A stretch of DNA of 64,000 nucleotides from Chitinophagaceae bacterium (lineage in GTDB: Bacteria > Bacteroidota > Bacteroidia > Chitinophagales > Chitinophagaceae). A model generated the notes under the pieces. That model was not told the origin of the DNA. It was given only the letters and a program-made list of their open reading frames with translations, and searched no databases. Location of the stretch: NCBI GenBank assembly GCA_013140985.1, contig JABFRU010000023.1:1-64000 (forward strand), given 5' to 3'. This document shows, piece by piece, positions 1-64,000 of this stretch; the stretch's first letter is position 1, and every line of letters begins with the position of its first letter. Both the position numbers and the translations under genes were made by a program.

Positions 1-1
1 G

Positions 2-244
2 CTGGCTATGTCTGTTGCTACTGTCTGGTTGAATTCTGTAACAGGAACCGGCAATACCAAAATTAATCTTGCCATTGAGATAGTCACTATTTTACTATAC
101 ACTATTTATATATACCTGGTATTGGAAGTATGGGACATGAACCTTGTTTGGGCATGGGCGTCTGAACTGTTATACTGGTCTGTACTTTTTATTCTTTCCT
201 TTTTATATATCAGGAGTGGTAAATGGAAGAAAAAAGTGATCTGA
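2..244 (+). CDS. MATE family efflux transporter, C-terminal fragment (gene starts before the window)
   Basis: Only the last ~80 codons are present; the frame is open to the left edge. The visible part contains the NSVTGTGNT segment followed by two hydrophobic helices and a short basic tail (KWKKK), which is how Bacteroidota MATE proteins end. MATE proteins are inner-membrane antiporters that export cationic drugs or metabolites using a Na+ or H+ gradient. The stop codon abuts the stop of the convergent gene at 245, with no room for a separate terminator. The family call rests on a remembered resemblance to NorM-like C-termini; the substrate cannot be inferred. Confidence 0.75.
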   Translation: MAMSVATVWLNSVTGTGNTKINLAIEIVTILLYTIYIYLVLEVWDMNLVWAWASELLYWSVLFILSFLYIRSGKWKKKVI

Positions 245-664
245 TCATTTGTAATAATAAGTAATCGAGTTTTCTTTTATTTCAAAATAACAATTAGAAG
301 CCTGTTGAGCCTGCACTGTTGCCGCCACAAATTCCAATATCTCTTTTCTTCTTGCTAATGGCGTTTTAGTAAAGGCGACCCATTGTGCTTCGGTTGGGAT
401 ATCAATATAGACGAGGCAATTACCGCCGCCCATTTCATGATAGAATTCAATTCTTGTATCGCTGTCTATATAAATAACCGAGCCTGATCTTACATTACCA
501 GTGTATTCGACCCTCCGGCTGAATTTTTGCTGGAGCTCTTTGTTTAATTTTTCCCGAAGGATAAGATCCTCATCCGGAATAATATTTCCAAACCCATCTT
601 TGTAAACTATACGTTTAGCTTTTTTATTCATCATCAAATTTGCAAATTTACTCAAAAGCTTCAT
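245..664 (-). CDS. Hypothetical protein, 139 aa, following the S1/P1 nuclease gene
   Basis: No family was recognised. The protein is soluble-looking, with no signal peptide or membrane helix. It has a basic N-terminus, a mixed alpha/beta middle containing a glycine cluster (EMGGGN), and a tyrosine-rich end (ITYYYK). The ATG at 664 lies inside the end of the upstream S1/P1 nuclease gene (17-base overlap), so the two are probably translated together. Internal ATGs at codons 11 and 12 would remove the overlap and are possible alternative starts. It is kept as a real gene because it fills the space between two convergent genes and has ordinary amino-acid composition. Confidence 0.6.
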   Translation of the reverse strand: MKLLSKFANLMMNKKAKRIVYKDGFGNIIPDEDLILREKLNKELQQKFSRRVEYTGNVRSGSVIYIDSDTRIEFYHEMGGGNCLVYIDIPTEAQWVAFTKTPLARRKEILEFVAATVQAQQASNCYFEIKENSITYYYK

Positions 665-1454
665 TCAGCATCTTCGCCAACCTCACGCCCCCTTTCAATA
701 ATTGCTGATCCAGGTCTTTTTGAAAAATATAATTGTATTTATAACCCAGCTTCCCGTCGGCAGGAACAGAGGCATAAACCTTATTGGCCAAAACATAGGA
801 ATCATAGAACCAATCTTCCAATGCAGAATTCTGCCACTCCGCTATTTGCTCTTCTGAAACTATATCAAGTACCGTTGCATATTCTGTATAACTGTATTGC
901 TGAAACTCGACCAAAGAGTTATCCCATACAGAATGAAGATTGGTTGCTTTATCAAACCAGGAAACATTGATCCTGTTCCCTCCAAGATCTTCTGCCCTGC
1001 CTACATGCAACGGCTGATGAAGATCGCCAACAAAATGCAGCAGGAAACGCAAAGCGATCTGTCTTTTCTCAGCGGTCAATGATTCATCTTTTAACTGATC
1101 AGTCATTGCTTTGATCTGTGTATATAAATTTTCTCCCTTTAGATTCCTTAAACTATCAACAAATACTTCTTTGGAAAGATTGCCCGGTATATTCACATAA
1201 TGCCATTTGGAAGCCATGGCCCATGTGCCGGTAGTGTCTGATTTGATGAAGTCTGGCCAGTTGGCCCACATGGCAAGATTCTCCCGGCCGATCAGTCCCT
1301 TTAATCCCTTTTTTGCTTTTTTGGATAAATGCCGTTCGGCTATTTCTGCTACTACCCGGTGACCCGTCACTCCCCAGCAAAAGGCAGACAAAGGAGCAAA
1401 GAGTAGTCCAATAAATAAAATTCTTCTGGTATTTGAGAACAATGATCTTTTCAT
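648..1454 (-). CDS. S1/P1-type zinc nuclease, secreted
   Basis: A 268-residue protein with an N-terminal signal sequence (about residues 1-26) ending just before the mature Trp27, as in S1/P1 nucleases, where the N-terminal Trp itself binds zinc. All nine expected zinc ligands can be read: W27 and H32 in WGVTGH, D68 in NWPDF, H85 in WHYVN, H140, D144 and H150 in LLHFVGDLHQPLH, and H174 and D178 in NLHSVWDN. The family hydrolyses single-stranded DNA and RNA and 3'-nucleotides, and here would act in the periplasm or outside the cell, probably in nutrient or phosphate scavenging. Length matches the family. Confidence 0.93.
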   Translation of the reverse strand: MKRSLFSNTRRILFIGLLFAPLSAFCWGVTGHRVVAEIAERHLSKKAKKGLKGLIGRENLAMWANWPDFIKSDTTGTWAMASKWHYVNIPGNLSKEVFVDSLRNLKGENLYTQIKAMTDQLKDESLTAEKRQIALRFLLHFVGDLHQPLHVGRAEDLGGNRINVSWFDKATNLHSVWDNSLVEFQQYSYTEYATVLDIVSEEQIAEWQNSALEDWFYDSYVLANKVYASVPADGKLGYKYNYIFQKDLDQQLLKGGVRLAKMLNEAFE

Positions 1455-1535
1455 ACTGAACGATTTTGATAAACAAATTTCATGTAAAAAAACATTCGTT
1501 CAGCATTATTATTTGAACGAAAAAAGCAAATGATC

Positions 1536-2555
1536 TCAGTTAGAAAAAGCAAGGTCCTTTTTGTCTTTTATTTGCAACCGGTAACGAAGTATCACATCAT
1601 CATTATATAAAAGATAAAGCCATTTAATACCAGGAGAGTTGACATGATAAGTATAACTCGTTTTGCTGTTTATTATTTCAGATGGTTTCAGTAAGATACT
1701 GCTGGCTGTTTTATAAACAGATGTATCAGGGAAAAGGTCTGAAAAAATGTTATGATCTCTTTGAATGTTCGCTGACTCGATCTCAAAGTTAAGCGTATCC
1801 CCTTCAGCGGCTTCCAGCAAACCTTTTGCAGGACTGTAAGACCTGATACTATACTTGACAAAAGTTTTCTGTTTGTATGGAGAGATCCTGAATTCCGGCA
1901 TCAGCGGAGGATCGTCCATCAATGTCCATCGCAGATTATCCGGGTAATGTTCTTCAATGAATTTTTCAGGGGCAGGCATAAAATAGTTTTCATCAAATTC
2001 CTGTATGAATTCATCCCCTCCCCTGGTTACATAACCGCTGGCCCATGTTACATCCATTAATTCCCATTTGGTATCAACAAAAACCACATTCCATGTATGA
2101 TTGGAACCAAAGCGACGCATACCCTTACTGCCTCTTGCGTAACCAGTGATAACTTCTGCTTGTATGCCCGCATGCAGGCAAAGTGTTTTGAACAACCTCG
2201 CATAGCCATCACAGGCGGCAACCCCATTTCCTAAAACATCATCAGCTACTCTTTCATCCAGCGGTTTTAATGCGAAAGTATCTGCCGGATCATCTTTGAT
2301 CTTTGACATTACCCCGGGATGCCTTGCATTGCTCCTTACTTTATAAAAGATATTATCAGCAACCCAGCGAAAAATAGCTCTTACTTTTTCAAGATCAGTT
2401 GAATACCCATCCACTAATTGCCTGCTAAGAGTTTCAGCATCTGCTGTTTTAATTGATCGCACTTTCCTGTCAATAATACCAAGATCAACTTTGCTGTTTT
2501 GACAAAAAATAGTGGAGGAAAATAAAATCGACGATATGGTCAATAGTTTCTCCAT
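1536..2555 (-). CDS. Secreted transglutaminase-like (papain-fold) protein
   Basis: Starting from the ATG at 2555 the protein has 339 residues and begins with a clean signal peptide (MEKLLTISSILFSSTIFCQ). An ATG ten codons upstream is also open but would bury that signal. The transglutaminase-like core carries the Cys-His-Asp triad: C115 in AACDGYA, H153 in SNHTWN and D168 in LMDVTW. The family includes peptidases and amidases as well as true transglutaminases. A C-terminal region (about 210-339) looks like a beta-rich domain with no recognised function. Location is periplasm or outer surface; the substrate is unknown. Confidence 0.85.
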   Translation of the reverse strand: MEKLLTISSILFSSTIFCQNSKVDLGIIDRKVRSIKTADAETLSRQLVDGYSTDLEKVRAIFRWVADNIFYKVRSNARHPGVMSKIKDDPADTFALKPLDERVADDVLGNGVAACDGYARLFKTLCLHAGIQAEVITGYARGSKGMRRFGSNHTWNVVFVDTKWELMDVTWASGYVTRGGDEFIQEFDENYFMPAPEKFIEEHYPDNLRWTLMDDPPLMPEFRISPYKQKTFVKYSIRSYSPAKGLLEAAEGDTLNFEIESANIQRDHNIFSDLFPDTSVYKTASSILLKPSEIINSKTSYTYHVNSPGIKWLYLLYNDDVILRYRLQIKDKKDLAFSN

Positions 2556-2624
2556 AAACAGGAAGCCTTCTAAAGTTACTGCCAAAACATTTTACTGGCA
2601 AGCCGCTTGTGTAACTTAAAGTAA

Positions 2625-3245
2625 CTACCTGTACTTATTCCACAATTTGAAGAACTTATAATTAAAACTCAGCGAAAAAAGCAAATGCCCGTCCACATGA
2701 GAATGATCCTCCCTGCTAATGTGTACATGTTCATGTCCGGGATGAAAGTCCGTCTCAATACCTTTCCCAAAATGGAGCATATACTGGCCGGATAAAGAAC
2801 AATCCAGTTTGGGTGTAATATTAATATGCGTTCCAAGTCCTGCCTGTGTTGCCATGCTAAGCCTGTCGGCAGAATTGGCTTTATTATCTTTCTCGGATAC
2901 TTTACTATAGTCAAAACAATGACCGACGATAAGATAGGGTTGCAATAAACGATCGAAAAGGTGATTGTTGCGGGTATATAACATCACCGACCAGCCAATA
3001 TGATAATCGTTTTTAAAAGTGAGGCCGGTCTTTGAAGTGATATAGTCAAAATACCATTCTGTATTAAGCCGATTGCTGAATTGAATACGGAATTGCCCGC
3101 CTATCCCAATTCCTGTTGCTTCATCTTCCTCAAACATACTGATAGTGTTCCGGGTGCCGAGGCTGAATGTTCCGGCATTCTTTTGCGCAAACAGGCATGA
3201 GGAGATAAGCAGCAGTATTGCTGTTATAGCCAAGCGATATTTCAT
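2625..3245 (-). CDS. Outer-membrane beta-barrel-like protein
   Basis: A 206-residue protein with a signal peptide ending in FAQ (residues 1-21), followed by alternating polar/aromatic strands (IGIGGQFRIQF, TEWYFDYI, LDCSLSGQYMLHF) and a final strand ending in aromatic residues, typical of small outer-membrane barrels. A histidine-rich loop (HPGHEHVHISREDHSHVDGH, about residues 167-186) might bind metal; that is inference only. It stands alone on the minus strand, 39 bases upstream of the transglutaminase-like gene, with which it may be co-transcribed. Confidence 0.7.
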   Translation of the reverse strand: MKYRLAITAILLLISSCLFAQKNAGTFSLGTRNTISMFEEDEATGIGIGGQFRIQFSNRLNTEWYFDYITSKTGLTFKNDYHIGWSVMLYTRNNHLFDRLLQPYLIVGHCFDYSKVSEKDNKANSADRLSMATQAGLGTHINITPKLDCSLSGQYMLHFGKGIETDFHPGHEHVHISREDHSHVDGHLLFSLSFNYKFFKLWNKYR

Positions 3246-3367
3246 GTGCAGAGGTTTTAGAGTAGAGATGTGCTTTGCCGGGGAATTTGAAAGTAAACGG
3301 GCGGCAATTCTATTTATTGTTTTATCCCTGTTAACAATAACCAGTAAACAATATCGAAGCTCTCAAG

Positions 3368-3375
3368 TATATTTG
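3368..3375 (+). promoter_or_regulatory. Bacteroidota -7 promoter element (TATATTTG)
   Basis: The octamer TATATTTG fits the Bacteroidota sigma-A -7 consensus TAnnTTTG. It lies 19 bases before the ATG of the small lysine/glycine-rich protein at 3395. No clear TTTG was seen at the -33 position, so the assignment rests on the -7 box and its spacing. Confidence 0.45.
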
Positions 3376-3394
3376 TACAATAAAAATATACCTC

Positions 3395-3550
3395 ATGTCA
3401 TTAATGAACCAGGGCAACAAAGACAAAAAGAAAGGAAATAAAAACAATCCGGGGAGCAAAGCACAGGGCTCCAAATTTATTGCCAAGCCCGGAAAAGCTT
3501 CTGGCTTTTCTGTAAAACCACATAAGGCCGGTGGAACAAGAGGCAGCTAA
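3395..3550 (+). CDS. Small basic Lys/Gly-rich protein, 51 aa
   Basis: An open frame from ATG 3395 to TAA 3550 encodes a 51-residue, strongly basic, low-complexity protein (many Lys, Gly, Asn and Ser; KDKKKGNKNN near the N-terminus; KPHKAGGTRGS at the C-terminus). It has its own promoter-like box just upstream and ends 9 bases before the convergent response-regulator gene. Small basic proteins of this composition are common in Bacteroidota and may bind nucleic acids, but no family or function was recognised. The call rests on the promoter, the position and the strong compositional bias. Confidence 0.5.
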   Translation: MSLMNQGNKDKKKGNKNNPGSKAQGSKFIAKPGKASGFSVKPHKAGGTRGS

Positions 3551-3559
3551 TGCTGAACC

Positions 3560-4282
3560 TTATCTTTTCAGAAATTTTCCTTTGAGCAATCTGTCCATCA
3601 CCTCATCTTTCAGGTTGCGGCTGATGGGGATATGATGCTGACCGATACGTATATCATTTCCTTCGATGCTTTCAATTTTTGCGGCAGCAACGATATAAGA
3701 TTTATGTGTTTTTATGAATGTGGATGAAGGCAGGTAATCTTCCACGGCTTTAAAGGTGAGATAAGTAATGTATTTTCTGTCGCTGGTATGAATAACGACA
3801 TAGTTCTGTAGCGCTTCGGCAAAAAGAATCTCATTGTATCCGATCTTCACTAACCTGTTATCTGCTTTGATAAAAAAATAATCGGCAGCCCCGCTTGCAG
3901 ATCCTGCAATGTTCTTTTCCCTTACTTCATAAAATTCTTTGGCCCGCAAAGCTGCTTTCAAAAAACGTTCAAATGAAATGGGTTTGACCAGGTAATCCAA
4001 TGCATTTACTTCAAAACCATCCAATGCATATTGCGGGTAAGCAGTCGTAAAAATAACCGGTGGAGGGTTTTGCAGGGTCTTAAAAAAATCAAGCCCCGTG
4101 ATCCTGGGCATTTGTATATCGAGAAAAAGCAACTGCACTTCACCTTTGCTGATGAGCCCAGTAGCCGCCAGCGGACTGTCAAACTCCCCGATGAGATTCA
4201 AAAAGTCAGCATCGGCCACATATTCTTTCAACCCTTTTCTTGCCAGCGGTTCATCATCAATGATAACACAGTTTATAGTCAT
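3560..4282 (-). CDS. LytTR-family DNA-binding response regulator
   Basis: A 240-residue two-domain regulator. The receiver domain (about 1-120) has the acidic pair D9/D10, the phospho-acceptor D55 in LFLDIQMP, the Thr of FTTAYP and K100 in YLVKP. The LytTR DNA-binding domain (about 130-238) includes the typical FIKTHKSYIV segment. It is the output partner of the LytS-type kinase just upstream on the same strand (93-base gap). No target promoters with paired LytTR sites were identified. Pairs of this type are usual in Bacteroidota. Confidence 0.93.
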   Translation of the reverse strand: MTINCVIIDDEPLARKGLKEYVADADFLNLIGEFDSPLAATGLISKGEVQLLFLDIQMPRITGLDFFKTLQNPPPVIFTTAYPQYALDGFEVNALDYLVKPISFERFLKAALRAKEFYEVREKNIAGSASGAADYFFIKADNRLVKIGYNEILFAEALQNYVVIHTSDRKYITYLTFKAVEDYLPSSTFIKTHKSYIVAAAKIESIEGNDIRIGQHHIPISRNLKDEVMDRLLKGKFLKR

Positions 4283-4375
4283 GTCTATATTTTTATTGTA
4301 TTATTTGTCACATGGAATTTGCAATAAAATTTTCATCGCTGGTGTCATAATAGCCCGAAAATTGTATGGCTCATT

Positions 4376-5404
4376 TCATGATGTTTGCAGTTTTAATGTC
4401 ACTGAAAATAGTTGATCCGTTTCAGCAATGCTTAATTCATGTTTGCCGGGATAAAGTAGTTCCAGCCTTCTTCTTACATTGGTGAGCCCGATGCCACCCT
4501 GCTTTTGCACAGTGGCCTTTTCTCTCTCTTTTGAATTCTCAATAGTAAATAAGAGAGTACCATTATTACGGCCTATATCCAACTTTATAAAATTGGTCTT
4601 ATCGCTGTTATGAGAAATATGCTTGAATGCATTCTCCACGAAAGGGATCAATAAAAGCGGCTCGATCCGGAAGCCTTTTATGTCGGCTGAATAGTTGAAT
4701 TGTACAGAATATTTCTCATCCTTTCTTAGTTGCTGGAGATCTACATAATCTTTCAGGTACATCAGTTCCTTTTCAATTGGAATTTTGTCATCATTGGCCT
4801 CGTACAATTGGTAGCGGAGCATCTCGGAGAATTTATGCAACGCAGCTCTCGCTTCTGCATTATCCTTATTGATCAAAAAATAAACAGCGTTCAGTGAATT
4901 AAATAGAAAATGCGGATTCATCTGTGATTTTAGAAAATTCAATTCAGTTTCGGCTTTTTCCCTGGCTACTTCTACCATGCGTTGCTGCATTTGCAAATAA
5001 TCAAACACCAGTTGAAATGCAGCGCCGGCTGCCACCAAAAAGAAATCAGAAATGACATTCTCATATATTTTCAGTTTCAGATCGTTCGACCAGCCCAATG
5101 AAACAGGATGACCGGTGATGGCACCGCCGGCATATATTTTTAATAAACTGCTTGCCAGGATCATTAGAATAAAAAGGAAAATGAAAAAAGCATACTTTTT
5201 TTTGTAGAGGAGCCGTGGTATTAATAAGTAATTGGTGATATAAACCATCGCAGCGAGGTCGGCCACTTTCAACAAAGTGATCTGTATTGCGATGGACCGG
5301 GTAGTATAATCCTGGTAACGCAGGTAAAACCATAAACCCAATACCAGCACCCAGAAGAATACATGCTGTAGTTTATATTTCAGAAAGAATGATGCGTTTT
5401 GCAT
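4376..5404 (-). CDS. LytS/YehU-type sensor histidine kinase
   Basis: From the ATG at 5404 the protein has 342 residues: four predicted membrane helices (about 13-29, 44-63, 70-91 and 117-135), a short coiled linker, then a His_kinase domain with H165 in the QMNPHFLFNSLN box and a C-terminal HATPase with the N box PFVENAFKH and a glycine box GGIGLTNVRRR. An upstream in-frame ATG at 5431 adds nine residues before the natural MQNASFFLKY start and is less likely. It has no extracytoplasmic sensor domain, so it probably senses within the membrane. It presumably phosphorylates the LytTR regulator downstream. Confidence 0.92.
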   Translation of the reverse strand: MQNASFFLKYKLQHVFFWVLVLGLWFYLRYQDYTTRSIAIQITLLKVADLAAMVYITNYLLIPRLLYKKKYAFFIFLFILMILASSLLKIYAGGAITGHPVSLGWSNDLKLKIYENVISDFFLVAAGAAFQLVFDYLQMQQRMVEVAREKAETELNFLKSQMNPHFLFNSLNAVYFLINKDNAEARAALHKFSEMLRYQLYEANDDKIPIEKELMYLKDYVDLQQLRKDEKYSVQFNYSADIKGFRIEPLLLIPFVENAFKHISHNSDKTNFIKLDIGRNNGTLLFTIENSKEREKATVQKQGGIGLTNVRRRLELLYPGKHELSIAETDQLFSVTLKLQTS

Positions 5405-5574
5405 ACTGTAAAATAAAAGTACAAATTCCACCGGTTAAAAGTCGTTACACTGCCTGCCTGTTTTACTTGATGAAGAGCAGTATTGCCTTTCATCAGGCCG
5501 GAAACCCTTTTTGTGTAAACAATTTGAAAGAATGTATGATCAAACGGAGCTTTACCAGATCAAAATCAACAGCC

Positions 5575-6225
5575 ATGAAATACAGTTCCTTTGTTCTGAT
5601 CTTTTTATCAACCTTCTCGGTCTGCAGTTGCCAGCAACCTGCTAAAAAAGCTGCCGCCAGTGATATAAAAGTGGGCGGTAATTGCGAGGGATGTGAAGCC
5701 ATTTATGAGAGCCCCATAGCATTTGATCAATTAAAAGAAGTGGATACGCTGCCGGATTTTACTGAAGATGGCCCGAAGCTGGAAGTGAACGGCATTATAT
5801 ATAAAGCAGATGGTAAAACACCGGCGCCGGGAGTTGTGCTTTATATTTATCACACCGATCAAAAAGGAAAATACAGTAAAAAGGGGGATGAAAAAGGCTG
5901 GGGCAAACGCCATGGATATATCCGTGGATGGGTGAAGACAGATCAGAATGGTTTTTATAAATTTTATACACTGGTCCCTGCTTCCTATCCCAACAGCAAT
6001 AATCCAAAACATATACATCCCACAATAAAAGAACCGGGACTCACAGAATACTGGATAGATGAATTTCTTTTTGAAGACGACCCTTTATTACCTGAAGCAG
6101 AAAAAGAAAAACGGCAACCCGTTGGTGGTAATGGCGTTTTAAAAACAGAAATGAAAGATGGAATGCTGAAAGCTACCAGGAATATTATTCTTGGATTGAA
6201 TGTGAGAGATTACCCAAAAAAATAG
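5575..6225 (+). CDS. Intradiol ring-cleavage dioxygenase-like lipoprotein
   Basis: The ATG at 5575 gives 216 residues with a lipoprotein-type signal (hydrophobic stretch, then VCSCQQ). The longer open frame overlaps the divergent kinase gene and lacks a signal at its start. The core is a beta-sandwich of the protocatechuate 3,4-dioxygenase family. The segment ASYPNSNNPKHIHPTI matches the Tyr-(x)n-His-x-His iron-ligand region, and RHGYIRGWVKTDQNGFYKF matches the preceding strand pair. The family cleaves catechols with non-haem Fe(III); anchored extracytoplasmic members of unknown substrate are common in Bacteroidota. Real catechol activity is inference. Confidence 0.75.
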   Translation: MKYSSFVLIFLSTFSVCSCQQPAKKAAASDIKVGGNCEGCEAIYESPIAFDQLKEVDTLPDFTEDGPKLEVNGIIYKADGKTPAPGVVLYIYHTDQKGKYSKKGDEKGWGKRHGYIRGWVKTDQNGFYKFYTLVPASYPNSNNPKHIHPTIKEPGLTEYWIDEFLFEDDPLLPEAEKEKRQPVGGNGVLKTEMKDGMLKATRNIILGLNVRDYPKK

Positions 6226-6230
6226 TTCGT

Positions 6231-6707
6231 TTACTTGAGGTAAAAATCTGCTTTTGCTTTGAAATAGGTAACCCGTGTATCGCCCAAATTTGCGATCAGA
6301 CCTTCTAATACAACATGCCAGAGTTTGGTAGCTTTATCATACGTAGTGACCGCAGTACCATTGCTTACATCAATATAAGCAACATCATCCCCGGAACGGA
6401 ATGAGTATTTGGCACTCATCTCCTTTCTTCCATCATCATCCAGCGATATCTGGTATTTCTTTTTGTTTTTAAAACGGGAGTGGAAAAACATAGTGAAGAA
6501 TTGGTTCTTTTGTTCGATCACCACTACAAAATCGCCATGCGCCCTGTACGTTTTAATTGTTGCTGGCTGGTGAATTATAAAATAATTATTCCCTGTTGCA
6601 GTATCAAGCACTGATACCGGGCACCTGCTATAAAGAGTATCACCTTCTTTTTGAGCATTGGCTCCCAACGATGCAAAAAGAAGAGAAAGAAAGAAAATCT
6701 TTTTCAT
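6231..6707 (-). CDS. Hypothetical secreted protein, 158 aa
   Basis: A signal peptide is clear (MKKIFFLSLLFASLGANAQ). The mature part is beta-rich with no recognised motif: no cysteine pattern beyond a single Cys (SRCPVS) and no membrane helices. The final residues (TYFKAKADFYLK) look like a last strand. It converges on the dioxygenase-like lipoprotein with a 5-base gap and is followed on its upstream side by an inverted-repeat array. Function unknown. Confidence 0.6.
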   Translation of the reverse strand: MKKIFFLSLLFASLGANAQKEGDTLYSRCPVSVLDTATGNNYFIIHQPATIKTYRAHGDFVVVIEQKNQFFTMFFHSRFKNKKKYQISLDDDGRKEMSAKYSFRSGDDVAYIDVSNGTAVTTYDKATKLWHVVLEGLIANLGDTRVTYFKAKADFYLK

Positions 6708-6750
6708 TACAAGGCATTTAAACCAAAAAAATACGAAGAATATTTGATAT

Positions 6751-6850
6751 TGTTTAAGGTTTCATGTCTAAGGTTTAACGTTAGACCAAAATCCAGTATG
6801 AACTTTGCACAACACGACAACATTAAACATTAGACTTTAAACTTTTTAAC
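6751..6850. repeat. Intergenic degenerate short-word inverted repeat
   Basis: The left arm (about 6751-6787) is built from words such as GGTTTAACG and TCTAAGG. The right arm (about 6821-6850) carries the complementary words (CATTAAACATTAGAC, TTTAAAC). The arms flank ~33 bases and could form an imperfect hairpin between the secreted-protein gene and yggS. It is one of about eighteen such loci in the window. Confidence 0.6.
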
Positions 6851-7502
6851 CTCTCGTTCCAAACAAAAGGCTTCCGATCCTCACCATATTACTCCCCTCT
6901 TCTATCGCAATTTTATAATCGCTGCTCATACCCACGGAGAGAATTTGTGGTTTGAAGTTTGAAGTTTGAAGTTGAGCCTGCTTATCGAAAAGGTTTTTCA
7001 GATTGCGAAATTCAGTTCTCACTTTGTCCATATCATCAGTAAAACTCGCCATCCCCATCAGCCCTTTAATCTGCACATTTGCATATCCGCTCATTTGCAC
7101 ATCATTCAACTCTTTCTCATCAAACCCAAACTTTGTTTCTTCTTGTGCGATATGAACCTGGAGCAGGCAATCAACGATCCTCCCCGACTTACCTGCCTCT
7201 TTATTGATCTCCTTCAGCAATTTCAGACTATCAACGCCGTGGATCAGTTGCACAAAGGACACTATTAACTTTACTTTATTGGTTTGCAGGTGACCGATAA
7301 AATGCCAGCGGATATCATTTGGAAGCTGTTTTGCTTTTTCAAGCAGTTCCTGCACATAGTTTTCTCCAAAATCTCTATGGCCTAAATTGTAAAGCTCAAG
7401 AATATCTTCAACAGGTTTTGTTTTGGAAACGGCAACCAATAGTACTTCTTGTAAATCAAGTTCTTTTTTTATCGAATGATATGCGGTTTTATTAATTGCC
7501 AT
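6846..7502 (-). CDS. yggS: YggS/PROSC family PLP-binding protein
   Basis: A 218-residue alanine-racemase-fold protein. The PLP lysine lies in LVAVSKTKP (about residue 27), followed by the family signatures HRDFGENYVQELL and IRWHFIGHLQTNKVK, and near the end SVGMSSDYKIAIEEGSNMVRIG. Members maintain vitamin B6 and amino-acid homeostasis rather than catalysing a known reaction. It is the last gene of a three-gene run with acyl-CoA dehydrogenase and a ComJ-like gene, overlapping the latter by 11 bases. A tandem heptamer array lies in frame near residues 178-185 (QTSNFKPQ), immediately before the conserved SVGMSSD motif. Confidence 0.93.
   Translation of the reverse strand: MAINKTAYHSIKKELDLQEVLLVAVSKTKPVEDILELYNLGHRDFGENYVQELLEKAKQLPNDIRWHFIGHLQTNKVKLIVSFVQLIHGVDSLKLLKEINKEAGKSGRIVDCLLQVHIAQEETKFGFDEKELNDVQMSGYANVQIKGLMGMASFTDDMDKVRTEFRNLKNLFDKQAQLQTSNFKPQILSVGMSSDYKIAIEEGSNMVRIGSLLFGTRG
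6949..6975 (-). repeat. In-frame tandem heptamer (TTTGAAG x3) inside yggS
   Basis: Three exact copies of TTTGAAG occupy 6951-6971 on the plus strand, with partial copies on both sides. On the coding strand they encode part of the polar stretch QTSNFKPQ. The frame is maintained and conserved motifs on either side are intact. Confidence 0.7.
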
Positions 7503-7965
7503 TGCTGCCTTTCATTCTTTTCAGTACTAACCTATCCGTAAAGTTTTGTTTCCAAATTTCTAATAAGTAAAAATCATCCCCTTCATCGCCAATTACAGAA
7601 CCAAGATTGGATGAATATATCCTTATCCTGTAGACTCCAGGGTCAACAGATATTTCCAATTCAGGCTCGTTTGCCATACATGCAATAATCTGAATTATCC
7701 CAGATTTAATATTAATACTTCCTTCAACTACATGGTCATAGTCATTAAAGTCATTTTTATTGCTTGGATTATCAAGAAGTCTTAATTCCGCCCTAACAGT
7801 ACCATAACAGGCTGTTCCGACTGATAGCCTACCAGGTAACATCGAGAGTCTATCTAAAAATGCCTGGTCAGTCCACATCTCTTCAGTTGAATCAAATGAG
7901 ATGTTTTTATCAAAGATGAAAAATTGGTTATAAGAAGAATAAAAATCAAGATTGAAAGCTTTCAT
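7492..7965 (-). CDS. ComJ-like protein (distant resemblance), 157 aa
   Basis: A soluble protein without signal peptide or membrane helix. Its start (SYNQFFIFDK, then MWTDQAFLDRLSMLPGRLSVG) resembles from memory the N-terminal half of Bacillus ComJ, the inhibitor of the competence nuclease NucA, with its YHQF/WTDEA pattern. The end (GVYRIRIYSSNL, GDDFYLLEIW) is a repeated-strand pattern seen in many bacterial immunity-like proteins. It lies 11 bases downstream of the acyl-CoA dehydrogenase and overlaps the start of yggS by 11 bases, so it is probably co-transcribed. No nuclease partner is adjacent. The ComJ assignment is tentative. Confidence 0.5.
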   Translation of the reverse strand: MKAFNLDFYSSYNQFFIFDKNISFDSTEEMWTDQAFLDRLSMLPGRLSVGTACYGTVRAELRLLDNPSNKNDFNDYDHVVEGSINIKSGIIQIIACMANEPELEISVDPGVYRIRIYSSNLGSVIGDEGDDFYLLEIWKQNFTDRLVLKRMKGSNGN

Positions 7966-7976
7966 ATCAAGAAGAA

Positions 7977-9128
7977 TTACTTCAAGATTGAACGACTAAT
8001 CACTATCCGCTGCACTTCGCTGGTTCCTTCATATATCTGTGTGATCTTGGCATCTCTCATCAATCTTTCTACATGGTATTCTTTTACAAAACCATAACCG
8101 CCATGTACCTGCACCGCTTCTACTGTGGTCCACATGGCGGTTTCGGAAGAAAATACTTTTGCCATAGAAGAACTTAATCCATAATCAAGTCCATTATCTT
8201 TTTCCCAGGCAGCTTTTAGACAAAGCAATCTTGCGGCTTCAATTCTTGTTGCCATATCAGCCAGTTTAAATGCAATGGCCTGGTGATTCATGATCTCCGT
8301 TCCAAATGCTTTTCTTGTTTTAGAGTAATCTCTTGCCAGTTCATAAGCGCCGCTGGCTATACCCAATGCCTGTGATGCAATACCAATTCTTCCACCGGCC
8401 AATGTTTTCATTGCGAATTTGAAACCAAAACCGTCATCACCGATGCGATTTGCTTTTGGCACTTTTACATCATTGAACATTACGGTATGTGTATCGCTTC
8501 CACGGATACCGAGTTTGTTTTCTTTGGCAGCTACCACCACACCCGGCCAGTCTTTTTCTACAATTAATGTATTGATACCTTTTGAAGCTTTTGCAGGATC
8601 TGTTTGCGCCATTACCAGGTAAACAGATGCAGTTCCGCCATTGGTGATCCAATTCTTTGTCCCATTTAATAAATAGTAGTCGCCTTTATCTTCCGCTGTT
8701 GTTCTTTGTGAAGTTGCATCGCTGCCAGCCTCCGGTTCGCTCAGCATAAAGGCGCCGATGTATAACTCACCATTTTTCAGACCCTGGGCCAAAGGAGTTA
8801 AATATTTCTGCTTTTGTTCTTCGTTGCCATATTGCTGCAAACCATAACAAACCAAACTATTATTCACACTCATTACTACACTCACACTGGCATCTATTTT
8901 ACTTATTTCTTCCATGGCCAGCACATAGCTAATTGTATCCATGCCGGCTCCTCCGTATTTTGGGTCCACCATCATACCGAGAAACCCCAGTTCTGCCAGT
9001 TTCATTACTTGTTCACGGGGAAATTTCTGTAGTTCGTCTCTTTCAATAACCCCGGGCAGGCATTCATTTTGGGCAAAATCCCTTGCCGCTTTTTGGATCA
9101 TCAATTGTTCTTCGCTGAGTTGAAACAT
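7977..9128 (-). CDS. Acyl-CoA dehydrogenase
   Basis: The natural start is one of two adjacent ATGs (9131 or 9128; MFQLSEEQLMIQKAARDFA), giving ~383 residues. The open frame reaches 9173, but the extra codons run through the promoter. Signatures: AFMLSEPEAGSDA (flavin/substrate contact), LNGTKNWITNGG, and the C-terminal QIYEGTSEVQR containing the catalytic Glu of short/medium-chain enzymes. It oxidises acyl-CoA to enoyl-CoA with FAD, passing electrons to ETF; a butyryl-CoA-type substrate is plausible but not determined. First gene of the run with the ComJ-like protein and yggS. Confidence 0.95.
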   Translation of the reverse strand: MFQLSEEQLMIQKAARDFAQNECLPGVIERDELQKFPREQVMKLAELGFLGMMVDPKYGGAGMDTISYVLAMEEISKIDASVSVVMSVNNSLVCYGLQQYGNEEQKQKYLTPLAQGLKNGELYIGAFMLSEPEAGSDATSQRTTAEDKGDYYLLNGTKNWITNGGTASVYLVMAQTDPAKASKGINTLIVEKDWPGVVVAAKENKLGIRGSDTHTVMFNDVKVPKANRIGDDGFGFKFAMKTLAGGRIGIASQALGIASGAYELARDYSKTRKAFGTEIMNHQAIAFKLADMATRIEAARLLCLKAAWEKDNGLDYGLSSSMAKVFSSETAMWTTVEAVQVHGGYGFVKEYHVERLMRDAKITQIYEGTSEVQRIVISRSILK

Positions 9129-9153
9129 CATAACAGCTGCTGATTTGGTGCAG

Positions 9154-9182
9154 CAAAGATAAGGGCAAAGCAATGTTACAAA
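9154..9182 (-). promoter_or_regulatory. Bacteroidota promoter (TTTG-17-TATCTTTG) of the acyl-CoA dehydrogenase operon
   Basis: On the minus strand, TTTG (plus-strand CAAA at 9179-9182) is followed after exactly 17 bases by TATCTTTG (9161-9154), a close match to the -33/-7 consensus of the phylum. The expected transcript start is about 20 bases before the ATGs at 9131/9128, which also rules out the longer open frame as the real start. Confidence 0.7.
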
Positions 9183-9253
9183 TGATTGTAAAGTATTTGT
9201 AACTAATGATTAAAATCATCGGTAAACAGCTCTGTCGGTGGCGAATTTTGGCC

Positions 9254-9261
9254 TACCTTTG
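9254..9261 (+). promoter_or_regulatory. Possible -7 element (TACCTTTG) for ccmE-ccmF
   Basis: TACCTTTG fits TAnnTTTG. A TCTG at 9231-9234 could be a weak -33 box 19 bases upstream. If used, it gives a ~125-base leader before ccmE that contains the perfect AT-rich inverted repeat at 9305-9349. Confidence 0.35.
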
Positions 9262-9304
9262 CCTTCGCTTCGGATAAAACCGGCGTAATGGTATGAAATG
9301 AGTC

Positions 9305-9349
9305 ATAAAATTTTCGAGCTGTCTTATCAAAAGGCGATGAAAATTTTAT
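9305..9349. repeat. Perfect 11-bp inverted repeat upstream of ccmE
   Basis: ATAAAATTTTC (9305-9315) is repeated in inverse form as GAAAATTTTAT (9339-9349) with a 23-base spacer. It lies 39 bases before ccmE, in its predicted leader. It could be a regulator-binding site or an RNA hairpin; no T-run follows it. Confidence 0.55.
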
Positions 9350-9388
9350 AGCGAATTCCATGTGTAATCAGAAAAAATATATGCCCAC

Positions 9389-9832
9389 ATGAAAAAGATC
9401 CACATTGTTTTATTAGTACTGATCTCAGGTGCTATTGCTTATCTTATTTCTTCTTTCAAATTTGCAAGCAGCACTTATGATTCAATTGCTGAGGCAAAAG
9501 CCAATCCAGGTAAATTTGTTCATATAGCTGTAAGGCTTGATACATTAGCCCCTGTTGTTTATGACCCGATCAAGGATGCTAATTTTTTAAGTTTCCAGGC
9601 CATGGGAGTTGATAGTGCCGATCAGAAGATGCAGGTGATCTACAGGAAGGGTGAAATTCCCAACCTTATGATCAGCGAAAGACTTGTTTTAAAAGGTAAA
9701 TACGAGAATGGGCATTTTGAATGCAAAGATGTTCAAACCAAATGTCCTTCCAAATACAAAGACGACATGAAGGCTGCTGAGAAAAACGTACAGAAAACAA
9801 CAGAACAATCAGAGCCAGCCAAAACTCTTTAA
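9389..9832 (+). CDS. ccmE: Cytochrome c maturation haem chaperone CcmE, CxxxY variant
   Basis: 147 residues with an N-terminal membrane anchor (about 5-23) and an OB-fold domain (YDSIAEAKANPGKFVHIAVRLD, then VIYRKGEIPNLM, then RLVLKGKYENGHFECKDV). The usual CcmE holds haem covalently through His in HxxxY; here the corresponding C-terminal site reads CPSKY, that is CxxxY, a variant described in some Desulfovibrio and archaeal CcmE proteins. It is followed after 17 bases by ccmF, the acceptor complex. CcmE acts in the periplasm on the membrane surface. No ccmABCD genes lie in the window. Confidence 0.85.
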   Translation: MKKIHIVLLVLISGAIAYLISSFKFASSTYDSIAEAKANPGKFVHIAVRLDTLAPVVYDPIKDANFLSFQAMGVDSADQKMQVIYRKGEIPNLMISERLVLKGKYENGHFECKDVQTKCPSKYKDDMKAAEKNVQKTTEQSEPAKTL

Positions 9833-9849
9833 ATTAATCAACAGCGGGA

Positions 9850-12471
9850 ATGGATTATATCGGCGAGCATCGTTTACCGGGTCAATTAGGACACTTCTTT
9901 ATTGTTCTTTCACTTATTGCTTCGCTGGTGGCAACGGTTTCTTATTTCTTATCAGCAAGATCAAAAGATGAGATCGATGCCGGCTATTGGAAAAAGCTGG
10001 CCCGCTATGCTTTCATTACAGAAGCTGTTTCTGTGTTTGCTGTTTTTGGCATCCTCTTTTATATTGTCCATAATCATCTTTTCGAATACAAATATGCATG
10101 GCAGCATAGCAGCCGGTCATTAGAATTCAAATATATACTCGCCTCCTTATGGGAGGGACAGGAAGGAAGTTTCTTACTCTGGAGCATCTGGCATTGTGTA
10201 TTGGGTTTGATACTAATTAAAACAAGTAAGAAATGGGAAGCCCCGGTAATGTCCGTTGTAAGTTTTGTGCAGGTTTTCTTAGCAACTATGATCGCCGGTC
10301 TTTATGTGTTTGGTGAAAAAATAGGTACGAATCCATTTATACTATTGAGAGACTCCGGTGTGCTTGACAATGCTCCTGCACTACATGCAAATATGGATGT
10401 AACCCAACCATTACTTCCTGATTACCTGTCAGCCATCAAAGACGGAAACGGATTGAACAAATTATTACAGAATTACTGGATGGTGATACATCCCCCGGTT
10501 TTATTCATGGGATTTGCTTCAACTATTATTCCGTTTGCATTTACTATAGCCGGTTTATGGAAAAAACAATTTGGCGAATGGACAAAACCCGCATTACCCT
10601 GGGCTCTTTTTTCTGCCGCTGTATTTGGCGTGGGTATTATGATGGGTGCTAAATGGGCTTATGAATCGCTGACCTTTGGGGGTTATTGGGCATGGGACCC
10701 GGTAGAAAATGCATCATTGGTTCCATGGATGGTGATGGTAGCAGGTATTCACACTTTATTGATCTATAAACATAGCGGCCACTCATTAAGAGCTACTCAC
10801 CTCTTCTTCATCATTTCTTTTGCATTGGTATTGTATTCAACCTTTCTTACCCGTAGCGGCATATTAGGTGAAACGTCAGTTCATGCATTTACCGATCTTG
10901 GCATGAATGTTCAGCTTTATCTTTTTCTTTTTGCATTTCTCTGGTTGCCTGCCATCGCAGCCTCTAAAAAATTTAATGGGTTGATGATCACCCTGGGTAC
11001 CTGTATAGGGCTTTTGGTGACCACTTACGTTTGTGACAGAACAGGTTTCGATCTTTTCAACAGGCCGCTTGCACCTATCCTGGCATTAATTACTCTTCTT
11101 ACCGGGATCGGTTTTGCTGTTTATCATATACAAACACAAGTGCCTTCCATTAAAAAAGAAGAAAGCGGCTCGTCAAGAGAGTTCTGGATGTTCATCGGCG
11201 CATTGGTGTTTTTTCTTTCTGCTGTTGTCATCATCGCCCAAACATCAGTACCTGTTTATAACGAGATATTCAACATGAAGAAAGGTGCGCCGGAAGACAG
11301 TGAATATAGTTATAACCGGATACAAGTATTTGTTGCTATCATTATCGGCGTACTTACCGCTGTCACCCAATACCTGAAGTATAAGGGCACATCAACCACT
11401 TATTTTCTGAAAAAAATCTGGGTGCCCACTTTAATAGCCGTTGTTGTGGCTACGCTCATACTGGCATTTGGGAAAGTAAATTATGAGAAAAAATCTGTTG
11501 GTTTTATGGCGGCTATTTGGGTGGCTGTTGCCAGCAGCGTATATGCCATCATTGCCAATGCTGCGTATATATGGCTTGGCTTAAAAGGTAAACTGAAATT
11601 ATCCGGCGGCTCTATTGCTCACCTTGGTTTTGGCATGGTGTTGCTCGGTATTCTTATCACTTCTTCAAAAAAAGAAGTGCTGTCCAATAACAATAGCGGA
11701 ATCTTTGTTCCCCTTGGAGGTAAAGAAGATCCAAAAGAGAACCTGACAATGCTGGAAGGTGTGAAAATGGATATGGGGCGATATTACATAACCTATCTGA
11801 AAGATTCATTTGAAGCCCGCACTGAAAAAACTTTTTTTAATATCCACTTTGAAAGAAAAGATGGTAAGGAAAATTTTTTGCTGCGACCTTATTCTTATAT
11901 AACCGAAGAAGGTCAGCAACCAAATCCTGATGCCCGTCATTACTGGGATCATGATGTGTTCACCTATATCACTTCTACACCCAAGCCTGATGCTATAAAA
12001 GATACTGCCACTTTCAAAACGAATCTATTAAAACCAGGCGATTCTCTTTTTTATTCCAAAGGGTTGATGATCTTCCAGGATGTGGATACCGTTAATGGCT
12101 TACCGGATCATATTGCCGCTATCCTCGGACCAGAAGGAAAACTCTACCGGGCATCTGTAAAAGTTTTTTCTAAGACAGGTTCTATTTTCACCATAACGCC
12201 GAATCTTGCTTTAGCAAAAACAGATATGATAGCAGTGCCCGATACACTTACCCAGGAAGGTCTGATACTACAACTACGAACAGTAAATCCTGATAAGAGT
12301 GTTGAACTGGCAGTGAAAGAAACTGACGCCGTGTTGAAATTCGTTACACTAAAGGCATATAAGTTTCCCTTCATTGGATTGCTTTGGCTGGGAGTCATTG
12401 TTACTGCTCTTGGTATCATCATCAGCATGGTACGTCGCATACAGTTAAACCGGGGAAAAAATAAGGAATAA
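9850..12471 (+). CDS. ccmF: Cytochrome c haem lyase subunit CcmF
   Basis: 873 residues with about 15 membrane helices. The haem-handling WWD domain is at about residues 278-292 (YWAWDPVENASLVPW), with conserved flanking segments VIHPPVLFMGFAS (external His) and YSTFLTRSGILGETSVHAF. A large periplasmic region (about 610-830) precedes the last helix, as in other long CcmF proteins. CcmF transfers haem from CcmE to the CxxCH motifs of apocytochrome c. It directly follows ccmE in one transcript. The stop codon lies inside a short-word repeat array. Confidence 0.94.
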   Translation: MDYIGEHRLPGQLGHFFIVLSLIASLVATVSYFLSARSKDEIDAGYWKKLARYAFITEAVSVFAVFGILFYIVHNHLFEYKYAWQHSSRSLEFKYILASLWEGQEGSFLLWSIWHCVLGLILIKTSKKWEAPVMSVVSFVQVFLATMIAGLYVFGEKIGTNPFILLRDSGVLDNAPALHANMDVTQPLLPDYLSAIKDGNGLNKLLQNYWMVIHPPVLFMGFASTIIPFAFTIAGLWKKQFGEWTKPALPWALFSAAVFGVGIMMGAKWAYESLTFGGYWAWDPVENASLVPWMVMVAGIHTLLIYKHSGHSLRATHLFFIISFALVLYSTFLTRSGILGETSVHAFTDLGMNVQLYLFLFAFLWLPAIAASKKFNGLMITLGTCIGLLVTTYVCDRTGFDLFNRPLAPILALITLLTGIGFAVYHIQTQVPSIKKEESGSSREFWMFIGALVFFLSAVVIIAQTSVPVYNEIFNMKKGAPEDSEYSYNRIQVFVAIIIGVLTAVTQYLKYKGTSTTYFLKKIWVPTLIAVVVATLILAFGKVNYEKKSVGFMAAIWVAVASSVYAIIANAAYIWLGLKGKLKLSGGSIAHLGFGMVLLGILITSSKKEVLSNNNSGIFVPLGGKEDPKENLTMLEGVKMDMGRYYITYLKDSFEARTEKTFFNIHFERKDGKENFLLRPYSYITEEGQQPNPDARHYWDHDVFTYITSTPKPDAIKDTATFKTNLLKPGDSLFYSKGLMIFQDVDTVNGLPDHIAAILGPEGKLYRASVKVFSKTGSIFTITPNLALAKTDMIAVPDTLTQEGLILQLRTVNPDKSVELAVKETDAVLKFVTLKAYKFPFIGLLWLGVIVTALGIIISMVRRIQLNRGKNKE

Positions 12472-12544
12472 AGAATGAAAAAGTCCATTTATAAACGGGC
12501 AAACTTTCTTATTTTTTATTTCTCATTCCTTATTCCTTATTTCC
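12461..12544. repeat. Degenerate short-word inverted repeat after ccmF
   Basis: The left arm (12461-12483) with words AAGGAATA/AAGAATGA starts within the last codons of ccmF; the right arm (about 12507-12544) has TCATTCC, TTATTCC and TTATTTCC. Together they form an imperfect hairpin that may end the ccm transcript. A near-palindrome CCGGGGAATTTCCCGG follows at 12543-12558. Confidence 0.6.
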
Positions 12545-12593
12545 GGGGAATTTCCCGGTCGTAAATTTTGCTTTTTTAAAACAGCTTCTGTTG

Positions 12594-12601
12594 TAGTTTT
12601 G
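12594..12601 (+). promoter_or_regulatory. -7 promoter element (TAGTTTTG) for the DUF4294 gene
   Basis: TAGTTTTG fits TAnnTTTG and lies 38 bases upstream of the ATG at 12639. The T-rich stretch at 12573-12576 is at -33 spacing but is not an exact TTTG. Confidence 0.4.
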
Positions 12602-12638
12602 TTGTCTGTCAAAAGACCTTGTGTTTCAATTTTATTTA

Positions 12639-13340
12639 ATGAAGCCCGCTGTAATATATAAATTAAGAGTGCTGGTATTCCTGGTATTCATTATAGCAGC
12701 AATACAACTGAAAGCCCAGGTTACTGACCCTGTTTACCAGGATTCAGCTGCCTATGCCAGGGCCGCTATGAAAGAGCAACGAAAAAAATGGGGACCTAAT
12801 GATACAATCATTGTGCCTGCTGTCTTTTACCAGAATGAGATCGTTAGCTACAAAGAAGAAACGATGGTATGGGTGTCAAAACTAACGGGAGCAAAACTGG
12901 CAAAATCTATAGAAGAATGGACAAGGCTTCGCAATGCTGTCTATATAACTTATCCCTATGCAAAAATTGCCGGTGCAACTATCAATAGTATCAATATGGA
13001 GGCAGAAAAATTGGGTTCAAAGAAGGAAAGAAAAAAATATATCAAGTCAAGAGAAAAAGAATTGAAGAAAGAATTTGCTGATCCTCTTAGTAACCTTTCT
13101 GTCTATCAGGGAAAGGTTTTGATGAAACTGATCAACCGCCAGACCGGCAACAGCTGTTACGACATTGTCAAAGAATATAAAGGCGGGGTAAGTGCCCGTT
13201 TCTATCAAACCATGGCCTGGTTTGTAGGGGGAAGCATGAAGCAGGACTGGGATATCGATAAAAATAAAATGGACCGGGATATTGAAAATATTGTGAAAGA
13301 GATAGATGGCTCATGGTACAATAATCCTTACCGTCGCTGA
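12639..13340 (+). CDS. DUF4294 family secreted protein
   Basis: From the ATG at 12639 the product has 233 residues with a signal peptide (about 1-25, ending LKAQ). A GTG six codons earlier is open but unnecessary. The body matches DUF4294 as known from Bacteroidota: DTIIVPAVFYQNEIV, LRNAVYITYPYAKIAG, a charged helical middle, LSVYQGKVLMKLINRQTGNSCYDIVKEY and MAWFVGGSMKQDWD. The function of the family is unknown. It precedes bshB1 by 51 bases on the same strand. Confidence 0.85.
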   Translation: MKPAVIYKLRVLVFLVFIIAAIQLKAQVTDPVYQDSAAYARAAMKEQRKKWGPNDTIIVPAVFYQNEIVSYKEETMVWVSKLTGAKLAKSIEEWTRLRNAVYITYPYAKIAGATINSINMEAEKLGSKKERKKYIKSREKELKKEFADPLSNLSVYQGKVLMKLINRQTGNSCYDIVKEYKGGVSARFYQTMAWFVGGSMKQDWDIDKNKMDRDIENIVKEIDGSWYNNPYRR

Positions 13341-13391
13341 TTTCTGCCCTTTTAATTTTTCCTTTCTATTTTTACTGCATAAACTTTTTAT

Positions 13392-14129
13392 ATGAAGCTT
13401 GATATACTTGCTATTGGCGTTCATCCTGACGATGTGGAATTAAGTTGTTCAGGCACTATTATCAATGAAATAAAAGGCGGGAAAAAGGTTGGCATTATTG
13501 ATCTGACACAAGGCGAATTGGGTACAAGAGGTACAATCGAAACCCGATACCATGAAGCAGCCAATGCTGCTATGATCATGGGAGTACATGTAAGAGAGAA
13601 CTTGAAAATGCGGGATGGATTTTTTGCAACCGATGAAGAACACAAATTAAAACTGATACAAGCCATACGAAAATACCAGCCTGAAATTATTCTTGCAAAT
13701 GCATTGCATGACCGTCATCCTGATCATGGACGGGCAGGTAATATGATCGCTGAATGTTGCTTTTTATCAGGTCTTGCCAAAATTGAAACTAAAGATGAAG
13801 CAGGGAAACCGCAAGCAAGGTGGCGGCCATCCAATGTGCTTCACTACATACAGGATTGGTATCATGAACCTGACCTGCTTGTTGATATTACCGATTCGTT
13901 TGAACAAAGAATGAAAGCCATCGAAGCTTATACTACACAGTTTCATACGGGTGAAAAAAGCAGTGAGGGAACACAGACTTATATTTCTACCCCTGATTTT
14001 TTGGATAGCATCATTGCAAGAGCAAGAATGCTGGGCAAACGCATTGGTGTGAAATATGCTGAAGGATTTATCAGCGAGAAAAGTATCGGTATCAGGAGCC
14101 TTGATGCCCTTATTTCCAAAGAAACCTAA
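13392..14129 (+). CDS. bshB1: Bacillithiol biosynthesis deacetylase BshB1
   Basis: 245 residues of the LmbE/PIG-L deacetylase family. Zinc and catalytic residues are in VHPDDVEL (H11, D13, D14) and HDRHPDHGRAG; the substrate-side QGELGTRGT and the C-terminal ARARMLGKRIGVKYAEGF are BshB1-specific signatures. It removes the acetyl group from GlcNAc-malate to give GlcN-malate, the second step of bacillithiol synthesis. bshC (56094-57689) is far away on the other strand, and bshA is not in the window. Cytoplasmic. Confidence 0.93.
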   Translation: MKLDILAIGVHPDDVELSCSGTIINEIKGGKKVGIIDLTQGELGTRGTIETRYHEAANAAMIMGVHVRENLKMRDGFFATDEEHKLKLIQAIRKYQPEIILANALHDRHPDHGRAGNMIAECCFLSGLAKIETKDEAGKPQARWRPSNVLHYIQDWYHEPDLLVDITDSFEQRMKAIEAYTTQFHTGEKSSEGTQTYISTPDFLDSIIARARMLGKRIGVKYAEGFISEKSIGIRSLDALISKET

Positions 14130-14176
14130 CGGTTGTTGGGGGGAAAAGTTTAACCCTCTTTGTGGCCTTTGTTGAT

Positions 14177-14184
14177 TACCTTTG
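14177..14184 (+). promoter_or_regulatory. -7 promoter element (TACCTTTG) deciding the desaturase start
   Basis: TACCTTTG fits TAnnTTTG. It lies inside the longest open frame (which begins at 14160) and 17 bases before the ATG at 14202, so the transcript would start about 14188 and only the ATG at 14202 could be used. Confidence 0.55.
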
Positions 14185-14201
14185 CAGTCATAATAATTTT
14201 A

Positions 14202-15269
14202 ATGAGTATTCCCAAGTTTCCCTCCGTCAAGTTTACTTTTCATGCAGAACTGAAGAAAAGGATCAATGACTACTTTAAGCAGGCAGGTAAAAGACCAACC
14301 GGTAATTATAAGCTTTACATTAAGGCTGTTACTTTAGTTGTTGCTTATCTTGGCCTTTATGCTCACCTGGTATTTTTTACTCCTGTCGGATGGCTGGCCT
14401 TGCTGGAGTGTATTGTGCTGGGCGGTTTAACTGCTGCTATCGGTTTCAATGTAATGCATGATGGGATGCATGGCAGTTTCAGCCGGTATAAATGGATCAA
14501 CAATTTTGCAGGGTTGTCCCTTAATTTTCTCGGCGCCAATAATTTTCTCTGGAAAACAAAGCATAATGTCATACACCATACTTATACCAATATAGAAGGC
14601 GTGGACGATGATATTGAAGCAAGACCTTTGCTTCGTCTTTGTGAAACACAGAAACATTATAAGATACACCGCTACCAGCATTGGTATTTCTGGGCGGCAT
14701 ATTGTTTACTCTATATCTGGTGGGTTTTCTTTACTGATTATAAGAAATATTTCATGAGGAAGATCAATACCACTCCTATTAATCACATTCCTTTGTCGGT
14801 GCATTTTTCGTTCTGGGGATTTAAGCTATTGCACCTTTTCATATTTGTAGCATTTCCTATTTATATGGTTGGATTTTTGCCATGGCTATACGGATTTCTC
14901 GCCCTTGCATTGTTTTCTGGTTTCGTCCTGAGTATTGTGTTTCAGTTGGCACATACTGTGGAGCATACAGAATTTCCCCAGGTAATTGCTGAAACCAATA
15001 AAATGGAAGATGAATGGGCCCTGCATCAATTAAAGACAACAGCCAATTTTGCTACCCGCAATAAATTCATCACCTGGTGGGTGGGCGGATTGAATTTCCA
15101 GATAGAACATCACCTGTTTCCCAGGATATCGCATATCCACTACCCCGCCATCAGCAAGATCATTAAAAAGACCTGTAAAGATTTTGGCTTCCCCTATATT
15201 GAATATCCAAAAATGAGAACGGCAGTTGCTTCCCATGTATCTCATCTCAGGAATTTAAGCAAAAGGTAA
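14202..15269 (+). CDS. Fatty acyl-CoA (front-end type) desaturase
   Basis: 355 residues from the ATG at 14202. The three histidine boxes of membrane di-iron desaturases are present: H86-DGM-H90, H121-NVI-HH (H125/H126) and Q300-IE-HH (H303/H304). The Gln at the start of the third box is typical of linoleoyl-CoA/front-end-type enzymes. Four or more membrane helices surround them. The family introduces a double bond into acyl chains using O2 and reduced cytochrome b5 or ferredoxin; the position of desaturation is unknown. It is monocistronic by context: the promoter is directly upstream and a hairpin (15302-15326) follows. Confidence 0.92.
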   Translation: MSIPKFPSVKFTFHAELKKRINDYFKQAGKRPTGNYKLYIKAVTLVVAYLGLYAHLVFFTPVGWLALLECIVLGGLTAAIGFNVMHDGMHGSFSRYKWINNFAGLSLNFLGANNFLWKTKHNVIHHTYTNIEGVDDDIEARPLLRLCETQKHYKIHRYQHWYFWAAYCLLYIWWVFFTDYKKYFMRKINTTPINHIPLSVHFSFWGFKLLHLFIFVAFPIYMVGFLPWLYGFLALALFSGFVLSIVFQLAHTVEHTEFPQVIAETNKMEDEWALHQLKTTANFATRNKFITWWVGGLNFQIEHHLFPRISHIHYPAISKIIKKTCKDFGFPYIEYPKMRTAVASHVSHLRNLSKR

Positions 15270-15301
15270 AAAGATCTGCTACGCCACTAAGTACAACCAC
15301 C

Positions 15302-15326
15302 TGTCTGCGGGAATATACCGCAGACA
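15302..15326. repeat. Perfect 9-bp inverted repeat between desaturase and arginase-family gene
   Basis: TGTCTGCGG (15302-15310) and CCGCAGACA (15318-15326) form a perfect stem with a 7-base loop. No T-run follows on either strand. It may stop transcription from the desaturase gene or act as an operator for the gene starting at 15382. Confidence 0.6.
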
Positions 15327-15381
15327 ATGACCATTTGGTAATCCAAAATGCCATAATTTGCACAGCTTTTAAAAAGAAACT

Positions 15382-16428
15382 ATGGCCGACTTTTCCAATT
15401 ACGACCCCAACAGTGTAGGCAATCCCAACAATAATATTTTTGGGTTACCTACCACAGAAGACGATGCAAAGCTTGTATTAATGCCCGTTCCCTGGGAAGT
15501 TACGGTAAGCTATGGCGCAGGCACTGCCCGTGCAGCCGATGCTATCTTCAAAGCCAGTTTACAGGTTGATCTTTTTGATCCGGAATTTCCTGATGTATGG
15601 AAACAGGGTTTTTATATGCGTCCCCCCGACAAAAAGATCCTGATGAAAAGTGATTACCTGCGCAAAGAAGCCGAATTATATATTGATTATATATCAAAAG
15701 GTGAAGAAGTAAGTGCCAACCAGTTCATGACAAAGACCCTGAAAGATGTAAACGAAGGCGGCATCTTTTTGAATAACTGGGTGTATGAGCAAACCAAAGC
15801 TTTATTAGGAAGAGATAAATTAGTTGGATTAGTTGGCGGAGACCATAGTACACCGCTTGGTTTTATGAAAGCCATTGGAGAAAAGCATGGTGATTTTGGT
15901 GTATTGCAAATAGATGCACATTTCGATCTTCGCCAGGCTTATGAAGGATTTAATTATTCTCATGCCAGCATCATGTACAACGCATTGAAGGAAATTCCTC
16001 AGCTAAAAACATTGGTGCAGGCCGGTATCAGGGATTATGGCAGCGATGAATGGGAATATGTTCGCAACAGCAACTTCCGGGTGATCACTTATTTTGATAA
16101 AGACATCCGTAACCGCCAGTATGAAGGACAAAGCTGGAAACAAATTGCTGAAGAAATAGTGAGCAAGCTTCCGGAAAAAGTTTTTATCAGTTTTGATATT
16201 GATGGCCTCGATAGAAAATTATGTCCTTTTACCGGTACACCTGTGCCGGGCGGTTTTGAATTGGAACAGGTCTTTTATCTCTTCAGCAAACTTCATCAAA
16301 GCGGCAAAAAGATCATTGGCTTTGACCTGAATGAAGTGGGTATCGGCGGAGATACCGATTGGGATGCCAATGTGGGCGCCAGAGTGCTTTATAAGTTGTG
16401 TAATTTGCTGGTGACAAGTAATGCATGA
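15382..16428 (+). CDS. Arginase/agmatinase/formiminoglutamase family hydrolase
   Basis: 348 residues. All six manganese ligands of the ureohydrolase family can be placed: H155 in GGDHSTP, D178, H180 and D182 in QIDAHFDLR, and D272 and D274 in SFDIDGLD. The N-terminal ~120 residues are longer than in classical arginases, and the segment LCPFTGTPVPGG is typical of the agmatinase-like Bacteroidota branch. It hydrolyses a guanidino or formimino group; which substrate (agmatine, guanidinobutyrate, formiminoglutamate) cannot be decided. It begins a tightly packed five-gene run, overlapping the next gene by four bases. Confidence 0.9.
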   Translation: MADFSNYDPNSVGNPNNNIFGLPTTEDDAKLVLMPVPWEVTVSYGAGTARAADAIFKASLQVDLFDPEFPDVWKQGFYMRPPDKKILMKSDYLRKEAELYIDYISKGEEVSANQFMTKTLKDVNEGGIFLNNWVYEQTKALLGRDKLVGLVGGDHSTPLGFMKAIGEKHGDFGVLQIDAHFDLRQAYEGFNYSHASIMYNALKEIPQLKTLVQAGIRDYGSDEWEYVRNSNFRVITYFDKDIRNRQYEGQSWKQIAEEIVSKLPEKVFISFDIDGLDRKLCPFTGTPVPGGFELEQVFYLFSKLHQSGKKIIGFDLNEVGIGGDTDWDANVGARVLYKLCNLLVTSNA

Positions 16429-16970
16429 TGCAAGAGTTTCTCATCACATTAAGGAATGACAAAACCCGTTTATACAACCGGATAAGCTGGTTCATAATCA
16501 TTATCAATTGTGCCTTGTTATTATATCTTGCCATTTCCTCAAGTGAAAAAGACATACGAAGCGGAAGTATTGCAACTCTCATTACGTTAGCCATAGTCCT
16601 GGGCTTCTATTTATATTTCAGGAAAACAAAATACCGTTTTGGGTTTCATCCATTTTTTTTATTCCTCATGCTTGGATGGATAAAAAATGAATATTACTGG
16701 CTGGCTGGTGCTGCTTTAGTATTTGATCTCCTTCATTTAACCGCAACAACAAAACAAGTGATCAGCATTACTAAAGAAGGAATTATTTATCCTTCTATTT
16801 TCAAAAAGAAAACAGAATGGGAAAAATTAAATAACCTCCTTTTAAAAGACGGGTTAGTAACAATTGATTTTAAAAACAATAAGATCATCCAGCAAACGAT
16901 CGATGAAAGCAAAACTTCAGTGAATGAAAGAGAATTTAACGAGTTTTGCAGGCAGCAACTGAATAAATGA
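16425..16970 (+). CDS. Hypothetical membrane protein, 181 aa
   Basis: Two N-terminal membrane helices (about 22-38 and 50-66) and a hydrophobic stretch near 75-105 precede a soluble C-terminal part (about 110-181) with a beta-rich pattern (ISITKEGIIYPSIFKKKTEWEKLNNLLLKDGLVTIDFK) reminiscent of membrane proteins carrying a PH-like cytoplasmic domain. It overlaps both neighbours by ATGA junctions (16425-16428 and 16967-16970), which implies translational coupling with the arginase-family and radical SAM genes. Function unknown. Confidence 0.75.
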   Translation: MMQEFLITLRNDKTRLYNRISWFIIIINCALLLYLAISSSEKDIRSGSIATLITLAIVLGFYLYFRKTKYRFGFHPFFLFLMLGWIKNEYYWLAGAALVFDLLHLTATTKQVISITKEGIIYPSIFKKKTEWEKLNNLLLKDGLVTIDFKNNKIIQQTIDESKTSVNEREFNEFCRQQLNK

Positions 16971-18268
16971 GCCTTTCTCACTCTCCATATATACTTTATT
17001 CTGACGGCAAAGGAAATATCTTTGAAGACACTTCATTGTATGTTACCGGCCGCAGTGGTTGGGATGCTCTGCCTGTTCCTGAAGATGAATGGATCAAATT
17101 GCCCGATGGTGGTTCATTGTATGAATTACCCGGACGAAAAGGGATTGGCATTGATGTAACAACAGGTGAAATGCGGTTATGTGATAAAGGATGGGCCGTT
17201 GCTGCCTTTATTCCTCCGGCGCATACCGGTTTTTATTTAGCAGCCTACGAAACACAAAATGATGCTCCTACCCTTCCCCTGTTTTGCTATACAGCAGTTG
17301 GCTGGCATGATAGTAAATTTTATGTGCCTGCTGTTCGTATTGAACCTGACATAAGACAAGACTGTGCCGGTTATGATCAGCAAAAAGTAAGTGAAGGTGC
17401 TGCTGACCTGTTAAAGCATTACCCGCATAACAGGTTGGTTGGTCATTTGATGAATAACTGTGCGCTGACCTATCATTGTCCTGCTGCAAGAAACTTTTCA
17501 TTGGGAAGATGGGAATGCCCGGTGCCTGTTTCATCCGGCTGCAATGCCAATTGTGTTGGCTGTATCTCTTTACAACCCGATGAAGAACCCATCGTTTCGA
17601 CACAGGATCGCTTAACATTCAAGCCATCGGTAGAAGAAATTGTGGAGTTCACTGTTCCGCATTTGGAATCAGCGCCCTATCCTATCATCAGTTTCGGGCA
17701 AGGATGTGAAGGCGAACCATTGCTGATGTGGGAAACGATCAGGGACTCTATTATTGAAATAAGAAAACATACAACAAAGGGAAGCATTAATATCAATACA
17801 AACGGATCAAGACCAGATGCCGTGAAAGAACTGTGCAAGACCGGATTGAATTCCATTCGGGTAAGTACCAATTCTGCAAGAAGAGAGATATACATGCCTT
17901 ATTATCGTCCAAATAATTATGATTTTGATGATATCGTTGAAAGCTTGAAAGTGATGACCAGTTTTGGCGGCTGGACATCCATCAACTATTTTGTTTTTCC
18001 CGGCATGACAGATTCTGTTGCCGAATATGAAGCATTGAGGAAACTGATCAAAGACACCGGTTTGAAAATGATCCAGTGGCGCAATTTCAATATTGATCCG
18101 GATTGGTATCTTGGTAAAATTGGTGTAACCGATACCGGCGAATGTATGGGTGTAAAACAATTGCAGGAACTCATCAAAGAAGAATTCCCACACCTGAAAT
18201 ACGGATACTTCAACCCGCCAATCGAAAGGATCAAAGGAAAATTTGAAATGGATTTTGCTCATCATTGA
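16967..18268 (+). CDS. Radical SAM protein with long N-terminal domain
   Basis: 433 residues. The [4Fe-4S] motif is C192-NAN-C196-VG-C199 (CxxxCxxC), in the middle of the protein rather than near the N-terminus. A SAM-binding pattern follows (SFGQGCEGEPLL as the GGE-like motif; INTNGS, IRVSTNS). The N-terminal ~190 residues form a separate domain with no recognised fold and extra cysteines (NNCALTYHC) shortly before the cluster. The C-terminal part has further cysteines (GQGC, GEC). The reaction is unknown. It is coupled by a 4-base overlap to the membrane protein upstream; a DMT exporter follows after 27 bases. Confidence 0.88.
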   Translation: MSLSHSPYILYSDGKGNIFEDTSLYVTGRSGWDALPVPEDEWIKLPDGGSLYELPGRKGIGIDVTTGEMRLCDKGWAVAAFIPPAHTGFYLAAYETQNDAPTLPLFCYTAVGWHDSKFYVPAVRIEPDIRQDCAGYDQQKVSEGAADLLKHYPHNRLVGHLMNNCALTYHCPAARNFSLGRWECPVPVSSGCNANCVGCISLQPDEEPIVSTQDRLTFKPSVEEIVEFTVPHLESAPYPIISFGQGCEGEPLLMWETIRDSIIEIRKHTTKGSININTNGSRPDAVKELCKTGLNSIRVSTNSARREIYMPYYRPNNYDFDDIVESLKVMTSFGGWTSINYFVFPGMTDSVAEYEALRKLIKDTGLKMIQWRNFNIDPDWYLGKIGVTDTGECMGVKQLQELIKEEFPHLKYGYFNPPIERIKGKFEMDFAHH

Positions 18269-18295
18269 TGCAGCAACAAGTATATTCGTTCGTAC

Positions 18296-19207
18296 ATGCA
18301 ATCAACAGCTGCAAATCGCAATACATATATTGGTATGGGCCTCGCTGTGCTGGCGACACTGATCTGGTCAGCCAATTTTGTAATTGCAAGAGGAGTAAGT
18401 GCACAGATACCTCCTGTCAGTCTTGCTTTTTATCGCTGGCTGCTTGCTTCCCTTATCATCCTTCCGTTTGCATTTAAACAATTCAAAAAAGAATGGCCTG
18501 TTGTAAAAAGATCATGGCGTTATCTTTTCTTTGTTGCTCTCACCGGTGTTACGATGTTCAACACATTTGTTTATATCGGCGGGCATTATACATCTGCTAT
18601 CAATCTTACGCTGATCGGCACTACGACATCACCCGTTATTGCGGTCATTCTTGCAAAGATCTTTTTAAAAGAACAAATTGGATGGTTGAAACTGATTGGA
18701 ATGACGCTGTGCATCGCCGGAGTTCTTTTTCTTTTATTAAAAGGTGATATTCAAAATGCATTATCATTAAAATTCACCAAAGGTGATCTATGGGTTTTGG
18801 CAGCGGCACTGGCTTTTGCTATCTATCATACATTGGTTCGCAAAAAACCAACAGGCATCTCCCCGGTCAACTTTTTGTTTACCATTTTTAGTTTTGGAAC
18901 GATACTACTGTTTCCTTTCTGGCTGTATGAAGTAAAGGGTGCGGTACCGGTGAAATGGGATCTGAATCTTTTTCTCATTATCCTTTACCTTGCTCTCGGT
19001 GCATCCGTCATTTGTTTCTTGATCTGGAACATTGCGATCCATCGTTTAGGCGCCGGCAGAACTGCTTTATTTGGAAATTTAATACTTGTCTTTGGAAGCA
19101 TTGAAGCAGTCCTCATTCTACATGAACCATTCACCTGGATACATATTGTAAGTTTAGTGCTGGTATTTTCAGGTATCATTATTGCCAACCTTCGTTTATT
19201 CCGGTAA
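18296..19207 (+). CDS. EamA/DMT family transporter
   Basis: 303 residues with ten predicted membrane helices in two EamA repeats (about 12-140 and 155-300). Typical signatures: LIWSANFVIARG and FYRWLLASLIILPF in the first repeat, and LALGASVICFLIWNIAIHRLGAGRTALFGNL in the second. The family exports amino acids and related metabolites from the cytoplasm. It follows the radical SAM gene and is separated from the next transporter gene by one base, so it probably belongs to the same transcript. Substrate unknown. Confidence 0.92.
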   Translation: MQSTAANRNTYIGMGLAVLATLIWSANFVIARGVSAQIPPVSLAFYRWLLASLIILPFAFKQFKKEWPVVKRSWRYLFFVALTGVTMFNTFVYIGGHYTSAINLTLIGTTTSPVIAVILAKIFLKEQIGWLKLIGMTLCIAGVLFLLLKGDIQNALSLKFTKGDLWVLAAALAFAIYHTLVRKKPTGISPVNFLFTIFSFGTILLFPFWLYEVKGAVPVKWDLNLFLIILYLALGASVICFLIWNIAIHRLGAGRTALFGNLILVFGSIEAVLILHEPFTWIHIVSLVLVFSGIIIANLRLFR

Positions 19208-19208
19208 C

Positions 19209-20387
19209 ATGAAAAGACCTGCTCATATCCTGCCCGTTATTGTCCTGTCGCAGTTTGCAGGTACTTCACTGTGGTTTGCAGGCAATGCCGTTCTGCCAGA
19301 ACTTAAAGAGGCTCTGCACCTCAATCAATATGCTGTAAGTCATGTTACATCTGCCGTGATGGTTGGTTTTATTGCCGGCACTTTCTTATTTGCATTTTTG
19401 TCACTGGCAGATCGCTTTTCCCCGGTAAAGCTTTTTTTCATCAGTGCATTACTCGGTTCAATGATCAATGCCTCCGTGGCATGGATTGCCAAAGATGCTG
19501 CATCACTTTATGCATTACGATTTCTAACTGGCTTCTTCATTGCGGGTATTTATCCCGTTGGTATGAAGATAGCTGCTGATTGGTATGAAAAGGATTTGGG
19601 GAAAGCCCTCGGATTTTTATTGGGCGCATTGGTACTGGGCACTGCATTTCCTCATTTACTAAGGAACAGGGATTTTGCATTATCCTGGAGGTCGGTTTTC
19701 TATTTCACATCCGTCTTTGCTACTATTGGCGGAATTCTAATGTTACTTTTTGTCCATAACGGCCCTTATAGAAAAAAATCAGGCAGCTTTCAGTGGAATG
19801 CATTTAAAGAGATCTTCATGTCAAAAAAATGGAGACAGGTGTCATTCGGGTATTTTGGCCACATGTGGGAACTATATACATTCTGGGGATTTTTACCATT
19901 AATGCTTGCATTATATTCCGAAAAAAATGGGATGCCGTTAAATGTTCCATTGCTCAGTTTCCTGGTCATTGGTTGCGGCAGTATCAGTTGTATTGCCGGT
20001 GGTTATTTGTCACAAAAGTTCGGAAGCGCCAGGATCGCAATTGCTGCTTTGCTTATTTCAGGTATATGCTGTTTCATCTCTCCATTTATTTATCAATTGC
20101 CGCTATTCTTTTTCCTCCTCATATTATTTGCCTGGGGGCTTTCAGTTGTTCCTGATTCGCCACAATTTTCCACATTGGTGGCAATGTATTCACCCGAAAA
20201 ATTAAGAGGCACAGCCCTGACCATTTACAACTCTATTGGATTTACCATTTCTGCCATCAGCCTTGTCGTAATTGACAGGGCCTTTTATTCAAAAGGTTTT
20301 TTCGGTCGGGAAAACGCTATGTTGCTATTGGGAATTGGTGCGTTGACAGGGCTACCCAGTATGATAAGGCTGATCCGGGCAAAATAA
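19209..20387 (+). CDS. MFS transporter
   Basis: From the ATG at 19209 (one base after the EamA stop) the product has 392 residues and about twelve membrane helices. Signatures include SLADRFSPVKLFF (loop 2-3), LRFLTGFFIAGIYPVGMKIAADW and PEKLRGTALTIYNSIGF. The open frame begins nine codons earlier, but those codons overlap the EamA gene. It is an inner-membrane secondary transporter of unknown substrate, and the last gene of the arginase/radical SAM/exporter run. Confidence 0.92.
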   Translation: MKRPAHILPVIVLSQFAGTSLWFAGNAVLPELKEALHLNQYAVSHVTSAVMVGFIAGTFLFAFLSLADRFSPVKLFFISALLGSMINASVAWIAKDAASLYALRFLTGFFIAGIYPVGMKIAADWYEKDLGKALGFLLGALVLGTAFPHLLRNRDFALSWRSVFYFTSVFATIGGILMLLFVHNGPYRKKSGSFQWNAFKEIFMSKKWRQVSFGYFGHMWELYTFWGFLPLMLALYSEKNGMPLNVPLLSFLVIGCGSISCIAGGYLSQKFGSARIAIAALLISGICCFISPFIYQLPLFFFLLILFAWGLSVVPDSPQFSTLVAMYSPEKLRGTALTIYNSIGFTISAISLVVIDRAFYSKGFFGRENAMLLLGIGALTGLPSMIRLIRAK

Positions 20388-20399
20388 AAACATAAGAGA

Positions 20400-21290
20400 T
20401 CACTGTCCCAGTTCCTTTCGAATAATATCAATCATGCTTAGAAGGTATTCGGGGGGTTCACTGTTAGCACCATTCTGTTTGTAATATTCTATTACTGCTT
20501 TATTATAGGTCTCCATTGCAGATTGATATGATCTTTGCAGCAATTGCCCGTCTCCTTTCAGGGAAAGTCCATCTAATGAAGATGGGTTCTTTGCCAATAT
20601 CCTGTCAGCATACTCTACTGTCTTAATACCATTCTCTGCATGCCAGTAATATTGACCCGTACGCAACAATACAGGTTCACTGTTTTCTTTGGCGGCATCC
20701 ATCGTGCTATTTTCTACTTTCAGCACAGCAGCATTGGAAGGGATATTGTTAATAACGCATTCAATAGCATAAGTTCCCGGTCCAACAGATCTCATGTCCT
20801 CAGGCGATATGCCATAACAGGCGATATAATAACCATTGGCATCCAGCACAGCTTTACCATCTGTGGAAGGCCTCTTCAACAATTTAACAGGGATATCCAC
20901 ATAATTTCTATTGGCGGTATTCATCACTTTCCAACTGATGGCCGATGTCCATGATGATGTAGCTGAACCAAGCTCGGTTGACTGGGGTACCCGTTTGCTT
21001 TTTTCAATACTTGCTTTCTCCCGGTCATAGTCCTCCTGTTTTATTTTTCCCTGCCTGAGCAGCTCGTCCAATTCTTTCATTCTTTCTTCGCCTGCCTGGT
21101 TCCAGCGGTTGTCAGCCTGTGCTTTTTTATTAAAGACAGCTACATCGAGCAACACAGCTTCATTCTGAAATACGATCGCTTCTGTATTCTCATTTATCCG
21201 CAGGTTGATGTTGACCCGCTGTGCAGATGCACCGGCCAGGAAGAAGAGGATAAAGCCGATCAATAAATTATATGACAATATTTTTTTCAT
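20400..21290 (-). CDS. Secreted protein with SHOCT-like helical segment
   Basis: 296 residues with a signal peptide (about 1-23, ending ASAQ). A charged helical segment (ERMKELDELLRQGKIKQEDYDREKA, about residues 68-92, written here as three pieces: ERMKELDELL, RQGKIKQED, YDREKA) resembles the short SHOCT motif usually found at the C-terminus of oligomerising proteins; here it is internal. The C-terminal third contains a TPR-like stretch (AENGIKTVEYADRILAKNP and SYQSAMETYNKAVIEYY). It follows the giant secreted protein gene by 24 bases and is probably co-transcribed with it. Function unknown. Confidence 0.65.
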   Translation of the reverse strand: MKKILSYNLLIGFILFFLAGASAQRVNINLRINENTEAIVFQNEAVLLDVAVFNKKAQADNRWNQAGEERMKELDELLRQGKIKQEDYDREKASIEKSKRVPQSTELGSATSSWTSAISWKVMNTANRNYVDIPVKLLKRPSTDGKAVLDANGYYIACYGISPEDMRSVGPGTYAIECVINNIPSNAAVLKVENSTMDAAKENSEPVLLRTGQYYWHAENGIKTVEYADRILAKNPSSLDGLSLKGDGQLLQRSYQSAMETYNKAVIEYYKQNGANSEPPEYLLSMIDIIRKELGQ

Positions 21291-21314
21291 AATTAATTTC
21301 TTTTGAATTAAACA

Positions 21315-24300
21315 TTACCGGTTGCCGCAGCTTTTAGGCGAAGCTACTTTTCCCGAAATCCTTATCTGTCCTTCACAGTTTCCCCGTTTGGCAGCCGCAT
21401 CCTGGAACGCCTGCCCATTTGCATTATAGCCGGTGCCTGCAGGGCTGTTACATAAGTCTGAACCGATCGCTTCAGGGTCGAATCCCGGAATTACTGATCC
21501 AACGTTATCGTACCTCATTACACAACTGACATTGCCGCTTCGCAAACCATGAATAAGATTAAACGAGTTTTCTACGGCCGGGTTCTGTTCCCCGTGATGA
21601 CAGACATTATTGCCATGCAACAACTCATGTGCCACCACTGCAGCAATTTTTGCAGCCAGTTTATCTTTTAATTTTTTGGCATCGCAAACATCAGCAACCT
21701 TTAACGAGAATATTTTAATCTCGATCTCCTGGTTCGGAATGGTGGGCTGGCCAGTTGTTGATTGGGCAATACCCAACAGATTTCCGTTTCTATGCCTGTC
21801 AACAAGCCGGAGCCCCATCTGGTTAAAATTTGCATGAGTGGTAGTATTGAAATTTGCATTCACTACCCGGGTCTTATCATCTACATACTGTTTGTCATTT
21901 ATCTCATGTGCCTGCAGGCCGCTTACTTTGATATAAGCAGCAAGATCAAGACCGCTTTCATTTCTTACAAAAATGTCTTTTTTCCGGTAGCTTGTCCTTG
22001 TGTGGCTGACTTCATCTCCATCCATTACTTTAAAACCTCTGTACTCTTCGTAGGTAGAAAGACCATCTCCTTTAAATCCATCACCGGTTGGTTTGTCATC
22101 CTCATCTTCATTGTTATTGGCAGGATCAGGTACCAATGCTCCTCCTGCCGCAGTCCAGCCTCCGTCTGCAATTCTGTTTTCATCTATGTCATGCGGAATT
22201 GTGACCCGGTTATCAGGGTATTCCGTTTTCTTAAGCCGTGCAGCAGGATGTATCACATCTGCTTTCTTTACCGGTATAGAAACATAAACCGGTTTACCTT
22301 CTACACTTGTTTTTTTATTTACATTGGCAAAACTCCGGAGGAACCCGTATGAACCAAAGTCTGTTGAATGTACAGAGATGCTGTAGTTTTTTTCGGGCCG
22401 TTTTGTCCTTGCCTGCTGGTACAATTCTTTTGTATCACATTTTGTACCGCTTGCTTTTGTATCATCCCATGCCTCATGTTCATTTTCGTTTTTAAGTTGT
22501 AAATCCCGGCATTGATCTGCTTCTTTGGGTATGGGTGTGTTCAGGCAAACACCTTTCTCTGTTGACACATTCTGTAATTCAAAATAATGGATGCGGCACA
22601 TGTGCGCAAGCGCAGGTTTCCAGTCGCCGTCTTTGTACATCAGCTCAGATTTTAATTCAAGACTGTTGTCTTCTTCAGGCAGCCATGCCAGGTCAGGGTG
22701 ACTGAGTTTAACACCGGGCTGATAAATGTATAAGGTGAATTCTTTTGAAGTTTTATCAGGATCTTTCCTGGCGCCAGCCGGGTTCATCACTTTCAATTTT
22801 ATTTTGACCTCAATCACAGTTTTCCCTTTTGGTAATTCCAGCGGCGCTTCATAAACCACATATTGGCCATTGTTACCGAGTATAAATTTGCCACCACCTG
22901 AAACAATGCTCCACTCCCATATTATATTATCAGGATATGTTTTAGATCCACCAGAACTTGTGCAGTTAGCTGAAGTGCAGTTAAAGCCAATATCATCCAT
23001 ATCATTCTGATTCTGTGATTTCAAAACGATCCATTGGCCTAATACCATTTTACCTGCATCTGCAACAGCAGGCAGCATAATTTCGGGAATAGCCAGGTTG
23101 TCTCCCGGCTTCCAGGTTGGTCCTACCAGTTTGCAACTACCGTCAACAGCGGGGAGGGCCGGCGCAGCCACTTTGTCTGCTTCTCCTCCGGATATAACTA
23201 TTTCATATTTATCAGGAAGGGATTTTTTTCTTGTGGTCTTTATCGTAATAGTTTTTGAAATGGCCGCATCAGCGACCGGCGAACCATCATCAATAACTGA
23301 TAAAATAATTGTTGTAATTACAGAAGTGTCGGAAGCTTTTACAGGTAAGGCAACATAAGGTGGTTCAAAAATCACATGCTCACCTCTATCATTTTTTTCA
23401 TCCTCAGCGCCACAGCCGAGTTTTACAAATCTTCCTTCACCTGACGTAATTGTCCATTCAAATCTTACTTTACCGGTTACAGCCATAGTCTTTTCACTCC
23501 TGGTATCGAGGCAAGGTTCCTGCGGGTTACATTTGAATACTACAAGGTCAACATCTGAACCTGCGGCTTCCAGTGCTATGAAATCATCCCTGAAAATGGT
23601 TGTGGCCCCGCCAGTGCCTGCCTGTTTGCCTTTTAACCCACCTGTCATTTTGGGATCTGCTTTTTCACTCACATCTGGCAAACATATTTTTTCATTCGTA
23701 GTCGGAATATATGGCACTTCAATATTGCAGGCATACTCGCAAACAGTACCATCACTGCAGGTTACTGTTCCACTTAGATAAACATTATATGCTCCTGCCT
23801 TTTTCAGTTTCACCTTAACGGAAGGCCCATCCTTTTTTCCTGCTATTTCAGCAACATCAGCCCCACTTGCCCCAATACTCCACAAATAAGTTACGGGACC
23901 AACGGCACATACAATTCGGGTAGAGCCTGTTCCATAGGTTCCTTTGCATTCTGCTTTAACTGTGCCGGCATAGCTAACTTCATTGCCCGATTTGGCACCT
24001 GCAGCGATCGTACAACTGGCAGAACATGCACATTTGCTGCTGGGTGGAGGCTGTTTTGGATCCTCCGGAACTGTTACCGTTTTTCCTGATTGATCTGAAC
24101 AGGTTGTAGTGCTGCAAGCAGTTCCATCTATGCAAGTTGTTGTTACCGTTACACAAACAGTGTAGCCTCCGTTATTTTTAGGCCTGACGGTAACAGTAGC
24201 GCCATCTGTTTTTCCAACGAACTCTACATTCTCCTGACCTGATTTGATACTCCATTGATAAGAAGTAGAAAGAACGGTGCAAACACAAAATGTATTGATG

Positions 24301-25370
24301 CCAACTCCATATACGCCGGTGCATGCCGGGCTTGCGGCTGCTATAAAACTATTTCCCGACTTTGAAACAGTAGCCGTTACCCCGCAGTTGCAGGATTTTT
24401 TGGTATAACCCGGCGGTAATTCTGATGTTTGGGAAGGTGTATCACCCGGTTGCGGAAGATCGAGATTTATTTCTACAACAAAATTTCCGGTAGTAATGCT
24501 AACTGCAGGACAATGGATCGAAAATGTTCCATTGGCGCTATCAGGTCGTGGCCAAATTGGAATTAGCTGGACGTTTCCATTCGTCATGGTCACGACATTA
24601 GGAGTTATATTGGTGATAGTCAATACGGCTTTATCCGGAAGATTTTGCAACCCGCTAATTTTTATATCGATATAAGTGTTTTGACCTTTTCGCAAATTAA
24701 GATTACCAGTATTCACCTGCATATCCACTCCGGAAATTTGTCTTGTGCATTTTTCCTGCCCGTTTTCTTTTACCTGCATTGACTTTTGACCCTGTGCTGT
24801 TTCCGGGTATTGCACTATGCATTGACGAGGCGATTCAGCAAGTATTTGTGTGGGTTGATTATTGAGCATACATTGGGTATTGCTCATATCTCCATCAAAA
24901 CTACCTGCGATCCGGGCGGGCTCACCCACAAGTGCATGAGAAGGAATTGCACAGCCTGAAGAAGGAACACCAGTAGTATTTAATTGTATTGGACAATTTA
25001 CCTGGCCTGCATCTTTTCCTTTACTATCGAATAGTTCAATAGCAAAAGGTTGCTGAATATTTGCGGGAACTTGTAAAGTGAATGAAGATCTGTCTGCAAC
25101 AGGAATTTTTTTCCCATTTATCTCAACACTGTACTTTATTATTTCGATCATGTCCTTATGCTTCTCATCAGGCTCACAGCTTACTGTTCCTGAAATAGCA
25201 TCCCCCGGTCGTATATCATCGGGTAAATAAATTTTTATTTTGCCATACCGGGTAGAAAAATTGACGGTGGTAAGCCCTTTTTGAGATGAAATGGTTTGTG
25301 CCCTGGTTATTGATGCGGGTACGAGCAGGAATAAAGAGAGCACAGCGGAGAATAGGTGGTACTTTCTCAT
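21315..25370 (-). CDS. Giant secreted protein with PKD-like Cys-rich repeats and a C-terminal HExxH zinc-peptidase motif
   Basis: 1351 residues with a signal peptide (about 1-25). The N-terminal half contains immunoglobulin-like segments and two tandem Cys-rich PKD-like domains (about 330-430 and 450-560; both with an YxWSI core and a late Cys-DGT-Cys pair). Two further PKD-like domains follow (FEWTITSGEG and WEWSIVSGGGKF). Around residues 1040-1070 there is an acidic Ca-binding-like segment (GDGFKGDGLSTYEEY). Near residue 1255 the motif HELLHGNNVCH matches HExxHxxxxxH, the metzincin spacing, although the usual Gly is Asn. No T9SS C-terminal domain was recognised. Likely an extracellular or surface metallopeptidase; substrate unknown. 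Confidence 0.72.
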   Translation of the reverse strand: MRKYHLFSAVLSLFLLVPASITRAQTISSQKGLTTVNFSTRYGKIKIYLPDDIRPGDAISGTVSCEPDEKHKDMIEIIKYSVEINGKKIPVADRSSFTLQVPANIQQPFAIELFDSKGKDAGQVNCPIQLNTTGVPSSGCAIPSHALVGEPARIAGSFDGDMSNTQCMLNNQPTQILAESPRQCIVQYPETAQGQKSMQVKENGQEKCTRQISGVDMQVNTGNLNLRKGQNTYIDIKISGLQNLPDKAVLTITNITPNVVTMTNGNVQLIPIWPRPDSANGTFSIHCPAVSITTGNFVVEINLDLPQPGDTPSQTSELPPGYTKKSCNCGVTATVSKSGNSFIAAASPACTGVYGVGINTFCVCTVLSTSYQWSIKSGQENVEFVGKTDGATVTVRPKNNGGYTVCVTVTTTCIDGTACSTTTCSDQSGKTVTVPEDPKQPPPSSKCACSASCTIAAGAKSGNEVSYAGTVKAECKGTYGTGSTRIVCAVGPVTYLWSIGASGADVAEIAGKKDGPSVKVKLKKAGAYNVYLSGTVTCSDGTVCEYACNIEVPYIPTTNEKICLPDVSEKADPKMTGGLKGKQAGTGGATTIFRDDFIALEAAGSDVDLVVFKCNPQEPCLDTRSEKTMAVTGKVRFEWTITSGEGRFVKLGCGAEDEKNDRGEHVIFEPPYVALPVKASDTSVITTIILSVIDDGSPVADAAISKTITIKTTRKKSLPDKYEIVISGGEADKVAAPALPAVDGSCKLVGPTWKPGDNLAIPEIMLPAVADAGKMVLGQWIVLKSQNQNDMDDIGFNCTSANCTSSGGSKTYPDNIIWEWSIVSGGGKFILGNNGQYVVYEAPLELPKGKTVIEVKIKLKVMNPAGARKDPDKTSKEFTLYIYQPGVKLSHPDLAWLPEEDNSLELKSELMYKDGDWKPALAHMCRIHYFELQNVSTEKGVCLNTPIPKEADQCRDLQLKNENEHEAWDDTKASGTKCDTKELYQQARTKRPEKNYSISVHSTDFGSYGFLRSFANVNKKTSVEGKPVYVSIPVKKADVIHPAARLKKTEYPDNRVTIPHDIDENRIADGGWTAAGGALVPDPANNNEDEDDKPTGDGFKGDGLSTYEEYRGFKVMDGDEVSHTRTSYRKKDIFVRNESGLDLAAYIKVSGLQAHEINDKQYVDDKTRVVNANFNTTTHANFNQMGLRLVDRHRNGNLLGIAQSTTGQPTIPNQEIEIKIFSLKVADVCDAKKLKDKLAAKIAAVVAHELLHGNNVCHHGEQNPAVENSFNLIHGLRSGNVSCVMRYDNVGSVIPGFDPEAIGSDLCNSPAGTGYNANGQAFQDAAAKRGNCEGQIRISGKVASPKSCGNR

Positions 25371-25593
25371 AACAGTGCTTTTTCTAAATTTAAAACAGTT
25401 TTACCTACATATCTAAAATATATTTAATGCTGTAACATTAATAGCCGGATAATACCACTACCCGACGGGATGATATGTCCTCAAAGTCCAATCTTAACAT
25501 TTTATAAGTCAGCATTTAAACAAGTTGCATGGTGTTTGAAACGTTACTAACAACTGTGTAAAACAATGGCTTTCCCGACCAAACACTGAAAAC

Positions 25594-25601
25594 TACATTT
25601 G
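25594..25601 (+). promoter_or_regulatory. -7 promoter element (TACATTTG) just before the TonB-like gene
   Basis: TACATTTG fits TAnnTTTG. It ends one base before the first ATG (25603), so the transcript would start at or after that codon; this favours the second in-frame ATG at 25621 as the real start, with a very short leader. Confidence 0.5.
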
Positions 25602-25620
25602 TATGAACAACTCTTACGCA

Positions 25621-26487
25621 ATGTCCGTCACACTGGATGAAAAAAAGCATCGTACCGAAGCATTGATGATAACAACCGGTTTTGCCGTGTTGTTGTTACT
25701 CCTGATGTTTTTATGGAAATGGGGCATGCCTTCTTATGTAATCCCTGCCCAGGATATGGGTATCGAAATAGAATTGAATTTACCTGAAGAACCAGAAATA
25801 CCTGCTGATGGCGGAGGCGGAGGGGGAAATCCTGTTCAGGCTGCAGGTGCTCCCGGTATTGCAAAATATGTACCTCCTGCTCCGGGCGAGAATGAACCTT
25901 CAAAAGATATTGAAGAAAGCGACGATAAAGAAGCTATCCCTGTCACAAAACCCGTTGTTTCAAAACCTAAAGAAGCAACTAAGATCACCAATACATCCGT
26001 TGTAAAGACAGAGCCCAAGCCGGTAATTGAAACCCCGGCACCGAAAGTTCCTAAAGCTGTGTTGGGCAAAACTACCACCGGTACAGGAAAGGGAGGCGGC
26101 TCAACAGATGATTATGAAAGAAGCGGAGGAAGAGGAAATGGCTCGGGTGTTGGCAATGGAAACGGAACCGGCGGAGGTACTGGCAATGGAAATGGTGGTG
26201 GAAACGGAACCGGCACAGGTGGTGGCACTGGTCCTAAAGTAACCCGTGGCGACAGAAAGATCATCCGTCACTATTCTTTTGAAGGCGATCTTGATAAAGC
26301 AGTCATTTATGCAAACGTAACTGTATCGCCGGAGGGGATCGGAAAATTTGTGAGTATTGCCAAAGGATCGTCCAACAGCAGTAATGCCTACAAAGATGCT
26401 ATCGTACGATACCTGCAAAATATAAAATTTGACAAAGCAGACCATGAGTCTATGCTTACTGTCCAGTTTAATTTCAGGGTAAACTAA
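25621..26487 (+). CDS. TonB-like energy transducer with Gly/Asn-rich linker
   Basis: 288 residues from the ATG at 25621 (the ATG at 25603 adds six residues but falls at the promoter). Layout: a short cytoplasmic N-terminus, one membrane helix (about 17-36), a Pro/Glu/Lys-rich periplasmic region, a low-complexity Gly/Asn/Thr linker (about 150-200), and a C-terminal TonB-like domain (about 215-288; YANVTVSPEGIGKFVSIAKGSSNSSN). TonB proteins couple the proton motive force to outer-membrane receptors through ExbB/ExbD, which are not in the window. It is followed by a terminator hairpin at 26505. The flexible Gly linker instead of the usual Pro-rich one is unusual. Confidence 0.75.
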   Translation: MSVTLDEKKHRTEALMITTGFAVLLLLLMFLWKWGMPSYVIPAQDMGIEIELNLPEEPEIPADGGGGGGNPVQAAGAPGIAKYVPPAPGENEPSKDIEESDDKEAIPVTKPVVSKPKEATKITNTSVVKTEPKPVIETPAPKVPKAVLGKTTTGTGKGGGSTDDYERSGGRGNGSGVGNGNGTGGGTGNGNGGGNGTGTGGGTGPKVTRGDRKIIRHYSFEGDLDKAVIYANVTVSPEGIGKFVSIAKGSSNSSNAYKDAIVRYLQNIKFDKADHESMLTVQFNFRVN

Positions 26488-26504
26488 TTTCTCTATGGAT
26501 TTGG

Positions 26505-26534
26505 AAAAGGCCATCTGGAAACGGATGGCTTTTC
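26505..26534 (+). terminator. Probable intrinsic terminator after the TonB-like gene
   Basis: AAAAGGCCATC pairs with GATGGCTTTT (one bulged G) around an 8-base loop, and the stem ends in a T-run (CTTTTCTATTT). It lies 17 bases after the stop codon. The A-run on the left makes it potentially bidirectional. Confidence 0.65.
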
Positions 26535-26546
26535 TATTTGCTTCTT

Positions 26547-26640
26547 GTTTCAGGTTTCTGGTTTCTGGTTGGGTCTTCAATAGTTGAAGGTTTCTCCCAG
26601 TGGCACGATAACCAGAAACCTGAAACTAGAAACCAGAAAC
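26547..26640. repeat. Solo inverted-repeat element, GTTTC-word type (94 bp)
   Basis: The left arm 26547-26570 and the right arm 26610-26640 share a perfect 17-base inverted match (GTTTCAGGTTTCTGGTT and its complement), with a ~39-base spacer that carries no ORF. The arms are nearly identical to those bracketing the four-helix-bundle gene at 51729-52336, so this looks like an empty or non-autonomous relative of that element. Confidence 0.7.
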
Positions 26641-26661
26641 TAATCTTATAAATTTGCCTGA

Positions 26662-28032
26662 ATGGATTACCAACAAACCATCGACTATCTTTTTACAAAG
26701 CTGCCCATGTTTAGCCGTATTGGCGCTGCCGCATTCAAGAAAGATCTGACCAATACTATTGCTCTTTGCGATTTCCTGGACAATCCCCAATCAAAATTCA
26801 AGAGTATTCATGTGGCAGGAACGAATGGTAAAGGTTCGGTAAGTCATATGCTGGCAGCCATATTGCAGACAGCCGGGTATAAAACCGGCCTTTATACTTC
26901 ACCACACTTAAAAGATTTCAGGGAAAGGATAAGAGTGAACGGGAAAATGGTAGCAGAAAAATTTGTGATTGACTTTACCGAAAAAATAAAACCGCTCATC
27001 AGGCAAATTGAACCCAGCTTTTTTGAGATCACTGTTGCCATGGCTTTCGATTATTTTGCCAGAGAGAAAGTAGATATAGCCATCATAGAAGTTGGTTTAG
27101 GAGGGAGATTGGACAGTACCAATATCATCACGCCGGAATTATCCGTTATCACCAACATCGGTTGGGATCACATGAATATGCTTGGTGACTCATTGGAAAA
27201 AATTGCTTTTGAAAAAGCCGGCGTCATCAAAGAACAAGTACCGGTGGTGATCGGCGAAACCTTACCGGAAACATTATCCATCTTTTCAACGATAGCAAAA
27301 GAAAAAGATGCTCCTTTGTCATTCGCTTCGCAAACTAGACAGGTAATGGATTGGAGATGGGAAAAGAATGAGCTGGTAATTGAAGTAGCAGATGCTCATC
27401 GCACCGACCACAAAAAATATCATTTGGATCTGCCGGGTATCTATCAGACAAGAAATTTGTTGACAGTTTTGGAAGCCTGTTCGCAATTACAACAAAGGGG
27501 CTGGAATATTGATGAGCCAACAATTCAGTTGTCATTAAAACAGGTAAAGAAAATGACAGGTCTTCATGGCCGCTGGGAAGTCATTCATCACTCCCCTACT
27601 GTAGTGCTGGATGTGGCACATAATATTGACGGCATCAGTCAATTGCTTCAGCAGATCGAACTGACCGGACACCAGGAACTTCATATCATCATTGGTATGG
27701 TAAAGGATAAAGAGATCGATGATATATTATCCGTTTTACCCAAAGAAGCGCATTATTATTTTACCAAAGCAGGAATACCAAGAGCATTGCCAGAAGAACA
27801 ACTGCAAAAGAGAGCAGCACAATTCAAATTAAAAGGAAAAACGTTTTCCACTGTAAATACTGCATTATATGCTGCATCGCTGAATGCGTGCAAAGAAGAC
27901 CTGGTCATTGTTTGCGGAAGCATTTTTCTTGTCGGGGAGATCAGTTTGCATACGGTCAGAGAAATATGGGGTAAAGAACCTTATTCCCTTGCCGCAGGCT
28001 TTTTCGAAATGCTTGGCGGAATCGGGCACTAA
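26662..28032 (+). CDS. folC: Dihydrofolate synthase / folylpolyglutamate synthase
   Basis: 456 residues of the Mur-ligase-like FolC family. Signatures: ATP P-loop GTNGKGSVSHMLA (about 54-66), YTSPHLKDFRERIRVNG, VGLGGRLDSTN, TNIGWDHMNMLG, and in the C-terminal domain GLHGRWEVI and VLDVAHNIDG. It ligates glutamate to dihydropteroate and to folates in the cytoplasm. The stop overlaps the end of the convergent methyltransferase gene by four bases, and no terminator lies between them. Confidence 0.95.
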   Translation: MDYQQTIDYLFTKLPMFSRIGAAAFKKDLTNTIALCDFLDNPQSKFKSIHVAGTNGKGSVSHMLAAILQTAGYKTGLYTSPHLKDFRERIRVNGKMVAEKFVIDFTEKIKPLIRQIEPSFFEITVAMAFDYFAREKVDIAIIEVGLGGRLDSTNIITPELSVITNIGWDHMNMLGDSLEKIAFEKAGVIKEQVPVVIGETLPETLSIFSTIAKEKDAPLSFASQTRQVMDWRWEKNELVIEVADAHRTDHKKYHLDLPGIYQTRNLLTVLEACSQLQQRGWNIDEPTIQLSLKQVKKMTGLHGRWEVIHHSPTVVLDVAHNIDGISQLLQQIELTGHQELHIIIGMVKDKEIDDILSVLPKEAHYYFTKAGIPRALPEEQLQKRAAQFKLKGKTFSTVNTALYAASLNACKEDLVIVCGSIFLVGEISLHTVREIWGKEPYSLAAGFFEMLGGIGH

Positions 28033-28757
28033 CTCCATTGCACCAAACCAGTGCCTGACCAATGACCAAATGAGGTCATATCCAATTTTGGTTTATCCAG
28101 GTTATACCAGATAGCAAGCATATTCCATAACCTGATGTCATCAAAAATAAAAAGACAACCTTTCTTGAAATTCAGTTTGGAAAAGTTTTCCAGAAAAAGA
28201 TATTCCTGCCTGCCATCCTTCAGCGCATCCATGAAAATAATATCAGCCTGTTCAAGCATTCCTTTGTGTTTTTGAACATCATCCCATTTTGTAAGATCAT
28301 CGGTGAACTGGGTCAGCCCTGAATGAAAATCTTCTTCTCTTAAAATGGTGTCCTCAAAATTTTTCCATGGAATAACGTCAAACGTATAAATATTCCCCCC
28401 TGCGGGCATAAACGGTTTCATACATAATGCAGAATAACCAAGATGTGTTCCCAGTTCTGCAACATTTGCAGGCTGCTTTTTTTTAATTATCGCCGCCAAT
28501 AATTTATAATGCTCACCGGGATAGATATCAATATAATTATCCCCTTTTTTAATTCTTGAAGAAACTGCGGAAAGGTCAATGCTCATTGCATCGGCAGCAC
28601 AGGCCACTCCAAATGAGAATAATTCTGCTGTGGGCTGGCCCGGCTGGCCAAGTGCTGCGAATAAGCCTGAGAAACGTTTGTCAACAGCATTGGTTGGTAA
28701 TGGAACTGCTTTTTGCAATTTTTCTTCTGCTGTACCTTTGTCTTTTTTAAAGAGCAT
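28029..28757 (-). CDS. Class I SAM-dependent methyltransferase (O-methyltransferase-like)
   Basis: 242 residues without signal peptide. The Rossmann core is seen in ANVAELGTHLGYSAL (motif I, SAM binding), IYTFDVIPW (acidic end of strand 2) and DIIFMDALKDGRQE with CLFIFDDIRLW (motifs IV/V), a layout like catechol/caffeoyl-CoA O-methyltransferases. The substrate is unknown. It is the last gene of the run FKBP - YfiT - NUDIX - methyltransferase (10-base gap from the NUDIX gene). Confidence 0.8.
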   Translation of the reverse strand: MLFKKDKGTAEEKLQKAVPLPTNAVDKRFSGLFAALGQPGQPTAELFSFGVACAADAMSIDLSAVSSRIKKGDNYIDIYPGEHYKLLAAIIKKKQPANVAELGTHLGYSALCMKPFMPAGGNIYTFDVIPWKNFEDTILREEDFHSGLTQFTDDLTKWDDVQKHKGMLEQADIIFMDALKDGRQEYLFLENFSKLNFKKGCLFIFDDIRLWNMLAIWYNLDKPKLDMTSFGHWSGTGLVQWS

Positions 28758-28767
28758 ATTTCATTTT

Positions 28768-29325
28768 TTAAAAAGAAAGTTGATCCATTTTTTCTAATGC
28801 ATACATAATACAGGAAACATGCATCGCCTGCAATATTTTATTTTCCTTCAGCAATTGTTTTAGCTCATCAATACTCAGCAATACTACTTCCATCTCTTCG
28901 TTGCCATCCAATTGTTGTTCAGCGACCTTCTTTCCTCCTCTTGCAAGGAACATATGTAATAAATTACTGTTAGTAGATGGATTTGGGGAAATCTTTCCAA
29001 GATAATCATACGAAGAAAAAGAATAACCGGTTTCTTCCAATATCTCTCTTGCAATAGCTGATTGGAAACTTTGATCAGTATCATCCACACATCCTCCCGG
29101 TATTTCAATGCAAACTTCCCCTAATGCATGACGATACTGCCGAACCATTACGATCTTCCCGTCTTCTGTTACCGGCAAAGCTCCCACCCATGTTGGAAAG
29201 TCATATACATAATAAGGGTCAACGATCTTTCCTTCCGGCGTTTCGCAAATTTCCTTACGAACCTTGAACCAACGATCGTTAAAAAGATATTCGGAAGAAA
29301 GCGTTTTCCACTTTAGCTCTTTCAT
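28768..29325 (-). CDS. NUDIX hydrolase (ADP-ribose pyrophosphatase-like)
   Basis: 185 residues. The NUDIX box is GCVDDTDQSFQSAIAREILEE followed by TG (written without the initial Gly); the REILEETG catalytic core is intact, but the first Glu of the usual box is Asp and the spacing is one residue longer than the consensus. Around it, the fold of ADP-sugar pyrophosphatases is suggested by RYRHALGEVCIEIPGG. The family splits nucleoside diphosphates linked to another group, using Mg2+. It lies between the bacillithiol-transferase-like gene (9-base gap) and a methyltransferase in one minus-strand run. Confidence 0.88.
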   Translation of the reverse strand: MKELKWKTLSSEYLFNDRWFKVRKEICETPEGKIVDPYYVYDFPTWVGALPVTEDGKIVMVRQYRHALGEVCIEIPGGCVDDTDQSFQSAIAREILEETGYSFSSYDYLGKISPNPSTNSNLLHMFLARGGKKVAEQQLDGNEEMEVVLLSIDELKQLLKENKILQAMHVSCIMYALEKMDQLSF

Positions 29326-29334
29326 GTGGCAAAC

Positions 29335-29874
29335 TTACCATTTCATCCTTTCCCGGAGTGAAGTAATATGGGCTGTGTGATGTTTTCCATGCCACGCATA
29401 CATTCCCAGCAGGTACCAAAGCCTCATTGTTTTTTTAGCCTCCGGATGAAAAACAGTTTTGTTATTCCATTCATCATCCTTCACATATTTCAACGCTTCA
29501 AATAATCTTGTATGCACTGCATACAACAAAGTAATAGAAACATTGACCGGCAATTTCTCAACATCATGTAAAACAGCCCATTTATTTTCATCATAAGGTT
29601 TTATAGTTGGGTTATCTTCCGTCAACCCGACTTTGAAACGGATATATGCATTCATATGACTGTCGGCAACATGGTGAACTACCTGGTGAATTGTCCATCC
29701 GCCATCCCTGTAAGGAGTATGTAATTGTGCTTCATCCAAATTCAGGATCGCATTTTCAACTTGCAACGGTAAAAATTTTATATCCGCGAGCCATTCCACT
29801 TTTTGCGGAATAGAAAATGGTTTGGGCTCATACTCACCAATAGGATAACGGAGATCACTTGCAACTAAAGGCAT
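29335..29874 (-). CDS. YfiT-type DinB-family protein, probable bacillithiol S-transferase
   Basis: 179 residues. The start (LRYPIGEYEP) and the segment GGWTIHQVVHHVADSHMNAYIRFK are characteristic of YfiT/BstA proteins. The metal-binding histidines are in HQVVHHVADSH and in the C-terminal YAWHGKHHTAHI, which supply the three-His site of the DinB fold. Such proteins conjugate bacillithiol to electrophiles. The presence of bshB1 and bshC in the same window supports that role here. It is separated from the FKBP gene by six bases and from the NUDIX gene by nine. Cytoplasmic. Confidence 0.88.
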   Translation of the reverse strand: MPLVASDLRYPIGEYEPKPFSIPQKVEWLADIKFLPLQVENAILNLDEAQLHTPYRDGGWTIHQVVHHVADSHMNAYIRFKVGLTEDNPTIKPYDENKWAVLHDVEKLPVNVSITLLYAVHTRLFEALKYVKDDEWNNKTVFHPEAKKTMRLWYLLGMYAWHGKHHTAHITSLRERMKW

Positions 29875-29880
29875 GATAAT

Positions 29881-30318
29881 TTATTTTATTACTTGCAATA
29901 ATTCAACTTCAAACACCAATGTAGCGCCACCGGGAATATCACTGCCGGCTCCCCTGTCCCCATAAGCCAGGTCAGATGGGATCCACAATCTCCAATGACT
30001 TCCTTCGTTCATCATGGGCAACGCAACCTGCCAGCCTTTTATCAAAGCTCTCAACGGTGCTGTAAACGGCTGGCCTCTTTTAAAAGAATTATCAAATTCT
30101 TTTCCATCCAGCAATGTTCCTTTATAATGTGCTTTTACGCTTTCAGTCACCAATGGTTTGGCGCCTGTCCCTTCTTTGATCACTTCATACTGGATGCCGC
30201 CCGGTAATTCTTTGATACCCGGTTTGCCAATATTTTCTGTCATAAATGCTGCACCGGCAGTTTTCTGTGCTTCTATTTTTCCTGACATAAATTGCTTCAG
30301 TTTATTTTGAATACTCAT
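29881..30318 (-). CDS. FKBP-type peptidyl-prolyl cis-trans isomerase
   Basis: 145 residues without a signal peptide: an N-terminal helical segment (about 1-35) and a C-terminal FKBP domain (about 40-145) with VKAHYKGTLLDGKEFDNSF, IKGWQVALPMM, HWRLWIPSDLAYGDRG and ATLVFEVELL. This is the layout of Mip/FkpA-type enzymes but cytoplasmic. It isomerises X-Pro bonds during protein folding. It is the first gene of the minus-strand run leading to YfiT, NUDIX and methyltransferase. Its upstream side is a short-word inverted repeat. Confidence 0.93.
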   Translation of the reverse strand: MSIQNKLKQFMSGKIEAQKTAGAAFMTENIGKPGIKELPGGIQYEVIKEGTGAKPLVTESVKAHYKGTLLDGKEFDNSFKRGQPFTAPLRALIKGWQVALPMMNEGSHWRLWIPSDLAYGDRGAGSDIPGGATLVFEVELLQVIK

Positions 30319-30320
30319 AA

Positions 30321-30410
30321 TTATAACTAATAACTAAAAACGAATAGATAAAAGTTGGAGTCGTTCAGCTTTCACGATAACTATTAGTTTTTCACTATTA
30401 TCTATCTATC
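30321..30410. repeat. Degenerate short-word inverted repeat between FKBP and ABC ATPase genes
   Basis: The left arm (30321-30352) has words such as AACTAATAACTAAAAAC and ATAGATAA; the right arm (30376-30410) has the complementary types ACTATTAGTTTTTC, ATTATC and TATCTATC. The stop codon of the ABC ATPase gene is inside the right arm. Pairing is imperfect. Confidence 0.5.
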
Positions 30411-31173
30411 CTTCTCTCAACGAGTGGCCTGTCAATTTGATAAATACATCTTCTAAATTCGCCAGTTTCATTTCTTTTGGTCTTTCAAAACCAGATTCAA
30501 TTAAGTTATCAATAAGGTTGTCCGGGGTATCTAATGAAATGATATTACCTGCATCAATAATAGCCACCCGGTCGCAGAGATATTCTGCTTCATCCATATA
30601 ATGTGTGGTAATGATAACCGTGGTTCCTTTATTTCTTATTGTTTTGACCAACTCCCACAAACTTCTTCTTGCCTGCGGATCGAGACCGGTAGTGGGTTCA
30701 TCTAAAAAAATAATTCTTGGCTGGTTGATCAAAGTGGTGGCAACAGAAAACCGTTGCTTCTGTCCCCCACTCAATTCTTTTACTTTGGATTTTGCTTTTT
30801 CCTTAAGGTTCACCATGTCCAGCAATTCCATCGGATCAACATTCCTGTTATACAAACCGCAGAAAAGCTGGATCAACTGTAAAAGATTTAATCCGGGATA
30901 AAACCCACTTGTTTGCAATTGTACACCAATGATCTTTTTTATCTCATTGGGTTCCTTGTCAAGATCAAACCCATCAACGATCACTTTACCGCTTGTTTTG
31001 GTACGTAACGTTTCAATAATCTCCAGCGTAGTGGATTTGCCGGCCCCGTTTGGACCTAGTAAGCCAAATATCTCTCCTTCATTTACTTCAAAAGAAATTC
31101 CTTTCACGGCATTGAAGTTCCCATAATTCTTGACCAGGTTGTTGACCGAAATAATAGTTTTATCAGTTGTCAT
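30406..31173 (-). CDS. ABC transporter ATP-binding protein (ABC-2/drug-type)
   Basis: 255 residues with complete ATPase motifs: Walker A GPNGAGKST (about 39-47), Q-loop VQLQTSGF, signature LSGGQKQR, Walker B IIFLDEPTTGLD and the switch His in TTHYMDEA. This type normally pairs with an ABC-2 permease encoded next to it, but neither neighbour is a permease: FKBP lies downstream and the divergent giant gene upstream. The partner is therefore elsewhere or shared. Likely role: ATP-driven export or membrane-protein assembly. Confidence 0.92.
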   Translation of the reverse strand: MTTDKTIISVNNLVKNYGNFNAVKGISFEVNEGEIFGLLGPNGAGKSTTLEIIETLRTKTSGKVIVDGFDLDKEPNEIKKIIGVQLQTSGFYPGLNLLQLIQLFCGLYNRNVDPMELLDMVNLKEKAKSKVKELSGGQKQRFSVATTLINQPRIIFLDEPTTGLDPQARRSLWELVKTIRNKGTTVIITTHYMDEAEYLCDRVAIIDAGNIISLDTPDNLIDNLIESGFERPKEMKLANLEDVFIKLTGHSLREG

Positions 31174-31334
31174 CGATTAACACATTAAGATTGTTGATTT
31201 GCTTGTTTCTAACCCGAAAATACAGACAAGACTTGAATATTTGCTCATTCCTTACTTCGCCTGTGCTCAATCAATTTCTAAAGCCAGTAACAGATTAATA
31301 TTGTAGTTTTACAAGATAACTATCAACAAAAAAA

Positions 31335-34300
31335 TTGAACTCTGAAAGGCGTTTTATCCATTTTACCTTTTTCAGCAGACTGTTTCTCGCAGTATGTAGT
31401 TTCCTGGTCTTTTTCACCGTGACTTTTGCACAGCAACCGGTAAAAATGGCGGGCCATTCATCTGCAGTTCTTAAAAATTTGATCGGCAAACAACTTTCGC
31501 CGGAGCAATCGGTTTTTATTAAGAACGTAGGTCAGTACGATCACTTTTTTAGCAAGCCGGCCGTAATGGGAAAAGTCGAGTTTGGTTTTGAAGGACTGCC
31601 CAGCCCGGTTCTTTTCACTCCCTCCGGCATCGTTTTCATACAGCATAAAAAAGAAAAAATATCCCATGAGGAAGAAGAAGAATTAGAAAAACAAGGATTA
31701 GATGAAGAAGATATCGAACATCGAATAAAAACGATTGATAAAACTGTTTTCATGCAGTGGGTTGGTTCCAATCCCTCTCCTCTTATTATTGCCGAAGGCA
31801 TTTCCACGAATCATTTTACATATGGCGACATAAGAATTAAAGCCTTTGGTTACAAACGCATCATTTATAAAGAACTTTACCCGGGCATTGACCTTGTGTA
31901 TCATTTTACGGAAGGAAGTAAAAAAGGGTTTGAATATAGTTTCATTATCCGGCCGGGTGCTGATGCGGGTCGTATAAAAATGTTATATGGCGGGGATATT
32001 GAAAGTATCAAATTGGATAACAATGGCCAGCTTGCTATCAGGTCCAAAGCAGATACCCTGTTCCAGTCCGTCCCATTCTTATTCAGTAGCGATGTTGTTG
32101 AAACTAGTACACTTATCAATGCCGGCCAAACAGAGAAAAGACGACCGGGTGGGTTCCGTTTAACCGGTAAAACTGTTTCTTTCATTGTTGGGGATTACGA
32201 CCATAGCCGGACATTGGTGATTGATCCGTTTATCGGTGCTGCATCCGGTTTTACCGGGCTCAATGGCCCCAAGGCTAAGGATGTGGATTTTGACTACCAG
32301 GGAAACATATATGTAACCGGTGGTGGCGAATATGCTCAACATCAATTATCAAAATATAATTCCAGTGGTGTACTTCAATGGACATTCAATGGTGCCATAA
32401 CTTTTCCTTTGCCAGATTGGGCATTTGGGGTTGAGTATGGAGGATGGGCTGTGGAAAAAAGTACAGGTAAAGTTTACCTCGGACAAGGATTCATTGCAAA
32501 TGGAACAAGGATTATACGCTTAGATGCAAATGGATTGTATGATAATTTTATTTCCACTCAAGTTCCTGAATTCAGGGAATGCTGGAAAATGATCTGGAAC
32601 TGCTCAGGTGGAAACCCGCAGATCTTATTATGCGGCGGAAGTACTGCAAACAATGTAAATTTTTCATTGCTGTCGCCTCCATCGACCATTGTGTTACCCC
32701 AGAATATTACCAACAATAATTTATCCAGTCGCCAGGATATTGCTGATGGTGTGGTCGATCCGCTAAATAATGACATGTACACTATCTATGCTAACCGGAA
32801 TAATCCTTCGGGCATAGATAATTTCCTCTTCAAGCATACCAGCCCCTACAGTTCCACAACGATAGCCTGGCAGCTACCGATCGGCTTCACTGTATTAGAT
32901 GAGGCCAATAACAGGCCTTACCTGCATACAATTACTGCATCTACCACAGAAAATTCGATCAATGCACTTGCCCTTAATTCCAATTATTTATTTTATTGGG
33001 ATGGTAAAAACCTGAAAGCATTTAACAAAACAACCGGCGCTGATGCCGGTACGCCGTTTATCACTTCCCTTACTGCAAAAATGCAGGGAGGTATTTATGC
33101 GGATGAATGCAATAATGTATTTATCGGTTATGAAAATGGCCTCATAAAAGTATTCCGGTTTAACGGTAGCACTTTTGATGATGCTTTGGTTCCTGATATC
33201 ACAATAACAGGATATGCAACGAACGCTGTATATGATCTCGCTTATAATGGTGATAACAGGTTATTATATGCATCGGGCGACGGTTTTATTGCTTCATTTG
33301 ATATATCGAGCTATTGCCCGGGGAATATATATGTGGTCAATGTAGTGAAGGATTGCCCGACATTAAGTATCACCGCAACCCTGGCTCCCGCCCCACCCAT
33401 CGGTTCTATAGTGACCTACTCACTTTATGATGGAGCAACATTAGTTGCCACCAATACAACGGGTATTTTTAATTCGCTGAGCCCGGTAATTACTTACACT
33501 GTGAAAGCGATCATTAACCAGGCATGCAGTGGTATCCAGGCAACTCCGGTAAATTTTACCCTTGCAACCTGTAATATAATGACCGCTGTAAGCGGCAATG
33601 CTATTTGTGGAGGGAATAACGGAACTATTACGGCTTCGGCATCTTTTGGAACAGCCCCTTATACATATTCACTTGACGGCGTTAATTTCCAGGTAAGTAA
33701 TACATTTACCGGCCTCACTCCCAACACCTATACTGTAACAGCAATGGATGCGCTAGGTGTTACAAATTCTGTAACTGTTACAGTCGCAAATACAGTGCCT
33801 TCTTTTTCAATTACTCCTGCAATAACTCAAACCAGTTGTGGAAACAATAATGGTATCATTAACGTATCTGTGACTGGTGGCGTTGGACCTTATCAATATT
33901 CATTAGACGGTATTAATTTCCAGGCCAGCAATATCTTTAATGGGTTGGCAGCAGGCAGCTATACAGTAACTATCAGGGACCAGAATAACTGTGTGCCAAA
34001 CGTCCCGGCAGTTGTGGCTGCTATACCGCCACCAACTATCAGCAATGCAACTACGCAGGCTACCTGCAATTTAAATAATGGAACTATTACTGCTACTCCT
34101 TCCGGAGGCACTGCCCCCTATCAATACTCAATTGACGGTGTAAATTTTCAACCTTCAAATATATTCGCAGGACTCGCACCCGCTACTTATACCATCACTA
34201 TCCGGGATGCTAATAGCTGCATCGCAACTTCGCCGGCAATTATCACAGCAATAGCAGCACTGACAAGCAGTGCCAATACAATCTCTACCGACTGCACTAA

Positions 34301-35474
34301 CAATAACGGCAGTATAACTGTAAATGTAACAGGCGGAACAGCGCCGTATTCCTATAGTCTTAATACCGGTCCTTTCCAGGCATCCAATATTTTCAACAAC
34401 CTTGCCACCGGTAATTATACGATCGATGTAAAGGATGTAAATAATTGTACGACTACTATACCAGTAACTATTGGCCTGATCAATACAATAAATTTGACAA
34501 TGGGTCAGAACCCTGAGATCTGCGAGGGCAGTTCGGTTACATTAAATGCCAGCGCTACAAATGCCGCTACATACAGTTGGTTGCCGGCTACAGGTCTTAG
34601 TAATCCTGCAATTCTACAACCAGTGGCCTCACCTGCTTCGACAACTATATATACACTTACTGCCACTGCCGGCCCTTGTAACCGAACTGGTACTTTACAA
34701 GTGCGGGTCAACCCGCGGCCAATAGCTAATGCAGGTCCTGATCAGACTATATGTAACAAAGCAGGTTTTCAATTAAGTGGGAATGGTGGTGTTACTTACC
34801 AATGGTCGCCGGCTACTTATCTTAATAATGCCAGTATCCAGAATCCGTTTGCAAATAATCCAAGCCAGACGATTACCTATACATTACATGTAACAGATGC
34901 TAAAGGTTGTACTTCTGCACAGGCAGATGCTGTAACGATAACTATTCGTCCACCCGTCAGGGTATTTGCAGGAAATGATACAGCAGTTGTAAACGGTCAG
35001 CCTTTACAGTTAACGGCTATAGATGTAAACAATTCCGGGCTATCTCAATTTACATGGGCCCCGGTGACGGGCCTTAATAATCCGTTTATTGCAAATCCGG
35101 TTGCTCTTCCTCCCAATAACATAAGATATATAATTACAGCTACCACTTCTGAAGGATGTACAGGCATGGATGATATATATGTAAGGGTGTTTGCCCGGGC
35201 CGATATTTATGTGCCAACTGCCTTTACCCCTAATAATGATAACCTGAATGATTTCGCAGTAGCAATACCTGTGGGGATACTAACATTCCGGCATTTCACC
35301 ATCTACAACCGTTGGGGCGAACTTGTTTTTACTACTACCGACTACCGGAAGGGATGGGATGGAAAGATTCAGGGTCAATTACAGGGCTCCGCAACATTTG
35401 CATGGGTGGCTGAAGCTGTCGACTACAAAGGAAATATTATACAGAAAAAAGGATTGGTGACACTGATACGTTAA
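31335..35474 (+). CDS. Giant T9SS-exported surface protein with SprB repeats
   Basis: 1379 residues. The start is a TTG (31335): an in-frame stop lies 18 bases upstream and the only other starts would lose the signal peptide (about 1-33, ending VTFAQ). The N-terminal ~300 residues resemble the DUF7948 region found in Bacteroidota surface proteins (FIKNVGQYDHFF). A beta-propeller-like middle follows. Four SprB repeats (~76 residues each, from about 750 to 1060; Y-x-YSLDG-x-NFQ-x-SN-x-F) precede three PKD-like repeats (WxPxxGLxNP). The C-terminal ~90 residues (PTAFTPNNDNLND, FTIYNRWGELVF) are a type B T9SS sorting domain. It is predicted to be secreted and surface-attached, as in gliding or adhesion proteins. 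Confidence 0.88.
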   Translation: MNSERRFIHFTFFSRLFLAVCSFLVFFTVTFAQQPVKMAGHSSAVLKNLIGKQLSPEQSVFIKNVGQYDHFFSKPAVMGKVEFGFEGLPSPVLFTPSGIVFIQHKKEKISHEEEEELEKQGLDEEDIEHRIKTIDKTVFMQWVGSNPSPLIIAEGISTNHFTYGDIRIKAFGYKRIIYKELYPGIDLVYHFTEGSKKGFEYSFIIRPGADAGRIKMLYGGDIESIKLDNNGQLAIRSKADTLFQSVPFLFSSDVVETSTLINAGQTEKRRPGGFRLTGKTVSFIVGDYDHSRTLVIDPFIGAASGFTGLNGPKAKDVDFDYQGNIYVTGGGEYAQHQLSKYNSSGVLQWTFNGAITFPLPDWAFGVEYGGWAVEKSTGKVYLGQGFIANGTRIIRLDANGLYDNFISTQVPEFRECWKMIWNCSGGNPQILLCGGSTANNVNFSLLSPPSTIVLPQNITNNNLSSRQDIADGVVDPLNNDMYTIYANRNNPSGIDNFLFKHTSPYSSTTIAWQLPIGFTVLDEANNRPYLHTITASTTENSINALALNSNYLFYWDGKNLKAFNKTTGADAGTPFITSLTAKMQGGIYADECNNVFIGYENGLIKVFRFNGSTFDDALVPDITITGYATNAVYDLAYNGDNRLLYASGDGFIASFDISSYCPGNIYVVNVVKDCPTLSITATLAPAPPIGSIVTYSLYDGATLVATNTTGIFNSLSPVITYTVKAIINQACSGIQATPVNFTLATCNIMTAVSGNAICGGNNGTITASASFGTAPYTYSLDGVNFQVSNTFTGLTPNTYTVTAMDALGVTNSVTVTVANTVPSFSITPAITQTSCGNNNGIINVSVTGGVGPYQYSLDGINFQASNIFNGLAAGSYTVTIRDQNNCVPNVPAVVAAIPPPTISNATTQATCNLNNGTITATPSGGTAPYQYSIDGVNFQPSNIFAGLAPATYTITIRDANSCIATSPAIITAIAALTSSANTISTDCTNNNGSITVNVTGGTAPYSYSLNTGPFQASNIFNNLATGNYTIDVKDVNNCTTTIPVTIGLINTINLTMGQNPEICEGSSVTLNASATNAATYSWLPATGLSNPAILQPVASPASTTIYTLTATAGPCNRTGTLQVRVNPRPIANAGPDQTICNKAGFQLSGNGGVTYQWSPATYLNNASIQNPFANNPSQTITYTLHVTDAKGCTSAQADAVTITIRPPVRVFAGNDTAVVNGQPLQLTAIDVNNSGLSQFTWAPVTGLNNPFIANPVALPPNNIRYIITATTSEGCTGMDDIYVRVFARADIYVPTAFTPNNDNLNDFAVAIPVGILTFRHFTIYNRWGELVFTTTDYRKGWDGKIQGQLQGSATFAWVAEAVDYKGNIIQKKGLVTLIR
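33590..34490 (+). repeat. Four tandem SprB-type coding repeats (~228 bp period)
   Basis: Within the giant T9SS protein the phrase Tyr-Ser-Leu-Asp-Gly-x-Asn-Phe-Gln recurs near 33670, 33900 and 34125, with a diverged fourth copy near 34350, each followed by an Ala/Pro-x-x-Tyr-Thr-Val strand. The copies are diverged at the DNA level, so they are old rather than recent duplications. Confidence 0.75.
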
Positions 35475-35941
35475 CCTGCGTTAGTGGAGAAACATAATTC
35501 CATTTTTACATCTGCAGTGAGAAAAGGTGCATCGATTACATCCACATGCCTGAATCCGTAGTTCTCATACATCCTGAGCGCTGTGACCAGTTGGCTGTTT
35601 GAAAAAAGGATGATCTTTTTTGCTTTCAGCCGGGTAGCTTCTTCCAGGCAGCGTTCTAATAATATTTTCCCGATCCCTTTTCCATGGTAATTTAAATCCA
35701 CAGACATTTTCACCAACTCGTAAACAGTTTCATTTTCTTTCGCCAAACCTGCTGTCCCCACCACTTTCTCATCATCCATTGCCAAAAAGATACAACCGCC
35801 GGGATCAATTACTTTGCCTTGAGGATCATCGAGTATATCAAGGTCATATTGTTCGGTAAGATGATATTTTTCCAGCCAATACAGGTTCAATCTTTTAAAA
35901 TCGGGCTGGTATTTTTTCTCGTAAGGAATAATACTGATCAT
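35471..35941 (-). CDS. GNAT family N-acetyltransferase
   Basis: 156 residues. The acetyl-CoA-binding motif A is seen in [27 protein letters not shown] (key pattern HGKGIGKIL), followed by [26 protein letters not shown], which is the end of the GNAT fold. The substrate is unknown. Its start overlaps the fructose-bisphosphatase stop by four bases (35938-35941), so the two are translationally coupled. The 3' end overlaps the convergent giant gene by four bases. Confidence 0.88.
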
Positions 35942-36948
35942 CCGGCTAAATAAGTTTCTAATTCTTCCATCATCAATTTGCTTCCAATAAACAATGGAGT
36001 ACGTTGATGCAACTCAGTTGGCTGTACATCCAAAATTCTTTCTCTGCCATTAGTGGCTTTACCTCCTGCTACTTCCATGATAAAAGCAAATGGATTGCAT
36101 TCATATAACAAACGAAGTTTTCCTTTTGGTTTATCGGTTGTTCCGGGATACATAAAGATGCCGCCCTTGATCAGGTTGCGGTGCACATCCGATACCATGC
36201 TTCCGATATAACGTTGGGTATAAGGACCGCCATCTCCTTTGGTTTTGTTCTGGCAAATATTGATATACTTTCTTACGTTCTCATTATACTGGAAAAAATT
36301 TCCATGATTGACAGAATATATCTTTCCTTTCTCGGGACATTTTATTTCAGGATGACTCAATGTCCATTCACCAATTGAAGGATCTAAAGTAAATCCATTC
36401 ACCCCCCTTCTTGTTGCATAGACAAGCATCGTTGATGAACCATATACCACATAACCGGCAGCCACTTGCTGATTACCCGGTTGTAAAAAATCTTCTTTGG
36501 TAACTACTGTCCCTATTTCAGTTACACGACGATAGACAGAAAAAATAGTTCCGATAGAAACATTCACATCAATATTACTGCTGCCATCCAAGGGATCGAA
36601 CATGCAGACATATTTTGATTTTACACTTTTAGCATCATCAAAAGCTACAAAATCATCCAACTCTTCACTCGCAATACCTGCACAGGCAATACCATGTCGC
36701 AATACCCCGGTGAACTGATCATTGGCATATACATCCAGCTTCTTTACTTCCTCACCCTGCACATTGATCGTACCGGCATCTCCTAATATATCAACCAGGC
36801 CGGCTTTCAATACTTCCACATTCACTCGTTTGGCAGCAAGGCCGATATTCCTTAAAAGATGTGATAACTCACCGGTAGCATTGGGGAAGTCACGGAGCTG
36901 CTGGATAGTGAATTCATCGAGTGTTTGAACTTTGCGGTTGACGTTCAT
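35938..36948 (-). CDS. fbp: Class 1 fructose-1,6-bisphosphatase
   Basis: 336 residues. The metal/phosphate site [21 protein letters not shown] and the C-terminal [28 protein letters not shown] and [10 protein letters not shown] are the class 1 FBPase signatures. It converts fructose 1,6-bisphosphate to fructose 6-phosphate in gluconeogenesis. Length is normal. A promoter-like TACTTTTG lies just upstream on the minus strand, divergent from the aspartate kinase gene. GNAT is the next gene in the same transcript. Confidence 0.96.
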
Positions 36949-36968
36949 GTTGGCAGATTTGTGAGAGA

Positions 36969-36976
36969 CAAAAGTA
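36969..36976 (-). promoter_or_regulatory. -7 promoter element (TACTTTTG, minus strand) for fbp
   Basis: On the minus strand TACTTTTG fits TAnnTTTG and lies about 20 bases before the fbp ATG (36948). The -33 region would fall in the left arm of the adjacent inverted repeat; no exact TTTG is present there. Confidence 0.45.
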
Positions 36977-36982
36977 AGCGTT

Positions 36983-37097
36983 TACAGGTTAGTTGAAAAG
37001 TTGGCAAGTTAACAGGGTGACATGGCATCAGCATCATATTTTTAGCGACATTTGCCAACTTATCACCCTGTCAACATACAAACCTGTCAACTTTTCA
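36983..37097. repeat. Degenerate short-word inverted repeat between fbp and aspartate kinase
   Basis: The left arm (36983-37022) has ACAGGTTAGTTG, AAGTTGGCAAG and AACAGGGTGAC; the right arm (37051-37097) has the complements TTTGCCAACTT, CACCCTGTCAAC and ACCTGTCAACTTTTCAA. The arms span ~115 bases and end immediately before the aspartate kinase ATG. Because they leave a frame open, the apparent ORF starts 35 codons too early. Confidence 0.65.
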
Positions 37098-38378
37098 ATG
37101 AAAGTCTTCAAATTCGGCGGCGCTTCTGTCAATAGTGTGGATAGAATAAAGAATGTGGCGGAGATCATGCGCCGGTTTCCCAATGAAAAGATATTGGTTG
37201 CGATATCTGCCATGGGCAAGACCACCAATGCCCTCGAAAAAGTGGTGGATGCTTTTTATGCCGGCAAAAAAGATGAGGCGTTGCAACTGTTTGAACAGGT
37301 AAAACAACAGCATCTTACTACAGCAAAGTATTTGCTTGTTACAAACTATTTGTCCTGCGAAGAACAATTAAAGAATTTTTTCACTGAAGTGGAATGGCTG
37401 TTACACGATAAACCTGTAAGGGATTATGATTATTACTACGACCAGGTAGTTTCTGTCGGTGAATTATTATCAACAGCAATTCTCAGCTCTTACTTGAATG
37501 AAACCGGCATCCATAACAAATGGATAGATGTGCGGGATGTATTCAGAACGGATGATGATTTCAGGGATGCGAATATTGATATGGAGTTTACGAGTTCAAA
37601 AGTTCAAAGTTCAATAGTTCCTTTGCTCGAAGAGACTGATATAGTGCTGACACAAGGTTTTATCGGCGCTACCGATGAAAATGAAAGTACAACCCTCGGA
37701 AGAGAAGGCAGCGATTATTCAGCTGCTGTTTTTGCCAATATGCTTGATGCAGAAAGCCTGGCGATCTGGAAAGATGTAGAAGCTGTGATGAATGCCGATC
37801 CCAAACAATTCCCGGATGCCATTTCTATCGGCGAATTGAATTATAATGAAGTAATCGAAATGGCTTATTACGGCGCACAGGTCATTCATCCCAAAACCAT
37901 CAAGCCATTGCAGAATAAAAATATCCCCTTGTATGTAAAATGTTTTTTAGATCCTTCCTTGCCGGGAACGACCATTCATAATAAACCTGTTCATCATCTT
38001 CCTCCCATTATTGTATTAAAAGAAAAACAGGTGATGCTTGAAATGAGTTCTACCGATTTTTCTTTTATCGGTGAACAACATGTCGGTCATTTGTATAACC
38101 TCTTTGAAAAATTGCATCTAAAACCCAACATGACACAGAACGGCGCTATCAGTTTTGTCTGTGTGCTGAATGACTGGCCTGAAAAGATCGAGAAACTGGC
38201 AGCAGAAGCTTCTGCATTTTTAGATGTACAGGTAATTAAAGACCTTTCTTTGCTTACGATCCGGCATTTTACCAGAGAGATATTTGAAAAACTCACTAAA
38301 AACAAAACCATCCTGCTTCGCCAGCAAACACCCGAAACAATTCAGATGTTGATGACTGAAACCAGGATGGCTCCGTAA
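37098..38378 (+). CDS. Monofunctional aspartate kinase
   Basis: From the ATG at 37098 the product has 426 residues starting MKVFKFGGASV, the canonical aspartokinase N-terminus. The 35 codons open upstream are translated repeat DNA. Kinase-domain signatures include VLTQGFIGATDENESTTLGREGSDYSAAVFA; a degenerate ACT-like C-terminal region (about 310-426) follows. It phosphorylates aspartate, the first step to lysine, threonine and methionine. A short-word tandem repeat is inserted in frame at about residues 166-175 (SSKVQSSI), a stretch that precedes the conserved VLTQGFIG strand. Divergent from fbp. Confidence 0.94.
   Translation: MKVFKFGGASVNSVDRIKNVAEIMRRFPNEKILVAISAMGKTTNALEKVVDAFYAGKKDEALQLFEQVKQQHLTTAKYLLVTNYLSCEEQLKNFFTEVEWLLHDKPVRDYDYYYDQVVSVGELLSTAILSSYLNETGIHNKWIDVRDVFRTDDDFRDANIDMEFTSSKVQSSIVPLLEETDIVLTQGFIGATDENESTTLGREGSDYSAAVFANMLDAESLAIWKDVEAVMNADPKQFPDAISIGELNYNEVIEMAYYGAQVIHPKTIKPLQNKNIPLYVKCFLDPSLPGTTIHNKPVHHLPPIIVLKEKQVMLEMSSTDFSFIGEQHVGHLYNLFEKLHLKPNMTQNGAISFVCVLNDWPEKIEKLAAEASAFLDVQVIKDLSLLTIRHFTREIFEKLTKNKTILLRQQTPETIQMLMTETRMAP
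37592..37620 (+). repeat. In-frame short-word tandem repeat (AGTTCAA type) inside aspartate kinase
   Basis: Four near-copies of the word (A)AGTTCAA/TAGTTC occupy 37592-37620 and encode SSKVQSSIV. The reading frame and flanking kinase motifs are intact. Confidence 0.6.
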
Positions 38379-38395
38379 AAATTTATCTACAGCTA

Positions 38396-39049
38396 TTATC
38401 TTTCCCCTGCTATTGGACCTTCTCCTGTTCCGCTTGGGCAACCTACTCCAACAAAATTGAATATGCAACAACCGGTTCTGCTACCTGATTTATAATAACC
38501 CGGAACATAGCCAGTTTGATAATTCTGATTCAAGACTAATTTATAGTAAGTAGGATTTGTTCCTGAAGTACCATAATCAAATTTCAATACAGGAGTGGTC
38601 ATACAGGTCTGGCTGGGGTCCACCTGGTAAGATGGAGTAAAAGATGTCCAGTTTACCCCGTCGGTGCTATAAGCAGCGCCAACAACACTTGCCCAGGCAA
38701 AGCATGAACCAAACTGCATTCCCCAATGACTGAGATTTTGGACAGTTCCATTATTTCCATTACCCGGATTTGGATTCTGAACAGACCATACCCATTCCCA
38801 ATTACTTCCGACAGGCGTTATATCTTCCAGTGCAATTATATAAGTATTACAGGCTGAAACTTCAGCGATCCTGCCCGTACCGGAGGATTCCCCTGGTTGA
38901 TTATTATTACCGGGAGCGATCGGCGAACTGGTTATTTGCGATGACGAAGACTTAACATCTTTCATATCATCGGCTGTACATGCAGCTAAAGCAACCACCA
39001 ACAATAGCACAGTGAATAAACTAATGGAGAGTAGGCGTAGTGTTTTCAT
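38396..39049 (-). CDS. Hypothetical lipoprotein, 217 aa
   Basis: The ATG at 39049 gives a lipoprotein signal (hydrophobic segment, then ALAACTADD; lipid on Cys). The longer open frame starts inside the terminator hairpin of the upstream gene. After a Ser/Pro/Asn-rich linker (about 30-60) a globular region of about 155 residues has Trp/Tyr-rich beta features (GSNWEWVWSVQNPNP) and four or more cysteines (SACNTY, GSCFAW, QTCMT, TGCCIF). No family recognised. Probably anchored on the outside of the outer membrane. Confidence 0.65.
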   Translation of the reverse strand: MKTLRLLSISLFTVLLLVVALAACTADDMKDVKSSSSQITSSPIAPGNNNQPGESSGTGRIAEVSACNTYIIALEDITPVGSNWEWVWSVQNPNPGNGNNGTVQNLSHWGMQFGSCFAWASVVGAAYSTDGVNWTSFTPSYQVDPSQTCMTTPVLKFDYGTSGTNPTYYKLVLNQNYQTGYVPGYYKSGSRTGCCIFNFVGVGCPSGTGEGPIAGER

Positions 39050-39069
39050 GAGTTTGGATTTTAGTTTTA

Positions 39070-39101
39070 AAAAAAACCCGGTCGGGTCAATTGGCCGGGT
39101 A
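39070..39101 (-). terminator. Intrinsic terminator after the L,D-transpeptidase gene, or attenuator of the lipoprotein gene
   Basis: On the minus strand ACCCGG (39100-39095) pairs with CCGGGT (39081-39076) around a 13-base loop, and the stem is followed by a run of T (opposite 39070-39075 and beyond). This is a textbook rho-independent terminator shape. It ends about 20 bases before the lipoprotein ATG, so it either ends the upstream L,D-transpeptidase transcript or controls the lipoprotein by attenuation. Confidence 0.7.
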
Positions 39102-39178
39102 TCAGCCAAAATAATAAAAAGAAAACGATAAATAAAAGCGTAAGGTAGATTTTCAGGTAAAGCTGAAATAATACGAAG

Positions 39179-40369
39179 TTATTTCGCTTCCACAGTGATG
39201 GTTTGTACTAATTTTTTTGCAACAGGTTTATCATGAAGAATGGCAGGCTGCCATGTTCCCATATTTTCCATCCGGGCTATCAGCTCATCATTGAAGAAAT
39301 CTTCATCATCCTTGATACCCTTCAATAATTTGAAATTAACGGGTACCCCATCTTTATCAACGATGAACTCAATTTGTATATGAGCTTTGGTCACTCCTTT
39401 TGGAAGATAAGCCACCATATCATGACTCAATTGGTCAAGATATTTTGTAAATGCCTCATTACCACCCGGGAATTTTGGCCATTGATGTACTGCATCGGCA
39501 ATCGTCCCAACATTTCTCGTTTTGTGAATCATCGGCGGTTTCTTCATTTTCTTTTCTTCTGCTACCGGTTCTGATTTTTTATTAGCTGGAACATCATTGA
39601 TAATATATTCTCCTTTACCTCCTATCATTACAACAGGCAGTTGCTTATATTTTTCAAAATAATCATACGCATCTTCCAGCCTGTCGGCAAATTTCTTTAA
39701 TGAAGGATCATCCTTGGTCAAGGTCTCCAGATACTTCACACTTTTCTCTTTATTAAACCGAACAGGGAAAATATGAACCGGGATGAAATCCTGTCCCTGG
39801 TCTTTGGCATATGCCGCCAAAATATATAGTTCATCTATCTGCTGATCGGTAATAGGGATACAACCTACCGTAACACAGCTGCCATGAATGAATATTTCGC
39901 TGCCCGGTCTGAGCGAATCACTTAATACCCGGTCTGACAAATTGGGATAATTAATACCCAGTGATAAATAGTAATTGCTGCGGGGGTTGAATTCACTGAT
40001 ATAATAAAAACCTTCCGGCACCTGGTAATCGCCTTCCATTCTTTTGGGACCAAGTGTCCCGGCCAATGCACATACTTTATATGTTTTAAAAAGTTGAAAC
40101 GAAGCGCCGATCTCATTCTTTACCCATACTTCCAGCTGGCTGTCATATTTGAATGAACGGATGTAAATATATTTTGCCGGCCATTGCAATTTTTTCTCAG
40201 CAAATTGCTTCTGCAGTGTATCCACTTTGCGTTGCAAAGCCTCGCTGGGTCGTGGAAATGTTTTTTGATAATCAATAAATGAAAAGGAATTGCCGCCCCT
40301 TGACGGAGGCTGAGCCTGCAGCAGCATAAAATTCAGCAACAAAAAAAATAACAGAACCAGGTTTTTCAT
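39179..40369 (-). CDS. L,D-transpeptidase (YkuD) fused to a TonB C-terminal domain
   Basis: 396 residues with a signal peptide (1-20, ending LQAQ). The first domain (about 60-210) has the YkuD catalytic site H162-GSCVTVG-C170-IP, with Cys170 as nucleophile; it would cross-link or modify peptidoglycan. The C-terminal ~110 residues (WPKFPGGNEAFTKYL, ITVEAK end, and IQIEFIVDKDGVPVNFKLLKG in between) match TonB C-terminal domains found in many Bacteroidota fusion proteins. The two are joined by a Lys-rich linker (EEKKMKKPP). A periplasmic enzyme; the TonB domain probably mediates binding to an outer-membrane or cell-wall partner. Followed by a terminator. Confidence 0.85.
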   Translation of the reverse strand: MKNLVLLFFLLLNFMLLQAQPPSRGGNSFSFIDYQKTFPRPSEALQRKVDTLQKQFAEKKLQWPAKYIYIRSFKYDSQLEVWVKNEIGASFQLFKTYKVCALAGTLGPKRMEGDYQVPEGFYYISEFNPRSNYYLSLGINYPNLSDRVLSDSLRPGSEIFIHGSCVTVGCIPITDQQIDELYILAAYAKDQGQDFIPVHIFPVRFNKEKSVKYLETLTKDDPSLKKFADRLEDAYDYFEKYKQLPVVMIGGKGEYIINDVPANKKSEPVAEEKKMKKPPMIHKTRNVGTIADAVHQWPKFPGGNEAFTKYLDQLSHDMVAYLPKGVTKAHIQIEFIVDKDGVPVNFKLLKGIKDDEDFFNDELIARMENMGTWQPAILHDKPVAKKLVQTITVEAK

Positions 40370-40504
40370 GCTTGACTATTATCGTTTAACGGCAGGTAGC
40401 GGATAATTATTTCAAAACGTTGATAACTATTGATAAAGATAGGAAATGATGAAGAAACTACCAGTGAATAGATATAAACGCCGTGTTAATAATACTCTCA
40501 CACT

Positions 40505-40535
40505 TTCTCATTCCTGATTCCTGATTTCTTATTCC
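40505..40535. repeat. Short-word array (ATTCCTG type) between hppD and L,D-transpeptidase genes
   Basis: Tandem words CATTCCTG, ATTCCTG and TTATTCC occupy about 40505-40535, just after the hppD stop. The words are similar to the right arm of the array after ccmF (12507-12544). No strong opposite arm was seen here. Confidence 0.45.
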
Positions 40536-40538
40536 TTT

Positions 40539-41672
40539 TTACAAATTCCCTCTTGCTTCCTGTTCTTTCTCGATCGCCTCAAATAAGGCCTTAAAATTTC
40601 CCTTACCAAAGCTCTTGGCGCCTTTGCGTTGTATGATCTCGAAAAATAAAGTAGGCCGATCTTCTACCGGCTTGGTAAATAATTGAAGCAAATATCCTTC
40701 CTCGTCCCTGTCAACGAGGATGCCCAGTTCTCTCAAAGGTCCGAGGTCTTCATCAATATGCCCTACTCTGTCGAGCAGGTCATCATAATAAGAAGTTGGC
40801 ACTTTCAAAAACTCAACTCCACGGTTCCTCAATTCTGTCACGGTGCGAACAATGTCATTAGTAGCCATTGCCACATGCTGGCAACCTTCCCCATCATAAA
40901 AATCAAGATATTCCTCTACCTGGCTTTTCTTCTTTCCTTCTGCAGGTTCATTAATCGGGAATTTTACAAACCCATTTCCATTGCTCATCACTTTACTCAT
41001 CAAAGCAGAATATTCTGTAGAAATATCGTTATCATCAAAAGAAAGGATATTGCGGAAGCCCATTACATCTTCATAAAATTTTACCCAGGGGTTCATCTGA
41101 TTCCAGCCAACATTGCCAACACAATGGTCAACGTATAATAAACCTGTTTCAGCGGGTTTGTAATAAGGATTATTCCAGGGCCTGTAACCCGGAAGAAAAG
41201 CGCCTGAATAATTTTTTCTTTCAATAAAGACATGCACCGTGTCACCATAAGTATGAATGCCGCTTACAACTACTTCACCATCATTATCTTTTTTACGTTC
41301 GGGTTTCATATAAGACCTGGCGCCCCGTTTAGTAGTTTCTTCCCATGCACTGGTCGCATCATCTACCCGTAGTGCCAGCACCTTTACCCCATCACCATGT
41401 TTATAAATATGGTCGGCCATTTCATTATTGGCACGGATCGGCGTTGTTAATACCAATGTCAGTTTATTTTGGCGAACGGCATAACTGGCCCTGTCTCTCA
41501 AACCTGTTTCCGGTCCGGCATAAGCCAGTGCCTGGAAACCGAAGGCACTCATATAATAATGTGCGGCCTGTTTTGCATTGCCGACGTAAAACTCAACATA
41601 GTCGGTTCCCTGCAAAGGAAGAAAATCAGTTTGTGTCGTTTTTAATTTATCAGTAAGTGTTGTTGTGTTCAT
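40539..41672 (-). CDS. hppD: 4-hydroxyphenylpyruvate dioxygenase
   Basis: 377 residues from the ATG at 41672 (an ATG 13 codons earlier is open but starts in an A/T-rich leader). The double glyoxalase-like fold has the iron ligands of the family: His in VDHCVGNV, His in CQHVAMAT and Glu in TLFFEIIQR. It converts 4-hydroxyphenylpyruvate to homogentisate in tyrosine degradation, using Fe(II) and O2. Homogentisate dioxygenase and the following genes are not adjacent. Cytoplasmic. Confidence 0.95.
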   Translation of the reverse strand: MNTTTLTDKLKTTQTDFLPLQGTDYVEFYVGNAKQAAHYYMSAFGFQALAYAGPETGLRDRASYAVRQNKLTLVLTTPIRANNEMADHIYKHGDGVKVLALRVDDATSAWEETTKRGARSYMKPERKKDNDGEVVVSGIHTYGDTVHVFIERKNYSGAFLPGYRPWNNPYYKPAETGLLYVDHCVGNVGWNQMNPWVKFYEDVMGFRNILSFDDNDISTEYSALMSKVMSNGNGFVKFPINEPAEGKKKSQVEEYLDFYDGEGCQHVAMATNDIVRTVTELRNRGVEFLKVPTSYYDDLLDRVGHIDEDLGPLRELGILVDRDEEGYLLQLFTKPVEDRPTLFFEIIQRKGAKSFGKGNFKALFEAIEKEQEARGNL

Positions 41673-41827
41673 GATTTTGAAATTTTTAAAAAAATAATAT
41701 CCTATGGCCAATTTTTCAAAATCCGCTATCCATCGCCAGTGTTTCCATCAACAGGTTGAAATGGTTGCGATGATCGGCAAAGAGTTTATGAGGATAGTCA
41801 GGCAGCATTTCACAAAATTATAAAAAA

Positions 41828-44731
41828 TCAGCAGGGAATCCTTATCTGAATTTCGCAGCCATTTCCGGGACTGCTGATGATATCCAGTTCCCCGTTAAAA
41901 GATTCTACCCGGTTGATCATATTAGAAAGACCTATACCCTTTCTCTTTTGATCGGGCACAAATCCCTTGCCGTTATCTGCTATCGAAAGATGAATTCCAT
42001 CGGCATTTTCATGCAATGCAATTGAAACAACCGAAGCCTCTGCATGTTTTACTATATTATTGACCTGCTCCTGTACAATCCGGTAGATATTCAGCTTCAG
42101 GTCATCCTCGACTTGTTTATCTTTTATCACATAAACAAACTTTACAGCCACATCGCTGGTCTCCTCCAATTTATCTACCAATGCCTGTATCAATTCTTCC
42201 AGGTCTATTTTTTTCAACGGTGTTACCTGGCTTTTGCTTAACGAACGGATCTCTTCTATGGCATTATCCAATAACTGCGATGACTCCCTGATTGTTTCTG
42301 CCATTTCCTCCTCCTCTTTTCCTCTCGCCATACCAAGATAAAGTTTTATACTCGCCAATATCTGGTTGACATTATCATGTAATTCCTGCCCGATCTTATT
42401 CCTTTCTCTTTCCTGCGCATTTAAGATAGCCCTTGCAACAGTTTTCTGCTCCTGCACTTTTCTATTCAATATCTCCTGCTGCATCTTCTTATTCATTTCA
42501 GTTTCGTAGCGGCGGAATAAATAGGTTCTCAGCATTTCTGCCATCATATTGATCATATTCCTTTCTTCGACCGAGAAGGCATCTTCTTTTTCCTGCGGAC
42601 GTTTTTCTAAATAGACCACTTCGACCATACCTTGTTCGCCTTCCGGACCTTTAAACTTTGCAGCCTGTGAATGTACCACAGCCCCATAATTCTTCGTTTT
42701 GTATTCGGTATCTCCTATTACAATCCTTGCAGCCGTTACACTGGTATATTGCCATCCCTGTGGTAGTATTGACACCGCATTTTCCAATACAGTACTGATC
42801 GCTTTTTTTTCATTTTGCAATACCTGGCCCAACTGGTACAAAGCACTTAGCTCTTTTACTCTTTCTCTTAACAGCATTCGTACATGCTCATTTTCCCTCT
42901 CTGTTTTACGACGTTCGGTTATATCAAGCAATGTTCCGATTACCGCAGGCTTACCCTTGTATTGTATCCTGCTACCGAAAACCTCCACTTCAATTACTTC
43001 CCCGCTTTTTTTCAAACATCGTAACTCATAATGAACACTGTCCGTTTCGCCTGAAAACCTCTTCCGGACGTTTTCATTAAATCTTTCTTTATCATCCGGG
43101 TGAACAAGCATCTCTGTCAAAAAAGAATTGATCATTTCGCTTTGTTCATAGCCGAATATTTCTGCAAAGCGGGGGTTCACATAAGCAATCCTATCACCTA
43201 ATAGAATATACACGCCTACCAGTGATTTCTCTACAAGGTTCCTGAATTTTGATTCGGCTTCTGTCAATTCAAGTTCTGCTGTTTTCCGTTCAGTAATATC
43301 CTTTGTGAGTATGTAAGCTCCTATCACTTTTCCCCAATCATCGTAAACAGGTGTATAGGTAACCATCACCCAGGTGGGCAGGTCAGATTGTACATGCTGA
43401 AGTTCATACTCCACTTTAGTTCCTGAAAAAACTCTTTCAAGGCTTTCCCTGATCGGTTCGTTTGTATCAGCAGGTATTACATCCATTAAATTAGTTCCTA
43501 TGGTCACCGGTTTGCCCCATGCCCTTCGAAGGTTTTTTTCTGCGGCTTCATTGATCAATAATATCCTGTAATCTTTTTTCTGAAGCACATAAAAATTGTC
43601 AGACGTACTCGCTAATACATAGCGAAGGTTCTTTTCCGAGATAGCCAATTTATTTTCAGCTTCCCTCCGGTCGGTAATATCTCTTATGATAGCCCACATG
43701 GCTTCAGGGTTGCCTTCCTTGTCTTCTAACAAAAAAGTCCGAAGTTCAACAGGGAATATTCTACCGCTTTTATGGATATATTCTTTCTGATAAACCGGCG
43801 AGAACTTATTGGGCAGTATCTGTGTTTTAACCATATCCTCCTCTATTGCATGCCATTTGGAAGGGATAATATCCTTGTATTTTTTCTGCTTTAGTTCTTC
43901 ATCAGTATAACCAAGCATTTCTTTAAAAGAAGGATTGTATTCAAGTAATTGTCCGTCCATACTTATTATTGAATAAGCATCGGTCATGCTTGCATAAAGG
44001 CGTTTGTATTTCTCCTCTTTCTCTCTTATCAGTGCAGCCTTTTCGGCCACCTGTCTTTCCAGCTCTGTATTGAATTGTTTAAGCCGGCTCTCTGTTTTCC
44101 TTCTTCTTTTTATATCCCTGTAAATAAATATAAAACTGACAAAAAGTATGAGGATCAAAATGCCTGCCATGACCTTTACAAAGTCAAAAGTGCGGCGGGT
44201 CAGGTTGATAGTATTGTTATAGGAAGCGCTCAGCGTTTTGCGACCAGCGTCTTCAAGTTTATCGGCAATGGTTTTAAACTCTGTTATTATTTCTTTTCCT
44301 GAATTGCTATGCCAGGTATTGCCTGGTAAATTGTTTTTTTTTGCATTGCCCGGGCGAAGCAGGTACTCAGCAAATGCTGTCATGTTATGCAAAAGGCTGG
44401 CAAGCCTGTGATAGTCGGCCCTGTTCCCGGAATGCGAAGTGCCCAATTGCATCATCAGGGCAGAGTCGTTTTTTATTTTCAGTAGTGCTTCGTTATAAGC
44501 GTCGGTATAATTTCCTTTGTTGAAGATAACTATAGTACCCAGCTGAGACTCAAACTCTGTAAGATCAAGAAAAACAGGTTGAATTTTTTGCAGCACCTCC
44601 CTTGTCTTGCTTATTGTTGCAAGCTCTTTTTCCTGCGATCTGACAGTAGAAAATGTATAATAGATGATAAGAACTACTGCAATAACAATAGCAGTGTACC
44701 CGATGAACAGGTTACGAAGAGAATGATTCAT
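41828..44731 (-). CDS. Membrane sensor histidine kinase with multiple PAS domains
   Basis: 967 residues from the ATG at 44731. Two membrane helices (about 7-24 and 180-203) enclose an extracytoplasmic helical sensor domain. Three PAS/PAC units follow (about 240-365, 370-490 and 495-610; DITDRRE, DITERK, DITERRK are the PAC ends), then a GAF-like region (about 625-755), and finally a HisKA_3-type dimerisation domain with H785 in GQELHDNVNQIL and a HATPase (NIVKHAEAS, NGKGF, GIGLSNM). HisKA_3 kinases work with NarL/LuxR-type regulators, but none is encoded next to it. The signal is unknown. Confidence 0.92.
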   Translation of the reverse strand: MNHSLRNLFIGYTAIVIAVVLIIYYTFSTVRSQEKELATISKTREVLQKIQPVFLDLTEFESQLGTIVIFNKGNYTDAYNEALLKIKNDSALMMQLGTSHSGNRADYHRLASLLHNMTAFAEYLLRPGNAKKNNLPGNTWHSNSGKEIITEFKTIADKLEDAGRKTLSASYNNTINLTRRTFDFVKVMAGILILILFVSFIFIYRDIKRRRKTESRLKQFNTELERQVAEKAALIREKEEKYKRLYASMTDAYSIISMDGQLLEYNPSFKEMLGYTDEELKQKKYKDIIPSKWHAIEEDMVKTQILPNKFSPVYQKEYIHKSGRIFPVELRTFLLEDKEGNPEAMWAIIRDITDRREAENKLAISEKNLRYVLASTSDNFYVLQKKDYRILLINEAAEKNLRRAWGKPVTIGTNLMDVIPADTNEPIRESLERVFSGTKVEYELQHVQSDLPTWVMVTYTPVYDDWGKVIGAYILTKDITERKTAELELTEAESKFRNLVEKSLVGVYILLGDRIAYVNPRFAEIFGYEQSEMINSFLTEMLVHPDDKERFNENVRKRFSGETDSVHYELRCLKKSGEVIEVEVFGSRIQYKGKPAVIGTLLDITERRKTERENEHVRMLLRERVKELSALYQLGQVLQNEKKAISTVLENAVSILPQGWQYTSVTAARIVIGDTEYKTKNYGAVVHSQAAKFKGPEGEQGMVEVVYLEKRPQEKEDAFSVEERNMINMMAEMLRTYLFRRYETEMNKKMQQEILNRKVQEQKTVARAILNAQERERNKIGQELHDNVNQILASIKLYLGMARGKEEEEMAETIRESSQLLDNAIEEIRSLSKSQVTPLKKIDLEELIQALVDKLEETSDVAVKFVYVIKDKQVEDDLKLNIYRIVQEQVNNIVKHAEASVVSIALHENADGIHLSIADNGKGFVPDQKRKGIGLSNMINRVESFNGELDIISSPGNGCEIQIRIPC

Positions 44732-44828
44732 AGTTGGCTTGTAAAACAATACAATTTAAATCAATTATTCATAGCCATCAATAATCGCCGGAGTTTTACC
44801 CATACATTTATCCGAAAAGCCTGTGCCC

Positions 44829-44836
44829 TATCTTTG
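44829..44836 (+). promoter_or_regulatory. -7 promoter element (TATCTTTG) directly before purK
   Basis: TATCTTTG fits TAnnTTTG. A TTTA at 44807-44810 lies 18 bases upstream as a weak -33 box. The -7 element ends five bases before the purK ATG, so the transcript is predicted to be leaderless or nearly so. Confidence 0.6.
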
Positions 44837-44841
44837 CGGCA

Positions 44842-45966
44842 ATGGTTAAAATCGGGATACTCGGAGGTGGCCAACTCGGCCGCATGCTCTTACAGGCTGC
44901 TGCTAATTACCCCGTAGAAACTTTTGTACTGGAGAATGATCCGGAATGTCCGGCGGCTCATCTCTGCCATCATTTTATCAAAGGAGATATAAAAAATTTT
45001 GACGCCGTTTACAATTTTGGGAAAAATCTCAATGCAATCACTATTGAAATTGAAAATGTAAATGTGGAAGCATTGGAAAAACTGGAAGCAGAAGGTGTAA
45101 AAGTATTTCCCCGCCCCTCCGTTCTCAAAACGATCAAAAATAAAATTTTACAGAAAGAATATTACAAACAGCAGCAAATACCAACAGCAGCATTTATCGT
45201 CACCCTGTCGCTGGCCGAATTAAAACAAAATGAATCATTCCTCCCCGCCGTTCATAAGTTGGGCGAAGGTGGTTATGATGGCCGTGGTGTGCAACTACTG
45301 AAAACAAAACAGGATATCGAAAAAGGATTCAATGGCCCTTCTGTGCTGGAAAAAATGATACCTATTAAAAAAGAAATAGCACAAATGGTGGCAGTGAGTG
45401 AAACCGGCGAAACCACTTTGTACCCGCCGGTGGAAATGCTTTTTGACCCGGTGCTGAACTTGCTCGACTATCAATTATGTCCTGCCGAATTAAATACCCA
45501 GGCCTTATATAAAGTGGAGGCGATAGCATTGGCCGTTGTAAAGAATTTCAGATCACCGGGAATTTTTGCAGTGGAAATGTTCGTTGATAAGAATGATGAT
45601 GTGTTTGTGAACGAAACAGCGCCGAGGGTTCATAATAGTGGGCATCATACCATCGAAGCGCATTACAGTTCACAATTTGATATGCTTTGGAGAATAATGC
45701 TTGGTTACCCGTTGGGCAATGCCGATGCTATTCTTCCTTCCATAATGGTCAATATTATTGGTGATGAAGGGCACAGCGGACCAGTAAAATATGAAGGGCT
45801 TGAGGAAGTCTTGAAAATTGATAATGCATTTGTTCATCTCTATGGTAAAAAAGAGACCCGGCCGGGCAGAAAAATGGGGCATGTTACCATTCTCAGTAAG
45901 GAAAAACAAGACCTGCTGCACAAGTCAAACAAGGTAAAAAGGAATTTGTTTGCAAGGGCAAAATAA
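44842..45966 (+). CDS. purK: 5-(carboxyamino)imidazole ribonucleotide synthase
   Basis: 374 residues of the ATP-grasp family. The N-terminal MVKIGILGGGQLGRML and later ENVNVEALEKLE, KLGEGGYDGRGVQLL, VFVNETAPRVHNSGHHTIEAHYSSQF are PurK signatures. It carboxylates AIR with ATP and bicarbonate to N5-CAIR, which PurE (52354-52866) then rearranges. The start is fixed by the conserved N-terminus and lies just after a -7 promoter box, implying a leaderless mRNA. A 147-base gap separates it from the efflux operon. Confidence 0.96.
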   Translation: MVKIGILGGGQLGRMLLQAAANYPVETFVLENDPECPAAHLCHHFIKGDIKNFDAVYNFGKNLNAITIEIENVNVEALEKLEAEGVKVFPRPSVLKTIKNKILQKEYYKQQQIPTAAFIVTLSLAELKQNESFLPAVHKLGEGGYDGRGVQLLKTKQDIEKGFNGPSVLEKMIPIKKEIAQMVAVSETGETTLYPPVEMLFDPVLNLLDYQLCPAELNTQALYKVEAIALAVVKNFRSPGIFAVEMFVDKNDDVFVNETAPRVHNSGHHTIEAHYSSQFDMLWRIMLGYPLGNADAILPSIMVNIIGDEGHSGPVKYEGLEEVLKIDNAFVHLYGKKETRPGRKMGHVTILSKEKQDLLHKSNKVKRNLFARAK

Positions 45967-46114
45967 AAATCCTCTTATCCCTTTTCAAAGCCGTTCATAA
46001 TCATGCAAGTTTGCAGTGAAAGTGGTGAATTGATTTTACGTCAAACCAAAGCGATTTATCCGGTATCTTTAATGCATATTCAAATATAACCAGGCCAAAA
46101 TCTTTACTACATTG

Positions 46115-47218
46115 ATGAAATCTTATACCAGTTTTCCAATAATAGTTGTCTTAGGAGTTCTTTTATCCGCCTGTGGTGGAAAAAAGAACACTAATCAATC
46201 GTCACAAAGCGGCCCCCAAAAACAACCGCCCCTATCTGTTGAAGCTATGGTAGTGACTGCAAGGGAACTCAATTCCGATATTGAAATGCCCGGCTCATTG
46301 CTGGCAAATGAATCTACCGAAATTCATCCTGAAATATCGGGGAGGCTTGTTGTATTGAATGTAAAAGAAGGCGCTGTAGTTGGGAAAGGAACATTATTAG
46401 CCAAGATATATGATGGCGACCAGCAGGCCAGGCTGAGAAGTCTCGATGTCCAGCTCAAAAAATCGGAGGTACAGCTTAAGATAGCTCAACAATCAGAAAA
46501 CAGATCTGCACAGCTTTTAAAAATACAGGGAATCAGCCAACAGGATTATGATCTCGCTTTGCTGCAGGTAAACAACATTATGGCTGATATGGGGATCATA
46601 AAAGCTCAAATGGACGAAGTAAGAGCCAGTATGACCAAAACAAATATCCATGCTCCTTATAGCGGCAAACTGGGATTAAAGAATATCAGTCCGGGTTCTT
46701 TTGTTACACCCGCAACAATCATCACCACCATCAGCCAGGTGGATCAACTGAAATTGCAGTTTAATGTGCCTGAAAAATATGCAGCACTAATTAAAAAAGG
46801 GCAAGCGGTAGATTTTAAAGTAGATGGTTCTGAGAAATATTTCACCGCTTCTGTAATGGCAACAGAAGATGCCGTAGAAGAAAACACCAGGAGCCTGGCA
46901 GTAAGAGCTATGGTAACAGGGAACGATCCTGATCTTGTACCCGGTGCTTTTGCAAGGGTAAAAATTGTACTAGGCAAGAATGAGAATGCATTGATGATAC
47001 CTACCAGTTCTATTGTGCCGCAGGGCAGGAAAAAGCTGATCTATCTTTTGAGGAATAATAAAGCTGTATCTACAGAGATCACAACAGGTGTAAGAGATTC
47101 TGTCAGTATAGAAGTGTTGACAGGTTTGAGTAAAGGTGATACTGTCATCACTACTGGTTTGCTATTTCTTAAACCAAACAGTGATGTAAGGTTGTCAAAA
47201 GTTGTCAGTAGTCAATAG
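46115..47218 (+). CDS. RND efflux periplasmic adaptor (MFP), lipoprotein
   Basis: From the ATG at 46115 (a TTG one codon earlier is also open) the protein has 367 residues with a lipoprotein signal ending LLSACGG. The membrane-fusion-protein layout is clear: lipoyl-like halves (LVVLNVKEGAVVGKGTLLAKI and TNIHAPYSGKLGLKNISPGSFV), an alpha-hairpin between them (about 105-165), a beta-barrel and a membrane-proximal domain (VPQGRKKLIYLLRNNKAVSTEI). It links the RND pump to the TolC channel. The C-terminal codons (VVSSQ) are made of short-word repeat DNA. First gene of the three-gene efflux operon. Confidence 0.93.
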   Translation: MKSYTSFPIIVVLGVLLSACGGKKNTNQSSQSGPQKQPPLSVEAMVVTARELNSDIEMPGSLLANESTEIHPEISGRLVVLNVKEGAVVGKGTLLAKIYDGDQQARLRSLDVQLKKSEVQLKIAQQSENRSAQLLKIQGISQQDYDLALLQVNNIMADMGIIKAQMDEVRASMTKTNIHAPYSGKLGLKNISPGSFVTPATIITTISQVDQLKLQFNVPEKYAALIKKGQAVDFKVDGSEKYFTASVMATEDAVEENTRSLAVRAMVTGNDPDLVPGAFARVKIVLGKNENALMIPTSSIVPQGRKKLIYLLRNNKAVSTEITTGVRDSVSIEVLTGLSKGDTVITTGLLFLKPNSDVRLSKVVSSQ

Positions 47219-47316
47219 TCAATGGTCAATTGTGAATTATTAAAATAAAAAAAATGGCGAACGCTGAAAGGTGATTTCTCTTATTCACCATTCATTTTTC
47301 ACCATTCACCCTTTTC
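47190..47316. repeat. Short-word repeat array (GTCAATGGT/ATTCACC) between MFP and RND genes
   Basis: The left part (47190-47238) has words GTTGTCA, AGTCAATAGTCAATGGTCAAT and TGTGAAT; the right part (47282-47316) has ATTCACCATTCATT and ACCATTCACCC, complements of the GGTGAAT type. The end of the adaptor coding region lies in the left part. The same words recur inside bshC at 56779-56806. Confidence 0.6.
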
Positions 47317-50300
47317 ATGAATCTATCAGAAATAAGTTTAAAGAGACCGGTATTCGCAATAGTTTGCTCTATCGTTATCATCATATTCGGTGCGATCGGC
47401 TATAAATTCCTGGGTGTGCGGGAATACCCTGCTATTGATCCCGCTGTCGTTAATGTCCGTACTTCTTATGTAGGCGCCAATGCCGATATTGTCGAGCAAC
47501 AGATCACCGAACCGTTAGAAAAAGCCATCAATGGTGTACAGGGTGTAAAGAATATCACTTCCAATAGCGCCCAGGGCTCCAGCAATATCACCGTAGAGTT
47601 TGAACTGAATGTGGATCTTGAAAAGGCTGCTAATGATGTAAGAGATAAAGTATCGCAGGCCACGGGTCAGCTTCCGCAGGATATTGATGCGCCTCCTATC
47701 GTAACGAAAGCAGACTCCGATTCAGATCCGATCATTTTCATGCAGATCCAAAGCCAGCGTAAAGGCTTGCTCGAGCTTACCGACTTTGCCGAGAATGTGG
47801 TACAGGAAAGAATACAAACGATCTCCGGTGTAAGTTCTGTTAATGTAATCGGCCGGCGTTATTCGATGCGTTTATGGATCGACCCGGCAAAACTGGCGGC
47901 CTACCGGCTTACCATCAATGATATTCTTGCTGCATTGAACAGGGAGAATATTGAGTTGCCCGGTGGTAAGATCCGGGGTAACACCACACAGCTTATTGTA
48001 AAAACTTATGGCAAACTCACTACTGAAGATGATTTCAATAGCCTGATCGTCCAGGAAGGTGAAAATTCAATAGTTCGTTTTAAAGATGTTGGAGAAGCCG
48101 TTATTGGCACCGATAATGAGGAATCTGCATCGAGAAAGAACAATATCCCTTCAGTGAATATTGCTGTAATAGCCCAACCAGGTTCGAACCAGATAGAAAT
48201 AGCTGATGAAGTTTATAAAAGGATTGAGCAGATCAAGAAAGATATGCCTGAAGACATCATCTTCGAAGTGGGTTATGACAGGACAACTTTTGTAAGAAAG
48301 GCGATCTTCGAAGTAAAGGAAACGTTGCTCATTGCTATCTCATTGGTGGTATTGATCATCTTCCTTTTCTTTCGTGAATGGATCATTGCTTTCCGTCCAT
48401 TGATAGATATTCCTGTCTCATTGATCGGGGCTTTCTTTATCATGTACATCATGGGATTCTCCATCAATGTATTGACACTGCTTGCTATTGTACTCGCCAC
48501 CGGGCTTGTGGTGGATGATGGTATTGTTGTCACGGAAAATATCTTTAAGAAAATGGAACAGGGCATGAACAAACACAAAGCCGCCCGGGAAGGATCCAAG
48601 GAAATTTATTTCGCCGTTATTGCAACATCTATCACCCTGGCAGTTGTATTTCTTCCTATCGTATTCATGCAGGGATTTGTAGGCCGTTTGTTCCGTGAGT
48701 TCGGTATCGTATTGGCAGGTGCAGTTCTAATCTCTGCATTTGTTTCACTATCGCTTACACCCGTATTGAATATTTATCTTACCAAGAAAGACGTTCATAA
48801 GCATTCGTGGTTCTATCGTGTTACAGAGCCGTTTTTTGCCGGCATGGAAAACTTATACCGCCGCACATTAAGGGGATTCATGCGGCTGCGCTGGTTAGCA
48901 TTTGTTATTCTTGTTGTTTGCGCCGGTTGTATCTTTTTTATTTTTAAAAATATCCCTTCAGAAACGGCACCCATGGAAGATCGTAACCGTGTCCGCACAC
49001 AGATCACCGGTCCCGAAGGTTCCGATTTTGATTTTACCGACAGAGTTAATTATGACATAGCACAACAACTGCTCGATTCCATTCCTGAGAAAAATGTAGT
49101 GCTGGCTTTTGCTCCCGGTTTTGGAGGCGGAGGCTCAAATGCATCTTTCATCAGCATGGGATTGAAAGATGCAGACGAAAGAAACCGTTCGCAGGACCAG
49201 GTGGCGCAACAAATGACAAGGATGTTCAGACGCTATACCAATGTCAGGGTATTTGCCATACAGGAACAAACTATTTCCGTGGGTCTTGGCGGCCGTGGTT
49301 CATTCCCTGTTCAGTTTGTTTTACAGAATCTGAATTTTGATAAGCTAAAACAAGTGGTTCCAAAATTCCTGGAAGAGGTTGGGAAGAGCCCCGTTTTCCA
49401 GGGTTCTGATGTGAATTTAAAATTCAATCAACCCGAATTACAGATTACGATTGACCGTTTGAAAGCAAATGAACTGGGCATATCGGTACTTGACATCAGC
49501 AATACATTGCAACTGGCGTTAAGCGGCAGAAGGTTTGGTTATTTTATCAAAGATGGAAAACAATACTCCGTTATCGGGCAGGTAGATCGCAAAGACCGGG
49601 ATGATCCTTTTGATATTAAATCTTTTTACGTACGGAGCAACAAAGGCGAATTGATACAATTGGATAATATAGTGACGATGCAGGAAAGCGCCAACCCCTC
49701 TACTATTTATCATTTCAATCGTTTTAAAAGTGCCACCATACAGGCTGGTCTTGCCCCCGGCAAAACGATCGGTGATGGTATAGCAGAAATGAGAAACATA
49801 GCCAGTAAGGTCCTGGATGAATCATTTTCCACTTCTTTAGCAGGAGCTTCCCGGGATTATGCTGAAAGCTCATCCAATACATCTTTTGCATTCATTCTTG
49901 CCTTGGTATTGATATTTCTCGTATTGGCTGCACAGTTCGAAAGTTTTATCGATCCGCTCATCATTATTATTACCGTACCGCTGGCATTGGCAGGAGCATT
50001 CATCTCATTGAAACTATTTGGTCAAACCTGGAATATATTTTCGCAGATCGGTGTCATCATGCTCATTGGTCTTGTAACAAAGAACGGTATCCTTATCGTT
50101 GAGTTTGCCAATCAAAAAAGAAGAGCGGGTGAAAAAAAGTTAACAGCGGCTATTGATGCATCAGTAGCCCGTCTGCGCCCGATATTAATGACCACACTGG
50201 CCACTACATTGGGTGCATTGCCGATCGCATTGGCAATCGGATCGGCCGGGAAAAGTCGTATTCCGCTTGGTATTGTAATTATCGGCGGCATGTTGTTTGC

Positions 50301-50403
50301 CCTTGTGCTTACCTTATATGTTGTACCGGCTATGTATTCTTTTATGTCGTCAAAAAAGAAAATGCAGGCTGCTGATGAAAGCGACGATATTGTCACTAAT
50401 TGA
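47317..50403 (+). CDS. RND efflux pump inner-membrane transporter
   Basis: 1028 residues with twelve membrane helices and two large periplasmic loops. Features of the hydrophobe/amphiphile RND family: N-terminal SLKRPVFAIVCSIVIIIFG, VREYPAIDP, the proton-relay region LATGLVVDDGIVVTENIF in helix 4, and MLIGLVTKNGILIVEFAN and MTTLATTLGALPIALA in the second half. It exports drugs or lipids driven by the proton gradient. It sits between the MFP and TolC genes in one operon, all on the plus strand. Confidence 0.96.
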   Translation: MNLSEISLKRPVFAIVCSIVIIIFGAIGYKFLGVREYPAIDPAVVNVRTSYVGANADIVEQQITEPLEKAINGVQGVKNITSNSAQGSSNITVEFELNVDLEKAANDVRDKVSQATGQLPQDIDAPPIVTKADSDSDPIIFMQIQSQRKGLLELTDFAENVVQERIQTISGVSSVNVIGRRYSMRLWIDPAKLAAYRLTINDILAALNRENIELPGGKIRGNTTQLIVKTYGKLTTEDDFNSLIVQEGENSIVRFKDVGEAVIGTDNEESASRKNNIPSVNIAVIAQPGSNQIEIADEVYKRIEQIKKDMPEDIIFEVGYDRTTFVRKAIFEVKETLLIAISLVVLIIFLFFREWIIAFRPLIDIPVSLIGAFFIMYIMGFSINVLTLLAIVLATGLVVDDGIVVTENIFKKMEQGMNKHKAAREGSKEIYFAVIATSITLAVVFLPIVFMQGFVGRLFREFGIVLAGAVLISAFVSLSLTPVLNIYLTKKDVHKHSWFYRVTEPFFAGMENLYRRTLRGFMRLRWLAFVILVVCAGCIFFIFKNIPSETAPMEDRNRVRTQITGPEGSDFDFTDRVNYDIAQQLLDSIPEKNVVLAFAPGFGGGGSNASFISMGLKDADERNRSQDQVAQQMTRMFRRYTNVRVFAIQEQTISVGLGGRGSFPVQFVLQNLNFDKLKQVVPKFLEEVGKSPVFQGSDVNLKFNQPELQITIDRLKANELGISVLDISNTLQLALSGRRFGYFIKDGKQYSVIGQVDRKDRDDPFDIKSFYVRSNKGELIQLDNIVTMQESANPSTIYHFNRFKSATIQAGLAPGKTIGDGIAEMRNIASKVLDESFSTSLAGASRDYAESSSNTSFAFILALVLIFLVLAAQFESFIDPLIIIITVPLALAGAFISLKLFGQTWNIFSQIGVIMLIGLVTKNGILIVEFANQKRRAGEKKLTAAIDASVARLRPILMTTLATTLGALPIALAIGSAGKSRIPLGIVIIGGMLFALVLTLYVVPAMYSFMSSKKKMQAADESDDIVTN

Positions 50404-50415
50404 GAAATTGAATAA

Positions 50416-51729
50416 ATGAAACGGCTTTATTTTTTTGTATGGTTGTTCCTTCCTCTACTGGCAAAAGCGCAGAACAAACTATTATCAGTTGAAGAATCTA
50501 TCGCTACTGCCCTGCAGAATAATTATGACATATTGCTGGCAAAGAATGATTCCCTTTCTGCTGCTATTGACTACTCCTATAAGAATGCAGCATTTATTCC
50601 CCGCCTGAATGGAAATATCGGGACGGTTTGGAATAATAACAATACAAAACAAGTTCTGTCCGATGGTACAAAAAGAGAAAGCAATGGTTTGAAGTCGAAT
50701 AATATCAATGCTCAATTGGCGCTCAGCTGGACCTTATTCGACGGATTTAAAATGTTTGCAACAAGAGATAAGCTGGCGGAGTTTGTAAAATTGGGCGAGC
50801 TGGGCATCAAGAACAATATTGTAAATACGGTGGCGGCTGTTATTAACACCTATTATAATATTGTAAGGCAGAAACAACAATTAAAAGCAATAGAAGAACA
50901 AATGTCGCTGAGTGAAGAAAGGGTAAAACTTTCGCAATACAGACTGGATATTGGCGTGGGCACCAAACCGGATGTATTGCAGGCGAAAGTTGATCTGAAT
51001 GCACAAAAAGCAGCCCGTTTGCAACAACAGGCATTGATCGAACAACTCAGGGAAGAATTGAACCAGGTAATGAATATCCGTCCTACTGCTCCTTATGATG
51101 TCAGTGATTCCATTCCTATCAACACCGGCATTGTATTGGGTGATATTCAAAATAGCATTGAAGGCAATAATCCTTTATTGCTGATCGCAAAAAAGAATAT
51201 TGCCATTGCCGGGTTTACGTTGAAAGAAAGAAAAGCTGAACGTTTTCCAACGGTCTCCTTTAATTCGGCATATAATTTTAACCGGACCGAAAATCAAACG
51301 GTCATCAATTCTTTTTCTACCCTTTTCAATCGCAATAAAGGTTTTAACTATGGCCTCACGGCCACAATTCCTATCCTGAATAATTTTAATACCCGAAGAT
51401 TAATTAAGCAGGCAGAACTCGATATCAAATACCAGCAGCTCGTTTATGATAATCAAAAATCATTGATCGATCTTGCTGTCATCAATGCTTACAGGGACTA
51501 TATACAACAAAAAAAAGCACTGGACCTTGAAGAAGAGAATATATTACTGGCTAAAGAAAATGTGGATATCATCTTCCAGGTATATAAATTAGGAGCTACC
51601 ACTTATATCCAGCTCCGTGAAGCGCAGAAGAGTTTGGAAGATGGTTATAACCGGCTGATCACAGCGAGGTATAATACGAAGCTGGCCGAAACGGAATTGC
51701 TAAGATTGAAGGGAGACCTGGTGAGATAG
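50416..51729 (+). CDS. TolC-family outer-membrane efflux channel
   Basis: 437 residues with a signal peptide (about 1-19, ending LLAKAQ). Two similar outer-membrane-efflux repeats (about 25-215 and 230-430) have long amphipathic helices, as in TolC. The middle contains SLSEERVKLSQYRLDIGVGTKPDVLQAKVDLN and the end VYKLGATTYIQLREAQKSLEDGYNRLITARYN, the usual TolC helix patterns (each longer than shown). It forms the exit duct for the RND pump. The gap after the RND gene is 12 bases. The stop codon is followed directly by the GTTTC-type inverted repeat. Confidence 0.93.
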   Translation: MKRLYFFVWLFLPLLAKAQNKLLSVEESIATALQNNYDILLAKNDSLSAAIDYSYKNAAFIPRLNGNIGTVWNNNNTKQVLSDGTKRESNGLKSNNINAQLALSWTLFDGFKMFATRDKLAEFVKLGELGIKNNIVNTVAAVINTYYNIVRQKQQLKAIEEQMSLSEERVKLSQYRLDIGVGTKPDVLQAKVDLNAQKAARLQQQALIEQLREELNQVMNIRPTAPYDVSDSIPINTGIVLGDIQNSIEGNNPLLLIAKKNIAIAGFTLKERKAERFPTVSFNSAYNFNRTENQTVINSFSTLFNRNKGFNYGLTATIPILNNFNTRRLIKQAELDIKYQQLVYDNQKSLIDLAVINAYRDYIQQKKALDLEEENILLAKENVDIIFQVYKLGATTYIQLREAQKSLEDGYNRLITARYNTKLAETELLRLKGDLVR

Positions 51730-51760
51730 TTTCTAGTTTCTGGTTTCAGGTTTCTGGTTC
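51729..51760. repeat. Left terminal inverted repeat of the four-helix-bundle cassette
   Basis: The GTTTC-word arm (GTTTCTAGTTTCTGGTTTC and onward) begins at the last base of the TolC stop codon. Its positions 51735-51759 are a perfect 25-base inverse of 52306-52330. The same words form the solo element at 26547-26640. Confidence 0.8.
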
Positions 51761-51881
51761 TTTCGGATCGAAATTTTCCTAAAAGATCTAAATCTCTTTT
51801 GAGCCAGAATTTTCACATTATTACTGTTTATTTTCCCCTTAATAGAAGTGTTCGTCTCGTTAAGTTGCTAAAAAATTATTA

Positions 51882-52280
51882 ATGGCAACAATAAAACGGT
51901 TTGAAGACCTGGAGATATGGCAAATAGCAAGACAACTTTACAATAAAATGTCAGTTATTGCTGTCCGGTTAAGAGCAAAAAGAGAATATCGTTTTGCTGA
52001 ACAGATCAAATCCGCCGCAGGATCTATCATGGATAATATTGCTGAAGGATTTGAAAGAGATAGCCGACTGGAATTCGTTAACTCATTAAGTATTTCGAAA
52101 GGAGAATGTGGCGAGAACAAATCACAGCTTTACAGACTTTTTGATGACCACTATATTTCCGAAAGTGAATTCAATGAAGTTTTTACTATTTCTGATAAGC
52201 TTTCAGGAAAAATTGCGAATTTTATCCGTTATTTGAATAGTTCAGTAACCAGGGGCTTGAAATTTAAAGACAGGAAGTGA
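51882..52280 (+). CDS. Four-helix-bundle protein (S23/23S-rRNA-IVP family)
   Basis: 132 residues, all helical. Conserved features of the family: FEDLEIWQIARQLYNKM at the start, FAEQIKSAAGSIMDNIAEGFER in the middle and NSLSISKGECGENKSQLYRL (key pattern A-x-G-E-x-x-x-Q/L) in the third helix. Homologues are encoded in intervening sequences of 23S rRNA genes in some bacteria and as standalone genes in many Bacteroidota; the bundle is related to the Avd accessory protein of diversity-generating retroelements. Biological role is unknown. It is the only gene inside a 608-base segment bounded by 25-bp perfect inverted repeats. Confidence 0.88.
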   Translation: MATIKRFEDLEIWQIARQLYNKMSVIAVRLRAKREYRFAEQIKSAAGSIMDNIAEGFERDSRLEFVNSLSISKGECGENKSQLYRLFDDHYISESEFNEVFTISDKLSGKIANFIRYLNSSVTRGLKFKDRK

Positions 52281-52302
52281 AAGCTGGAACCTCCGCATAA
52301 CA

Positions 52303-52336
52303 CGAAACCAGAAACCTGAAACCAGAAACTCGAAAC
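52303..52336. repeat. Right terminal inverted repeat of the four-helix-bundle cassette
   Basis: GAAACCAGAAACCTGAAACC-type arm; positions 52306-52330 are the perfect 25-base inverse of 51735-51759. It ends 17 bases before the TTG start of purE, so it occupies the position where the purE promoter and leader would be expected. Confidence 0.8.
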
Positions 52337-52353
52337 AATAAATCATAAACCAA

Positions 52354-52866
52354 TTGAATCCACTTGTAGGTATAATAATGGGCAGCGACAGCGATCTTGC
52401 TGTTATGCAAGCCGCTTCGGATATTCTTAAGCAATTTGAAATTCCGCATGAAGTAACAGTTGTATCAGCACATCGTACGCCACATCGTATGATCGAGTAT
52501 GCACAAAAAGCGAAAGAAAGAGGATTGAAAGTGATTATTGCCGGGGCCGGAGGCGCTGCACATTTGCCGGGCATGGTAGCGTCTGTCACTACACTACCTG
52601 TTATCGGTGTTCCTATCAAATCTTCCAATTCTATTGACGGCTGGGACTCTGTTCTTTCTATTTTACAAATGCCAAATGGCGTTCCTGTTGGTACGGTAGC
52701 ACTGAATGCTTCAAAGAATGCCGGTATCCTCGCCGCCGAAATATTAGGCACTGCTGATGAAAATATCTCCGCTGTAATTACAGCTTATAAAAATTCCTTG
52801 AACAACGAAGTGATAGAAAAAGTGGAGAAAATGAAGAAAGAAGGTTGGGAGAATAAGTTTGATTAA
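52354..52866 (+). CDS. purE: N5-CAIR mutase
   Basis: 170 residues. The N-terminal strand [23 protein letters not shown] (catalytic His region), [15 protein letters not shown] and PVIGVPI are PurE class I signatures. The enzyme moves the carboxyl group of N5-CAIR to give CAIR. The first strand requires the TTG at 52354 as start, since the next ATG (52378) lies inside it and an in-frame stop occurs upstream. Its partner purK is 6.4 kb upstream, separated by the efflux operon and the four-helix-bundle cassette. Confidence 0.95.
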
Positions 52867-52874
52867 AGAACTAC

Positions 52875-52906
52875 GATTAACAGGATCTGAAGGATTATGA
52901 GGAATC
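52875..52906. repeat. Nonamer-word array (GATTAACAG/GATCTGAAG/GATTATGAG) spanning a start codon
   Basis: Three diverged 9-base words with a GGA-boundary run from 52875 to about 52903. The start codon of the DUF6929 gene (52897) is part of the third word. Confidence 0.5.
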
Positions 52907-53826
52907 TTTTCTTAATACTATTTACACTACTCATTGTTAGCGGTTGCAAAAAAGAAAAAAAGATCTCCGTTGAAGTAAAAGAATTGCCCAACTATCCTTC
53001 TGCATCCGGTATTGAATACTTAAATGGCCAGGTTTATATTGTAGGGGATGACGCCAATCGCCTGTTGGTACTCGATAGCAACCTTATTGCAATTGATTCC
53101 ATCACTCTTTATGCCTTTATCGAAAAAAGGATACCTAAGAACGTAAAAGCTGATCTTGAAGGAATATCTTTTACGCCTGATAAGAAACTGTTAATCGCAG
53201 GTTCAGGTTCATTAGCGCCTTACCGGAATATCGCCTGGATGGTTGATCCTGTCACCAAACAAAAAGATATACTACTGCTGGACACTTTCTACCAACGTTT
53301 AAAGCAAAATGGCATCAATGAAGTAAATATTGAAGGCATTGCTTCCATGTCCGGCTGGATCGTATTATCCAACCGGGGCAATAAAGGTTATCCAAAAAAT
53401 CATTTGATCTTTACAGAAATGAATTTCTGGAAAAGACAACCCGATGTAGAGATCAGTGTGGCCCTTGCCGGTTTTAATAGCGATACAAGTAGTTTTAACG
53501 GCGTGTCTGGCATGACTTATTCAGCAAAGACCGATGCATTGATCATGACAGTATCTACCGAAGATACCCGCAACAGTTTGGATGATGGCGCTATTGGAAA
53601 AAGTTATTTATGGATCATAAAAAATATTTCTTCCAAAAGAAGATGGAAGGCTATCAACCCTGACAAGATCATTGATCTTGATGAAACAGATGCCCGCTTC
53701 AAAGGACATAAGATCGAATCGGTATGTATCATGAAAGAAAAGGACAGATCATACCATCTTTTATTAGCCGCAGACAACGATAATGGAAGCAGCACCCTTT
53801 TTAAATTGGTTGTCCCGATGAAATGA
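52897..53826 (+). CDS. DUF6929-like beta-propeller lipoprotein
   Basis: 309 residues with a lipoprotein signal (LLIVSGCKKEKK; Cys17). The body is a series of repeated strands with conserved turns (GIEYLNGQVYIVGDDANRLLVL, LEGISFTPDKKLLIAGSGS, GIASMSGWIVLSNRG, GVSGMTYSAKTDALIMTVSTED, KIESVCIMKEKD; each a part only), consistent with a beta-propeller of the DUF6929/SdiA-regulated type. Function unknown. The ATG lies in a short-word array 30 bases after purE. It is followed after 63 bases by the caspase fusion gene. Confidence 0.7.
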   Translation: MRNLFLILFTLLIVSGCKKEKKISVEVKELPNYPSASGIEYLNGQVYIVGDDANRLLVLDSNLIAIDSITLYAFIEKRIPKNVKADLEGISFTPDKKLLIAGSGSLAPYRNIAWMVDPVTKQKDILLLDTFYQRLKQNGINEVNIEGIASMSGWIVLSNRGNKGYPKNHLIFTEMNFWKRQPDVEISVALAGFNSDTSSFNGVSGMTYSAKTDALIMTVSTEDTRNSLDDGAIGKSYLWIIKNISSKRRWKAINPDKIIDLDETDARFKGHKIESVCIMKEKDRSYHLLLAADNDNGSSTLFKLVVPMK

Positions 53827-53889
53827 AAAGATTATTGTTGAAAAAAGCAGTAATTTTCTGTTGCCATTTCCCTAACATAACCCGGAAAT

Positions 53890-56067
53890 ATGAAAAAGAT
53901 CCTCCTGCTTGTAACAATTCTTTACTCGTTTCATGCATTCGCACAAACTCCTTTAAAAGGAAGAGACAGCACCATCAAAGGCCCGCAAACTTTTGCGATA
54001 GTAATGGGTATTTCAAAGTATAAATATGTACGTCCTTTAGCTTATGCGGATAAAGATGCCCAGCTATTCAAAGACTATTTAAAATCGCCGGGTGGCGGAA
54101 GTGTAAAAGAAGATAATATTTATACGCTGCTGAATGAAAAAGCAAACAATGCTAATTTCTGGAGTAAAGGTTTTCAATGGCTGAAAGCAAAAAAACTACA
54201 GCAGGGCGACAGGCTTTTTATTTACCTGGCCGGGCATGGCGATGCTATTGATGAGGACCAATTCTTCTTTCTGAATTATGATTGCAACCCGCAGGGCGAT
54301 AAAAACAATTATCTCGTTGCCGGAACGATACAATTATTCAACCTGAAGAAAAAGATCGCTAATGAAACAGTTAAAGGTGTGGAGGTTTTCTTTATTATGG
54401 ATGCTTGCCGTACCAGCGAACTGCCGGGAGGTTCAGAAGGACAAAATTTTTTGAATACTGCCATATCAGAAAAACAGGCAGGAGAAGTGATCATGCTGGC
54501 CACCGCAGCCGGTGAAGCATCCCTGGAAGATGCATCCATTGGCACCGGCCATGGATTATTCACTTATTATTTGGTGGATGGCCTGAATGGTGTAGCTGAT
54601 ACCATCGGCGGCGCTGACAGGAAAGTAACTTTCCGGGAGATACAAGCCTATGTAGATAAGAATGTACCTTTTGTTGCGCAGCAACGTTTCAAAAGAAAAC
54701 AGGATCCCTTTTTCTGTTGTACAGAAAGCAGTGAGAAAGTGATCAGCTCTGTTGATACTGCTTATTTAAAAAGATGGCTCGAACAAAAAAAACGGGAGAA
54801 TCGTGGCGGCGGAAATTCTTTTAATGGAATTATAAAAACTTTCACTGCAGCAGATACTTTGCTGGTTGAAACATATAACAGGTTCAATACTGCTGTCAAT
54901 AACAATCGTCTTGAAACTGCAGAAGATTATTTTCAGCAATTGAATAGAAAATTTCCAGGCAACCCTTATACGCTTGATGCCAAATCAACTCTGGCAGCTG
55001 AATTTATCAATGCAGCGCAACAAAAAGTTGACCGCTATCTTGGTTGCAGCGATGAGGGTAGCGCCAAAGAAAAACAAGCCAATTACCAGGCCGCCTTGAA
55101 TTTAGAAAAAGCCATTGCCAGTGTGAGAGAAGATGATGCTGACTTTGCGAATTCACTACTAAACAGGATGTACTTCTTAAAAGCCAGTGGAGATTTTGGA
55201 CCGAACGGTGCCAATGGCGATATCTCTGTTGCATTTCAAAATGCATATGCAGCGCTGAGGATAGATCCTAACGGGGCTTATATACAAAACAAGTTGGCAT
55301 TGCTTCATTTGCAAAACAATAATAAGGACAGCGCATTGTTCTATGCTGATAAAGCAGTGAAGACCGCTCCCAAATGGCCCTGTGCATTAACTACGTTAGC
55401 ATTGATACAAAAAACAACATCATCTAATGATCCTAAAAGGCAACCCGGTAAGAATAGTCCGTTCCGCAAAGTAAGTTTTGGTATAACAGCTGGTGGTGGA
55501 TTGTCTCAATCTGATCCTACTTATTCGGGCAATGCTAACAGTGGCTTTACCGGTGTCGCATCTAATAGTGCATCTGTTGTTGATCTCGGTCTGATCACAC
55601 AGATAAATCTTGGTGGTACTATTTTTATCCGTCCTGAAGTAACCCTGATCTTTGAGAATACCAGTGTTGTTTTTGAACAAAGACCCCCGACAGGCGGACA
55701 GATCTTTACGCAGAATGTAGATGTAAAAGCTGCTTTGATCAATATAGGTTTGCCTTTTATAGTAAGGTTCTCTTCAAAAAATATTGCACCGTATATTTCA
55801 TTGGCTCCTTCATTCAGTTATTTGATCAGCCAGGATAATACATCATCAGAAAGATTACCGGTATTGAAATCAGTTTTTATGGGAAGTGGTGGGCTTGGTA
55901 TTGATATCGGTTTGGCAAAAGCAGGGCTTTATATTTCTCCTGAATTAAGATATACAGCAGGTTTTTCTGAACTGAAAGATGATGCATCAACGACCAGTTT
56001 TGCAAGAGCCCTTTCTTCATTGAAGAAAAATAGTTTTTCGCTGAATGTTTATTTGAGAAAGAGGTAA
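53890..56067 (+). CDS. Caspase-family (C14) peptidase fused to TPR-like region and outer-membrane barrel
   Basis: 725 residues with a signal peptide (1-19, ending AFAQ). The caspase domain (about 32-265) has the catalytic dyad H116 in YLAGHGD and C173 in MDACRTSE; specificity is predicted to be basic at P1 only if metacaspase-like. A Lys/Arg-rich linker and TPR-like helices (about 310-515) follow. The C-terminal ~200 residues (SFGITAGGGLS, INLGGTIFIRPEVTLIFE, PFIVRFSSKNIAPYISLAPSFSYLI and the final FSLNVYLRKR) are strands of an outer-membrane beta-barrel. The peptidase thus appears to be periplasmic and tethered to the outer membrane. Role unknown. Confidence 0.82.
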   Translation: MKKILLLVTILYSFHAFAQTPLKGRDSTIKGPQTFAIVMGISKYKYVRPLAYADKDAQLFKDYLKSPGGGSVKEDNIYTLLNEKANNANFWSKGFQWLKAKKLQQGDRLFIYLAGHGDAIDEDQFFFLNYDCNPQGDKNNYLVAGTIQLFNLKKKIANETVKGVEVFFIMDACRTSELPGGSEGQNFLNTAISEKQAGEVIMLATAAGEASLEDASIGTGHGLFTYYLVDGLNGVADTIGGADRKVTFREIQAYVDKNVPFVAQQRFKRKQDPFFCCTESSEKVISSVDTAYLKRWLEQKKRENRGGGNSFNGIIKTFTAADTLLVETYNRFNTAVNNNRLETAEDYFQQLNRKFPGNPYTLDAKSTLAAEFINAAQQKVDRYLGCSDEGSAKEKQANYQAALNLEKAIASVREDDADFANSLLNRMYFLKASGDFGPNGANGDISVAFQNAYAALRIDPNGAYIQNKLALLHLQNNNKDSALFYADKAVKTAPKWPCALTTLALIQKTTSSNDPKRQPGKNSPFRKVSFGITAGGGLSQSDPTYSGNANSGFTGVASNSASVVDLGLITQINLGGTIFIRPEVTLIFENTSVVFEQRPPTGGQIFTQNVDVKAALINIGLPFIVRFSSKNIAPYISLAPSFSYLISQDNTSSERLPVLKSVFMGSGGLGIDIGLAKAGLYISPELRYTAGFSELKDDASTTSFARALSSLKKNSFSLNVYLRKR

Positions 56068-56068
56068 A

Positions 56069-56092
56069 GTGAGATTGAGGCTAAGGTTGAGT
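56069..56092. repeat. Short-word array (GATTGAGG/TTGAG) between convergent genes
   Basis: GAGATTGAGG, CTAAGG and TTGAG words fill the 26-base gap between the caspase gene stop and the bshC stop. It belongs to the same general class of arrays. Confidence 0.4.
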
Positions 56093-56093
56093 T

Positions 56094-57689
56094 TTACGAT
56101 TCTTTTATCGTTACAAATTCCTGCTCTAATCCCAATGAGTGCTGGTATAATTCTTTAATGAAATCCTTTCCCCATTTTGCATAGTAATAAGAAAGGTTCT
56201 CATGTCTTTCCTGTAACCCATTGCCGGGAAATAAATGTTCTTTGATTGTATGTATCTGTCGCTGCTGGTCCGCAAACTTTCTTTTTTCAGCCCGCAACAT
56301 TTTCTTTTCTAATTCCTGTAAACGATAAACAGTTTGCTGCTTCAATGCCATGACATGCTTTTCCAATGTAGTATCAACAGCAGCAGCCTGCTTTTTGAAT
56401 GTATCATACAATTGTTCCAGTTCGGTCAGCGAGCCGTTCAGTTTTGTCTCGTTCTTACTTTCTCTGGTCACCAGTTTATTCAGCAATTCCTGTTCAGGCA
56501 AAAAGAAATCTTCAATGGTAAAACCAAGATGAGCCATTTTTTCCTGCCATTTTTTTTCAACGATCAAAAAAGAATTGCGAAGCACCAAGACAGGAAAAGG
56601 GATAGTATAATGATCGAAAAGATCTTTTAATTGTAACCAGTAAGCCGTCTCTCCTGCCCCCCCGATAAATGCAATGTTGGGCAGGATAGTTTCCTGGTAA
56701 AGCCCTCTCAGGATCACATTCGGACTGAAACGTTCGGGATGATCGTTCAATTCTTTTAATAGATCATTCTCAGAAAACGTCAATGGTGAATTGTGAATGG
56801 TGAATTTATCATTCTTTTTTTCAATTCGTTCTCTGAGGTCATCTTTTAAATAGAATAGATTGATCTCCCTTGGATTCGCTTGTGACTTGTACCCTGCACT
56901 TCCCAATCTATCTACTGTTTTCTCAACAATACCTGAAGCTGTTTGATTCAGCAGATCATCTTTAAAAAGATCAACCATTTGCTTTTTCAATGCCGTATTA
57001 TCCGGAAGCAATACAACAAGGCCGTATTCAGCAAAAAGTTTGTTGACAAAATAAAAAGTTGCATCCTGTATTGTTACCCCTTCCTTGTAGAATCCTTTCA
57101 GCAATGAAACGATCTCATTCCCATTTGGTAAAACTGATAACTGTCCCTCTATCCTGTCAACCAGTTTTAGCAACCCTTTGTCGATCTTCATCCGGCCAAC
57201 AGCGCCGGTTTGTTTTGTTTCCCAGGCAAGTTTTTCTCCGCCAAGATTGATATGATTCAATTCAGCCAAATCTGCATCTTCTGAACCGATATAAAAGACA
57301 GGAATAAAATTTTGTTTGGGTAAAGAAGTTTTTAAATGATCCACCAGTTTAATAGCATGAACGATCTTGTAAATAAAATACAGTGGCCCTGTAAAAAGGT
57401 TGTTCTGGTGAGCTGTAGTTATTGTAAATGTATCGGCCGAAAGAAGCGATTCAATACTCTTTTTTACATTATCGGAGGTTTCTACTCCCTCATATTGTTT
57501 TTTCAATTCTGCTACCAGTGTTTTCCGGTCGGTAGCAAATTGCTTTCTTGCTTCGATCGCTTTTTGAATCCCCTGTAATGTGGGAGGATGAGTAAAGAAT
57601 GGTTTCAAGGCTGCCGCCTGGTCAATATAATCCAATGCAATACTGGAAAAGGTTCCGGTCTGTCGGTAAGGCAAGCGGGCAGCATTCAT
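56094..57689 (-). CDS. bshC: Bacillithiol biosynthesis cysteine-adding enzyme BshC
   Basis: 531 residues. The N-terminal LPYRQTGTFSSIALDYI, TITTAHQNNLFTGPLYFIYKIVHAI, FIPVFYIGSEDADLAELNHINLGG and ANPREINLFYLKDDLRERIE are BshC signatures (each longer in the protein). It joins cysteine to GlcN-malate in the last step of bacillithiol synthesis. An array of GGTGAAT-type words at 56779-56806 is inserted in frame near residues 296-305 (FTIHNSPLT) after the conserved DLRERIE segment. Cytoplasmic. The bshB1 gene is 43 kb away. Confidence 0.93.
   Translation of the reverse strand: MNAARLPYRQTGTFSSIALDYIDQAAALKPFFTHPPTLQGIQKAIEARKQFATDRKTLVAELKKQYEGVETSDNVKKSIESLLSADTFTITTAHQNNLFTGPLYFIYKIVHAIKLVDHLKTSLPKQNFIPVFYIGSEDADLAELNHINLGGEKLAWETKQTGAVGRMKIDKGLLKLVDRIEGQLSVLPNGNEIVSLLKGFYKEGVTIQDATFYFVNKLFAEYGLVVLLPDNTALKKQMVDLFKDDLLNQTASGIVEKTVDRLGSAGYKSQANPREINLFYLKDDLRERIEKKNDKFTIHNSPLTFSENDLLKELNDHPERFSPNVILRGLYQETILPNIAFIGGAGETAYWLQLKDLFDHYTIPFPVLVLRNSFLIVEKKWQEKMAHLGFTIEDFFLPEQELLNKLVTRESKNETKLNGSLTELEQLYDTFKKQAAAVDTTLEKHVMALKQQTVYRLQELEKKMLRAEKRKFADQQRQIHTIKEHLFPGNGLQERHENLSYYYAKWGKDFIKELYQHSLGLEQEFVTIKES
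56779..56806 (-). repeat. In-frame short-word repeat (GGTGAAT type) inside bshC
   Basis: GTCAATGGTGAATTGTGAAT and GGTGAAT on the plus strand (56779-56806) match the array at 47218-47238 and its complement at 47282-47316. On the coding strand it encodes FTIHNSPLT; the frame remains open on both sides. Confidence 0.7.
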
Positions 57690-57748
57690 AATCCGATAAA
57701 AATAAAAACAGTTATACGGTCGTCACAGTTATTGATACAAGATTAACG

Positions 57749-58579
57749 TTATTTTACTTCGTAAGCCACTACCGAATTCTTCCAGAAAGTGGGAACAAAA
57801 ATGGTCTTTGTGACAGGATCAAACCCAATGTCCGCTGTATTGATCTTTTGCTCACGGGTATCCAGTAATTTTTCCTTGCTTCCATCCGCATTCACATACC
57901 AGATAACACCTGCCCAGCAGGAAACAACAAAATCATTGCCCGATATATTGACAATGCCGTCTGTCCCGCCTTCCATCCCATCTGTTATCAGCGCAAGACT
58001 TTTATCCGCATTCACTTTATACATTCCACCCTGATCCAGCACATAGAGATCGCTTGCTTTCATCAATACACCATTCGGCCCTTTCAGGTTTTCCAAATAA
58101 ACTTCAGGAACTCCGTTCATGATACGATATACTTTTTTGCCTCTTGAATCGGAAACATACATCACACCATTGGCATCAATAGTAAGATCATTCAATGCCT
58201 GCGATCCCGGCACTTCTATCCAACCGGCGATCTTTCCGCTGTGCAGATCCACTATGGCTACCCTGTCCACATCAGCTACATATAATGTATGATGATACAA
58301 ACCCATTCCTTTTGGCGCATTAAAACCTGTGATCCATTCCGCATTGATCACCTGTCCGTCAAGACCCATTTTACCGATCGAGCCCATACCATCTTTTTCC
58401 CATGGCTGTTTGCCATCAATATTTGATACATATAATACCCGGTGATCAGGATCATATAAAACTGATTCAGGCACTTTGAAAACAGAATCAGTCTCCCATT
58501 TTTTTACCAACTGATGTTTTTGTGCATTGGTTACAATAAGAAGGCAAAATGAACAGGCCAAAAGAAATACTTGCTTCAT
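57749..58579 (-). CDS. SMP-30/gluconolactonase-like beta-propeller protein, secreted
   Basis: 276 residues with a signal peptide (about 1-19, LLIVTNAQ). The propeller repeats (PESVLYDPDHRVLYVSNIDG, MGLYHHTLYVADVDRVAIVD, LNDLTIDANGVMYVSDSRG, LMKASDLYVLDQGGMY) resemble the SMP-30/strictosidine-synthase-like fold. The family contains lactonases and other hydrolases; the metal-binding residues were not pinpointed. It is 115 bases downstream of the hydroxyproline-type dehydrogenase on the same strand, behind a repeat hairpin. Confidence 0.75.
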   Translation of the reverse strand: MKQVFLLACSFCLLIVTNAQKHQLVKKWETDSVFKVPESVLYDPDHRVLYVSNIDGKQPWEKDGMGSIGKMGLDGQVINAEWITGFNAPKGMGLYHHTLYVADVDRVAIVDLHSGKIAGWIEVPGSQALNDLTIDANGVMYVSDSRGKKVYRIMNGVPEVYLENLKGPNGVLMKASDLYVLDQGGMYKVNADKSLALITDGMEGGTDGIVNISGNDFVVSCWAGVIWYVNADGSKEKLLDTREQKINTADIGFDPVTKTIFVPTFWKNSVVAYEVK

Positions 58580-58615
58580 GGATTTTTATTGAACGATAAA
58601 GTTACTGAGAATGTT

Positions 58616-58691
58616 TCCCACAAAGTCACAAAAATCACAAAGAAAAGCTTATTGATTTTAAATACTTGGTGTACTTAGTGTCTTTGTGGGA
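58616..58691. repeat. Inverted repeat (TCCCACAAAGTCAC) between dehydrogenase and SMP-30-like genes
   Basis: TCCCACAAAGTCAC (58616-58629) pairs with GTGTCTTTGTGGGA (58678-58691) with one mismatch. The intervening sequence repeats CACAAAG and TCACAAA words. It could act as a terminator or processing site between the two genes. Confidence 0.6.
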
Positions 58692-58694
58692 TGC

Positions 58695-59948
58695 CTATGA
58701 AAAACGAAGCGGATCAAAAAAAGAAATATCCATAGATGTCTTTTTATTATTGACGATCTCATCAACCATCTTTCCTGTTCCGGCACCCAAGCTCAATCCC
58801 AGCATCGAATGACCGGTAGCGATCGTTACATTATCATATTTTTTTATCCGCCCGATATAAGGCAATCCATCCGCCGAACAGGGACGATAACCATACCATA
58901 TCTTTTCTTTCGGAGGAAACGGCACATCAAAATCTGGATAAAAACGTTTGACGGCATCGAGGATGCCCTGCACCCTGTTCATTCTTGGCGGCGTTTTATG
59001 AGAAGTGATCTCCATTGTCCCCCCCAAACGGATCTTATTTCCATCCATCGGTGTGATGGCAGCCCTGCCTTCCAATAATACCGCAGGATAGTTGACGTTG
59101 TAAGAAGAATTTTCCAATGTAACCGAATAACCTCTTCCCGGCATCATCGGTATCCTTGTTCCCAATAGCTTTGCTGTTTCTCTCCCCCATGAGCCGGTAG
59201 CAATAATGATCTCATCAGCCTCAAACACATTTTTATCAGCAGTAACTACTTTATTTACTTTCTTTCCTGCCTTCTCAAAACCTACCACTTCTTCATTCGG
59301 AATAAACTTCACTCCTTTCTGTTTTAAATAAGCATTCAACTGCTGCATCAGTTTATTTGGATAGCAATGCGCATCGCAATTAAATAAAATAGCACCGAGA
59401 CCATTTATTCTTGTCTGCGGCTCCATGGCTGTCAATTCTTCCTTGCTTAACAATCTTGTATCATTCAATCCCAGCTCATGTGCTTTTTCTACCGTATGCT
59501 TTGCATGTTCACCACCTGCTTCTGTTTGAAAAATCTCCAGCAAACCTTTTTGTTCATACGCAAAATCAAACCCTGGCAAACCCAGCCACTCTTCATATTC
59601 TTTTTTACTGATGATGGCAATATCTCTTAATGGAATGGCAGCATTCTTTACATGATCCCTGGTGGCGCTGCGGATAAATTTCAATCCCCAGTTGATAAGG
59701 TTCCAGTCAAACCTTGGTTGTACATAAAAAGGACTTTTGGAATTCCACATCCATTTCAATCCCTTTTTTACAATTCCCGGAGTAGCCAACGGAATAAAAT
59801 GACTGGGACAGATATAACCACAGTTGCCATAAGAACAGTTATCGGTAAAATCGCCTTTATCCAATACCGTCACATCCCAGCCTGACCGCTGCAAATAAAA
59901 TGCGGAGCTTAAACCGATAATGCCGCCACCGATGATCGTTACTTTCAT
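58695..59948 (-). CDS. FAD-dependent D-amino-acid (D-hydroxyproline-type) dehydrogenase
   Basis: 417 residues of the DAO/DadA family. The dinucleotide-binding motif IIGGGIIGLSSAFYL lies at the N-terminus, followed by VLDKGDFTDNCSYGNCGYI. A substrate-domain signature is GYRPCSADGLPYIGRI, and the C-terminal FAD contact is TGHSMLGLSLGAGTGKMV. In bacterial trans-4-hydroxyproline pathways such an enzyme oxidises cis-4-hydroxy-D-proline made by the epimerase encoded immediately upstream (60052-61065). Membrane-associated electron acceptor inferred. 103-base gap between the two genes. Confidence 0.88.
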   Translation of the reverse strand: MKVTIIGGGIIGLSSAFYLQRSGWDVTVLDKGDFTDNCSYGNCGYICPSHFIPLATPGIVKKGLKWMWNSKSPFYVQPRFDWNLINWGLKFIRSATRDHVKNAAIPLRDIAIISKKEYEEWLGLPGFDFAYEQKGLLEIFQTEAGGEHAKHTVEKAHELGLNDTRLLSKEELTAMEPQTRINGLGAILFNCDAHCYPNKLMQQLNAYLKQKGVKFIPNEEVVGFEKAGKKVNKVVTADKNVFEADEIIIATGSWGRETAKLLGTRIPMMPGRGYSVTLENSSYNVNYPAVLLEGRAAITPMDGNKIRLGGTMEITSHKTPPRMNRVQGILDAVKRFYPDFDVPFPPKEKIWYGYRPCSADGLPYIGRIKKYDNVTIATGHSMLGLSLGAGTGKMVDEIVNNKKTSMDISFFDPLRFS

Positions 59949-59990
59949 CCTTTTGATTTATGTAAATAAAAAAGTATAATAAGAATACCT

Positions 59991-60047
59991 CTCACAGATT
60001 CCGAAGATTAACACAGATTTTCTGTGAACATCCGTGCCATCTGTGAG
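59991..60047. repeat. Inverted repeat (CTCACAGAT) between epimerase and dehydrogenase genes
   Basis: CTCACAGAT (59991-59999) pairs exactly with ATCTGTGAG (60039-60047). The interior carries ACACAGATTTTCTGTG, itself palindromic, so a nested hairpin is possible. Words of the CACAGAT/ATCTGTG type are typical of these arrays. Confidence 0.65.
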
Positions 60048-60051
60048 CAAC

Positions 60052-61065
60052 TCATACAACTGAAAATCCATACGCATACGGATCATCCTCCTTATCTATC
60101 CAGATCGTATTATATCCATAAATTTTTGCCCAGCCTTCCACACCGGGACGTATCGCAGGCTTGCCAGCCAGTGTTAACTCTTCCTCTATCCTGCCAATGA
60201 ATTTACTCCCGATAATACTTTCATGAATGAACTCATCGCCTTTCTTCAATTTCCCCTTCGCATACCATTGCGCCATTCTTGCTGATGTACCAGTGCCGCA
60301 GGGCGAACGGTCAATCGCTTTTTCGCCATAAAAAACTGCATTCCTTGCTGTAGAAGTTTTATCAAGCACGGCTCCTGTCCATAAAATATGCGAACAACCT
60401 TTTATTGTCGCATCTTCAGGATGAACAAATTCATACTTCGCATTAATATTCTTTCTCAATTCTCTTGCCCATGCAATCAATTTATCAGCTGAATAATTTT
60501 CAAGTCCTTTAAAATTTTTCTGCACATCAACAATGGCATAAAAATTTCCGCCATACGCCACATCAACAACCAGTTCGCCCAAGTCAGGACAATCAATAGC
60601 TAATTCAGTTGAATCTAAATACGCCGGCACATTGGTTAGTTTGACATTTTTGATTTTGGGTTTTTGATTTTTGATTTCGGTTTCATACACTACCATAACT
60701 AACCCGGCCGGGGTTTCCATTCTCACATGGCCTTCCCTTTTTGGCTTGACCAACCCTTCCTCAAGAGCGATAGTAATTGTCCCAATAGTTCCATGACCAC
60801 ACATGGGCAGGCAGCCACTGGTTTCAATAAATAAAACAGAGACATCATTGGCCGGGTCATGCGGCGGATAGAGAATACTTCCGCTCATCATGTCATGCCC
60901 TCTTGGCTCGAACATCAGTCCTGTTCTTATCCAGTCATATTCTTTTAGAAAATGCTGACGCTTCTCGCTCATGTTACGGCCATGCAATTCCGGCCCACCC
61001 TTTTTTACCAATCTTACCGGGTTGCCGCAAGTATGAGCGTCTATGCATTCAAAGATGTACTTCAT
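60052..61065 (-). CDS. 4-hydroxyproline 2-epimerase (proline racemase family)
   Basis: 337 residues from the ATG at 61065 (MKYIFECIDAHTCGNPVRLV). The open frame begins 23 codons earlier, but those codons (NHTENTEFTEN) are translated repeat DNA. The two catalytic cysteines of the family are C89 in MCGHGTIG and C256 in RSPCGTGTSA, so epimerase rather than dehydratase activity is expected. It converts trans-4-hydroxy-L-proline to cis-4-hydroxy-D-proline. A repeat (TTTTTGATTTTGG type) is inserted in frame near residues 131-140 (IKNQKPKIKN). It forms a probable pathway with the dehydrogenase downstream. Confidence 0.9.
   Translation of the reverse strand: MKYIFECIDAHTCGNPVRLVKKGGPELHGRNMSEKRQHFLKEYDWIRTGLMFEPRGHDMMSGSILYPPHDPANDVSVLFIETSGCLPMCGHGTIGTITIALEEGLVKPKREGHVRMETPAGLVMVVYETEIKNQKPKIKNVKLTNVPAYLDSTELAIDCPDLGELVVDVAYGGNFYAIVDVQKNFKGLENYSADKLIAWARELRKNINAKYEFVHPEDATIKGCSHILWTGAVLDKTSTARNAVFYGEKAIDRSPCGTGTSARMAQWYAKGKLKKGDEFIHESIIGSKFIGRIEEELTLAGKPAIRPGVEGWAKIYGYNTIWIDKEDDPYAYGFSVV
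60646..60684 (-). repeat. In-frame short-word repeat (TTTTTGATTT type) inside the epimerase gene
   Basis: TTTTTGATTTTGGG, TTTTTGATT and TTTGATTTC on the plus strand (60646-60684) encode, on the coding strand, a Lys/Asn-rich stretch (IKNQKPKIKN). The reading frame and both catalytic motifs remain intact. Confidence 0.6.
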
Positions 61066-61079
61066 GTCTATATGCTTGT

Positions 61080-61112
61080 CATTCTCTGTGAACTCTGTGT
61101 TCTCTGTGTGAT
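61080..61112. repeat. Short-word array (CTCTGTG) between divergent genes
   Basis: Words TTCTCTGTG, AACTCTGTG and TTCTCTGTG run through 61080-61112, upstream of both the epimerase ATG (61065) and the desaturase-family ATG (61135). The array leaves frames open in both directions and so creates false N-terminal extensions. Confidence 0.6.
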
Positions 61113-61134
61113 TTTCTTTAAATTTACCCCGCAA

Positions 61135-62439
61135 ATGGAAACCTACGGCAATATACTACTCATCGCCATGCCCGCCTTTCTTATCCTCGTACTTTTTGAA
61201 AAATGGTATGGCTGGAAAAAAGGCAGGGACACCGTCCGCAATATGGACATGATCTCTTCTCTCAGCAGCGGCGTTACCAATGTTACCAAAGATGTACTCG
61301 GTCTCGCTATTGCTATCGGCATCTATCCTTTTATGCTGAAATACCTGGCTGTTACCAAAATTGAGAATACCATCATCGTTTATATCCTCACTTTTATCAT
61401 CATTGATTTTCTCGGGTATTGGGTGCATCGCATCAGTCATAAAGTAAATCTTTTCTGGAACCTGCATGTCATTCATCACAGCAGCGAAGAATTCAATCTC
61501 GCCTGTGCATTGCGGCAAAGCATTTCATCTTTCTTCAATTTATTTACCATATTGTTATTACCAGCTGCTGTCCTTGGCATACCTCCGGATGTGATCGCAA
61601 TTGTCGGGCCGATACAATTATTTGCACAGTTCTGGTATCATACGCAGCATATAAACAAGATGGGTTTTTTAGAAAAGATCATTGTTACGCCAAGTCATCA
61701 CAGGGTGCACCATGCTGTGAACCCCGAATACATGGACAAGAATCTCTCGCAGATATTTATTGTATGGGATAAACTCTTCGGCACTTATGTGGATGAAAGA
61801 AAAGATGTGCCGCCGGTGTATGGCATTACCAGACCGGCCAGGACATGGAACCCCATTAAAATAAATTTCCAGCATATCTGGCTATTGATAAAAGATGCAT
61901 GGAGAACCAATAGCTGGAAGGAAAAATTTACGCTCTGGTTCAAGCCTACCGGTTATCGCCCGGCTGATGTGGCGGAAAGATATCCTGTAAAGAAGATAGA
62001 AGATGTCTATAATTTTGAAAAGTATGATACAAGGACCTCTCCTGCTCTTAATGCATGGGCCTGGGTGCAGCTATTAATGTTATTGGGTGTCATTGCTTAT
62101 CTATTTGGCAATATTGCTTATATCAATTCTATTGACAGCAGTTATATCTATTGGTATGGCGCATATGTTTTTTTAACCGTGTATGCACTTACTGACCTGA
62201 TGGACCGCAACCGTTCTGCTATTGCATGGGAAATTCTCCGCAGTGGACTCGGTCTTTATTTTTTATACTCGCAGGATGATTGGTTTGGCAGCAGTGTTTA
62301 TCTTTCTTCGATAAAATATATTTTGGGAGGGTATTTTATTTTATCTATTACTATTACTGGTTGGTTTGTGATGAAGCATAGGAAAGAAGATATCATTCAA
62401 GGCCCAGAGCTTATTAAAGAACCAGTATCCAAAATCTAG
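61135..62439 (+). CDS. Sterol desaturase/fatty acid hydroxylase family membrane protein
   Basis: 434 residues from the ATG at 61135 (METYGNILLIAMPAFLIL). The longer open frame overlaps the divergent epimerase gene and the repeat array. It has about eight to ten membrane helices and the di-iron histidine clusters of the fatty acid hydroxylase superfamily: HRISH, HVIHHSS, HTQH and SHHRVHH. The C-terminal part adds several helices with no recognised domain. Oxygen-dependent hydroxylation of a lipid is expected; the substrate is not known. The stop codon lies in a short-word array (AGTATCC). Confidence 0.85.
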   Translation: METYGNILLIAMPAFLILVLFEKWYGWKKGRDTVRNMDMISSLSSGVTNVTKDVLGLAIAIGIYPFMLKYLAVTKIENTIIVYILTFIIIDFLGYWVHRISHKVNLFWNLHVIHHSSEEFNLACALRQSISSFFNLFTILLLPAAVLGIPPDVIAIVGPIQLFAQFWYHTQHINKMGFLEKIIVTPSHHRVHHAVNPEYMDKNLSQIFIVWDKLFGTYVDERKDVPPVYGITRPARTWNPIKINFQHIWLLIKDAWRTNSWKEKFTLWFKPTGYRPADVAERYPVKKIEDVYNFEKYDTRTSPALNAWAWVQLLMLLGVIAYLFGNIAYINSIDSSYIYWYGAYVFLTVYALTDLMDRNRSAIAWEILRSGLGLYFLYSQDDWFGSSVYLSSIKYILGGYFILSITITGWFVMKHRKEDIIQGPELIKEPVSKI

Positions 62440-62450
62440 TATCCGGCATC
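62422..62450. repeat. Short-word array (AGTATCC) at the end of the hydroxylase gene
   Basis: AGTATCC occurs at about 62424 and 62439, with a variant GGCATCC between 62444 and 62450. The gene's stop codon is inside the array, so its last residues are repeat-encoded. Confidence 0.4.
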
Positions 62451-62480
62451 CCATTTTTTGTTTCTTAAAACTACCAGCAT

Positions 62481-63650
62481 ATGAAGACGGCTATATTTTT
62501 TATTTCAATTTTCATCTTTCCATTGATCAGCCATAGCCAGATCACCCAAAAGGTCAGGAAAGTAGTGCCGGTGATGTCTCAGCAAATTGTTTATTTGGAT
62601 GGAAGTGCAAAAGCTGCTTCCGGTGGCAAGTCAAGAGCTTATTATAAAATTGACCTTCCCAAAAACACCATCGAATGGTATTATATAGTAACAACATCTG
62701 CAGAAAAAAGCGAAACCAAAACTTTTCTTGATCTTGTACCGCAACTGACAAGGCTTCTTGATCCCACAGGCGTAACGGTCCTTGCAGTTGCTGACATCAT
62801 GGCTCCGCCAGGTTCTGCTACCTGTGCTGCCTATTTAATGGATAAAGCTAATGCCGATGCTTTTTCAGAGAAAGCAGATAACTCGGGTGGCAAAATATCC
62901 TACGTCACTTCAGGAACAAGAGAGAATTTCAGGGAAGGAACTGTACAAATTAGAGATGCCATCTACGGAACCTATTATCTCGGGTTTAAAGATCCGGGCT
63001 CACCTGCAGGAATAATGATAGAATTTGAGGTCGCTGCCATTGTAGAAGAAGTTGTGGTAAATAATAAAGAATGGGCAAACGATATTAGAGAACAGCTTTA
63101 CGATAATTTTTATCAAAACTTAAGAGGCAAGAAATTTGAAGAGGAGGATGCAAAGGATATTGCCAACTGTTTGGTTTCGCAAATGACCTCGGAGAAAACG
63201 CCCGGAGAATATTATGCCATGAGTCAAAATGAGAAGGATTCTTTTATAGCTGAAAAACATATTGCCTGTTCCGCCAAATTTGTAGAACCCCAAAGCCCTG
63301 AATATGAAAAAGCAAGCAACTTTGCCAACCTGGGGTGGAAAGCATATGAAAATGGGAACATAGAAAGGTGTATTGAATTTAGCAAAGAGGCCCTTTCCTT
63401 AGACAGTTCGCTTGCCTTTGTAAAAACCAATCTGGGCTTATGTTATTTAATTAAGAATGACCAGGTCACTGCGACGAAATATTATACAGAGGCGCTTAGT
63501 GACATAAAGAAATTGAAACTCAGATCAGCCAGGAAAGAATATTTGACAACAGCGATCAAGTATATGGATGATGCGCTTAAGAAATATCCCGATATAAAAG
63601 GAAGTGAGGAGGTAAAGGCATTGTACCAGGAAGAGTTGAAAAAAATCTAG
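62481..63650 (+). CDS. Secreted protein with C-terminal TPR-like region
   Basis: 389 residues with a signal peptide (about 1-20, ISHSQ). The first ~190 residues are a beta-rich domain (SRAYYKIDLPKNTIEWYYI, TYYLGFKDPGSPAGIMIEFEV) of unknown family. The C-terminal region (about 270-385) has TPR-type helix pairs (NFANLGWKAYENGNIERCIEFSKEALSLD, TNLGLCYLIKNDQVTATKYYTEAL; each in part). Periplasmic or surface scaffold is a reasonable guess. It has no obvious operon partners and is followed by a hairpin. Confidence 0.65.
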   Translation: MKTAIFFISIFIFPLISHSQITQKVRKVVPVMSQQIVYLDGSAKAASGGKSRAYYKIDLPKNTIEWYYIVTTSAEKSETKTFLDLVPQLTRLLDPTGVTVLAVADIMAPPGSATCAAYLMDKANADAFSEKADNSGGKISYVTSGTRENFREGTVQIRDAIYGTYYLGFKDPGSPAGIMIEFEVAAIVEEVVVNNKEWANDIREQLYDNFYQNLRGKKFEEEDAKDIANCLVSQMTSEKTPGEYYAMSQNEKDSFIAEKHIACSAKFVEPQSPEYEKASNFANLGWKAYENGNIERCIEFSKEALSLDSSLAFVKTNLGLCYLIKNDQVTATKYYTEALSDIKKLKLRSARKEYLTTAIKYMDDALKKYPDIKGSEEVKALYQEELKKI

Positions 63651-63678
63651 CCAACATAACGGAATGGCGGATCATAAG

Positions 63679-63700
63679 TGATGTGTAAAAAAACACATCA
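63679..63700. terminator. Bidirectional hairpin between the TPR protein and the PhnA-type gene
   Basis: TGATGTGT (63679-63686) pairs perfectly with ACACATCA (63693-63700) around an all-A loop of six bases. It lies between convergent genes. There is no T-run, so it may be a weak terminator or simply stabilise 3' ends. Confidence 0.45.
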
Positions 63701-63721
63701 GGACGTTTGCATTATCATTTA

Positions 63722-64000
63722 TCAACCCTGCTTCCGCAAATATTTTGTCAGGATAACGATAAGCTGACCTTCTATTCTTCCTTCTATCTGTTCGGTATTA
63801 TCTGATACCAGGCGGATATTACGTATTACAGTTCCTACTTTGGCATTCACCGCAGAGCCTTTTACATCAAGTGATTTAGTGAGTACCACATTGTCGCCAT
63901 TTTGCAGCAAAGCGCCGTAGCAATCTTTATGCAAGTCAACGGAGCTATCACTTTCATGATCGCCGCTGGCTTTGGCCCAGGCTAATTTTTCGTCGTCAAG
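63722..64000 (-). CDS. PhnA/YjdM-type protein, partial (5' end beyond the window)
   Basis: The frame is open from the right edge to the stop at 63722 (92 codons visible). The C-terminal domain (KDCYGALLQNGDNVVLTKSLDVKGSA, and VGTVIRNIRLVS) matches the beta-barrel domain of PhnA/YjdM proteins; the Zn-ribbon N-terminus expected in the family would lie outside the window. A TTG at 63934 is also an open start but would cut the conserved part, so the gene is taken as incomplete. Despite its name the family is not known to act in phosphonate use. Confidence 0.75.
   Translation of the reverse strand, partial: LDDEKLAWAKASGDHESDSSVDLHKDCYGALLQNGDNVVLTKSLDVKGSAVNAKVGTVIRNIRLVSDNTEQIEGRIEGQLIVILTKYLRKQG

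Follow-up and report, generated by a model that had tools for sequence, protein, structure and literature searches.

The intergenic region between a tolC-like gene and purE in the 64-kb window, i.e., the whole stretch of DNA that was analyzed, raises the question whether a single small gene between inverted repeats can be a mobile element without a transposase of its own, and by which route it might spread. An earlier note had described the region as a candidate minimal mobile cassette with a four-helix-bundle gene between exact 25-bp inverse copies at 51735-51759 and 52306-52330, and the repeats and the gene were confirmed in the sequence. The repeats are present as claimed, the left array shares its first base with the end of the TolC stop codon (51727-51729), the right array ends at position 52336, 5' of purE with its TTG start at 52354, and the enclosed gene is the sole open reading frame of at least 60 aa on its strand within the element (locus L016). 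It reaches 90.8 bits with PF05635 (cut-off 33.8) and 81.3 bits with TIGR02436 (cut-off 24). Neither among the reading frames of at least 60 aa on the gene's strand nor in the profile search, in which only PF05635 was found, was a transposase detected between the ends, the component by which insertion sequences and transposons are recognized. A target-site duplication was not evident from reading the locus and the junctions of relatives, where the arrays blur the boundary, and neither an excision product nor a transposition intermediate was seen in the assembled sequences.

The arms turned out to be more than simple repeats. Their inverted match stood, and with two mismatches allowed it extends to 51726-51759 and 52306-52339 (34 nt, 94%), but each arm consists of about four to five 7-nt units of the type GTTTCNN in tandem, which the earlier note had missed. 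The perfect 25-bp match was discarded as a special feature, because in gene-less GTTTCNN pairs the GTTTC core matches and the two spacer bases do not (by eye), so that a perfect match of the arms is not required. With up to two mismatches, GTTTCNNGTTTCNNGTTTC occurs 14 times in the window, compared to 0.18 occurrences expected from shuffles, and its exact form is found 21 times genome-wide, compared to none for the reversed control pattern. The repeat is not confined to L016, as a gene-less inverted pair with the GTTTCNN unit is located at 26536-26644 (Table 1).

The explanation that we favor, with a probability of roughly two in three, is a two-component mobile element that resembles the REPIN/RAYT system and consists of an IVP and its heptad-array ends, and in which the acting protein would not be a transposase and would perhaps be pentameric. 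It builds on the architecture of the locus, the period and the polarity of the arrays, the correlation between unit and protein, the match of dispersed arrays to resident genes, and the presence or absence of elements in related genomes. From these comparisons we infer that the IVP binds the arrays directly and that the elements are mobile. Taken together, this suggests that the heptad-flanked IVP element represents a little-known kind of mobile element.

Table 1. Positions and properties of the tolC-purE cassette and of the other heptad arrays in the window
Feature	Position	Strand	Properties
Left (5') heptad array	51729..51759	+	GTTTCTA GTTTCTG GTTTCAG GTTTCTG GTT; four full units
Right (3') heptad array	52304..52336	-	Inverted; GAAAC CA GAAAC CT GAAAC CA GAAAC TC GAAAC; five cores
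IVP / S23-family four-helix-bundle gene	51882..52280	+	132 aa; PF05635 and TIGR02436 matches; nearly invariant Q41, S48, E55, E78
Gene-less mini-element	26536..26644		GTTTCNN unit as in L016; convergent arms; 39-nt loop
Heptad pair	47198..47313		Resembles units of own IVPs L015 and L014; weak RNA hairpin, z -1.2
Inverted pair	36993..37098		AAGTTGGC/AAGTTAAC-type unit; 40-nt loop; RNA fold z -6.9
Inverted heptad pair	12456..12545		GGAATAA-type unit; 36-nt loop; RNA fold z -5.1; no strong match to own IVP units
Inverted heptad pair	6750..6846		GTTTAAG-type unit; RNA fold z -1.7
Single heptad array	6942..6977	+	GTTTGAA; best match own IVP L018, score 22.5
Single heptad array	56775..56808	+	GTGAATG/GTCAATG; best match own IVP L011, score 23.0
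Single heptad array	60646..60684	+	ATTTTTG/ATTTTGG; best match own IVP L023, score 26.0

Convergent heptad arrays around IVP genes are a common architecture and not an oddity of the window. The own genome (G000, 3.86 Mb in 83 contigs) contains 16 matches to PF05635, 15 of them over the curated cut-off, and all 16 are enclosed by convergent arrays with units of about 7-8 nt (by eye). The units differ from gene to gene, e.g., GTTTCNN at the window locus, GTTTGAG, GTTTAAAG, GTGAATG (two genes), CAATTGA, AGTGGCA, GCTGTTA, ATTTGGA, AATGTGG, and others. Matches to PF05635/TIGR02436 were found in 28 of 38 relatives, and none in the other 10. In an inverted-match test the 350 nt upstream of a family match were compared with those downstream (slightly wider flanks in Gammaproteobacteria), and a locus passed if it beat all 60 dinucleotide shuffles. 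This was the case for 15 of the 16 loci of the own genome (L010 fails despite visible arrays), 43 of 67 usable loci in relatives, 27 of 30 in named genomes, 8 of 9 on plasmids, 20 of 28 in Gammaproteobacteria, 23 of 26 order-level relatives of the window protein, and 3 of 5 further loci of the congener G021. In total, 139 of the 181 usable IVP loci pass and 42 fail, compared to 13 passes among 313 control genes (1/48 in the window and 12/265 in stretches of G000 and G021). Matches in direct orientation passed five times in relatives, four times in named genomes, and never in the own genome or on plasmids. Three loci of named genomes (L304, L315, L326) pass the inverted-match test without a heptad look. 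A null based on mismatched pairs (6/29 passed) was dropped in favor of the per-locus dinucleotide shuffles, because it is inflated by units that different loci share.

The relatives set is a subset of the IVP matches and includes 40 added places; the other sets comprise 9 of 13 plasmid records, 11 of 13 IVP matches of G021, and 30 loci of 39 gammaproteobacterial matches. L063, L180, L164, L181, and L174 were left out for short flanks; the short loci dropped from the 60-shuffle test were one IVP relative, one named-genome locus, and three GxxExxY relatives. L339 and L362 were dropped from the scoring of the order-level and further G021 loci, and L382 and L386 from that of the Gammaproteobacteria; L084, a fragment beside L083, was left unscored, and L353 was excluded as a repeat of L118.

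The heptad period is visible in the lag identity of IVP loci, which is 0.47 at lag 7 and 0.42 at lag 14 versus 0.28-0.34 at other lags. The best lag was 7 or 14 in 35 of the 50 IVP loci over an earlier null (lag 8 in nine of them), and in 19 of 20 gammaproteobacterial loci. At GxxExxY loci the period is weak, with 0.30 at lag 9 and 0.29 at lag 10 versus 0.25-0.28. In 89 elements picked for clear heptads, an arm most often has four to five units (59 of the left and 49 of the right arms), C is scarce on the inward-reading strand (8.7%, with 32.7% G), and the median element length is 491 nt.

Arrays also occur away from IVP genes, and their number exceeds that of the genes. The 458.6 kb of the own genome that were covered (11.9%) contain 82 lag-7 arrays, three of them near an IVP gene, and 400 kb of G021 contain 65, four of them near an IVP gene. 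The remaining 79 and 61 arrays were matched to the arms of 16 IVP elements of G000 and 11 of G021, a comparison that rests on two genomes and thus on a small sample. At a score of at least 16, the preference for G000 versus G021 units was 34:1 for the arrays of G000 and 8:17 for those of G021 (Fisher p=4e-8, which is somewhat flattering because the arrays of one pair are not independent). The respective ratios were 54:10 and 21:21 at a score of 13 (p=1.7e-4), and 21:0 and 4:7 at a score of 20. An own-unit score of at least 16 was reached by 34 of 79 arrays in G000 and by 18 of 61 in G021, while 45/79 and 43/61 stayed below. Among these strong arrays, 20/34 in G000 and 12/18 in G021 have an inverted partner within 140 nt, and all nine close pairs that were assigned to one IVP are convergent, like the arms of the cassettes. 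The right arm of the window pair at 47198..47313 scored 14.0 with an IVP of G021 versus 13.0. Lags 6 and 9, which were also counted in the genomic stretches, are multiples of three and may be explained by codons.

For elements at different sites, the similarity of the arms rises with the identity of the proteins (Spearman 0.204, reached by 0 of 2000 permutations; 50/83 and 20/34 loci that were over the null, minus 8 and 6 same-site-like pairs). Arms are shared at a score of at least 16 in 56% of the nine pairs with 60-80% protein identity, and in 2-4% of the pairs below 45%. This correlation would equally result from the inheritance of whole elements, and the arms travel with the gene either way. 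The loci L119 and L133 have a common outer flank and 79% identical proteins, yet their arms are different and each matches its own partner, so that both arms of an element can change together.

The comparison of relatives bears directly on mobility. The search for an empty site, which the earlier note had recommended, was successful, as neither the gene nor an array pair is present between tolC and purE in 12 of the 18 same-genus relatives with purE (by eye), and the situation that would have spoken against a mobile cassette, an orthologous gene without repeats at this position in all relatives, does not exist. G009 contains a different IVP element with GTTTGTA-type arms at this site, G003, G018, and G014 (at a contig edge) contain other heptad arrays without an IVP gene, and G019 has another gene upstream of purE; the junction of G004, one of the 18, was left unread. 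The IVPs of G009 and the window are identical at 41 of 78 aligned residues, though the PurE proteins are 89% identical, and in G209 and G271, which belong to two further genera of the family, an IVP with 61-63% identity lies between tolC and purE, which means that the insertion may be old or that the site was hit repeatedly. Because the divergent IVP of G009 goes along with a conserved PurE, and closer IVPs are found in other genera, repeated arrival seems likelier than simple descent; the occupancy in the two other genera may also be compatible with an old insertion that was followed by losses. At L335 and L336, the beginning of PurE is read in frame from the right array. Of 28 relatives of the window IVP that were examined (42-63% identity), 26 are located in stretches without a PurE motif and are bounded by heptad-like arrays, many, though not all, of the GTTTNNN kind. 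The notion of a mobile cassette is supported by presence and absence between relatives and by the dispersed matching arrays, but movement was not observed. The gene-less GTTTCNN mini-element lies upstream of a folC-like gene, and by eye none of the 20 same-genus relatives with a match showed a paired counterpart upstream of this gene. G002 has a short GTTTCAGGTTTACC stretch upstream of its folC-like gene, and the upstream context of this gene differs in at least G019.

The AlphaFold2 model of the window IVP has four helices, with a mean pLDDT of 91.9. Foldseek ranked the S23 crystal structures 2rld and 2gsc first, the latter being XCC0516, the IVP of X. campestris, followed by Avd (4dwl) and chains of DGR ribonucleoproteins (8ub7/8ub8/8ube); for 4dwl, the TM score by query length was 0.68-0.71 at 10-11% sequence identity. 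Both S23 entries comprise five chains, which fits a pentameric IVP, short of proof. In 144 aligned IVP segments Q41 (142), S48 (141), E55 (141), and E78 (144) are nearly invariant, and they may form a binding, structural, or catalytic site.

With these features, L016 would be a member of a family of elements of about 0.5 kb, in which an S23/IVP gene is situated between convergent arrays of about four to five heptameric units. The IVP would recognize its own array, and the pair would spread both as full cassettes and as short gene-less array pairs, i.e., arms with a short loop, which would be copied in trans. Judging by the five chains of 2rld and 2gsc and by Avd, which is similar in structure, the IVP could form a five-membered ring, each subunit of which might engage one 7-nt unit on the C-poor strand while the array is single-stranded, either as RNA or as lagging-strand DNA. 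The two arms would pair to form a hairpin, and the resulting nucleoprotein would serve as the substrate for copying or for insertion beside the ends of genes. Candidates for cutting and joining are the IVP itself, host replication or repair, and a reverse transcriptase.

The last candidate leads to an alternative that is a variant of the two-component reading for the cut-and-join step, and does not exclude it. An IVP that acts like Avd would escort the structured RNA with its paired arms to a reverse transcriptase whose gene lies at another place, and the cDNA would be inserted. The IVP indeed shares the four-helix-bundle fold with Avd and resembles the DGR ribonucleoprotein chains, the arms are paired in the folded transcript of the whole L016 element (z -6.8, 20 shuffles), and 23S intervening sequences are cut out of the RNA (PMC4990558; this source and PMC3116915, PMC4679880, and PMC4692102 are cited from the portions available). 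However, in contrast to DGRs neither a reverse transcriptase nor template/variable repeats were recognized within the cassette, whose neighboring reading frames were read as tolC-like and purE. We regard retro-type movement as rather unlikely.

A second alternative, which we consider unlikely and a little less probable, does without movement. The IVP would be a resident RNA- or DNA-binding regulator, its own arrays would be autoregulatory, and the dispersed arrays would be operators or mRNA hairpins that arose by local duplication. A regulon would also be consistent with dispersed arrays that match the resident IVP genes, arrays often adjoin stop and start codons in the loci that were read, and three of the five window pairs have strong RNA hairpins (z below -5; above -2 in the other two). 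Translational regulation has also been proposed for the TAACTGA repeats, for which an unidentified repeat-binding protein was raised as a possible mobile element (PMC4679880). A regulator is difficult to reconcile with convergent arrays on both sides of the gene, with the presence or absence of the whole unit between relatives, with 16 PF05635 matches of differing units in one genome, and with one junction that holds different elements in relatives.

It is very improbable that IVP genes are mere passengers that landed in or between heptad pairs at hot spots, spread by slippage, recombination, or another transposase, because, although different arrays occupy the same intergenic sites in different genomes and arrays are more numerous than IVP genes, the units track the protein and the resident IVP set, which argues against a passenger role, ordinary genes are rarely flanked in this way (13/313), and the two best of five own Y1 transposase matches sit among GTCCC/GGGAC palindromes and not among heptads. 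RAYT/IS200 was accordingly rejected as the mobilizer, and no heptad arrays were seen by eye within 360 nt on either side of the five Y1 matches.

The favored two-component element has counterparts among known systems. Like REPINs, the dispersed pairs are extragenic inverted doublets with predicted hairpins that are tied to a specific resident gene, but their arms are tandem heptads, whereas REPINs are built from single palindromic REPs (PMC3116915), and the partner is a four-helix-bundle protein instead of a Y1 tyrosine transposase. The element would thus work like REPIN/RAYT but is not a member of this class, because a Y1 transposase is lacking. The Coxiella 23S intervening sequence is similar in having an S23-family ORF, a length of about 0.43 kb, and terminal inverted repeats that form a 28-bp stem, and two to three GACAGAT heptamers and a degenerate one, strain-variable in number, precede its S23p ORF (PMC4990558). 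The window element shares the S23/IVP ORF and the pairable terminal inverted repeats with intervening sequences, which were compared by description, but it is located between the protein genes tolC-like and purE, outside of 23S rRNA, for which reason it was not assigned to this class, and its genome has 16 PF05635 matches of differing units as well as dispersed gene-less pairs. The S23 intervening sequence is already known, and the genome-wide form and a tie to orphan heptamers were not found in the literature searched, which also yielded no paper that connects PF05635 genes with dispersed heptamer arrays and mostly did not extend to subscription papers and preprints.

A broader proposal is tentative, and as a whole we would bet slightly against it. 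IVPs would be the mobilizers of transposase-free mobile DNA in several phyla, the heptamers of cyanobacteria, TAACTGA, and the Xanthomonas-type GGGAATC would be their ends and non-autonomous progeny, 23S intervening sequences would have originated as copies inserted into rRNA genes, and a parallel class would be represented by the GxxExxY PDDEXK genes and their arrays of about 9 nt. PF05635/TIGR02436 is a widespread orphan family, and the link would give the family and the heptamer repeats a partner each. The 23S intervening sequences would then possibly be one of the sites at which a broader element lands, and the hypothesis of Ralph and McClelland (1993, cited in PMC4990558) that the ORF of the intervening sequence is a component of mobility would become directly testable. 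If a protein other than a transposase spreads heptad units, this would be a new way for DNA to move.

The orphan heptamers TAACTGA, GGGAATC, and GGGGAYT have a 7-nt period, are largely intergenic, and are located near start and stop codons; they were reported in separate lineages without known function or partner, and the available portions of both sources name no four-helix-bundle protein (PMC4679880, PMC4692102). In Beggiatoaceae, most TAACTGA arrays precede start codons as direct sets, and one set is inverted (PMC4679880). Arrays of four units are preferred, convergent pairs number 70 in X. campestris, pairs are few in Nostoc, and the GGGAATC regions are genomically stable and generally away from mobile elements (PMC4692102). 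Only 3 of the 111 TAACTGA-array loci that were scanned contain an IVP; the lack in the other 108 is expected if arrays far outnumber cassettes, which is no proof. An IVP match is present in 20 of 22 named genomes that were chosen for TAACTGA arrays, and absent from the Parabeggiatoa MAG and M. viridis. In a gammaproteobacterium, GGGAATC-type arrays flank the IVP gene (L378), although the shuffle test was narrowly failed (26.5 vs 27.0). A Nostocales MAG has exact TAACTGA arrays in inverted orientation on both sides of its IVP gene (L226). L274 and L295 have such an array on one side (exact search), and its polarity is the same. TCAGTTA, the complement of TAACTGA, or close variants thereof flank the IVP genes of L318, L313, and L319 (Chloroflexi, Dehalococcoidia, and Microcystis loci).

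Inverted arrays are not confined to genes of the S23/IVP four-helix-bundle family; they also enclose genes for GxxExxY/PDDEXK_3 proteins (PF13366), both in the genome to which the window belongs (loci L075-L083) and in its relatives (L155-L183). The array unit of these GxxExxY cassettes is about 9 nt long, with CACAAAGAC and ACACGGAT as examples. The inverted match between the upstream and downstream sides of the gene exceeded that of 60 dinucleotide shuffles at eight of the nine own-genome loci, and at 14 of the 26 usable loci of the relatives. Among the GxxExxY elements, higher protein identity is accompanied by higher similarity of the arms, i.e., the arrays on both sides of the gene.

One gene junction contains an IVP cassette in genome G231 (L357), whereas it contains a GxxExxY cassette in the genome of the window (L079). 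Therefore, the two kinds of cassettes may make use of the same tolerant sites.

Beside the window element, an IVP cassette, the apparent start codon of purE is a TTG (window position 52354), and an ATG is found at the matching place in close relatives, e.g., G008. The arrival of the element may have changed the purE start.

The own genome also harbors two genes for RAYT-like Y1 transposases (L441 and L442), which lie amid palindromes of the GTCCCGTAGGGAC type and apparently form a separate REP system with them.

IVP cassettes are also present on cyanobacterial plasmids. On a Picosynechococcus plasmid (L190) the cassette is located between cas10 and a cmr3-family gene, within a type III-B CRISPR operon. 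The 23S rRNA IVP is named in a figure legend about CRISPR associations (PMC10910872), and this placement may be the reason. On a plasmid of Nostoc edaphicum (L186) the genes for the two subunits of ribonucleotide reductase are separated by an oppositely oriented IVP cassette, whose arrays are of the AGTAGGG kind.
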